In this document: positions 1 through 37,334 of the stretch, in pieces | Numbering within the stretch: the first letter of the stretch is position 1 | How the letters are laid out: each line of letters starts with the position of its first letter | DNA from: Candidatus Harrysmithiimonas galli | GTDB lineage: Bacteria; Bacillota; Bacilli; CAJFEE01 | Length of the DNA stretch: 37,334 bases | Assembly (NCBI GenBank): GCA_904373265.1 | Contig: CAJFEE010000029.1 | Location: forward strand, 1 to 37,334 | Direction of reading: 5' to 3' | The notes under the pieces: generated by a model | Databases searched by the model: none | The model's input: only the letters and a program-made list of their open reading frames with translations | What the model was told of the DNA's origin: nothing | Translations under genes and position numbers: made by a program

Positions 1-1
1 T

Positions 2-292
2 ATCGACAAACAGCAGGCTATGATTAGGCAGCAGCAGGAGCTTGTGCAGGAAATCAGAGATGCTATCAACGAAATTGTCTGCGGCGTGGAATACGATGAC
101 GAGTTTTATAAGCACATTTTAGATAAGATGGTTGTCAATGACAAGGACAACATTGATGTATATCTGAATTTGCTTCCTATGAAATGGAGCTATACGGTTG
201 CAAAAGCATCAAAAAAAGCGTTAGCCCCTGAAAGGAACATTTCAGGGGCTTCTGTACCAAATGAAGAAGTGCATCATTTCTATCGCAAATGA
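2..292 (+). CDS. Large serine recombinase, C-terminal fragment
   Basis: The reading frame is open from the first bases of the window and stops at 292, so only the last ~96 residues are visible. The stretch DNIDVYLNLLPMKWSY is typical of the extreme C-terminus of large serine recombinases (TnpX/TndX/phage-integrase type) that excise and insert genomic islands in Bacillota. The catalytic serine domain would lie to the left and cannot be seen. The protein would act on DNA at att sites of a mobile element. No other intact element gene follows, so this is probably one edge of an island. The family call rests on remembered similarity of a short tail. Confidence 0.6.
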   Translation: MDKQQAMIRQQQELVQEIRDAINEIVCGVEYDDEFYKHILDKMVVNDKDNIDVYLNLLPMKWSYTVAKASKKALAPERNISGASVPNEEVHHFYRK

Positions 293-1305
293 AATGAGGT
301 GGATTTTGGTACACTACTATTGTCCCCAAACCGATAGAAATCATTTTTATAAAGGAAATAAATGTTATGTGCCAAGGGGAAAATCTTTTTGAGCTCTTTG
401 GATAGCAAAACATGCGGTATGTTGTTTTTTCTATCAGCATACCGTTGTTTGTTGTTAAAGTCTTGTTTATGGTCTGCTTTCTTTCCTTTTATAAAGGCTG
501 ATGTATCAAATTTTCTAGGGTATTTGAAAGAAAAATGGTTTAATGATATTTGGTTGGTGTACAAATGTAACATGATAGAAATAGAAAATTTTGGTGTAGT
601 TGTCGTTAGGAAAAAATAGATAAGGAATGAGTCAAAAGAAGATTGGACAGCAGTCCAGTTATCTTTGTTTGATAAAGTAGATTCATTTTCTAAAAAAGTG
701 GATGAAAAAAATCATTTATTTAGAATTTTATAAATAAAAGTGCTCCAAAAAGAAAATGATTCTTAGAAATTGTTTAAGTTTGGGTTAGTAATAAAGATAG
801 GGTTACAAAGCAAATTATCGATTTACATGGGTAGTTGTTTTTGATAACTTAAGATAAAAGAACATAGATAAAATTAGCAAAAGCTTCTTTAAAGATACTT
901 GTTTTTTTAAGTAAGTTGAAAACTTATCATGAAATGCTAGGTTGGCTTGGCATTTTTTCATGGGTATTTTTTCAATATAGAGATTTAGGGAAAATGAATT
1001 TGAACTGGGATTTTTTGTCAATAAATCATTTTTTGAATCAATTTTTAAAAAAAATTAGGGTAGATATCTTGAATTTTCTTTTTTGTATCTGGAATTTGGG
1101 TAGGATAAAATATAGATGATATGTTTAATAAGAAAAGTTTGGGTTGACAGCAATCCATACAGAGTAATTTTACTGCTGTTTGTATGAGAAAAATTTAATG
1201 AAAACCATTTGTAAAAAAATGGAAACATATAGTAATATTTACAGAGAGAAAAAGAGTATAAAATAAGGTTATGTCAAAGGAAATATATTAAGGGAAAGAA
1301 TAAAA
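293..1305. other. AT-rich stretch without a credible gene
   Basis: I find no open frame here with a ribosome binding site and protein-like composition. A short run at 644-733 reads on the plus strand as QLSLFDKVDSFSKKVDEKNH and then stops. It resembles the N-terminus of a transposase and may be a remnant. The rest looks like eroded mobile-element flank. Confidence 0.4.
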
Positions 1306-3186
1306 ATGAAAATAAAAGATCATCATTATATAAAAGGAATTGACGGTTTAAGAGCATTTGCTGTTTTTGCCGTTATTATGTATCACTTGGGCTTCCAATG
1401 GAGTGAAGGGGGCTTTTTTGGTGTTACGGTATTTTTTGTCATTTCAGGTTTTTTAATTACATGGTTGCTAATGAATGAGTACTATTTAAATGGAAAAATA
1501 CGTTTAGGTATGTTTTGGTTGCGAAGATTGAGACGTTTGCTTCCTGCCTTATTTACAGTATTGTTCTCAATTACAGGTTATGTATTTTTGTTTCGCCCAG
1601 ATTTGATAGATAATTTAAAGGAAGATTTTATTGCAGCTGCGTTGTATGTTAGCAATTGGTGGTATATTTTTGAAAACCAGTCTTATTTTGAATCATTTCA
1701 ATCGCAAAATTTATTGACACATTTATGGTCTTTGGCGATTGAAGAACAGTTTTATCTGATCTGGCCATTGATTTTAATTTTTCTATTTGCTTATCGAATT
1801 CAGTTGAGAAAAATTGGCTGGTTTATTTTGTTTTTGGCGATTGTTTCTGCTGGTTTGATGATGTTTTTGTATCAGCCAGTTGCATTGGATCGTGTATATT
1901 ACGGAACGGATACAAGAGCATTTTCCTTGTTGCTTGGGGCGATGCTGGCCGTTTTCTGCTCATCCGACCAAAGATTTTCAAATCAAATTTCAGGATTTGC
2001 CCGTTTTATTTTACATAGTTTCTTTCTTTTATCTTTTTTGGGTTTGATTGTGATGTGTGTGTTTGTTTCTGAATATAGTCCATTTGTTTATTATGGTGGT
2101 ATGGTACTTGTATCGGTTTTAACTATGATTCTAATTTTTTGTATACTGCATCCAGCCAATCGACTCAAAAAGATTTTTGAGTGGGCACCGTTTGTTTGGT
2201 TGGGAAAACGCTCCTATTCTTTATATTTATGGCATTTTCCAATTATTGTTTTAACAACACCGAAAGTTCATACTGCCGGAATGGATTGGAAACTTGTTTT
2301 GTTTCAAATTGGGTTGACCTTGGTTTTAACAGAGTTGACCTATCAATTGATTGAACACCCGATTCAGCGAGGCTATTTCTTTAAAAATATAAAGGGAAAT
2401 CTTCGGATCAGTGGAGTCATCGGTGCAACTTTGTTTTTCATGATTGGCGCTTTTTCGACCTATGGTTTGATTTTTGCATCCATTTATCCAGTAGGTACCA
2501 ATGAAATCAATCCGTCATCTTCGGTTCAAGGTATCACTGTAAAAGACAAATCTGATCAAGATGATTCAACCATTGTACAGGAGAATTCGTCGCCTAATGC
2601 AACTTCAAAAAACAATCAGAATGAGGAACAAGGTTCTATATCAGAGCCAACTGATGATCCCAATTTGCAACCTGTACAGAAACCTTATGTTGATCCCAAA
2701 AATGATCGAATAACTTTTATTGGGGATTCCATTATCATTAACGTAGATACCTATATTCATAAATATTTTAAAAAAGCAGTTGTGGATGGAAAAGTCGGTC
2801 GTCAAATGTGGGATTTAGCCGAGGTAATTTCCCGTTTGAAAAAAGAAAATAAATTCGGTGATGTACTTGTCTTAAGTTTGGGTACAAATGGTGCTTTTCG
2901 AGTTAATCAGCTACAAAGTTTAATCGATGAATTAAAGGATATGAAGCAAATTGTTTTGGTCAACACACGTGTACCAAGAAAATGGGAAACAACAGTGAAT
3001 CGAGCGTTCCGTACCATTCAAAAAAACAATCCGGAAATTATTCTTGTTGATTGGTACACGGCCAGTTCTGGTCATGATGAATATTTTGTTTCAGATGGTG
3101 TGCATTTAACAAAAGAGGGTGCCCAAGTTTATGCCAATTTAATTTACCGTGAAATTATGAAAAAGAAAGTAGATGTTTCTTCTTAA
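1306..3186 (+). CDS. OatA-like membrane O-acetyltransferase (AT3 + SGNH)
   Basis: The 626-residue protein has the two-part build of peptidoglycan O-acetyltransferases such as OatA. Residues ~1-400 form an acyltransferase-3 membrane domain with about ten hydrophobic segments, starting with the hallmark YIKGIDGLRAFAVFAVIMYH and including SLAIEEQFY. A Ser/Asn/Gln-rich linker (~400-465) leads to an extracellular SGNH-type domain. There the Ser block is GDS (473-475), the Asn block GTNG (526-529), and the catalytic Asp/His pair SDGVH (596-600). Such proteins carry acetyl groups across the membrane onto cell-wall glycans, and this gives lysozyme resistance. The exact acceptor cannot be read here. 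The upstream ribosome site is weak (AAGGGA). The gene stands alone and is followed by a strong terminator. Confidence 0.9.
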   Translation: MKIKDHHYIKGIDGLRAFAVFAVIMYHLGFQWSEGGFFGVTVFFVISGFLITWLLMNEYYLNGKIRLGMFWLRRLRRLLPALFTVLFSITGYVFLFRPDLIDNLKEDFIAAALYVSNWWYIFENQSYFESFQSQNLLTHLWSLAIEEQFYLIWPLILIFLFAYRIQLRKIGWFILFLAIVSAGLMMFLYQPVALDRVYYGTDTRAFSLLLGAMLAVFCSSDQRFSNQISGFARFILHSFFLLSFLGLIVMCVFVSEYSPFVYYGGMVLVSVLTMILIFCILHPANRLKKIFEWAPFVWLGKRSYSLYLWHFPIIVLTTPKVHTAGMDWKLVLFQIGLTLVLTELTYQLIEHPIQRGYFFKNIKGNLRISGVIGATLFFMIGAFSTYGLIFASIYPVGTNEINPSSSVQGITVKDKSDQDDSTIVQENSSPNATSKNNQNEEQGSISEPTDDPNLQPVQKPYVDPKNDRITFIGDSIIINVDTYIHKYFKKAVVDGKVGRQMWDLAEVISRLKKENKFGDVLVLSLGTNGAFRVNQLQSLIDELKDMKQIVLVNTRVPRKWETTVNRAFRTIQKNNPEIILVDWYTASSGHDEYFVSDGVHLTKEGAQVYANLIYREIMKKKVDVSS

Positions 3187-3193
3187 GCCTATT

Positions 3194-3258
3194 AGATCAT
3201 AGCCAAACAAGGCAGTTGGAAAAGCTGTATTTTGTTTTTGGCGTGATCTGTTTTTTTT
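3194..3258 (+). terminator. Rho-independent terminator after the acyltransferase
   Basis: A long imperfect hairpin (AGATCA...TGATCT with inner CCAAACAA/TTGTTTTTGG pairing) is followed by eight T residues. It closes the acyltransferase transcript eight bases after the stop codon. Confidence 0.8.
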
Positions 3259-4097
3259 ATCATAATAAAAAATTTATTTTGAAGATATTGTATTTTTTGT
3301 TTTTGGATTTCAAATATACGACAACCCTTACCCATTTTATCGAGTCACATAAATCCTTGTGTATCAAAGTATTTTAGACCATCAAGTTTTTACAACCAAC
3401 CACCGATTTTCCTGTATTTTGGTCATTTGGTTACATAAAAAACTTCTGTGTCAAGTTAGGGGTTTGATTTCATCTTCTAAAGTTTGTTGAAGACAAGCGA
3501 TAATATTGTTGAGCTTTTCATTTTTCTTTTCTATTTCATTTCTTCTTTATGTCTCTTACCATCATTTTTATACATGCTTTATATTGTGCGTCCGTTATTC
3601 CTCTACTTTCCATTTTTTTTCACCTCTTTATTTCAAAAGTCTTATCCCTTTTGATAATCATATTTATTGATGTTATGAAATCAAGGGATGTTTAAAGTTT
3701 TATCAATCAAGTTTATAACAAATTCATTCATAGACATATTTTTTACAAATATTTTTCTTTCTTTTTTCAACTATTATGTATAGATGGTTCTATTTTTTAT
3801 TGTACTTCCAAGCCACTTTCTTTTGAGATTCTGAATACGAAAAAAATACCTCCTTTGTTTTTTTATAGTATGGTTCTGTTTAATATGAATAAAAATATAT
3901 TTTCATAAAAAATATAACAATTTTTGTAGACGTTTCATTAAGTTGTGCTGGTAAGATACTCCAAGTAAAGTAAATAAGTCTGTCTGTAATTTTTACAGAA
4001 TAAATCAGTAAAATTTTTGGTTATTGATTTCTTTGATTTGTACTTTTGTTCTAGACCTTTTGTTTTTTAAAGCCTTGATTTTCTGTTTGAATATTTC
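3259..4097. other. AT-rich gap between the acyltransferase gene and yabG
   Basis: Apart from the frameshifted minus-strand remnant at 3451-3613, I see no coding frame or structured RNA here. Composition is strongly A/T with T-runs. It is consistent with eroded island DNA. Confidence 0.4.
3451..3613 (-). pseudogene. Small frameshifted gene, mobile-element type
   Basis: On the minus strand AGGTG precedes an ATG at 3613 that opens MESRGITDAQYKACIKMMVR and stops after ~25 codons. A +1 shift joins it to a frame reading EIEKKNEKLNNIIACLQQTL that ends at 3451. The two halves together resemble the ~50-residue accessory proteins often found next to serine recombinases. The break suggests a dead gene from the element whose recombinase tail lies at the window start. 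The function is unknown. Confidence 0.35.
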
Positions 4098-4125
4098 ACA
4101 TCTCTTTTTGTTGCTTCATAAGATA
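4098..4125 (+). promoter_or_regulatory. Sigma-K-like promoter of yabG
   Basis: ACA at 4098-4100, then 16 bases, then CATAAGATA at 4117-4125. This matches the sigma-K consensus (AC, about 16 bp, CATANNNTA). It lies 27 bp before the yabG start. yabG of Bacillus subtilis is known to be a late mother-cell gene read by sigma-K RNA polymerase, so the match fits the gene. Confidence 0.6.
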
Positions 4126-4151
4126 AAATGTGAAGAACATGGGGGATGTAT

Positions 4152-5015
4152 ATGGAGCTGAAAATCGGAGATTTGGTTGAGCGTATTTCATATGGCCGGG
4201 ATATTGTTTTTCGGGTGAAAGAAATTAAAGATCGAAATATGATTATAATGGTCGGTGAGGAGTTGCGTCTGATTGCGGATGCTCCTTATGATGACTTGGT
4301 TTTGGTAGATGCACGAGCATGGTCGTTATATACTGCAGAGTCGGAACAAAAGAAAAACGATGTGTACCAATTGTTTTTACAGGATTATGATTTGACACGC
4401 GAAAAACAGGCGTATGAGGCAACCGGTGGCTATCGTTCGCAAGTGAGTTACTTTCAAATTCCTGGTAGGGTTTTGCATATAGATGGTGATCCGATTTATT
4501 TAAAAAAATGTATTCATTTGTATAAGAAGCTAGGTGTCCCAGTTCAAGGCTATCATTGTAAAGAATCGGATTTGCCAGAGCATGTCCCAGAATTGATTGA
4601 TTATGTCAAACCAGATATTTTGGTTTTAACTGGACATGATGCGTTTATGAATGGGAAGGGTTCTGTATCTGATGTGCATGCATACCGCAATTCTCGCTAT
4701 TTTATTGATGCTGTGCAGAATGCCAGACAAAAGCAGCCACATTTGGATCAGCTTGTTATTTTTGCTGGAGCTTGTCAATCACATTTTGAAGCCATTATTC
4801 ATGCAGGTGCCAATTATGCCAGTTCACCAACACGCGTGAATATTCATGCGTTAGATCCAGTTTATGTGGTCGGGAAAATTAGTTTGACATCGTTTATGGA
4901 ACGCGTCAACGTGTGGGATGTTGTTCGCAACACATTGACTGGTGAAAAAGGAATCGGCGGTGTCGAAACAAAAGGTCTGTTAAGAATTGGTCTGCCTTAT
5001 CAGCCATTGGACTAA
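4152..5015 (+). CDS. yabG: Sporulation-specific protease YabG
   Basis: The 287-residue product matches YabG, the cysteine protease that processes spore-coat proteins in the mother cell and helps cross-link the coat. The conserved blocks are all present: PGRVLHIDGDPIYLKKC, DILVLTGHDA, FAGACQSHFEA, ASSPTRVNIHALDPVYV and NVWDVVRNTL. The Cys of GACQSHFE and the His of LTGHDA are the likely catalytic residues. The length is as usual for the family. An ATG six bases upstream is in frame but abuts the GGGGG ribosome site, so the second ATG with a 6-base spacer is preferred. In B. subtilis yabG and veg follow rnmV-ksgA next to yabE; here that linkage is lost. A sigma-K-like promoter lies just upstream. 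Confidence 0.95.
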   Translation: MELKIGDLVERISYGRDIVFRVKEIKDRNMIIMVGEELRLIADAPYDDLVLVDARAWSLYTAESEQKKNDVYQLFLQDYDLTREKQAYEATGGYRSQVSYFQIPGRVLHIDGDPIYLKKCIHLYKKLGVPVQGYHCKESDLPEHVPELIDYVKPDILVLTGHDAFMNGKGSVSDVHAYRNSRYFIDAVQNARQKQPHLDQLVIFAGACQSHFEAIIHAGANYASSPTRVNIHALDPVYVVGKISLTSFMERVNVWDVVRNTLTGEKGIGGVETKGLLRIGLPYQPLD

Positions 5016-5020
5016 TTAGA

Positions 5021-5078
5021 AACGGAAATGTTGATTTGTATCTAAAATAAAAGATACAAATCAAACATTTTCGTTTTT
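5021..5078 (+). terminator. Terminator of yabG
   Basis: A very long stem, whose core is TGATTTGTATCT pairing with AGATACAAATCA and which is extended by AACGGAAATGTT/AACATTTTCGTT, is followed by a T-run. It separates yabG from veg. Confidence 0.85.
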
Positions 5079-5161
5079 TACATATTCCAGTGTTTTTTGG
5101 TGCATAGTAAAAAAAGGAAGAAAAGATTCATCACTTATGTGAAAGAAAGGGTGTTTCTGAT

Positions 5162-5401
5162 TTGCAAAAAAATATTGAGGAAATTAAACGGGATCTTGAA
5201 CCGAATTTGGGTCGAAAGCTGCATGTTACAGCAAATGGGGGCAGAAGAAAGACCATTGAACGAAAAGGCATACTTGCCGGTGTTTATCCGTCAGTATTTG
5301 TAATTGAATTGGCTGAAGAGTACTGTACATCTGAACGGCTTTCTTTTAGTTATGCGGATGTACTGACTGAAAATGTTGTTTTGGAGTTTGAAGAATTGTG
5401 A
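5162..5401 (+). CDS. veg: Veg protein
   Basis: The 79-residue product has the Veg signature ANGGRRKTIERKGILAGVYP followed by SVFVIEL and SYADVLTE. In B. subtilis Veg is an abundant vegetative protein that stimulates biofilm formation by interfering with the repressor SinR. It has an SH3-like fold. The start is TTG at 5162, eight bases after GGGTG; no in-frame ATG gives a complete family N-terminus. The gene keeps its ancestral place directly after yabG but has its own terminator on each side, so it is probably transcribed alone. Confidence 0.93.
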   Translation: MQKNIEEIKRDLEPNLGRKLHVTANGGRRKTIERKGILAGVYPSVFVIELAEEYCTSERLSFSYADVLTENVVLEFEEL

Positions 5402-5430
5402 CCATTATAAGTAAATTTACGCATAATGAT

Positions 5431-5460
5431 AAGCCAAGCCTTTGTTGGTTTGGTTTATTT
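5431..5460 (+). terminator. Terminator of veg
   Basis: AAGCCAAGCC pairs with GGTTTGGTTT (ten pairs, two of them G-U) over a six-base loop and is followed by an AT-rich tail (ATTTTC). It starts about 30 bp after the veg stop. Confidence 0.6.
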
Positions 5461-6624
5461 TCATGGAAGTCTGCATAAATCTTGTATGTATTGAAGAGTT
5501 GGTAGATTTCAGGAGGGGTTAGGAAAAGACAAAAGAGAGTACTTGTATTTTCAAACCAACTTTGTGAACGATGAAGCTGTTTTTTACCTTCATATGCATT
5601 TTGAAACTTTTTCAATAAACTGAAAGCAATTTTTGTGGCGTTTTGTCGGTGTTTGGTTTTCAGTTGATTGGAATTCTACTTTACAACGGGTACTTGAAAT
5701 ACCATTTTATTTTTCCTTGTTTTATAGTGAATCCATATGTTCTTTCTCTTAATTTAACATAAAATTTCTACTCTTCTTATTTAATACTGATTAAATTGTG
5801 CGTATCTTTAAATCTATAATAGGACTTTTTATTGCATGTACGATTGGGTTTTCATATAAAAATAAATTTAAAGATTGATAAAATAAAATTATAAATATGA
5901 GTATAATTTTTACGATCATCGTTTTTTATGAAAAACCGCCTATTGCATGGATAAAACAATCTGGACAATGATTTAATTATTCAGAAACGATTTGGTAGGA
6001 AAAAAGAATTGGCTCATGATAGAAAAATATTATGGGAAGTTATTTTAGATATAATCAAATGATAAAAAATTCAAACCATCATTTAACCAAATAAGAAGAG
6101 CTTTGGATTCTATGAAAATTAATTCGATTTTTGATCCCAAAAATGAAAAGTATATCATTTTAAAAATAAAAGACTTAGTGAATTGGAGACTCAAAAAGTA
6201 GTCATAAAAAGTTATTTTTTGCATATCAGATACAAATGTATTTTTTTATGTTCACCAATTTGGTATAGCCGATTAAAGCATTAAAATCTTATTTTAAAAG
6301 TATTTAACTATGATTTAGATATTTTTAGAAATTCAAGGCTATTTCTTGAATATGATTTAAACGTGATTGCAATATGATTTTAAAAAATATTAGAAGGAAT
6401 CATTTATGTTGTATAATGCTCTTACAAGAAAAAAGTAGTTTGGTGCGTGCTGCTTGGCTAGTTGTTTTTCAAGTATATAGGAAATTTCATATTATCAAAG
6501 ATATTATAATTTTTATATGGCATACTTTGGAGATTAGGAACAGTCTATCATTCATTTGATGGAAATTTTTCTTAGATTGCTTTTGAAGGAGCACACTTAG
6601 ATTTGGATGAATTTATAGTATTTA
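5461..6624. other. Eroded DNA with gene remnants
   Basis: No intact gene is visible. Fragments of protein-like sequence occur in shifting frames, most clearly at 6091-6201. The string TTTTTCAATAAACTGAAAGC near 5608 echoes TTTTTCAATAAACTGAAATC at about 7307 inside the IS5-like remnant, suggesting a further scrap of transposase DNA. Confidence 0.4.
6091..6201 (+). pseudogene. C-terminal remnant, possibly a replication initiator
   Basis: The frame reads IRRALDSMKINSIFDPKNEK then YIILKIKDLVNWRLKK and stops. It looks like the tail of a winged-helix plasmid or phage replication initiator (an RRAL..L helix, then a Y..LKIKDLV strand and a basic end). The upstream part is broken by stops in every frame. 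The assignment is a guess from pattern. Confidence 0.25.
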
Positions 6625-7421
6625 CTAGGATGTATCTGAAAACAAAAGTTGCACAAATCTTTGTTTAATATATAATTAAAGAAGAATGAAAAAATCAGAA
6701 AATGGAAGCAAAAGATATGTTTTTAAAAAAAAAAGCTAAGATAGGAAGAGCATCCAAAATCACAGACTTATGTTGAACACAGTATTGTAGATTACGAGAA
6801 ATGGAGCAGTCTAAAAGATATTTCCAAACGCTATGTTACATAGAACACTGTGTATAGCTGTTTTTATAAATGGCATGATAATGGTACTTTTTTGAATGCC
6901 TAAATTACGATATTGATTTTGAAAATCTTTGCATTGGTAGCAATTATAACGACTTATCTGTAAAATGTAGGTATAAAAAAGGGCTGTAAATGCTGATAAT
7001 AATCAGTTATTGGAAAAAAACCAAGGTGGGTAAAATCACTGAAATTTATGATGTCATAAGTGGTTTAAATAATTCTGTCTGTTTTTTTACTGAGTGGTAG
7101 TCATATATATGCTTTTGTTGTTATTGTTGATCTATTTGAAATGGGTATTTTGGCGATCACATAGTTGTTGATAAAGTCTACGGAACAAATAAAATTTGCA
7201 AATATATTGGAAGTCGAAATGAAAATATAACTTACTTCCCAAAAGCGTCATATTGATCTATGGTACTGCATTTTTGAATGGATAAGGCATGTAATTTAGA
7301 GGATTTTTTCAATAAACTGAAATCATTTAGAAGAGTTACAACTCGTTATGATCAGTTAGATTTGGTTTTTGGCTTTTGTTTATCATCGTACCATTATGGT
7401 GCGTCTTCAGATACATCCTAG
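6625..7421 (+). mobile_element. Decayed IS5-family insertion sequence
   Basis: The element is bounded by inverted repeats: CTAGGATGTATCTGAAAAC at 6625-6643 and its complement, with one mismatch, at 7403-7421. This gives 797 bp. Between them lie pieces of an IS5-type DDE transposase in several frames: FYKWHDNGTF near 6865, a region around 7100-7200 that still suggests LTGS..HIYAFVVIVDLFE and NKICKYIGSRNEN, then the ending FFNKLKSFRRVTTRYDQLD near 7310-7370. Frameshifts and stops make it non-functional. Its right end lies 37 bp before the hxlR-type regulator, so it probably replaced that gene's original upstream region. Confidence 0.75.
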
Positions 7422-7458
7422 ATTATCTTTAATCAATAAAAATTTTGGAGGGTTAAAC

Positions 7459-7797
7459 ATGAGAAAAGATTCTTCTAAATGTCCTATTGATACAACCTTA
7501 GACTCTATTTGTGGGAAATGGAAAACTTCAATTTTATTGCATCTTACATATGAGGAACCTTTAAGATTTAGTGATTTACAAAAACGCATTTCTGATATTA
7601 CACAACGCATGTTGACTTTACAGCTTAGAGAATTAGAAAAAAACGATATTATTGAGCGGCATGTTTACCCTGAGGTTCCTCCACGTGTGGAGTATTCAAT
7701 CAGTGAATATGGGAAAACACTTATTCCAATTTTAGCTGCCATGCGTGAATGGGGGGAAAATCACAGAAAACGTATGCAGCAAAAAGAAAGCAATTAA
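7459..7797 (+). CDS. HxlR/DUF24-family transcriptional regulator
   Basis: The 112-residue winged-helix protein has the HxlR signature CPIDTTLDSICGKWK followed by LRFSDLQKRISDITQRMLTL and the wing VYPEVPPRVEYSISEYG. It keeps the N-terminal cysteine (Cys8) that in YodB and CatR of B. subtilis senses quinones and diamide by thiol modification. It would bind DNA as a dimer. The start is the ATG at 7459 after GGAGGG; an upstream in-frame ATG lies inside the IS end. The gene faces a doxX gene across a shared terminator. In B. subtilis the HxlR-type CatR controls catD (doxX-like) and catE, so a quinone-stress pair is a reasonable reading. Confidence 0.88.
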   Translation: MRKDSSKCPIDTTLDSICGKWKTSILLHLTYEEPLRFSDLQKRISDITQRMLTLQLRELEKNDIIERHVYPEVPPRVEYSISEYGKTLIPILAAMREWGENHRKRMQQKESN

Positions 7798-7807
7798 ACA
7801 AAAATAA

Positions 7808-7860
7808 GCACATAGAAATATGAAATATGTGAACATTTCTATGTGCGATTTTTATTTTTT
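7808..7860. terminator. Bidirectional terminator between hxlR-type and doxX genes
   Basis: GCACATAGAAAT (7808-7819) pairs perfectly with ATTTCTATGTGC (7835-7846). T-rich sequence follows on the plus strand, and AT-rich sequence lies on the other side. It serves both converging genes. Confidence 0.75.
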
Positions 7861-7876
7861 ACTTCTTTTGTACATT

Positions 7877-8332
7877 TTAATCCATCTGTTTTTTCTTAAA
7901 CACTTTTTTCCAAACCAATGTATCTAAACCGTAGTATTGTGTACCTCTCCAACCCAGTAATAAAATAATTGCAATGGCAACATAGCTTGGATTTGAGCTA
8001 ATGACACCTGCCCATAAGAAGTTTAGATTCATAAGCAAACTTCCTACCAAAGCTGGAATGGTTAAAAATCCTAAAATCAATGCCAATCCAACTAAAAGCT
8101 CTCCTACTGGAATAAGGAAATTGATAAAACCAGACATGGGTAGGATAACGTTTTCAATAAATGCTTTATACCATTCTGGCGATACTTCATTGGCAAGTAC
8201 ACCATTTAAAAATCCTGTGGAATCAAAGCCCTTTGTTATTTTCTCAATTCCATGTGTCATCCAATCAATACCAAACCAAACACGAGCAATTGCCCAAATA
8301 ACATTTGTGTATTTATTAAACAAATATGACAT
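7877..8332 (-). CDS. DoxX family membrane protein (CatD-like)
   Basis: The 151-residue protein has four hydrophobic segments and the DoxX pattern: ARVWFGIDWMTHGIEKI, IPVGELLVGLALILGF and a C-terminal GWRGTQYYGLD. DoxX/CatD/MhqP proteins sit in the cytoplasmic membrane and are tied to quinone and thiol stress. Their precise biochemistry is not well established. The ribosome site AAAGGA lies about ten bases before the ATG. Upstream are a Fur-like box and a GACCGGTC palindrome, so transcription may respond to metal or redox state. The converging neighbour is an HxlR regulator. Confidence 0.85.
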   Translation of the reverse strand: MSYLFNKYTNVIWAIARVWFGIDWMTHGIEKITKGFDSTGFLNGVLANEVSPEWYKAFIENVILPMSGFINFLIPVGELLVGLALILGFLTIPALVGSLLMNLNFLWAGVISSNPSYVAIAIILLLGWRGTQYYGLDTLVWKKVFKKKQMD

Positions 8333-8380
8333 TTTGCCAACTTCCTTTCTGTTTAAAATTAAAATATTATTTGTTTTATC

Positions 8381-8407
8381 GACCGGTCTAAATGATAATA
8401 ATTCTCA
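8381..8407 (-). promoter_or_regulatory. Operator-like sites upstream of doxX, including a Fur-like box
   Basis: TGATAATAATTCTCA at 8393-8407 matches 13 of the 14 defined positions of the 7-1-7 Fur/PerR/Zur box (TGATAATNATTATCA). It lies about 60 bp before the doxX start codon. An 8-bp perfect palindrome GACCGGTC at 8381-8388 sits on its gene-proximal side and resembles the centre of TetR-family operators. Which regulator binds cannot be told from sequence. Confidence 0.5.
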
Positions 8408-8494
8408 TATGCACAAGATAAGTATATAATGATTTCGGCTCAATAAAAAGAAGGCACATTTTTTTTCGTCAGTATCAAAAAGTATACTTTTAGT

Positions 8495-8516
8495 GGTGTG
8501 TTTTCAGATACACCCT
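8495..8516 (-). repeat. Solitary IS terminal repeat
   Basis: On the minus strand this reads GGGTGTATCTGAAAACACAC, the same terminal repeat as the ends of the IS5-like element at 6625-7421 (G in place of A at the third position). No transposase lies next to it. It may be the surviving end of a second copy, so that hxlR and doxX sit between two related IS ends. Confidence 0.6.
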
Positions 8517-8751
8517 AATACATGTATTGTTGCGTTCGCTTTATAAACGATACAGAACTTATAAAAAGCGACATTGTCAAATACTTGCATTTACAAGAAA
8601 TCATATGTTTTTCAACAAAAGAGCCCTATGTTTTACATATAAAAATATGATATTTCTTTCCTAATCTTAAATAAAGTAAAGAAAGCCAATTGATTTGGAT
8701 ATGAAATTTGACAAGCATGTAGAAGATATGCTAACATTCATTATGTATTAT

Positions 8752-8844
8752 GGAGGAATACCCAAGTCCGGCTGAAGGGATCGGTCTTGAAAACCGACAG
8801 GGGTGTGAAAGCCCGCGGGGGTTCGAATCCCTCTTCCTCCGCCA
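8752..8844 (+). tRNA. tRNA-Ser (anticodon UGA)
   Basis: The acceptor arms GGAGGAA and TTCCTCC pair fully, followed by discriminator G and an encoded CCA. The anticodon arm TCGGT-CTTGAAA-ACCGA gives UGA. A long variable arm typical of class II serine tRNAs and the T-loop GTTCGAATC are present. It reads UCA and, by wobble, other UCN codons. Confidence 0.97.
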
Positions 8845-8857
8845 TACTAGAGAATAC

Positions 8858-8896
8858 AGAGACTGTCTACAAAAGGTTTGGCAGTCTCTTTTTTAT
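8858..8896 (+). terminator. Terminator of tRNA-Ser
   Basis: AGAGACTGTC pairs with GGCAGTCTCT, followed by a run of seven T. It starts 14 bases after the CCA end. Confidence 0.88.
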
Positions 8897-9071
8897 ATTG
8901 TTAAAGTGGAAGATATATTTTGATTGATCATTTCAATTTTCAATTTTTCTAAATTGAGTTCACTAATGTTTATCCGAATCTTTGTAAGGAAAAAATGAAA
9001 TAAAAAAGGTTGTTTTTGTACTTGTTTTGTGTCTGTTTGTTATTTTTGGTAAAAATTTGAGGTGACTTGGT

Positions 9072-9509
9072 ATGAGAATTCTTGTTGATGGCGATGGCTG
9101 CCCTGTCAACAAGCAAATTGAAGAGTTGGCAAAAGAAAGAAAAATTCCCGTTTTTATTTTTATTGATACAAGCCATATTATGGAATCTGATTACTGTGGT
9201 ATTATACAAGTTTCAAAAGGGGCAGATAGTGTTGACTTTGCTTTGATCAATCAAGCGAGACATAAAGATATCGTTGTAACTGGGGATTATGGACTGGCAA
9301 CGATGGCCTTAGCCAAACAGTGCATTGTAATCAATTTTCGAGGAAAGCACTATACAAATCAGAATATTGAATCCTTTCTTTTTGAGCGACATTTGTCAAA
9401 AAAGATGCGCCGCAATGGGATTTATAAAGGAAATATGAAAAAAAGAACGAAGGCGGATGACTTATATTTTAAAGAATCCTTAAAAAATATACTGGATCAA
9501 TCGGTTTAA
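9072..9509 (+). CDS. yqxD: UPF0178 / DUF188 protein (YqxD/YaiI family)
   Basis: The 145-residue product matches the YqxD/YaiI family: MRILVDGDGCPV at the N-terminus, then the conserved KGADSVDFALINQARHKDIV, TGDYGLA and INFRGKHYT blocks. The fold is related to PIN-like nucleases (acidic residues D6, D8 and the GD pair), but no activity is firmly known. The ATG follows GAGGTG with good spacing. The stop overlaps the stop of the convergent hydrolase gene by four bases, leaving no room for a terminator between them. Confidence 0.88.
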   Translation: MRILVDGDGCPVNKQIEELAKERKIPVFIFIDTSHIMESDYCGIIQVSKGADSVDFALINQARHKDIVVTGDYGLATMALAKQCIVINFRGKHYTNQNIESFLFERHLSKKMRRNGIYKGNMKKRTKADDLYFKESLKNILDQSV

Positions 9510-10072
9510 TAAATTTGGTTATATAAAGGTTTTCTTTGGCTTTGAATCCATTGTTTTGTAGGGATAACAGTGCTGTGAAACACATGTAAAAACATTGCAT
9601 CTGTAAAATCTTTTTGCAATGGTCCTGGGCAGGCATAAGCATCAATTGGTGTGACCAATTGAAATCCACGCATATAGGCGTCATTTGCTGTAAATAAAAC
9701 ACAAATATGTCCAGCAATGCCTGTTAAAATGAGTTGTTCGATTTTTAATTGAGCAAGATATGTTTCCAATTCAGTTTGAAAAAATGCAGAAAATTTTTTT
9801 TTGAAAAGAAAAATATCCTGTATATTTGGTTTCAGTTGTTCAATCATTTGAAAATTGCTTTTGGTTGTCATCTTTTGTAAAAATGTTGGTATCGAAAGAG
9901 AGTCTTGAAATGGATTGTCATTGATATAAATAATTGGAAACCGATTGGCTTTGGCGAATTTTTTTAAAAGCAAGATGGACGGAATCATTTTTTCCGTTGC
10001 ATCTTTTAGTTCATCACCTTTTACAAATTGGAAGTCGTTGAATATATCAATAATTAGTAAAGCTGTGCGCAT
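9506..10072 (-). CDS. Isochorismatase-family cysteine hydrolase
   Basis: The 188-residue product has the cysteine-hydrolase layout: Asp9 in ALLIIDIFNDF, a Lys in FLFKKKFSAF (about 90-93), and the nucleophile Cys124 in TGIAGHICVLFTANDAYMRG. Family members hydrolyse isochorismate, nicotinamide or related amides. The substrate is not evident here. The start at 10072 is set by GGAGG seven bases upstream; earlier in-frame starts run through the divergent tadA promoter region and are unlikely. It is divergent from tadA and convergent with the YqxD gene. Confidence 0.88.
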   Translation of the reverse strand: MRTALLIIDIFNDFQFVKGDELKDATEKMIPSILLLKKFAKANRFPIIYINDNPFQDSLSIPTFLQKMTTKSNFQMIEQLKPNIQDIFLFKKKFSAFFQTELETYLAQLKIEQLILTGIAGHICVLFTANDAYMRGFQLVTPIDAYACPGPLQKDFTDAMFLHVFHSTVIPTKQWIQSQRKPLYNQIY

Positions 10073-10156
10073 ATTGATTCCTCCGATATAAAGAAAGCTG
10101 CAAATTAATATGACCGATTTGCGTTGGAAATATACATAAAAAGGGGATACAAATAA

Positions 10157-10639
<483 letters not shown>

Positions 10640-11421
10640 CCAAAAAGTTTGCTTAGTTATAAGCAGACGAGTTTTGGATGAGGTCAAAATAAAATTTATC
10701 TGAAAAAAGGTAAAGGCATAGACTGTTTTTTGTCAGTTGACTTTGTTTTTAATTTTTCAATAATATTTATTAGGAAAAATGAGAGATTCTGATTGGTGGT
10801 TTTTTATTTTTATTAAGAGCTGACCTGTAAAATAAAAATATTTTCACCGATTAATTTTTCGGTGAAAACGTTTGAATGTATTAACTTGATAAGAACTGGT
10901 TCATCCTTTTTTATAAAATAACCAATTATTTCAACTTTTTTATAAATGATCATCAGTATAAATTTTTTCTCCTTTCCATATTGATAGGAATTGATATGAA
11001 ATCAATGAATCATTAACGATTTTTTAAAACATTGTTATCAATTTATTGATAATTAAAAAATAATTCAATATCAAGTATTGGCGCTGCAAACTGACAAAGG
11101 GGGATTTGTTGAAAATTTTGCTGCAAGTTATGGTATCATTGGGTATAAAAAGAGAAAATTGAAATGATAGAAAAGATCATTTCCTAATTTGAATCGACGA
11201 AAATTTTATGCGTAATACAAATAAAATGGTTGGAATAAAAAGATTTATGCCAAAGCAAAATCTAATTTTATTTAAATATTTCTTTGACTAAAATATCTAT
11301 AAAGCAAAGGATTGGTTTGCACTTTCTTAAAAAACATATTTCTCTCTTTGATTTTTTAATTTGAAGCGTTTTTATCTCAGTCCTTTGTTCGTTGCTCCCA
11401 TGCTTAAACAATGAAAATGAC
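10640..11421. other. Non-coding stretch with inverted repeats
   Basis: No gene is seen. GTTTGCTTA/TAAGCAGAC at ~10647-10668 may be a weak terminator for tadA. A perfect 10-bp inverted repeat, TTTTCACCGA...TCGGTGAAAA, lies at 10841-10868. A T-rich tail follows it only on the minus strand, so it could end a minus-strand transcript or act as an operator. The rest is AT-rich. Confidence 0.4.
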
Positions 11422-11450
11422 TTTACTTATTGAGGGAAAAATATTATACT
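11422..11450 (+). promoter_or_regulatory. Candidate promoter of the SRP RNA
   Basis: TTTACT (11422-11427), a 17-base spacer and TATACT (11445-11450) form a good sigma-A promoter. Transcription would start near 11457, about 50 bases before the folded SRP RNA core. Processing of the 5' end would then be needed. Confidence 0.5.
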
Positions 11451-11504
11451 TAACATGCGTTTATAAAAAGCTTTTTTCTTGAAAATGAACGGGAGTTTTA
11501 CTTT

Positions 11505-11650
11505 GTTATGAAGCATACAAATTCACGATGAAACGGAAGCTTTTACAATAGAAGCCCATGAACCATGTCAGGTCCGGAAGGAAGCAGCATTAAGTGGTCA
11601 ACTTTTATGTGTAGCAGGCTGAAGCGGAGTGTTTTTGTATGTTTCATAAT
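11505..11650 (+). ncRNA. ffs: Signal recognition particle RNA (short form)
   Basis: The conserved SRP domain IV is present at 11557-11593: AACCATGTCAGGTCCGGAAG followed by GAAGCAGCATTAAG. It is the Ffh-binding symmetric and asymmetric loop region. The ends close by a 16-bp stem, TTATGAAGCATACAAA (11506-11521) with TTTGTATGTTTCATAA (11634-11649). The RNA targets membrane and secretory proteins with Ffh and FtsY. At about 145 nt it appears to lack the Alu domain of the ~270-nt B. subtilis scRNA. Its place between tadA and dnaX is the usual one. The exact ends are inferred from the fold. Confidence 0.9.
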
Positions 11651-11672
11651 GAAGTCAAAGCAAACGGATGAT

Positions 11673-11697
11673 TCGCTCGTATGAGCGCTTTTTTTAT
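11673..11697 (+). terminator. Terminator between SRP RNA and dnaX
   Basis: CGCTC-GTAT-GAGCG is followed by C and seven T. It lies about 25 bases before the dnaX start and ends the SRP RNA transcript. Confidence 0.7.
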
Positions 11698-11721
11698 AGG
11701 ATAAAGAAAGGGTGGTTTTTG

Positions 11722-13494
11722 ATGTATCAAGCTTTGTATCGGACATATCGACCACAGATGTTTCAGGATGTAGTTGGACAGCAGGTGATCACCCAGACAC
11801 TGCAAAATGCTTTATTGCATCAAAAAGTGTCCCATGCTTATTTATTTTCAGGTCCACGTGGAACTGGAAAAACAAGTATCGCCAAAATTTTTGCCAAGGC
11901 AATCAATTGCGAAAGTAGAAATGGTGCTGAGCCATGCAATGCTTGTGAAATTTGTCGTGGTATTACGGATGGTTCTTTAGATGATGTTTTAGAGATTGAT
12001 GCAGCGTCTAATAATGGTGTAGATGAAATTCGGGAACTTCGGGAGAAAGTAAAATATGCACCGACACTTGGAAAGTATAAAGTTTATATTATTGATGAAG
12101 TACATATGCTCTCAACAGGTGCTTTTAATGCATTATTAAAAACATTGGAGGAACCACCAAAACATGTGATATTTATTTTGGCAACAACTGAGCCACATAA
12201 AATTCCTTTGACCATTATTTCCCGTACTCAGCGTTTTGATTTTAAAAAGGTGGATGAAGCTTCTATGCTGCGCCGAATGAAACAAATTGTCAAGATCGAA
12301 CAATTGATGGTTGATGAGGACGCCTTGAGATATATTTCTTTGGTTTCTGAAGGAGGAATGCGTGATGCTTTGAGTATTTTGGATCAAGCAATTTCCTTTG
12401 GTTCAGATCAAACCAGGTTGGATGATGTTTTGTCGGTTACAGGTGGTTTAAATCAAAAATGTTTGCTTGATCTTGCCAAATGTATTTGGCAGAAAAAGGG
12501 AAATGATGCTCTGATTATTTTTGATACGCTTTTATCAGAGGGAAAGGAGCCGATTCAAGTTCTTGAGCAGATGCTGTATTTTTATCGTGATGTACTGATG
12601 CAAAAAAGCAGTCCAGCAGCAGGGAGTCATCTTTTGATTCACACACTTTATACAGATGATTTTCAAGAGATTGCAAAAAATTTGTCAGTTGCTGAAATTT
12701 ATCATTGCATTGATTGGCTACAAAATGGAATTAGCGAGGCGCGTTATGGCAAAAATGCTCGTCTAATTGCAGAAATGACATTGCTAAAAATGTGCCAATT
12801 GCTTTTTTCATCTCAATCTGTATCTTTTATAAAAGGCGACGTAGAAAATGCTGATCTTCCTCAGTCCGAGACACTACAATATTTAGAAAAAAAGATTGAA
12901 AAATTGGAAGCACAATTGAAAGAAATATCACTCGGAGCCTTAAATTCAGTAAACACATCTCCCTCTTTGGAAGCAACTGGTAACAGACAAAGTATCGCTG
13001 GAAATGGAAAAGAAGTTTATCGTGTAAATGAAAATCATATTTTTCGGATATTGAAAAAGGCGGAAAAAGAAAAAAGAAATGAACTGACTGCTGTATGGGG
13101 GCAGCTTCAAAGTTATATGCGCAGCCAGGGAAAGGTTCACTTATTTGCCATGATTGAGCGCTCAGAAATTGTTGCAGCAACGGATCAAGTCTTTTTGCTT
13201 GCATTCCAATTTCCGATTCATGCCAAAATGGCAGCGGAAAATCAAGAGCTACCCTATGAAATACAACGGTTTTTGGCAGAAAAAATAAAAAAAACATATG
13301 AAATGATACCAATTTCTAAGGAACAATGGGTTATAATAAGAGAGGCCTTTATTAAATCTGATATGAAAGCAGATGAGTCAAGTGCATCCGATTCTTTAGA
13401 AGAAACAGAACAGATTGAAAAGAAAGAAGAAAATTTGGTTGAACAGGCTATTTTACTTTTCGGTCCAGACTTGGTGCGTGTAGAAGAAAGATAA
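11722..13494 (+). CDS. dnaX: DNA polymerase III subunit gamma/tau
   Basis: The 590-residue protein is the clamp-loader subunit that couples ATP hydrolysis to loading of the sliding clamp in the replisome. Walker A is GPRGTGKT (44-51), the zinc site uses Cys63, Cys72, Cys75 and Cys78, Walker B is DEVH (125-128), and ATTEPHKIPLTIISRTQRF carries the sensor and SRC arginine. Domain III is followed by a coiled segment (~388-405) and tau-like domains. MYQALYRTYRPQ is the family N-terminus; GGGTGG precedes it, so the ATG at 11722 is chosen over an upstream in-frame ATG. An A AAA AAG slippery heptamer at codons 389-391 could allow a short gamma form. It leads an operon with ybaB and recR. Confidence 0.97.
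   Translation: MYQALYRTYRPQMFQDVVGQQVITQTLQNALLHQKVSHAYLFSGPRGTGKTSIAKIFAKAINCESRNGAEPCNACEICRGITDGSLDDVLEIDAASNNGVDEIRELREKVKYAPTLGKYKVYIIDEVHMLSTGAFNALLKTLEEPPKHVIFILATTEPHKIPLTIISRTQRFDFKKVDEASMLRRMKQIVKIEQLMVDEDALRYISLVSEGGMRDALSILDQAISFGSDQTRLDDVLSVTGGLNQKCLLDLAKCIWQKKGNDALIIFDTLLSEGKEPIQVLEQMLYFYRDVLMQKSSPAAGSHLLIHTLYTDDFQEIAKNLSVAEIYHCIDWLQNGISEARYGKNARLIAEMTLLKMCQLLFSSQSVSFIKGDVENADLPQSETLQYLEKKIEKLEAQLKEISLGALNSVNTSPSLEATGNRQSIAGNGKEVYRVNENHIFRILKKAEKEKRNELTAVWGQLQSYMRSQGKVHLFAMIERSEIVAATDQVFLLAFQFPIHAKMAAENQELPYEIQRFLAEKIKKTYEMIPISKEQWVIIREAFIKSDMKADESSASDSLEETEQIEKKEENLVEQAILLFGPDLVRVEER
12888..12899 (+). promoter_or_regulatory. Possible programmed -1 frameshift site in dnaX
   Basis: The zero-frame codons GAA AAA AAG contain A_AAA_AAG in the correct register for a -1 slip. 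After slipping, the next codons are GAT and TGA, giving a ~392-residue protein that ends just after clamp-loader domains I-III. The arrangement mirrors Escherichia coli dnaX, where A AAA AAG yields gamma. A weak AATTG/CAATT hairpin lies just downstream, but no clear upstream Shine-Dalgarno stimulator is seen. Confidence 0.45.
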
Positions 13495-13522
13495 GCCGTA
13501 TTAATATAAGGAGGAAATGAAT

Positions 13523-13843
13523 ATGATGCGTGGTGGAGGTATGAATAATTTAATCAAGCAGGCACAAAAAATGCAGAAGAAAATGATGCAGGCACAGGAA
13601 GAATTGGCTGCAACAGAGGTGGAAGGGACATCTGGCGGCGGTATGGTAAAAATCAAGGTCAATGGAAAAAAGGAAGTGACAGATATTGTGATCCAACCAG
13701 AAGTGGTAGATCCAGAAGATATTGAAATGCTTCAAGACCTAATTTTAACGGCAATGAATGACGCAATCAACCAAATGGATGCGATTACGGAAAAGAAAAT
13801 GGGTCCTTTTACCAAAGGAATGAATATGCCAGGATTGTTTTAA
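13523..13843 (+). CDS. ybaB: YbaB/EbfC nucleoid-associated protein
   Basis: The ~106-residue product binds DNA as a dimer and coats the nucleoid; its partner recR follows. The core pattern is [20 protein letters not shown] then [20 protein letters not shown] and a C-terminal [12 protein letters not shown], as in YaaK of B. subtilis. Of four clustered in-frame ATG/near-ATG options, the one at 13523 gives an 8-base spacer to AAGGAGG; 13526 is also possible. It lies 22 bp after dnaX and just before recR, as in nearly all bacteria. Confidence 0.95.
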
Positions 13844-13849
13844 CAGCAT

Positions 13850-14446
13850 ATGAAGTATCCGGAATCCATTGCAAATTTAATTGAAAGCTTTTCAAGACTT
13901 CCTGGAATTGGTCCCAAATCCGCAAGTCGTTTGGCATTTTTTGTTCTGAAAATGAAAGATCTGCATGTGGAGCGTTTTGCCAAGGATTTATTGGATGTTA
14001 AGCAAACCACGTTTTATTGTTCCCAATGTGGTCATATTACCGATATAGATCCTTGTATGATTTGTCGAGATGAATCTAGAGATCGCTCTCAAGTTTGTGT
14101 CGTTGAAAATATTACGGATGTTTTCGCAATTGAGAAGATGGGTGAATACAAGGGCTTATATCATGTGCTTCATGGTTCATTATCTCCCATGGATGGAATT
14201 GGTGTGGCAGATTTGAAAATTCCTGAGTTGTTAAAACGGTTGGAAGATCCGAATATTAAAGAAGTTATTTTGGCGACCAATCCGAATATTGAAGGAGAGT
14301 CGACAGCACTATATATTTACTCAAAGTTAAAAGATACAGATTTGAAGGTTACAAAAATGGCACATGGGTTGCCAGTTGGCGGAGATTTAGAATATGCTGA
14401 TGAGGTAACACTTTCCAGAGCATTTGAAGGGCGCAGAGAGTTTTAG
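13850..14446 (+). CDS. recR: Recombination mediator RecR
   Basis: The 198-residue RecR works with RecF and RecO to load RecA at gaps. It has a helix-hairpin-helix [14 protein letters not shown] (17-30), a four-cysteine zinc finger (Cys57, 60, 69, 72), a TOPRIM domain starting at VCVVENITD (~82-90) and the Walker-B-like [17 protein letters not shown] tail. Length and order are standard. The start lies six bases after the ybaB stop, so the two are translationally linked. Confidence 0.97.
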
Positions 14447-14462
14447 AAAAGAGGTCTTGATT

Positions 14463-14687
14463 ATGTTTTTTAAGAAAAAAACAAAAAGAGAAATTTATGA
14501 TGATTTCATTATGGATAAAATTGCATGGTATAAAAAAGGTCTTGAGCTTGAAAAAGAATTTATGGAAAAATGCTATGATTTGCCTGAGGATGTGCAATGT
14601 CAATACAAAGTCAGTCGGGCAAAGTACTTTTATTTTATTCAAGAAGCGCGCTATCGAAAAATTGATGGATTAAATCGAAAAAAATAG
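14463..14687 (+). CDS. yaaL: DUF2508 protein YaaL
   Basis: The 74-residue cytoplasmic protein has the YaaL/DUF2508 pattern: a basic N-terminus (MFFKKKTKREIYDDF), a helical middle and YFYFIQEARYRK. The function is unknown; it sits between recR and bofA in spore formers. The ATG at 14463 follows AAAGAGGTC; an upstream in-frame start would overlap recR and is not needed. A terminator follows, which splits it from bofA here. Confidence 0.85.
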   Translation: MFFKKKTKREIYDDFIMDKIAWYKKGLELEKEFMEKCYDLPEDVQCQYKVSRAKYFYFIQEARYRKIDGLNRKK

Positions 14688-14733
14688 ACTTTCTGCCTAA
14701 AAGATTACAAGTCTTTAAGTTTAGAAGATTAAG

Positions 14734-14780
14734 AGCTGTTTATCAATCGTATGTGTTGGATTGATTGGCAGCTTTTTTTG
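14734..14780 (+). terminator. Terminator of the dnaX-yaaL operon
   Basis: AGCTG plus ATCAATC pair with GATTGAT and CAGCT, with a small internal loop. Seven T follow. Confidence 0.8.
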
Positions 14781-14783
14781 TAT

Positions 14784-15302
14784 TTTGCCGTTTTGATAAA
14801 AATTTGTGATTTATTTAAAATGAGATGGAAAGAGAAGATAAAAGGTTTAAGACAAAGATTAAGAAGTTTTCTTTAGGATATCAGGCATTTTCTTAGGGAA
14901 ATTGCAAGCTTACTAGGAAATGTCAAATACTTCTTTGAATGCTTTTTTCTTATAGTTAATATCCATGAAAAATTTCACTTCATTGTTAAGCAAAAGTCAC
15001 CTATTCTCTGTAGGTGGGTGATGAATGTCGTTTGATATGAGCTAACTTTGGTAACTTGAAAACCAATAAGATAAGGCTTATTGCTGCTTTTTTATTTGTT
15101 CCACGTGTCAGGGGAGTGCACAGAAAATGGGTTTGAAGCAATTTTTTCAGTAAAAAATCTCTTTTCTTGACTCTTGTTTATGTATAACAGCTTATCCATT
15201 ATATTTTATCTGAATAATCAATATATGATGGAATTTGTCAGAGAAAACAATTGAAATTTGTTCTAGTCCGATGTTTTTTTCATATAATCAAGTAAAAATA
15301 AT
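14784..15302. other. Gap between yaaL and bofA
   Basis: No gene is seen. It contains one copy of the repeat described at 14990-15096. The remainder is AT-rich. The bofA promoter should lie in the last 100 bp, but I do not see an unambiguous one. Confidence 0.4.
14990..15096 (+). repeat. IS200/IS605-type left-end-like repeat, copy 1
   Basis: GCAAAAGTCACC, a GTAGGTGGGTGATGAATGTC segment, ACTTTGGTAACTTG, and a terminal AATAAG...CTTATT hairpin with a T-run match, at roughly 75% by eye, the sequence at 19914-20033. That second copy lies directly in front of a decayed IS200-type transposase. Here the end is solitary. Confidence 0.6.
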
Positions 15303-15317
15303 AAGGAGGTGTGGGAC

Positions 15318-15572
15318 ATGCATATTTTAATCGGAAGTTTGATGATGGTTTTACTCGTTTTACTTTGGAGAAAATCTCTAGGTGCTTTTTTAAATTTCCT
15401 TGCATTTTTTTGTATAAAAATCATTATTGCTGGTTTTTTTCTGTATGGAGTCAATTATTTTTTTGGTACATATGGCATAACCATTCCAATTAATCAATAT
15501 ACACTTTTATTTTCTGGTATACTTGGGGTGCCTGGTATAGCAGTCTTAGCTTTATTTCAACAGATCATATAA
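15318..15572 (+). CDS. bofA: BofA family sigma-K checkpoint protein
   Basis: The 84-residue membrane protein has two or three hydrophobic segments and the BofA ending GILGVPGIAVLALFQQII. In B. subtilis BofA holds the SpoIVFB protease inactive in the outer forespore membrane until the forespore signals, delaying pro-sigma-K cleavage. AAGGAGGTG lies six bases before the ATG at 15318; an in-frame GTG at 15309 overlaps the ribosome site and is rejected. Its presence is one of the sporulation markers of this window. Confidence 0.88.
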   Translation: MHILIGSLMMVLLVLLWRKSLGAFLNFLAFFCIKIIIAGFFLYGVNYFFGTYGITIPINQYTLLFSGILGVPGIAVLALFQQII

Positions 15573-15715
15573 TTTTTGCTGTCGTTTTTATAAAATCAAA
15601 TTGATTATGTCATTTAAAAAAATAGCTAGGAAAAATGAAAACGACAAACCCATCTGGTATAAATAAATGTTACAATAGAAATGGTGATATTTTTCATAAA
15701 GGAATGATAGAAAGA

Positions 15716-16357
15716 ATGCAGGGGCAGAGTGGTTACAGCGGCATTTTTATAACAATAGAAGGTACAGACGGATCAGGAAAATCAACAGTTGCTTCCTTAT
15801 TAAAAAAATATTATACAAAACATTTTCCAGATGTTCTTTTGACAAGAGAACCTGGCGGCATTGTTATATCGGAAAAAATTCGGGAGATCATTTTAAATCC
15901 TGATTACAAACAAATGGATGCAAAAACTGAGGCACTGCTCTATGCAGCGGCCAGAAGACAACATCTAATGGAAAAAATTATACCAGCTTTACAAAAAGGA
16001 AAACTTGTTATCTGTGATCGCTTTATTGACAGCTCTTTAAGCTATCAGGGCATAGGGCGGGGATTGGGCATTGAGGCTATTTGGCAGATTAACACATTTG
16101 CGATTGAAACATGTATGCCAGCTTGTACGTTATTGTTAGAAGTAGACTATAAAATTGCATTGCAAAGAATTATGAGCAATCCAATGCGTGAAGTCAACCG
16201 TTTGGATATGGAAGCAGAACAATTTCATAAAAAGGTTTCTGAAGGATATCGAATATTAAAAGAGCGTTTTCCTAAGCGAATACAGGCTGTAGATGCGACA
16301 CAGCCTATCGAACAAGTTGTATCTGCTTGCGTTCAGATTATCGATTCATATATTTAA
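15716..16357 (+). CDS. tmk: Thymidylate kinase
   Basis: The ~213-residue enzyme phosphorylates dTMP to dTDP. Walker A is GTDGSGKST (16-24); TREPGG follows the P-loop, CDRFIDSSLSYQG is the DR(Y/F) motif, and a lid segment is near 150. ATG codons at 15704 and 15716 are both possible. The ribosome-like AAAGGA touches the first and is 12 bases from the second, so 15716 is favoured weakly. The further upstream start at 15635 would add 27 unconserved residues. The gene leads tmk-yaaR-holB-yaaT-yabA. A TACAAT -10-like box lies about 40 bp upstream. Confidence 0.93.
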   Translation: MQGQSGYSGIFITIEGTDGSGKSTVASLLKKYYTKHFPDVLLTREPGGIVISEKIREIILNPDYKQMDAKTEALLYAAARRQHLMEKIIPALQKGKLVICDRFIDSSLSYQGIGRGLGIEAIWQINTFAIETCMPACTLLLEVDYKIALQRIMSNPMREVNRLDMEAEQFHKKVSEGYRILKERFPKRIQAVDATQPIEQVVSACVQIIDSYI

Positions 16358-16381
16358 AAGAATTAGAGGAGGCGATCTTTT

Positions 16382-16819
16382 ATGAAAATCGAACAGACAC
16401 TACGTGCAAGTGTAGAAAGAAAAATTGAGAATCGTCAAGCACAAGTACAAAACAATCATTTTTCTATGTATGTAAAGAACAGTCAAACCAAGTTTGAAAT
16501 ATCTGCATTTAATCGGTTGATTTCTGACATTGAGCAGCAAGGGCGACGTGTTGCAACATCTAGAACTTTTAAAGACTTGGCAAAATTTAAATCTTTAATT
16601 AAAAAATTTGTTGAGGAGGCGGTTGATCATGGTTTGGGTGTTGAGCAAGAACGCGGCTGGAATATGGAAGGCTATTCCAGAACTTTGAGCACGGTTCAAG
16701 AGGTGGATACCAAATTGGTTGAGCTGACACAGCTTGTATTAGATAAACAGCGAAATTCAATTGATATTTTAGAGAAAATCGGAGAGATTAAAGGTCTTTT
16801 AATCAATTTATATATTTAG
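16382..16819 (+). CDS. yaaR: DUF327 protein YaaR
   Basis: The 145-residue helical protein matches YaaR/DUF327, with ISDIEQQGRRVATSRTFKDL, YKxLIKKFVEEAV-like spacing and LVLDKQRNSIDILEKIGEIK. It always lies between tmk and holB in spore formers. Its function is unknown. GAGGAGG precedes the ATG. It is probably co-transcribed with tmk (24-bp gap) and holB (15-bp gap). Confidence 0.88.
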   Translation: MKIEQTLRASVERKIENRQAQVQNNHFSMYVKNSQTKFEISAFNRLISDIEQQGRRVATSRTFKDLAKFKSLIKKFVEEAVDHGLGVEQERGWNMEGYSRTLSTVQEVDTKLVELTQLVLDKQRNSIDILEKIGEIKGLLINLYI

Positions 16820-16834
16820 GTTGGTGGGCAACCA

Positions 16835-17824
16835 TTGGGAAAATATGAAAACTTAAAAGAAATGCAGCCTTATGTGATACAATTGTTAACAAATAGCTTG
16901 AGAAAAAATCGTTTAAGTCATGCGTATCTATTTTATGGCAATAAAGGAACAGGAAAATTGGATTGTGCATTTTTACTGGCACAAATGTTTCTTTGTGGGC
17001 AGAAGACAAACGAGGGGCACCCTTGCGGACAATGTATAAATTGTACACGAATTTACAGTGGAAATCATCCCGATGTTCATGTCGTTATGCCAGACGGTAC
17101 TTCGATCAAAACGGAGCAAATGCAGTTTTTACAAAAGGAATATGCATATTCTGGTATGGAGTCTGATAAAAAGGTTTTTATTATTAAAGATTGTGATATG
17201 ATGACAGTTCAAGCTGCCAATCGTATGTTAAAGACGATTGAAGAACCATTACCAGGCATGCTTACGATTTTTACAACGAATCGAAAATCTGCCGTCCTCT
17301 CAACCATTCAATCTCGAACACAGCAAGTATCTTTTCGTGAGAATTCAAGGCATCAGCTATTAAATTTTTTAACAACGGAAGGGATATCGATGCATTTGGC
17401 GAAAGTCATTGTAAATATGACAACAGATTTAAATGAGGCGCTTCAATTTGGACAAGACCCGTCATTTGCAGATTCCTATGCAGTGGTGTTAAAATTATAT
17501 GAAACTTTAGAAACAAATAAAATGATGGCGTTTATCTGGCTGCATACAGAATGGCTGACACATTTTGGTACAAAAGACAGGGATAAAAATATTTTTGGCT
17601 TATCTCTTTTTTCTGTTTTACTAAAAAGTATTTTACTGAAAAAATTGGGGTATGCAGATGATTTACAAATTGAAGAAATAGCCAATATAAATTTAATGAT
17701 CTATCGTGAGACTGAATTGTTTGCCATTTTAGATGAAATTCAGCTTGTACAAAATAAAATCAGACAAAATTTTAATATACAAATTACATTAGAGCGTTTT
17801 ATGTTGTATTTACAGGAGGTGTAA
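16835..17824 (+). CDS. holB: DNA polymerase III subunit delta-prime
   Basis: The 329-residue protein is the delta-prime clamp-loader subunit. LRKNRLSHAYLFYGNKGTGK carries the P-loop-like region, in which the residue after Lys41 is Leu42 rather than Thr/Ser, as is common in this non-hydrolysing subunit. A zinc site uses Cys54, 64, 67 and 70. MLKTIEEP and SRTQQVSF are the sensor blocks. The start is TTG at 16835, seven bases after GGTGGG; no in-frame ATG gives the full N-terminus. It works with DnaX and HolA in loading the clamp. Confidence 0.95.
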   Translation: MGKYENLKEMQPYVIQLLTNSLRKNRLSHAYLFYGNKGTGKLDCAFLLAQMFLCGQKTNEGHPCGQCINCTRIYSGNHPDVHVVMPDGTSIKTEQMQFLQKEYAYSGMESDKKVFIIKDCDMMTVQAANRMLKTIEEPLPGMLTIFTTNRKSAVLSTIQSRTQQVSFRENSRHQLLNFLTTEGISMHLAKVIVNMTTDLNEALQFGQDPSFADSYAVVLKLYETLETNKMMAFIWLHTEWLTHFGTKDRDKNIFGLSLFSVLLKSILLKKLGYADDLQIEEIANINLMIYRETELFAILDEIQLVQNKIRQNFNIQITLERFMLYLQEV

Positions 17825-17827
17825 ATT

Positions 17828-18658
17828 TTGCAAAATGTTGTGGGCATACGCTTTAAAAGAGCCGGGAAAATTTATTATTTTGATCCCGATCAACTGGAGA
17901 TCAAAATAGGAGATTACGCAATTGTAGAAACAGTTCGCGGCATTGAATTTGGCAAGGTTGAAATTGGCCCGCGCTTGATTTCCAAAGAGGATTTGGTTTT
18001 GCCATTGAAAAAGATCATACGCAAAGCAACAGATGCTGACCATAAACAGTTTTTGTCCAATCAGGAAGCTGCAAAAGAAGCGCTTCAAATTTGTTTTGAA
18101 AAAGTTGCCGAACACGGGCTGGAAATGAAGCTTGTGGATGTTGAGTATACATTTGATCGCAATAAGGTGATTTTTTATTTTACAGCTGATGGACGCGTTG
18201 ATTTTCGTGAACTGGTAAAAGATTTGGCGGCCATTTTTCGAACCAGAATTGAGTTACGCCAAATTGGTGTTCGTGATGAGTCCAAGATACTAGGGGGTAT
18301 TGGACCTTGTGGTAGAATGCTTTGTTGTGCAACATTTCTTGGAGATTTTGATCCGGTTTCCATAAAAATGGCAAAAGATCAAAGTTTATCATTGAATCCA
18401 ACAAAAATTTCCGGATTATGTGGTCGTTTGATGTGCTGTTTGAAATATGAAAATGATGACTATGAAGAAATTCGTGATGCACTTCCTGATGTCGGTGATG
18501 AGATTCAAACTTCAGAAGGAGTGGCAAAAGTTCTTGACATTCAAGTACTAACGAATAATGTACAAGTTCAACTCTTAAGCTCGGGTAAAATTATAGATTT
18601 TGAGGCGGATCAGTTGATTCAAGCTTATTATTTATCAAAATCAATTGGAGTGGATTGA
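17828..18658 (+). CDS. yaaT: PSP1-domain protein YaaT (sporulation/RicT)
   Basis: The 276-residue protein is YaaT (RicT). In B. subtilis it forms a complex with YlbF and YmcA that binds iron-sulfur clusters, aids RNase Y mRNA processing and promotes Spo0A phosphorylation. The PSP1 domain holds the Cys pattern CGRMLCC (161-167) and LCGRLMCC (197-204), which supply cluster ligands. The start is TTG at 17828, with GGAGGTG overlapping the end of holB. The stop overlaps an alternative TTG of yabA. Confidence 0.95.
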
Positions 18659-18660
18659 AA

Positions 18661-19050
18661 TTGAGCGAATATGAGAAAAGAAATATATTGCAGCTTGTAA
18701 CGGCTTTAGAAGAAAAGGTCAGTGATGTTCAAGAGGACCTTGCTATTTTAAAAGTTCAGCTTGTACAAGCTTTAGAAGAAAATTATGATTTAACGATGGA
18801 GAACAATCATCTCCGACAAAAGCTGATTGAAGAACAGTCTAAAATGGAAACAGCATACGATAAAAAAGATCAAGTTAGCTCTTCTAGTACAAAACCGCCT
18901 AATAAAAAAACAAAAGGAGAAGGTTTAAGTAATTTGGAGAAGCTTTACCAAGAAGGTTTTCATATTTGCAATGTTTTTTACGGGAGCATTCGCAAAGAAG
19001 ATGATAAGGACGGAGAATGTATGTTTTGTTTAAAATTTCTAGATCGGTAG
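18661..19050 (+). CDS. yabA: Replication initiation control protein YabA
   Basis: The ~129-residue protein has an N-terminal coiled coil (to ~residue 60), a variable Ser/Lys linker and a C-terminal zinc domain with HxC...CxxC (HICNVFYG and CMFCLKFL). In B. subtilis YabA binds DnaA and DnaN and limits initiation. Starts at 18655 and 18661 are both TTG; the second has a ten-base spacer from GGAG and is chosen. It is the third gene in a row with a TTG start. Confidence 0.92.
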
Positions 19051-19912
19051 ATTGTGCGTAACCAAACAGATGAAAAATTGAAAATATTATTGGCTATAGA
19101 GCAATTTAGCGGACTATCCAGTATGTGTTTTTTGAAATAGCCAATTTAAATCATAAAATATAGGTAATGAGCAACATATTGGGGTTGGGACAAAGGGATT
19201 TGATTTAAGAAAAAAATGAACCATGATGTAAAGTTTCACATGAAGCCATATACTTGTTTGTCTTTTTTGACTGGATGAATTGTATCATTTGAAAATGTTT
19301 GTTTATGCAGGTAAGGATGTTCGTTTTGTCTCGACTTCAACTTAAGATTTATGATGATTCAATTCAGTTCTTTTCCAATTTGGTATGAGTGTACACCAAA
19401 TATTTGAATGGTTATGGAATATGGAGTGTATCAGATAGTTTAACCGATTTACCTCAAGAAATATATACCCTGTGTGAAAAATGGACAGATGTGACAAAAG
19501 TTTTACAGACTAAAATGGAGTATATCAGAATCCAGCAGAAGAAAAGATTGAACAAAGCGAATTTATATAAATCGCTTTTTTTTTATTTTTTCAGCAATAC
19601 GCTCTCTTTCTCTGTGGTAGAGGATGAATGGTTGTTTGTCTGAAAAGTTGAGGAAATTGTTGGAAAGAATATTATATTGCATTATAATAAAGTAGTTCAT
19701 TCAGTATAAAAGCAGTGCAGTGCTCCTGTGCATGGGATATTCTTGTTGCATCATGAATTTTGTAGGGGTTATAAAATATTATAAAGAAAGTTTTGTTGAG
19801 CATTTTTTATTAAGCAAACGAAATATTTACGTATATCATTCTTAGTAGACAGTTAGTTTATAGAAATCAAATTATAATATAGACGTATGCATATGCTTTT
19901 TTAACTTAAATT
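19051..19912. other. Eroded DNA after yabA
   Basis: No convincing gene. A hairpin GCGAATTTATATAAATCGC followed by eight T, at ~19557-19585, looks like a terminator. GGGTTGGGACAAAGG near 19183 recalls an IS-flank motif also seen as AGTTGGGACAAAAC near 30490. An 84-codon frame at 19389-19643 lacks a ribosome site and overlaps the terminator. Confidence 0.35.
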
Positions 19913-20085
19913 CAGCAAAAGTCGCCCCCATCCTCTATAAGTGGGTGATAAATATCGTTTTAGTATAAGGGCTATCTTTGATAACTTGTAAGCCGACAAA
20001 TAAAGCGCTTTGCCTTTTTATTTTGTCCTATATTATAATCAGTCTATACAAGAAATAATTTGATATAAAAATTAAATTAAATAAA

Positions 20086-20349
20086 AATAATCATTCAGTA
20101 TTTCCTCTTTATTATCATCTGATATGGGTAACGAAATATTGTAGACAAGTGATTGATGATGAAGTATTTGATTTTGCTAAAGCTACTTTTGAACGAATTT
20201 TAGAATCTTATCCTATTACTTTAATTGAATGGAATCATAATCAAGACCACATTTATATTTCGTTCAAAGCCCAACCGAAAACGGAATGATCAAAATTTAT
20301 CAATGCGTATAAAACTGTTGGTTCTCGATTGATAAAACAAGATTTCTAA
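20086..20349 (+). pseudogene. tnpA: tnpA (Y1 transposase) remnant
   Basis: The frame reads HSVFPLYYHLIWVTKYCRQV then TFERILESYPITLIEWNHNQ, matching IS200-type Y1 HUH transposases. The start is lost and a TGA stops the frame at 20287. The HUH motif normally DHVH is DHIY here, so the second metal-binding His is also gone. The catalytic Tyr region is missing. Confidence 0.7.
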
Positions 20350-20367
20350 AGATTAAGAAATTTATTT

Positions 20368-20667
20368 ATCGGAGATGTAAATATAGAGGGTATGTTGTGT
20401 AATCATAAACTAGCAAAGTGTATTTTTGACATATCACGGTCTAGTTTCGTCACCAAGTTACAGTATAAAGCTGAGACTGGTACGGACGTGAGATCATCAA
20501 GATGGAAATGGTTTCCATCCAGTCAAATCTTTTCAGAATGTGGACACAAAGACGAAAAGAAACCTCTCAATATCCAAGACTAGACTTGTCCGATTTGTCA
20601 TACACACCATGATCGAGATATAAATGCTAGTAAAAATATTCTAACCAAAGGTCTGCAAATACAATGA
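20368..20667 (+). pseudogene. tnpB: tnpB C-terminal remnant
   Basis: The frame gives GDVNIEGMLCNHKLAKCIFD, the block WFPSSQIFSECGHKDEK and, after an in-frame TAG at 20581, TCPICHTHHDRDINASKNIL. These are the RuvC-III and zinc-ribbon parts of TnpB, the RNA-guided nuclease ancestral to Cas12. The first ~260 residues (RuvC-I and -II) are absent, so it cannot cut DNA. Confidence 0.75.
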
Positions 20668-20689
20668 TTAGCTTAGAGATAATCAAGAA

Positions 20690-20833
20690 GTGTAGGGACT
20701 ACAGGGAGATACTTGGTAAAGAAGAGAAACCGCTGTGAGTAAAGAAATATGCGCGCAAGTATGCTCTATTCTCAAGAAGCTTCCACTTTAAACATTAAGA
20801 ACCATTGGGTTTAGCTAAGAGGGGAGTGGTTCA
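20690..20833 (+). ncRNA. Fossil omega-RNA / IS605 right end
   Basis: Following tnpB, the segment with AAGAAGCTTCCACTTTAAAC and CTAAGAGGGGAGTGGTTCA resembles the structured right end that serves both as transposition end and as omega-RNA scaffold in IS605 elements. The would-be guide begins at 20834 (TACATATCCCAAAAAT). Since TnpB is truncated, this RNA would have no partner from this copy. Confidence 0.45.
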
Positions 20834-21899
20834 TACATATCCCAAAAATAAAATAGATAAGTTTATAAATATGTATAAAAATGCAACCAGCAAATGCCAA
20901 GAAAGGAATATTCCCGAAATTAGAAAAGTTGTGGAGGAATGTTTTTGGCATCAAAGCTTTGTTTGCCGATCATAGACAAAGCACTTATTTAGAAGCAATC
21001 AAAATTATATGTGGAATATATGATAAGGTATATAAATCCAAAATTTATCTAAAATAATTGATAAAAAATTATAATTTTAAAACTTTTGCTTGGGTATATT
21101 CTATAAGCATATGATTTGCAGATAAAATCAAATATTTTATGAAAAAATAAAGTAAAATCTCAATACTTCTCTATACCATATAAAAAATTCAAATGATCAA
21201 AAAAATTGATCGCTTGGCTTGAGTAAATGCAAAGAGCAATTTGTAATCAGCTATCATCATTTTTGTAGAAATCCAAAGGCCGTTTTTTCAGAGTCAAGCC
21301 AAAAAGAAAAGTTGGCATAGTTATGTGATAAAATGTGGATGCAGTGTAGTGTTTGCATGATGGGATATGATTCTATCAAAATTGAGCAGAGTAAAACGGA
21401 AACCATATGGGGATTTATCGTAAAGCGATCAAGCGTTCTGTAATGGTCAGTTTAGGCGTCAGAATGTTTTTTACATATGAAAATGAAATGCAGATCAGAC
21501 ATACATATCTTCTTCTTTTTCAGCTTGGCTTTTTTATAAAAAATGACACATGGTTTCTAATGAAACACCTACAAATGCATCCTATATTTTATTGCATTCC
21601 AAAAATTTGAAAAAGCACAGCATAAATTTTTAAATTAAAAGAGCATCGTAACAATTTTGAGTAAAACAATAGGTGGAAGCTGCAAAGTTTTATAAAACGC
21701 CTGCAAATGTAGTGTTGGTATACAGAAAAATGAGGATATGTCGTTCATAAGATGTATAAATATAGAACGGGAGCCTGCGTGCTACGTGCGATTGGTTTGT
21801 TTATCTTAGCCGTTATACGATCGAACGGAAAGCGCCTTTATGTTTTTGTGTATCGGTATAAGCGATAGGGCTATCATTTGATAAAGCTAGGTGACAAAA
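20834..21899. other. Gap before yabB with a GC-richer block
   Basis: Most of the stretch is AT-rich and without a credible gene. From ~21760 to 21890 composition turns richer in G/C with short complementary runs (TATCG-GTATAAG-CGATA at 21851-21867; CGTTATACGATCGAACG near 21811). This could be a structured leader of the yabB transcript. I do not recognise a known riboswitch class in it. Confidence 0.35.
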
Positions 21900-22634
21900 A
21901 TGGAATTAAAAGATGATGAAAGATTGGATCATATTTTGGGAGAAGGGTTGAAAATTATTCAAAGTCCCTCTGTATTTGCTTTTTCTTTGGATGCAGTTTT
22001 GCTTGCCCGTTTTGTATCTGTACCAGTACAGAAAGGAAAAATTTTGGATATGTGCAGTGGAAATGGGATTATTCCACTTTTTCTAACAACTCGAACAAAG
22101 GCAGAAATAATAGGAATTGAAATTCAACCAAAGTTATATGATATGGGAATTCGTTCGATCCAATACAATCAATTGGAAGCACAAATTCAGATGTTTTGTG
22201 GGGATATCAAAAAAATTTCTGCCAATTTTTCGCATGGCAGCTTCGATGTTGTAACGTGCAATCCGCCATATTTTGCGATAAGGAGTAAAGAGGAGATCAA
22301 CCAGAATCCACATTTTGCCATCGCTAGGCATGAGTTGAAATGTACGCTTGAGGATGTAGTTGGTTCTGGTGCTTTTGTTTTAAAAGAGGGTGGAAAATTT
22401 GCCCTTGTGCATCGACCAGAGCGATTGATAGAAATTATCTTACTCATGAAAAAATATAAAATTGAGCCAAAGCGTATGCAGTTGGTTTACCCAAAACTGA
22501 ATCGAGAGGCAAATATGCTTTTGATTGAGGGGATCAAAAGCGGAAAGTCTGAAATAAAAATTTTACCACCGTTTTATGTGTATGAGGAAAGTGGCAATTA
22601 TACGGAGGAAATGAGGAAAATTTTACGTGTCTAA
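21900..22634 (+). CDS. yabB: SAM-dependent tRNA N6-adenine methyltransferase, YabB/TrmN6 family
   Basis: The 244-residue protein has the SAM-binding motif [11 protein letters not shown] (49-59) and the catalytic NPPY (121-124) of N6-adenine methyltransferases, as in TrmN6 (YfiC), which modifies A37 of tRNA-Val. AGGTG lies six bases before ATG 21900; an in-frame GTG at 21891 overlaps that site. The gene overlaps yazA by eight bases, showing an operon yabB-yazA-rsmI. Confidence 0.9.
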
Positions 22635-22920
22635 TGTTTTAGAATATTATACTTATATATTGGAATGTCGAGATGGTTCTCTTTATATTGGCTATACAAC
22701 AGATCTTAAAAAGCGGATAAAAATGCATAATGACGGAAAAGGAGCGAAGTATACAAGAGGGCGTACACCAGTAAAATTATTATATTATGAGACATTTTTT
22801 ACAAAATCTGAAGCGATGCAAAAAGAGGCATTGCTAAAAAAGAAAAAGCGTAAGGATCGGTTGGCTTATATCCAAAAAATGCAGGAGGGAAAAGCAAGTG
22901 TGGATTCAAACGAGTTTTAA
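22627..22920 (+). CDS. yazA: GIY-YIG domain protein YazA (UPF0213)
   Basis: The 97-residue protein is a single GIY-YIG nuclease-like domain: [20 protein letters not shown], then [20 protein letters not shown] and [13 protein letters not shown]. The cellular role is not established. The start is GTG at 22627, ten bases after a GAGG inside yabB, and its end overlaps rsmI by 23 bases. Order and overlap are as in B. subtilis. Confidence 0.92.
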
Positions 22921-23785
22921 GCATAACGAATCAAGCACAAGCGGCATATTATATATTGTTCCGACACCCATCGGAAATTTGGAAGATATAACATTTCGTG
23001 CTGTGCGCATTTTAAAGGAAGTTGATTTTATTGCTGCAGAAGATACAAGAAATACAAAGAAGCTTTGTCGGCATTTTGAGATTTTGACACCGCTTTTTAG
23101 TTATCATGATCACAATAAAAATATAAGTGGGCAAAAAATCATTCGTTTGCTTGAAGAAGGAAAACATATTGCAATTGTTTCAGATGCGGGAACCCCTTGT
23201 GTCAGCGATCCTGGATATGAAATTGTTGTCCAAGCAGTAAAAAAACAAATTCCAGTCATTGCACTTCCTGGTGCCAGTGCAAGTATTACCGCATTAAGTG
23301 CATCCGGTTTGGATACACGCCATTTTTATTTTTATGGATTTTTGGATCGGTCAAAGAAAAAAAAGCGCATTCAGTTGGAAAACTTGAAAGCTTTTTCGGA
23401 AACAATGATTTTTTATGAATCGCCACATCGACTAAAGGAAACTTTATTTGTTATGTTGGAAGTATTTGGGAACCGACAAGTGGTTGTTTTGCGTGAATTA
23501 ACTAAGGTTTATGAGCAGATTTTTCGTGGTAGACTGGAGGATATACAAAATTACTTTTCCATGGAGCCAGTGCGTGGTGAATTTTGTATTTTAGCTGAGG
23601 GAACAACAAGTAAGCATTCCATTGAAAGTCAAACTTCATTTTGGAAGCAGTTCAGTGTGGTACAGCATGTAAACTACTATGTAGAAAATGAGGGCATGTC
23701 GTCAAAAGAAGCTGTGAAACAGACAGCGGCAGATCGAGAGATGTCTAGGCGGGATGTATACCAAGCTTACCATATTGACAGATGA
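22898..23785 (+). CDS. rsmI: 16S rRNA 2'-O-methyltransferase RsmI
   Basis: The 295-residue enzyme methylates the ribose of C1402 in 16S rRNA using SAM. Family blocks are [50 protein letters not shown] and [15 protein letters not shown]. The start is GTG at 22898 with GGAGGG eight to nine bases upstream. It is the last gene of the yabB-yazA-rsmI overlap group. A TTGACA inside its 3' end probably belongs to the metG promoter. Confidence 0.95.
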
Positions 23786-23803
23786 TATATAAATTTTTAA
23801 TAA
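23775..23803 (+). promoter_or_regulatory. Candidate promoter of metG
   Basis: TTGACA at 23775-23780, a 17-base spacer and TAATAA at 23798-23803. The -35 is a perfect sigma-A match lying in the last codons of rsmI. No T-box or SAM riboswitch fits into the 60-85 bp before metG. Confidence 0.45.
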
Positions 23804-23831
23804 AAATTTTTACAATATATGCTACAATTAA

Positions 23832-25835
<2,004 letters not shown>

Positions 25836-26061
25836 AAATGTAATATGGTTTTTTATAGATTGTTGAAATCGCACGCCATTTGGGTAATTTGGTAAAAATA
25901 TAGGTAAAAAGCCCTTGTTTTTTACCGCTTTTGTAAATTTTTTTCATGAAAAATAAGCCCTGAGGGATCAAGGTTTGTAAAGAATTGCCGAAACAAAGCT
26001 TTTGTGAAAAAGTAGACAAAAGCTGTACAATTGTTATATCCTAATGAGGAGCTGCTGAGAA

Positions 26062-26832
26062 ATGTTGATAGATACACATACACATGTAAATGATCAGGCT
26101 TATGCGGATGATTATGAAAAAGTCATTCGAGACGCCAAACAGACAGGCGTGGAAAAAATGCTTGTAGTAGGTTTTGATCGACCAACTATTTTAAGAGCAA
26201 TGGAACTGGTAGAAAAATTTGAAGGACTTTATGCAGTGATTGGCTGGCATCCTGTAGATGCAGTTGATTGTACATCAAAGGATTTGAAATGGATTGAAGC
26301 CTTATCTATGCATGAGAAGGTGGTTGCCATTGGGGAAATTGGATTGGACTATCATTGGGATAAGTCTCCAAAAGAGGTGCAGCAAAAATTGCTACGTACG
26401 CAAATACAGCTTGCAAAAAAGGTAAAGCTGCCGATTGTCATCCATAATCGAGAGGCAACGGCGGACGTTATCCAAATTTTACAAGAAGAAAATGCGCAAG
26501 AAATCGGTGGGATTATGCACTGCTTTGGCGGAAGCTACGAAACAGCTAAGATTTGTATGGATATGAATTTTTATATTTCCATTGGTGGGCCAGTTACTTT
26601 TAAAAATGCAAAAAAACTACAGGAGGTTGTCAAACAGATTCCTTTAGACAAGTTATTGATTGAAACGGATTGTCCTTACTTGGCACCGCATCCCTATCGA
26701 GGAAAAAGAAATGAGCCGAAACTTGTAAAATTGGTTGCAGAAAAAATCGCAGAGTTAAAAAATTGCTCTTACGAAGAAATTGCACATATGACAAGTACAA
26801 ATGCAGTTCGTATATTGAATTTAAAAGATTAA
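26062..26832 (+). CDS. tatD: TatD family metal-dependent DNase/hydrolase
   Basis: The 256-residue TIM-barrel hydrolase has the full metal-ligand set: DTHTH (His6, His8), GEIGLDYHW (Glu), VIHNREA (His), MHCFGG (His) and ETDCPYLAP (Asp). TatD proteins act as 3'-5' exonucleases or D-aminoacyl-tRNA/DNA-repair hydrolases. The B. subtilis orthologue is YabD. GAGGAG precedes the ATG. It lies between metG and rpfB in the common order. Confidence 0.95.
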   Translation: MLIDTHTHVNDQAYADDYEKVIRDAKQTGVEKMLVVGFDRPTILRAMELVEKFEGLYAVIGWHPVDAVDCTSKDLKWIEALSMHEKVVAIGEIGLDYHWDKSPKEVQQKLLRTQIQLAKKVKLPIVIHNREATADVIQILQEENAQEIGGIMHCFGGSYETAKICMDMNFYISIGGPVTFKNAKKLQEVVKQIPLDKLLIETDCPYLAPHPYRGKRNEPKLVKLVAEKIAELKNCSYEEIAHMTSTNAVRILNLKD

Positions 26833-26931
26833 CATGCTTGTTCATTTATGTTCTACTTTTCATATGTGTCAGTCGGTCGGCATATAGAAAGAAAAAGCCC
26901 AAAACCGACAGAAAATGAGGAGGATAAAAAC

Positions 26932-28095
26932 ATGATGAATTTGAAAAAAGAAAGGCTTGTGAGGACTAAGCGTCCAGAAATGACAGTGGCGACAATTGGT
27001 TTGACTATACTGATCGGAGCAGGTCTTTATCAAGGAACAAAGAATGAGGTTCATCTTGTAGTAGATGGGAAGGAACAAACCATCTTAACCCATAAAAATA
27101 AGGTAGAACAAGTCATTGATATGATGGGTTATGATCCACAAGAAAATTATATTTTGCCTGCGCTGGATACGAAGGTAAAAGATGGACTGCAAGTTATTAT
27201 CCAGCCGGCAAAAAATATTACAGTAAAAGTTGATGGAAAAAAGATTGAGCATTTCACAACGGCCAAAACGGTTGGTGAAGTTTTAGAATCGGGAGGAGTA
27301 ACTATATCTAGGCTGGATCAGGTTGTTCCAGCAGTAAGTACAGAGCTGACGGAGGATTTAGAAATTGAAGTTACACGTGCATTTCCTGTAACTGTTCAGA
27401 TTAGCGGGAAAAAACAAACCATCTACACACATTCGACTACGGTCGCTGATTTTTTAAAGGCGCAAAATATTCAATACGATTCAAATGATATTGTGACACC
27501 TGAACCCACGAAAATATTAGAAAAAAACGATGTGGTAAAAATTATACGAGTTCAAAAAATCACCGATGTAGTTGAAGAAACCATTCAACTAAAAACAGAA
27601 AAAAAATCCGATTCAACCTTGCTGAGCGGTTCAGAAAAAGTGATTCGCCAGGGGAAATCTGGAAAAGTTGAAAAGACCTATGAAATTGTAAAAGTAGATG
27701 GAAAAATTAGAAATAAGAAATTGATTAAAGAAACGATTGTGAAAGAAATGGAACCAAAAATTATCGCTGTTGGTACAAAAATGCCATCGCGCGGAGATGT
27801 AGCAGCAAAAGAAATGCTGGTTACAGCAACGGCCTATACACCATACTGTACCGGATGTAGCGGGACAACTGCAACAGGTTTAAACATCCGGCAAAATCCG
27901 AATATGAAAGTAATTGCTGTTGATCCGGCTGTTATTCCTCTTGGAACAAAAGTGTATGTAGATGGCTATGGCTATGCAGTTGCTGGTGATACAGGTAGTG
28001 CAATCAAAGGAAATAAAATTGATATTTTAATGCCAACTAAGCAAGAGGCCTACCGTTGGGGTGTGAAAACAGTCAAAATCCGAATTGTTGGCTGA
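26932..28095 (+). CDS. Resuscitation-promoting-factor-like cell-wall protein (YabE type)
   Basis: The 387-residue exported protein starts with a basic stretch and one membrane segment (MTVATIGLTILIGAGLYQG). Three DUF348 repeats follow (~40-200), then a G5 domain (~205-290) and a C-terminal 3D domain (~300-387). The latter has the lytic transglycosylase Asp residues in AVAGDTGSAIKGNKIDILMP and ATAYTPYC. Such proteins cut peptidoglycan during growth or spore revival. ATG 26932 has GAGGAGG eight bases upstream; the more distal in-frame ATG is rejected. In Bacillus rnmV-ksgA-yabG-veg follow; here the next DNA is eroded. Confidence 0.92.
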   Translation: MMNLKKERLVRTKRPEMTVATIGLTILIGAGLYQGTKNEVHLVVDGKEQTILTHKNKVEQVIDMMGYDPQENYILPALDTKVKDGLQVIIQPAKNITVKVDGKKIEHFTTAKTVGEVLESGGVTISRLDQVVPAVSTELTEDLEIEVTRAFPVTVQISGKKQTIYTHSTTVADFLKAQNIQYDSNDIVTPEPTKILEKNDVVKIIRVQKITDVVEETIQLKTEKKSDSTLLSGSEKVIRQGKSGKVEKTYEIVKVDGKIRNKKLIKETIVKEMEPKIIAVGTKMPSRGDVAAKEMLVTATAYTPYCTGCSGTTATGLNIRQNPNMKVIAVDPAVIPLGTKVYVDGYGYAVAGDTGSAIKGNKIDILMPTKQEAYRWGVKTVKIRIVG

Positions 28096-28260
28096 ATCAG
28101 GTTGGAAAATTTGAAATGATTTCGTAGTAACCCTTTTTGAGAAAGACTGCTATGTTACTATAAAGATGGGGCTTTTATGCATGTTCGTTTATATTTTATT
28201 ATAAAAATTCATTTAGAACATTTATTTGGTTCAATGAAAATTATATTTGTTTTACTGGAT

Positions 28261-28297
28261 AAGAAAATCGATGTCTCAATCGGTTTTCTTTTTTTTA
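28261..28297 (+). terminator. Terminator downstream of the YabE-type gene
   Basis: AAGAAAATCG pairs with CGGTTTTCTT over a ten-base loop, followed by a T-run. It lies 165 bp after the YabE-type stop and could serve that gene or one now lost. Confidence 0.7.
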
Positions 28298-29582
28298 TGA
28301 TAGAGTATTTTTTCAACTGGTCAGTTTTTATCGAATGTAGTTTTTCAATAAAGGAAGTCTTATAAAGTAAGATGATTCATCAAGAAAGCTGAATATGGGA
28401 TGATGCGAAGGCGTTTGGATATAAGGGTGTCAGCATTTTTTAATTTATGGGGACTGATATTGGTTTTTTTAATAGATTGTGCAGTCAATTTCTCTCAATG
28501 CTGGTAAATTTATTGCGACGACAATCTAGCAATCGTTATGTGTTTGATAATCCGTCTGATTGTTTATGTTCTCGATGTCATTTTGCGGATATACATTTCT
28601 AATATATAATTGTTTTTACGTATGGATTTTTCATCTAGGGCAATATAACAGTTGGGTGGCAAATCAAAAAGATATCATTAAGCTCATCAATGGATGAACT
28701 ATAGAACTTATTTTATCTCACAAGGTACAGATTTATATGATATAAATTTTGCAGTCAGTCCAAATAAATATGTTTGGGTTAAATTGTAGTATTATTTCAT
28801 AATGTGGTAATTGTAAAGATTTTATAGAGGAATTGTTGGAATGTATTCTTAGAGCATTTAAGCATAAGGAAAGAGTATTTTTTTATGAGTTTTTGTTCCT
28901 ATTGTTATAAACAACGGTTAATATTTGAATTGCTTAAGCATGAAAGCTATGCGTATTACTTTTAATAATTTGTAGCATTTGGTACTTTGTCTGATTGTGA
29001 CATTTCTGTTGATGGCATCAAGGGGTAACCATTGTATTTCTTAGTTTATGATCGTTTTTGCAAGTTATTGTTTTTATCATCGCGCAATATCTTTCACAGA
29101 TTAAGAGTTTTATCACAATTTTTCTTGTTGTTTTATATGTTGTATCTTTATCTAATCGGACATGTAATAATTACGATATCGAATAGTAAGAAGCACATTT
29201 CGATTGGTACTTGGATGTTGTATTTCCCCAATACAATATAAAAACATATCATATGAATAAAGTGATGACAATCATGTATGGAAACCAAAAGCGAAAGAAA
29301 TTCTTCTTAAAGTTAATTTGTATCATAATGATAATAACAAATGTTTGATTCAGTAAAGAAGCACTCTGTCTATTTTGTGCCATTTTATATCGGATGAACA
29401 TGTCAATAAGTACTTGGAATGGAACTGTTATGGTTTCTACTGAAAAAACCACACAAAATACAATCATGTTTTTTGTCAATATCTTCCTATTAGATCTTTT
29501 CATGCATGTATCTTTTTTGGTAGATGCTGTTTTATTATTCATGTAAAATTCTAAATATTATATAAAATTCTCTTATTTCTAT
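28298..29582. other. Eroded DNA without recognisable genes
   Basis: Reading frames are short, lack ribosome sites and shift often. A 97-codon minus-strand frame at 29249-29542 has hydrophobic parts but no ribosome site and odd composition. I see no structured RNA. The place where rnmV-ksgA would normally follow rpfB is taken up by this debris. Confidence 0.4.
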
Positions 29583-29966
29583 ATGCCCTTAGTGTATCGT
29601 TCTTTTCTGTTCTCTCAATACATCTTATGTTGTGGTTCAACAAACAAGAATAATCCATCCAATTATATGTATGCAGGAGGGTATTATTTGCAAAAGAAAA
29701 ATTATGAGCAGGCAGAAAAAGCCTTTTCTGAAACTATTGCTAAAAGTAACAGTAGTGCAGAGGTAGCTTTGAAGCTTGGTCGTGTAGAATACGTATTAAA
29801 TAATTATAATGAAGCAGGAAAGAATTTATTGATGGAGGTATTTTACCTTCTAGCAAAAAATGCGTATGCTGCTAAAGAACGTGGAAAGGCGTTGGATTAT
29901 ATTTCTATTTCTTTATTTTTAGATCCAGACAACGCAAAATATAAAGAATTGAAAAAATCACTTTAG
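29583..29966 (+). CDS. TPR-repeat protein, probably truncated
   Basis: Residues from ~28 read as two tetratricopeptide units: YMYAGGYYLQKKNYEQAEKA and, after a likely internal deletion, LLAKNAYAAKERGKALDYIS with SLFLDPDNAKYKEL. The N-terminus (YILCCGSTNKNN) recalls a lipobox followed by a Ser/Asn-rich start, but the preceding residues are not a proper signal peptide and no ribosome site is visible. It was probably a surface lipoprotein with TPRs and is now broken. Confidence 0.45.
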   Translation: MPLVYRSFLFSQYILCCGSTNKNNPSNYMYAGGYYLQKKNYEQAEKAFSETIAKSNSSAEVALKLGRVEYVLNNYNEAGKNLLMEVFYLLAKNAYAAKERGKALDYISISLFLDPDNAKYKELKKSL

Positions 29967-30036
29967 TGATGAAGATATGGACAAAGTAATTACAATTTTA
30001 TAGAATATAATTCTAGGGTTACTGCTTGGTGGTTAG

Positions 30037-30057
30037 TCACTTCCTCATGGGAGGTGA
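30037..30057 (+). promoter_or_regulatory. Hairpin masking the toxin ribosome site
   Basis: TCACTTCC (30037-30044) pairs with GGAGGTGA (30050-30057) over a 5-base loop. The right arm is the Shine-Dalgarno of the small ORF at 30064. Such masking is a hallmark of type I toxin mRNAs. Confidence 0.65.
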
Positions 30058-30063
30058 TGCTTT

Positions 30064-30138
30064 ATGACATGGATGGAATTTTTAACGTTCTGTTTAGTAG
30101 TTGTAAGCATTATTTCTCTTGTTAAAAAACAAGATTAA
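30064..30138 (+). CDS. Small hydrophobic toxin-like peptide (type I TA)
   Basis: The 24-codon ORF reads MTWMEFLTFCLVVVSIISLV-KKQD: one membrane helix and a charged tail, as in the putative holin-like/TxpA-type toxins of Bacillota. Such peptides insert in the membrane. It has a strong ribosome site (GGGAGGTGATG) held in a hairpin. The mRNA 5' region GGGTTACTGC...GGTTAGTC (30016-30037) is complementary to its 3' region GACTAACC...GCAGTAACCC (30190-30219), allowing end-to-end folding. A candidate antisense RNA is read from the other strand. It is not homologous by eye to the plasmid peptide at 35025. Confidence 0.7.
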   Translation: MTWMEFLTFCLVVVSIISLVKKQD

Positions 30139-30142
30139 GAAA

Positions 30143-30226
30143 TAAAAAAATAACCGCCCTTTGTAAGAGCGGTTCAACGAAACTTTTCGGACTAACCGCC
30201 CAACCAAAGGCAGTAACCCTCCTTAT
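30143..30226 (-). ncRNA. Candidate antitoxin RNA of the chromosomal type I TA
   Basis: A sigma-A promoter on the minus strand starts an RNA near 30226. It runs to a hairpin AACCGC...GCGGTT (30174 to 30152) followed by seven T on that strand. The ~84-nt RNA is antisense to the 3' UTR of the toxin mRNA, the arrangement known from TxpA/RatA and BsrG/SR4. Pairing of the 3' ends would block the toxin message or expose it to RNase III. Confidence 0.6.
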
Positions 30227-30232
30227 ATTTTT

Positions 30233-30261
30233 ATTCTAACAAAGCAAAAAATATACGTCAA
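30233..30261 (-). promoter_or_regulatory. Promoter of the antitoxin RNA
   Basis: On the minus strand TTGACG (30261-30256), a 17-base spacer and TAGAAT (30238-30233) make a near-consensus sigma-A promoter. It has no gene to serve other than the antisense RNA. Confidence 0.7.
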
Positions 30262-30560
30262 TTATTAAATGTCTTTTATACATGTACATGGATAATCTGG
30301 ATAAAACCAATACAAACATCTTTACAAATTTTTGTATTAGTTTTTTGTGTTTTCGTATTTTTTGTCTAGTTATAGATGTTACTTTTTTTTCACTAACACA
30401 AAATATTATAGAATCCAAATAAAGTGCAGGTAAAAAAGTGGCTCGAGAGATTTTAAAAGGCAAGAAAATTAGTGAGATATTATAGAAGAAGTTGGGACAA
30501 AACAGAAATATTTACTTCTAAAACCAGATAATCATAGGTTACTCGACAAATAAAGAAAAT

Positions 30561-30617
30561 AAAAAACGAATGATTCCAAAATACTGAACTAGTGTTTTGA
30601 AAATCGTTCGTTTTTTT
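30561..30617. terminator. Long bidirectional terminator-like hairpin
   Basis: AAAAAACGAATGATT pairs with AAATCGTTCGTTTTTTT, and the inner CAAAATACT/AGTGTTTTG extends the stem. It is flanked by A/T runs on both sides and lies just beyond GAAGTTGGGACAAAAC, possibly an IS-end remnant. Confidence 0.6.
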
Positions 30618-30695
30618 ATTAAACGGCGTTTTTTCTCAGTGTTAATATGTGTACTTAAATGGATAGCAATACTTTAAGTTAATGTGAAAGAGCTA

Positions 30696-30902
30696 CTATT
30701 CTAATTCATTTCGTACCTTTTTAATTAGTTCAGAATGTACATTTATACTAAATCTACCAATTAATGAACTGTGCAATTCAATAACCACTTTGTTATTATC
30801 TTTTTTAATCCTAAGGATTTCCCTAGGATTATTAAAAACTTCAAAACAGTCTTTTTTGTGTTTTACAGTGCACTCTTTAAACGAATATTCTTGTTTATCC
30901 AT
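30696..30902 (-). CDS. Hypothetical protein, 68 aa
   Basis: MDKQEYSFKECTVKHKKDCF opens a small, charged cytoplasmic protein ending VHSELIKKVRNELE. I do not recognise the family. The ATG at 30902 follows GGAGGT by about ten bases, so it is preferred over the in-frame ATG at 30920. Its ribosome site touches the point (30921) where plasmid-identical sequence begins, so its promoter is not present here. That suggests the gene was cut off by insertion or by a misjoin. Confidence 0.55.
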   Translation of the reverse strand: MDKQEYSFKECTVKHKKDCFEVFNNPREILRIKKDNNKVVIELHSSLIGRFSINVHSELIKKVRNELE

Positions 30903-30920
30903 ACAGCATAATACCTCCAT

Positions 30921-31088
30921 AGTAATAGCAATTGCAGATTGGACTCAAAGAGGTTCAACAGTAAATATTAATGCTGCAAAAAGTCATGCAAATATTAGTG
31001 TTTATGGAACATGGGAATATAATGGTAAATATTAATGCTGCAAAAAGTCATGCAAATATTAGTGTTTATGGAACATGGGAATATAATG
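30921..31088 (+). repeat. Partial plasmid copy with 64-bp tandem duplication
   Basis: Bases 30921-31024 match 37231-37334 with one difference (A at 30925, G at 37235). Then the 64 bp at 30961-31024 are repeated exactly at 31025-31088. The same 64 bp form the last bases of the window (37271-37334). The duplication length is not a multiple of three, so it breaks the secreted-protein frame (WEYNGKY-stop). This is the signature of a circular unit entered twice. Confidence 0.95.
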
Positions 31089-31162
31089 CAGAGGTAGGAA
31101 GTGGGCTATTTACAATACCAATTGGTTTTAGAGTAAGTGATAGTTATAATCTAGTTTTATAA
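31089..31162 (+). CDS. Secreted plasmid protein, 3' end (continues from 37334)
   Basis: Read after the last base of the window, this segment supplies AEVGSGLFTIPIGFRVSDSY-NLVL and a TAA. It completes the gene starting at 36755 to 217 residues. In the linear sequence as given it is separated from its start by circular permutation. Confidence 0.85.
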
Positions 31163-31170
31163 GATATTTA

Positions 31171-31218
31171 AAAACTGCTCAAGACTTTTAATGAAATTTG
31201 AAAGTCTTGGGCAGTTTT
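31171..31218. terminator. Bidirectional terminator between two convergent plasmid genes
   Basis: AAAACTGCTCAAGACTTT pairs with AAAGTCTTGGGCAGTTTT (one G-T mismatch-type pair), with T-rich sequence outside both ends. It ends the secreted-protein gene and the minus-strand membrane gene. Confidence 0.88.
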
Positions 31219-31221
31219 ATT

Positions 31222-31461
31222 TTATAATTTATTTGGGTCAAAATATTGTAACGGTACGCTAAGATATACTGCAATTAGAAAGAAAAGGGAGATAAGAATA
31301 GCAATAATCATAAATATAAGAAGTATTTTCTTTAATTTATGTTCTGAGCATAATTTGATTAAAAAATAAAACATTACAACGATAAAAAAAGTATTTTTAA
31401 AGAAACTTTCTATGAAATTAGATATTATAACTATATATATATAATCAGCTATTTCAGTCAT
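31222..31461 (-). CDS. Small membrane protein, 79 aa (candidate immunity protein)
   Basis: The protein has two or three hydrophobic segments (NTFFIVVMFYFLIKLC; ILLIFMIIAILISLFFLIAV) with a basic loop EHKLKK. No family is recognised. AGGAG lies about eight bases before the ATG. It converges on the gene for the secreted protein across a shared terminator. A small membrane protein facing a secreted protein on a plasmid is a layout seen for bacteriocins and their immunity proteins; that role is inference only. Confidence 0.65.
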   Translation of the reverse strand: MTEIADYIYIVIISNFIESFFKNTFFIVVMFYFLIKLCSEHKLKKILLIFMIIAILISLFFLIAVYLSVPLQYFDPNKL

Positions 31462-31581
31462 TTTATTTCTCCTATATTTATTTTTATAAAATGGAATATA
31501 TAATATGAATAGAAAGGTTGTAAAGAAAAGAGCATTTTATTATTTCATAGTTTGTCTGAATTTAGATAAGTTAAAAGATGA

Positions 31582-31645
31582 GTTGAGCAAAAAAGAAACG
31601 GAGCAGGGGCAGATTTTTGTCTGTTGCTCTATTTTTTTACATAAA
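31582..31645 (+). terminator. Repeated terminator module, copy 1
   Basis: GTTGAGCAAAAAAGAAA is followed by a hairpin (GAGCA...CAGA/TCTG...TGCTC), a T-run and ACATAAA. It is about 80% identical by eye to 33117-33183. A 72-codon frame running across it has no ribosome site and is not called. Confidence 0.7.
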
Positions 31646-31685
31646 TCTGCTATTTTTGTGCCATTTTTCTTTTTTAAGATAGTAT

Positions 31686-31714
31686 TTGTAAAGGCAATCA
31701 AGAAAAAATATAAA
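31686..31714 (+). promoter_or_regulatory. Promoter of the small secreted protein gene
   Basis: TTGTAA, a 17-base spacer and TATAAA, 20 bp before the start codon. Confidence 0.6.
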
Positions 31715-31733
31715 ATGAAATGAGGAATATATT

Positions 31734-31982
31734 ATGACAAATCAATCTACATTACCAACAGTTAAAAAATTTATTTTACCAGCTATGTTATTAGCAGCTG
31801 TGCTAGCATTACCAGTGATGTCAGCATCTGCAAGTACAGATAAAGGTACTGAAAAAGTAACGGATGTAAATATGGAAAATGTTCAATATGAAATTGATAT
31901 GAAAGAATTGGGTATTAATCTAGATGAAGGATTTACATTTGAGTTTGGCGGATTTGACGAAGATACTAAATCTGTAAAATAA
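31734..31982 (+). CDS. Small secreted acidic protein, 82 aa
   Basis: A signal peptide with basic start and hydrophobic core (KKFILPAMLLAAVLALPVMS) ends near ASAS-T. The mature part is ~50 residues, acidic and Gly/Phe-rich at the end (FTFEFGGFDEDTKSVK). No family is recognised. GAGG lies about eight bases before the ATG, and a promoter is clear. It could be a pheromone precursor, a bacteriocin or a small surface protein; nothing in the sequence decides. Confidence 0.65.
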   Translation: MTNQSTLPTVKKFILPAMLLAAVLALPVMSASASTDKGTEKVTDVNMENVQYEIDMKELGINLDEGFTFEFGGFDEDTKSVK

Positions 31983-32041
31983 CTATAATGTTTAACAAAA
32001 AAAGCGATAGAAATTACTATCGTTTCAGAGTGTCGACAAAG

Positions 32042-32074
32042 TACCCCGAGAGTTTCGTCTCTCGAGGTATTTTA
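32042..32074 (+). terminator. Terminator after the small secreted protein
   Basis: TACCCCGAGAG pairs with CTCTCGAGGTA (one mismatch) over TTTCGT, followed by TTTTAT. A smaller hairpin GCGATAGAAATTACTATCGT lies just upstream. Confidence 0.7.
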
Positions 32075-32228
32075 TCATTTTTGAAGGTATTTGAGTTTAA
32101 ATTTCCCCTGAATTTTATGAGTGAAATGTCTCTACGAGACGTTTTCATCTCACATTAGGTAGCTTGTCATGTCCAAGTGGAAATTCCTTCAGAAGTGTTG
32201 TTTATGCTTTAAATGTTACAAATATATT

Positions 32229-32252
32229 AAAACGCTCATATGAGCGTTTTTT
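32229..32252. terminator. Palindromic terminator
   Basis: AAAACGCTCATATGAGCGTTTT is a perfect palindrome with further T residues. It precedes the promoter for the next two genes. Confidence 0.65.
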
Positions 32253-32294
32253 GTTGTTTTTTTGGGTGTGATGAATTATAATGAAAATATCAAA

Positions 32295-32306
32295 TAAGAC
32301 TTAAAC
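32295..32306 (+). repeat. 12-bp repeat TAAGACTTAAAC, copy 1
   Basis: Identical 12-mers lie at 32295-32306 and 32560-32571, each 22-25 bp before a start codon of two adjacent plasmid genes. They may be binding sites of one regulator. The first lies 12 bp after a TATAAT (32277-32282). Confidence 0.55.
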
Positions 32307-32343
32307 GATACAAAAAGGAGTTGGGCAAAATGAACGTCACTGC

Positions 32344-32553
32344 ATGATTACTGATGCTGACGGTGAAAGTCTTATGTTGGATTTGATATTTCAGCCAAAG
32401 CGTCATTTCTATCATGGTTATCCAAATGCTATGGATATACAAGTGCGAGCAACAACTTTTACAGAAAAAGAGTTGTATACGATTTATCTTGGAACGGTAG
32501 ATGAATTTGGGGAAATCCATAATTTTTTTGAAGCAGAAGGGGAATATATTTGA
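32344..32553 (+). CDS. Hypothetical plasmid protein, 69 aa, with overlapping mini-ORF
   Basis: MITDADGESLMLDLIFQPKR opens a soluble protein ending HNFFEAEGEYI; the family is unknown. The good ribosome site AAAGGAG serves an ATG at 32331 that encodes only MNVTA. Its TGA overlaps the ATG of this gene (ATGA). Either the gene is translationally coupled to a five-residue leader or one base was lost near 32343, which would fuse both into one frame. The downstream gene follows 40 bp later. Confidence 0.55.
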   Translation: MITDADGESLMLDLIFQPKRHFYHGYPNAMDIQVRATTFTEKELYTIYLGTVDEFGEIHNFFEAEGEYI

Positions 32554-32559
32554 TTTATA

Positions 32560-32571
32560 TAAGACTTAAAC
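32560..32571 (+). repeat. 12-bp repeat TAAGACTTAAAC, copy 2
   Basis: Second exact copy, 22 bp before the start of the 162-residue gene. Confidence 0.55.
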
Positions 32572-32593
32572 AGTTCAATTATGGGGTGGGAAT

Positions 32594-33082
32594 ATGGCAA
32601 ACATAACAGACAAAAAACTGTATGCACCAATTCAAAATGTGCAGTTTTCAAATCGGGACTATATCGAAAAGGCAAAACAGATTGCCAAAAAAATTGTTGA
32701 GTATGACCCCGAAGGAACAATGAGTGAGTATCATATTAAAAAAGGAACTCAAACCGCTGAAGATGTTGCTTATGTGCGAGATAAAGCGAGCGAGGATAGA
32801 GATATTTTGAAAGGTGATTTTGTGATTCTTGCCTATGTGGATATGTTTCGGGAACAAAAGAAATCTGTTGCTCCAATCGAGGGTAAAGGAAAATTCTTGA
32901 AAATGTCTGATAAGCTAATTCGTGCTATTTTTGAAAATGATAGAGATGGTGGTAAAGTAAATGATTTTTGCACCAAAAACCGCATAACACGAACAAAGTA
33001 TTATCGTGTCTTAAAAATGGACTTAAAACAGCCAAGAGATATTGAACGTATCGAGAGAATAAGAAAAGAAGTAGAAAAATAA
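32594..33082 (+). CDS. Hypothetical plasmid protein, 162 aa, possible HTH
   Basis: A charged soluble protein. The C-terminal part KVNDFCTKNRITRTKYYRVL has the look of a helix-turn-helix with a basic recognition helix, followed by a basic tail (RDIERIERIRKEVEK). The middle is highly charged. No family is recognised. GGGGTGGG precedes the ATG. Lying between the small 69-aa gene and the origin and mobilization region, it may regulate copy number or the 12-bp repeat sites. Confidence 0.65.
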   Translation: MANITDKKLYAPIQNVQFSNRDYIEKAKQIAKKIVEYDPEGTMSEYHIKKGTQTAEDVAYVRDKASEDRDILKGDFVILAYVDMFREQKKSVAPIEGKGKFLKMSDKLIRAIFENDRDGGKVNDFCTKNRITRTKYYRVLKMDLKQPRDIERIERIRKEVEK

Positions 33083-33116
33083 GAAAAAGAATTCCCTTTG
33101 TTTTCGGTAGGGAGGT

Positions 33117-33183
33117 GTTGAGCAAAAAAGAAATGGGGCAGGGTCAAATTTTTTGGCTATTGCTCCGTTTTTTTTACATAAAA
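33117..33183 (+). terminator. Repeated terminator module, copy 2
   Basis: Same layout as copy 1 at 31582-31645: GTTGAGCAAAAAAGAAA, a GGGCAGGGTCAAA/TTTTTTGGCTATTGCTCC hairpin, an eight-T run and ACATAAA. Confidence 0.7.
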
Positions 33184-33450
33184 TTGAGCGATGAAATTCA
33201 CTTAAATGAAAACTTCGTTTTCGTTTAGGTGGGTTTCGCATAAGCGAAATGTTGTAAAAAAAATTTTGTGACAAGGGGGAAAGAGTGGAGATTTTTTATT
33301 TTTGATTCCGCGTAAGCGGGTCAATCAAAAATAAAAAATACTACTCGTACCTTTTCACAAAAAAGGGATTTTTGGGGTGTTAGGTTTTTGGTTTTAAGCT
33401 AGCGAGAGCGTAGAGAGATTTTAAGGTTTTTTAGTCTCGCAGAGCGTTTT
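33184..33450. other. Candidate single-strand origin (sso)
   Basis: No gene. The stretch is rich in hairpins: AATGAAAACTTCGTTTTCGTTT, TTTCGCATAAGCGAAA and TTTGATTCCGCGTAAGCGGG...ATCAAA. It also contains TAGCGA at 33400-33405, like the CS-6 element in ssoA origins of rolling-circle plasmids. Position upstream of mob and the lack of genes fit an sso. The type is not assigned. Confidence 0.4.
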
Positions 33451-33483
33451 CATTTTGATGCGAAGTGTCGAAATACAGAAAAC

Positions 33484-33523
33484 GTTACTTTTACAAAAAG
33501 TAACAAAAGTTTGCTATACTTTT
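33484..33523 (+). other. Candidate oriT of the MobV plasmid
   Basis: Two adjacent inverted repeats: GTTACTTTT-ACA-AAAAGTAAC (33484-33504) and AAAAGT-TTGCTAT-ACTTTT (33505-33523). They lie 25 bp before the relaxase start. On the minus strand the second reads AAAAGTATAGCAAACTTTT, resembling the AAAGTATAG core of pMV158/pUB110-type origins, where the relaxase nicks. Confidence 0.55.
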
Positions 33524-33547
33524 AGTATTGAGGTGGTTTTAGTGAGT

Positions 33548-34939
33548 ATGTCGGTATCGTTAAAAAAAGCGACGAAAAAAACAAACATAAGACACAACAA
33601 TCGGACAATGAATGAAAAAGAAAAAGAGAAAAATTCACATATTGATTATTCTCGTTCTCATGAAAATAAATATCTTGTTCAAAAAGATTTAAAAGAGATT
33701 TATCGTGATGAATTTTCTCAAGCACTAAAAAATTACAATGAGAAACAAAAAAGAGCTGATAGAAAAATTGATGATTATTATAAGCACATTCAATCAAGTA
33801 AAAAAACAGCGCTTCAACAAGAAATGATTGTTCAAATTGGAGATAAAGATGATTTTTCTAGTAAAGAAAAAAAGGATATGGCTAATGAGATATTACAAGA
33901 ATGGTTTTTAGGATTTGAAAAAAGAAATCCTAATCTAAAAATCTATAATGCTGTGATTCACAATGATGAAGCTACTCCGCATATGCATTTGAATTTTGTG
34001 CCTGTTGCAACTGGTTATAAGCGAGGATTAGAAAAACAAGTTGCTTTTGATAAAGCAATTACGCAACAAGATGAGACATTGAACAAAGAAAGACCATTTG
34101 ACGACTGGCGAGAAAAAGAAGTGCGGTTGTTAGAAAAAATGTTGTTGGAACGTGGAATTGAACGGAAATTTGTTGGTACAAACGAATACCAAGATGTAAC
34201 TGAGTTTAAAAAAAAGATGAGAGAACTTGAATTGATTGAAAAAGATTTGAAAGCTAAAAAAGATGAACTGTTGAAGTTAAACGAGGAATTACCAGTTGAT
34301 TTGAAAATCGTTGCTAAAAAAGAATTTAAGAAAGTTGAGGTAAAAAGCAAAGAAAAAAATATGTTTGGTATGGCAAAAACAGAATTTGTTAGAAAAGAAA
34401 CTGGGAATGTAGTTATATCAGTCGACGATTATAAAAAGCTTTTGAGGCTTTCTAAACGCAATGAGGAAATGAAAAATAAAGTTAAAAAGATTTTAAGTAC
34501 AGATTTTGCGAAGGAAAATAGAAAATTACAGACAGATAACGCAGTTCTTTTTGCAGACCTTAAAAGTAAAGCAATAGAGAATATAAGATTAAAAGAAGAC
34601 AATTTAACCTTAAAAAATGAGAATAGGCTTCTAACATCCAAAATGGCATCTATAAGGCTCGGAATTAATTTGGCATATAAAACCATTAAAGATTTTTTTA
34701 AAAGCCATACAGATAGCATTATGGCGTCGAGAGAGCTATTTAATAATTTTATATATATGGTAAAAGGAAATGACCCAAAAAATGAGTTTGTTAAGATTTA
34801 TCAGCAAGAACAAGATGAAGAAAAGAAAAAGGCGTCCTCGATGTTTAGCATGAAAGGCGTTAAACAGATTGATAGTCAGCAAAGAGATATGCAGCAGTCA
34901 GTTAAGAAAAAAAATAGAGATAGGGGCATGGATAGGTAG
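33548..34939 (+). CDS. mobV: MobV-family relaxase (plasmid mobilization protein)
   Basis: The 463-residue protein (Pre/Mob family) nicks oriT and stays attached to the transferred strand. Motif I with HNNR is at 16-19, and the metal-binding motif III HNDEATPHMH is at 138-147, followed by LNFVPV. A long Lys/Glu-rich coiled coil fills ~190-400. GAGGTGG precedes both GTG 33542 and ATG 33548; the ATG is chosen, with some doubt. It needs a conjugative helper to move. It is the only gene of its type in the window. Confidence 0.9.
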   Translation: MSVSLKKATKKTNIRHNNRTMNEKEKEKNSHIDYSRSHENKYLVQKDLKEIYRDEFSQALKNYNEKQKRADRKIDDYYKHIQSSKKTALQQEMIVQIGDKDDFSSKEKKDMANEILQEWFLGFEKRNPNLKIYNAVIHNDEATPHMHLNFVPVATGYKRGLEKQVAFDKAITQQDETLNKERPFDDWREKEVRLLEKMLLERGIERKFVGTNEYQDVTEFKKKMRELELIEKDLKAKKDELLKLNEELPVDLKIVAKKEFKKVEVKSKEKNMFGMAKTEFVRKETGNVVISVDDYKKLLRLSKRNEEMKNKVKKILSTDFAKENRKLQTDNAVLFADLKSKAIENIRLKEDNLTLKNENRLLTSKMASIRLGINLAYKTIKDFFKSHTDSIMASRELFNNFIYMVKGNDPKNEFVKIYQQEQDEEKKKASSMFSMKGVKQIDSQQRDMQQSVKKKNRDRGMDR

Positions 34940-34970
34940 GTATATGAAATACAAAAGAATTTAAAAAAGC

Positions 34971-34976
34971 TATAAT
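34971..34976 (+). promoter_or_regulatory. -10 box of the plasmid toxin transcript
   Basis: TATAAT, with no clear -35. Transcription would start near 34983. The leader can pair CCCT (34991-34994) with AGGG of the ribosome site near 35011, possibly hiding it. Confidence 0.45.
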
Positions 34977-35024
34977 AGGTGTGTTGTCTACCCTACACTG
35001 ACATCAGTAAGGGGGTGTATTCTG

Positions 35025-35105
35025 TTGTCTTTTAGCTCATTTATTTTGTCTATTGTGGCAAGTGTTATTGCGTATTATTTTTGCAAATGGTTGGATAGAC
35101 AGTAA
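35025..35105 (+). CDS. Small membrane toxin-like peptide (Fst-like module)
   Basis: A 26-residue peptide, LSFSSFILSIVASVIAYYFC then KWLDRQ: one membrane helix and a charged tail. The start is not ATG; TTG 35025 (nine bases after GGGGG) or CTG 35022 are the options. Direct repeats GTGTATTCTGTTG and AGCTCATT flank it (35015-35041 and 35176-35206). A bidirectional terminator and a convergent promoter follow. This is the layout of the par/Fst stabilization locus of pAD1. The peptide lacks the Fst P-x-x-x-G motif, so it is Fst-like in design, not clearly in sequence. Confidence 0.7.
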   Translation: MSFSSFILSIVASVIAYYFCKWLDRQ

Positions 35106-35143
35106 TTTAGACAATCAGCCAATCAAATTGTTCCTAGAACAAC

Positions 35144-35175
35144 AAAAAAGCGAGAGTTGCAGCTCTCGCTTTTTT
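35144..35175. terminator. Bidirectional terminator of the plasmid TA module
   Basis: GCGAGAG pairs with CTCTCGC over TTGCAG, with AAAAAA before and TTTTTT after. It ends both the toxin mRNA and the convergent RNA. Confidence 0.85.
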
Positions 35176-35209
35176 GTGTATTCTGTTGCCAGAAGTTCAG
35201 CTCATTAGT
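35144..35209 (-). ncRNA. Candidate antitoxin RNA (RNA II-like)
   Basis: A minus-strand RNA would start near 35209 after TATAAT (35221-35216) and stop at the shared terminator: about 66 nt, as for RNA II of pAD1. It carries the complement of the second direct repeat and so can pair with the first repeat in the toxin mRNA and with the terminator stem. Confidence 0.6.
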
Positions 35210-35235
35210 AAACACATTATATCATATGTGTTTAC
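35208..35235 (-). promoter_or_regulatory. Antitoxin promoter inside a perfect inverted repeat
   Basis: GTAAACACAT (35208-35217) and ATGTGTTTAC (35226-35235) form perfect 10-bp arms around TATATCAT. The minus-strand -10 TATAAT lies within. The repeat could be an operator for a plasmid regulator. Confidence 0.5.
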
Positions 35236-35377
35236 TGTTTAGTATTGCCAAATCAAATAAAAAAGTATTATTATTAACTTCTGTAATTTTTATGCAAATA
35301 TTTGTATGTATATACAAAACGAAATACGTGAAATTTGCCAAAATTTTACCCCAAAAACGAGGGGCGAAAACTAGTTT

Positions 35378-35392
35378 TTTCTTATCTTGATA
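35378..35392 (+). other. Double-strand origin nick site (dso)
   Basis: TTTCTTATCTTGATA matches the conserved nick region of pC194/pUB110 plasmids, cut within CTTG-ATA. A CCCC...GGGG hairpin (35349-35364) lies just upstream, as expected of the Rep binding region. The matching Rep gene starts 172 bp later. Confidence 0.85.
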
Positions 35393-35563
35393 CATATAGA
35401 AACAACTCAAGTGTAGAAAAACATGGTTTGAGTCGAGAGCTTCAAGGGTTTGAAGGGGTTTTGTCGGGTGGATAAAAAAAGAGCCTTCTGCTATAATTGG
35501 AATTGACGAGATTCACAAAATAGAGAGGGCTTTTTCTCTCACCAAGAAGGCGAGGTTTTTGTA

Positions 35564-36628
35564 TTGATTATACAAAAAGATAATACCATAAAGTATAAAG
35601 ATATATCAACACAAATAAAGACTACAAAATTTTTAGAAGATAAAGATTCAAAAGGGAAAGTAAGAGATTGGAAAGGTAAGAAAAAGCGTTCATTGTTGAT
35701 GGCTGATCATTATGGAGAAGTTGAAGGGTTAGAGAAAAAGACTGAACGTATGTATGATTGCGGTGGGGTTTTGACGTTTAAATTGAGAGAGGGACGGTTA
35801 AAGTTATATCAAGCTTATTTTTGTAAAGCGAGATTATGCCCTATGTGTAATTGGAGAAGGTCGCTAAAAATTGCTTTTCAAAACAAAAAAATCGTTGAAG
35901 AAGTTAATAATCGTGAAAAAGTTAAATGGATTTTTCTTACATTGACAGTTCGAAACGTTGAGAGACAAGAATTGAAAGATATAATGAATCAGATGACAAA
36001 AGCATGGAATCGTTTTACTGGTTATGCTCGATTTAAAAAATCAGTTAAAGGATATTTTCGAGCGTTAGAAGTAACACGAAATTGGGATAAAGAAAGTGAT
36101 TGGTATGGTACGTATCACCCGCATTTTCATGTGTTACTTGCAGTTCCGCAATCTTATTTTAAAAAGAATTATATAAAACAATCTGAATGGACAAGCATGT
36201 GGCAACGTGCAATGAAACTGAATTATACGCCGATTGTTCATGTTAAAAGGGTTCAAGCTAAAAAAGAGTCGTTAGATTTTGTTGAAATTGAAGATGAAAT
36301 GAAAAAAGCTATTGTAGAACAAAATGCGATTTTCGAAGTTTCAAAGTATCCAGTTAAAGATATTGATGTAATTCGTGGTAATGAAGTGACTGTTGAAAAT
36401 GCTCAGGTTGTTAAGGATTTAGATGGTTCACTTGCGTATAAACGTTTGATTTCATATGGTGGGCTATTAAAGGAAATACATAAGGAATTAAATTTGAGTG
36501 ATGCGGAAGATGGGGATTTAGTTCATGTTGATGATAATTCAGATGAAATTGCCAATGGGGCTGTTGATGTGATGGTTTATTGGCATGTTGGTATAAATAA
36601 TTATGTGATTATGACAGAGGGAAAATAG
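35564..36628 (+). CDS. rep: Rolling-circle replication initiator, Rep_1 family
   Basis: The 354-residue Rep nicks the dso and primes leading-strand synthesis. It has the pUB110/pC194 layout: a Cys cluster (C66, CKARLCPMC 87-95), motif I FLTLTVRN (124-131), the HUH motif HPHFH (185-189) and the catalytic Tyr262 in EVSKYPVKD (258-266). The start is TTG at 35564, eight bases after GAGG. TATAAT at 35492-35497 is the likely -10. The C-terminus is acidic. The product type matches the nick site upstream. Confidence 0.93.
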   Translation: MIIQKDNTIKYKDISTQIKTTKFLEDKDSKGKVRDWKGKKKRSLLMADHYGEVEGLEKKTERMYDCGGVLTFKLREGRLKLYQAYFCKARLCPMCNWRRSLKIAFQNKKIVEEVNNREKVKWIFLTLTVRNVERQELKDIMNQMTKAWNRFTGYARFKKSVKGYFRALEVTRNWDKESDWYGTYHPHFHVLLAVPQSYFKKNYIKQSEWTSMWQRAMKLNYTPIVHVKRVQAKKESLDFVEIEDEMKKAIVEQNAIFEVSKYPVKDIDVIRGNEVTVENAQVVKDLDGSLAYKRLISYGGLLKEIHKELNLSDAEDGDLVHVDDNSDEIANGAVDVMVYWHVGINNYVIMTEGK

Positions 36629-36754
36629 ATTGGATAAAAAGTATTTTTTATTTTATGGAAAAATTAGCCTTATTACCTATTTATTATATATGTATTATAT
36701 GATTTAATCTTTGTAGGAGTAAAATAAAAAATATTTAATAGGGAGATGAAGTTT

Positions 36755-37334
36755 ATGGAAAAATTATTTTCAGCAATTACTTTTACTATTCTTTTTATTT
36801 TATTTGGTGCTTATACTTCTGCTAATGCATCTGCGCCAGAGACGTTCGATGACATAAAAAATATTATTAATCAAGAATTTGATAATTATGTTGAAATTTA
36901 TGAACTAAATGAATCTTTGAATATAGAAACTAGATCATCATACGTATCAAATGAAACATTGAAATTTGATACTAAGGAAGAATTGATAGAATTTATTAGA
37001 GAACTTAAAGAAAACGAACCTATAATTGAAAAAGAAGAAAGTTTAATAACTAATAATAATTCTTTTAGAAGTAATTCTATAAATGAGGTAGCTCAATATA
37101 AAATTACTCCTACTATAAAAAATTTAAAACAACCTTTTGCACTTCGAGTATTAGTTAGTTATAATTACACTCCAGTTGGTTATATAACAAAATTTATAAA
37201 TTCAGTAGGCAATGTTGATTCTTATTCAACAGTAGTAGCAATTGCAGATTGGACTCAAAGAGGTTCAACAGTAAATATTAATGCTGCAAAAAGTCATGCA
37301 AATATTAGTGTTTATGGAACATGGGAATATAATG
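36755..37334 (+). CDS. Secreted plasmid protein, 5' part (runs off the window)
   Basis: A signal peptide (LFSAITFTILFILFGAYTSA, cleavage near ANASA) opens the gene. The prepart (~28-110) is charged and Asn/Glu-rich. The C-terminal third is Gly/Ser/Val-rich and likely beta-stranded (SHANISVYGTWEYN). The frame is open at 37334 and resumes at 31089, giving 217 residues in the circle. GGGAG lies nine bases before the ATG. No family is recognised; a pro-region followed by a beta-rich tail would suit a secreted bacteriocin or surface protein. Confidence 0.85.
   Translation, partial: MEKLFSAITFTILFILFGAYTSANASAPETFDDIKNIINQEFDNYVEIYELNESLNIETRSSYVSNETLKFDTKEELIEFIRELKENEPIIEKEESLITNNNSFRSNSINEVAQYKITPTIKNLKQPFALRVLVSYNYTPVGYITKFINSVGNVDSYSTVVAIADWTQRGSTVNINAAKSHANISVYGTWEYN

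Follow-up and report, generated by a model that had tools for sequence, protein, structure and literature searches.

The whole-plasmid integration that contig C29 of the Candidatus Harrysmithiimonas galli draft genome appears to carry is almost certainly an assembly artefact, as is the exact tandem repeat at its edge, both stemming from a joint made by the assembler. The window analysed was this entire contig (CAJFEE010000029.1, 37,334 bp), one of the 59 that make up the 2.70-Mb draft (GCA_904373265.1). Several observations support this reading: the draft was assembled with k = 99, the joint pattern recurs at other places in it, the plasmid is found as a circle in independent data, and no second plasmid-chromosome joint occurs in the contigs searched.

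The joint and the plasmid circle

The chromosomal part of C29 spans positions 1-30925 of the plus strand, as judged from Pfam matches and from the presence of plasmid sequence from 30926 on; its genes assigned by Pfam include dnaX, recR, a methionyl-tRNA synthetase gene and a yabE-like gene. A preliminary description of this DNA had reported, at 30921-31024, a 104-bp copy of plasmid positions 37231-37334 with one base different, followed directly by an exact 64-bp tandem, and exact comparison bore out both statements. Positions 30926-31024 and 37236-37334 (both plus strand) were identical at 99 out of 99 bases, and we refer to this 99-bp word, which forms the overlap between the chromosomal and the plasmid contigs, as K. 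The base preceding K at 30925, the final chromosomal one, is an A where the plasmid has a G (37235), this being the single mismatch, and the AGTA at 30921-30924 likewise matches the plasmid. The 104 bp are thus made up of 99 exact bases, one mismatch and four bases matched by chance or microhomology. Positions 31025-31088 (plus strand) repeat 30961-31024, the last 64 bp of K, and the same 64 bp are found a third time at 37271-37334, where the final base of K is also the final base of C29. This similarity is far above chance. The joint had also been placed close to the ribosome site of a 68-aa gene, and indeed the ATG (30902) and GGAGG (30914-30918) of this minus-strand gene (30696-30902) lie just to its left. 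The 68-aa gene is an orphan: the single further genome of the same order that we compared (G001) contains no relative, and a near-DNA search of PLSDB with the chromosomal side of the joint produced no match.

The sequence beyond the tandem, 31089-37334 on the plus strand, corresponds to a small circular plasmid of 6,246 bp that is linearised at 37334/31089. The cut falls within a gene for a 217-aa protein with a signal-peptide-like N-terminus, the first part of which lies at 36755-37334 and the last 74 nt, including the stop codon, at 31089-31162 (both plus strand). Its 654 nt stay in frame when 37334 is read directly into 31089, and the 64-bp tandem disrupts this frame. When GTDB genomes were scanned with the 217-aa protein, one contig matched, DVJT01000205.1 (L156; 6,265 bp), whose 19-bp terminal repeat closes it into a circle of 6,246 bp. 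Compared with 31089-37334 closed on itself, this circle showed 3 mismatches and no gaps (99.95% identity), making it the same plasmid; in contrast to C29, it has neither the chromosomal joint nor the tandem, passing directly from 37334 to 31089, and in it the 217-aa gene is contiguous. The chicken-gut metagenomes behind DVJT01000205.1 were assembled by MEGAHIT with k ranging from 25 to 127 (PMC8035907). As it comes from a separate study that used other k values, DVJT01000205.1 represents an independent assembly. It was binned in the MAG of a melainabacterium, Candidatus Avigastranaerophilus faecigallinarum, probably by mistake, because relatives of its Rep and Mob proteins are mostly found in Bacillota.

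Two of the plasmid genes identify its type. At 35564-36628 (plus strand) lies a Rep_1 rolling-circle replication initiator of the pC194/pUB110 type (PF01446, E 7.7e-82; 275 bits, cut-off 33.2), at most about 61% identical to its counterparts in the small Bacillaceae plasmids among those listed; a search for this Rep among viral contigs yielded no match. Upstream, TTTTCTTATCTTGATA at 35377-35392 (plus strand) is a probable double-strand origin by its motif, with the conserved origin motif TCTTATCTTGATA present at 35380; we take this motif to be the nick site. Positions 35374-35410 were also the only near DNA match of the plasmid in the PLSDB search, to Bacillus plasmids. A Mob_Pre/MobV-like mobilisation relaxase (PF01076, E 4.8e-44) is encoded at 33455-34939 (plus strand), although its true start may lie further inside. 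It is about 55% identical to plasmid recombination proteins, and scored 151 bits with Mob_Pre, above the cut-off, but 48.7 bits with the NCBIfam MobV model, under its cut-off of 100. The plasmid shares with pC194/pUB110-type plasmids carrying MobV/Pre the Rep_1 and Mob_Pre genes, the origin motif, the circular form and a size of 6.2 kb. It differs from them in the divergence of its Rep, in having no close match in PLSDB outside the origin and in the 217-aa gene, to which no family could be assigned and whose protein had no tblastn match in PLSDB. It is a free plasmid of 6,246 bp without a close relative in PLSDB and, read from its sequence, would be an ordinary mobilisable rolling-circle plasmid. 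Elsewhere in the draft, a broken Rep_1 initiator copy (38% identity, 3 stops) was found at C4:86509-86829 (L018), a possible remnant of another plasmid.

Contig-end overlaps and recurring tandems

We compared the ends of all contigs of the draft except the seven below 3 kb, which read only N. Exactly 99 identical bases were common to five contig-end pairs (C8/C44, C12/C20, C28/C17, C8/C57 and C16/C33, the C33 copy of the last pair sitting near, rather than at, the contig end), and k was therefore 99: these overlaps are the residue of a de Bruijn assembler with a final k of that length. The exact copy at the C29 joint has the same length as these overlaps. A search of the contigs revealed six contig-terminal 99-mers that recur inside a contig, in all six cases with a leftward extension of 0. 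In four out of the six, the suffix of the internal copy was exactly repeated directly after it, over 9 bp in C46 (L033 3894-4001), 19 bp in C36 (L112 10483-10600), 31 bp in C33 (L109 1606-1735) and 64 bp in C29. Exact tandems of at least 9 bp end at just 64 of 585,632 positions, about 1 in 9,000, and the probability of finding four suffix tandems among six words by chance is about 2e-15. Against this background, the suffix tandems must be regarded as a signature of scaffolding, left by joins in which the 99-base overlap was partly trimmed. Other exact tandems, in C53, C6, C36 (L112:10993) and C37, had no contig-terminal word at their position and were not considered further.

Other traits of the draft point in the same direction. 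It contains gaps of 48 to 78 Ns elsewhere, indicating that contigs had been scaffolded, and SPAdes outputs a scaffold gap estimate below k as a partial overlap. Moreover, the contigs are sorted roughly by falling size. C29 is misplaced at 37,334 and fits at 31,024 (between 33,062 and 29,663), and C46 is misplaced at 4,822 and fits at 3,992; both fitting sizes equal the end of K at the respective joint. It should be considered that two of the six internal copies have no suffix repeat and that C3, C10 and C28 are also out of size order yet without such a tandem, all of which counts against an assembler origin of the joint.

The following series of steps would account for these features. Short reads would have been assembled in a de Bruijn graph with k = 99, the chromosomal contig ending at 31024 in K, which is also within the small circular plasmid. 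The plasmid would have been represented as a loop with K at both its start and its end, and a joining step would then have appended the loop to the chromosomal contig. Since that step would have trimmed only 35 of the 99 overlap bases, the last 64 bases of K would have been doubled. What we infer is the precise step within the program, as well as a 30925|30926 link that rests on chimeric or few reads. Joins by k-mer overlap of the SPAdes type with a final k of 99 have the same properties: ends share k bases, a circular contig is flanked by one word, and partly trimmed overlaps yield exact short tandems. C29 differs from them in that the plasmid contig was additionally fused to a chromosomal contig. 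A literature search on this artefact retrieved nothing beyond general assembly papers.

The preliminary description had left two readings side by side, an assembly overlap at the end of a circular contig and the mark of a real integration. The first is backed by the 99-base overlaps, the three like joints, the independent circle and the lack of a second joint. For the second, in which the whole plasmid would truly have integrated at 30925 and the 64-bp tandem would have arisen during the event, we found no support and consider it very improbable. C29 does read as an integration, the plasmid genes coming without a gap. However, link (30925|30926) and tandem point (31024|31025) lie exactly k bases apart, which would be a coincidence if the plasmid had integrated, and the same kind of suffix repeat is seen at three unrelated joints. 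The circle is intact elsewhere, with a gene that the tandem breaks, and the interrupted chromosome does not resume: C29 ends inside the plasmid at 37334, and rnmV, the expected neighbour, is on C27. A second plasmid-chromosome joint, whose presence the preliminary description had proposed checking, was not found in the contigs searched, nor was a further plasmid copy, the seven contigs below 3 kb being masked as N. A real tandem duplication present in the reads was also considered; it would likewise end the contig at 37334, but fails to explain the exact 99-bp distance between link and tandem or the three other joints.

An assembler-made joint implies that a free plasmid can appear integrated in a draft genome, the tell-tale sign being an exact tandem whose first copy finishes where a contig-terminal k-mer ends. 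The sign is present at four or more joints of this draft, and gene calls across them are therefore unsafe. The one in C29 splits the 217-aa plasmid gene and puts plasmid genes on a chromosomal contig, and the sequence across those in C33, C36 and C46 is untrustworthy.

The chromosomal neighbour and the origin of the link

In G001, the only other genome of the same order compared, 95 bp separate yabE from the adjacent rnmV. In the draft, the end of yabE is at 28095 in C29, while rnmV is located, together with ksgA, on C27, the end of which is therefore the expected neighbour of the chromosomal end of C29. By this synteny, the true neighbour of 30925 would most likely be the C27 end, over an unassembled gap. 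C27 ends in a plasmid-like stretch (C27:32942-33062, L104) that is 79% identical to 31382-31483 over 102 columns and matches the start of a 79-aa gene. It comes immediately past the trailing end of a CRISPR array, and its orientation is the one predicted for a C29-C27 gap occupied by plasmid-like DNA. This remnant implies some plasmid-like DNA at the chromosomal site and counts against an artefact, as does the plasmid sequence directly after 30925, a de Bruijn link normally needing at least a few spanning reads.

These observations bear on how the assembler came to make the joint. If the link were real, the yabE-rnmV interval, beside the trailing end of the CRISPR array, would hold a remnant of the plasmid or of a relative (from about 37236 to 31483, some 0.5 kb); its left edge would match the plasmid without a difference for 99 bp or more, causing the graph to merge the two and the assembler to exit via the plasmid loop, the tandem still being an artefact. 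The facing end of C27, the syntenic neighbour, does end in plasmid-like sequence in the predicted order and orientation, with a 79-aa gene that has no other genomic copy outside the plasmid. We nevertheless regard a real link as unlikely, given that the C27 piece is 79% identical as opposed to the 100% of K over 99 bp, that the terminal 99-mer of C27 is absent from all other sequences searched, and that the C29-C27 gap is missing from the assembly. We rather favour, with some reserve, that chimeric fragments or homology-driven template switching joined the chromosome end to a high-copy plasmid, leaving a graph edge at 30925|30926 that had no physical counterpart in the cell. Rolling-circle plasmids of the pC194/pUB110 type are often multicopy, which fits this origin, as does the microhomology of just 4 bp (AGTA) at the link.

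CRISPR repeats and small peptides

CRISPR arrays with the repeat GTTGAACCACAACATAAGATGTATTGAAAT were present at three contig ends, in C27 (L104 1-2000), C6 (L083) and C34 (L110), the repeats degenerating toward the C27 end. None of the 64 spacers had a target in the plasmid when up to 9 mismatches were allowed. A solitary copy of the repeat, with 2 substitutions, was located at 29612-29641 of the window. It falls within a TPR-like reading frame of 127 aa and there seems to code for a segment of a lipoprotein signal. At 30064-30139 and around 35026-35105, the window encodes two small hydrophobic peptides, MTWMEFLTFCLVVVSIISLVKKQD and MLSFSSFILSIVASVIAYYFCKWLDRQ, respectively, each near a hairpin. 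By eye they resemble the toxins of type I toxin-antitoxin systems, and neither matched any NCBIfam model. DNA resembling the 30064-30139 locus was also found in C42 and at the ends of C28, C37, C20, C17 and C5.
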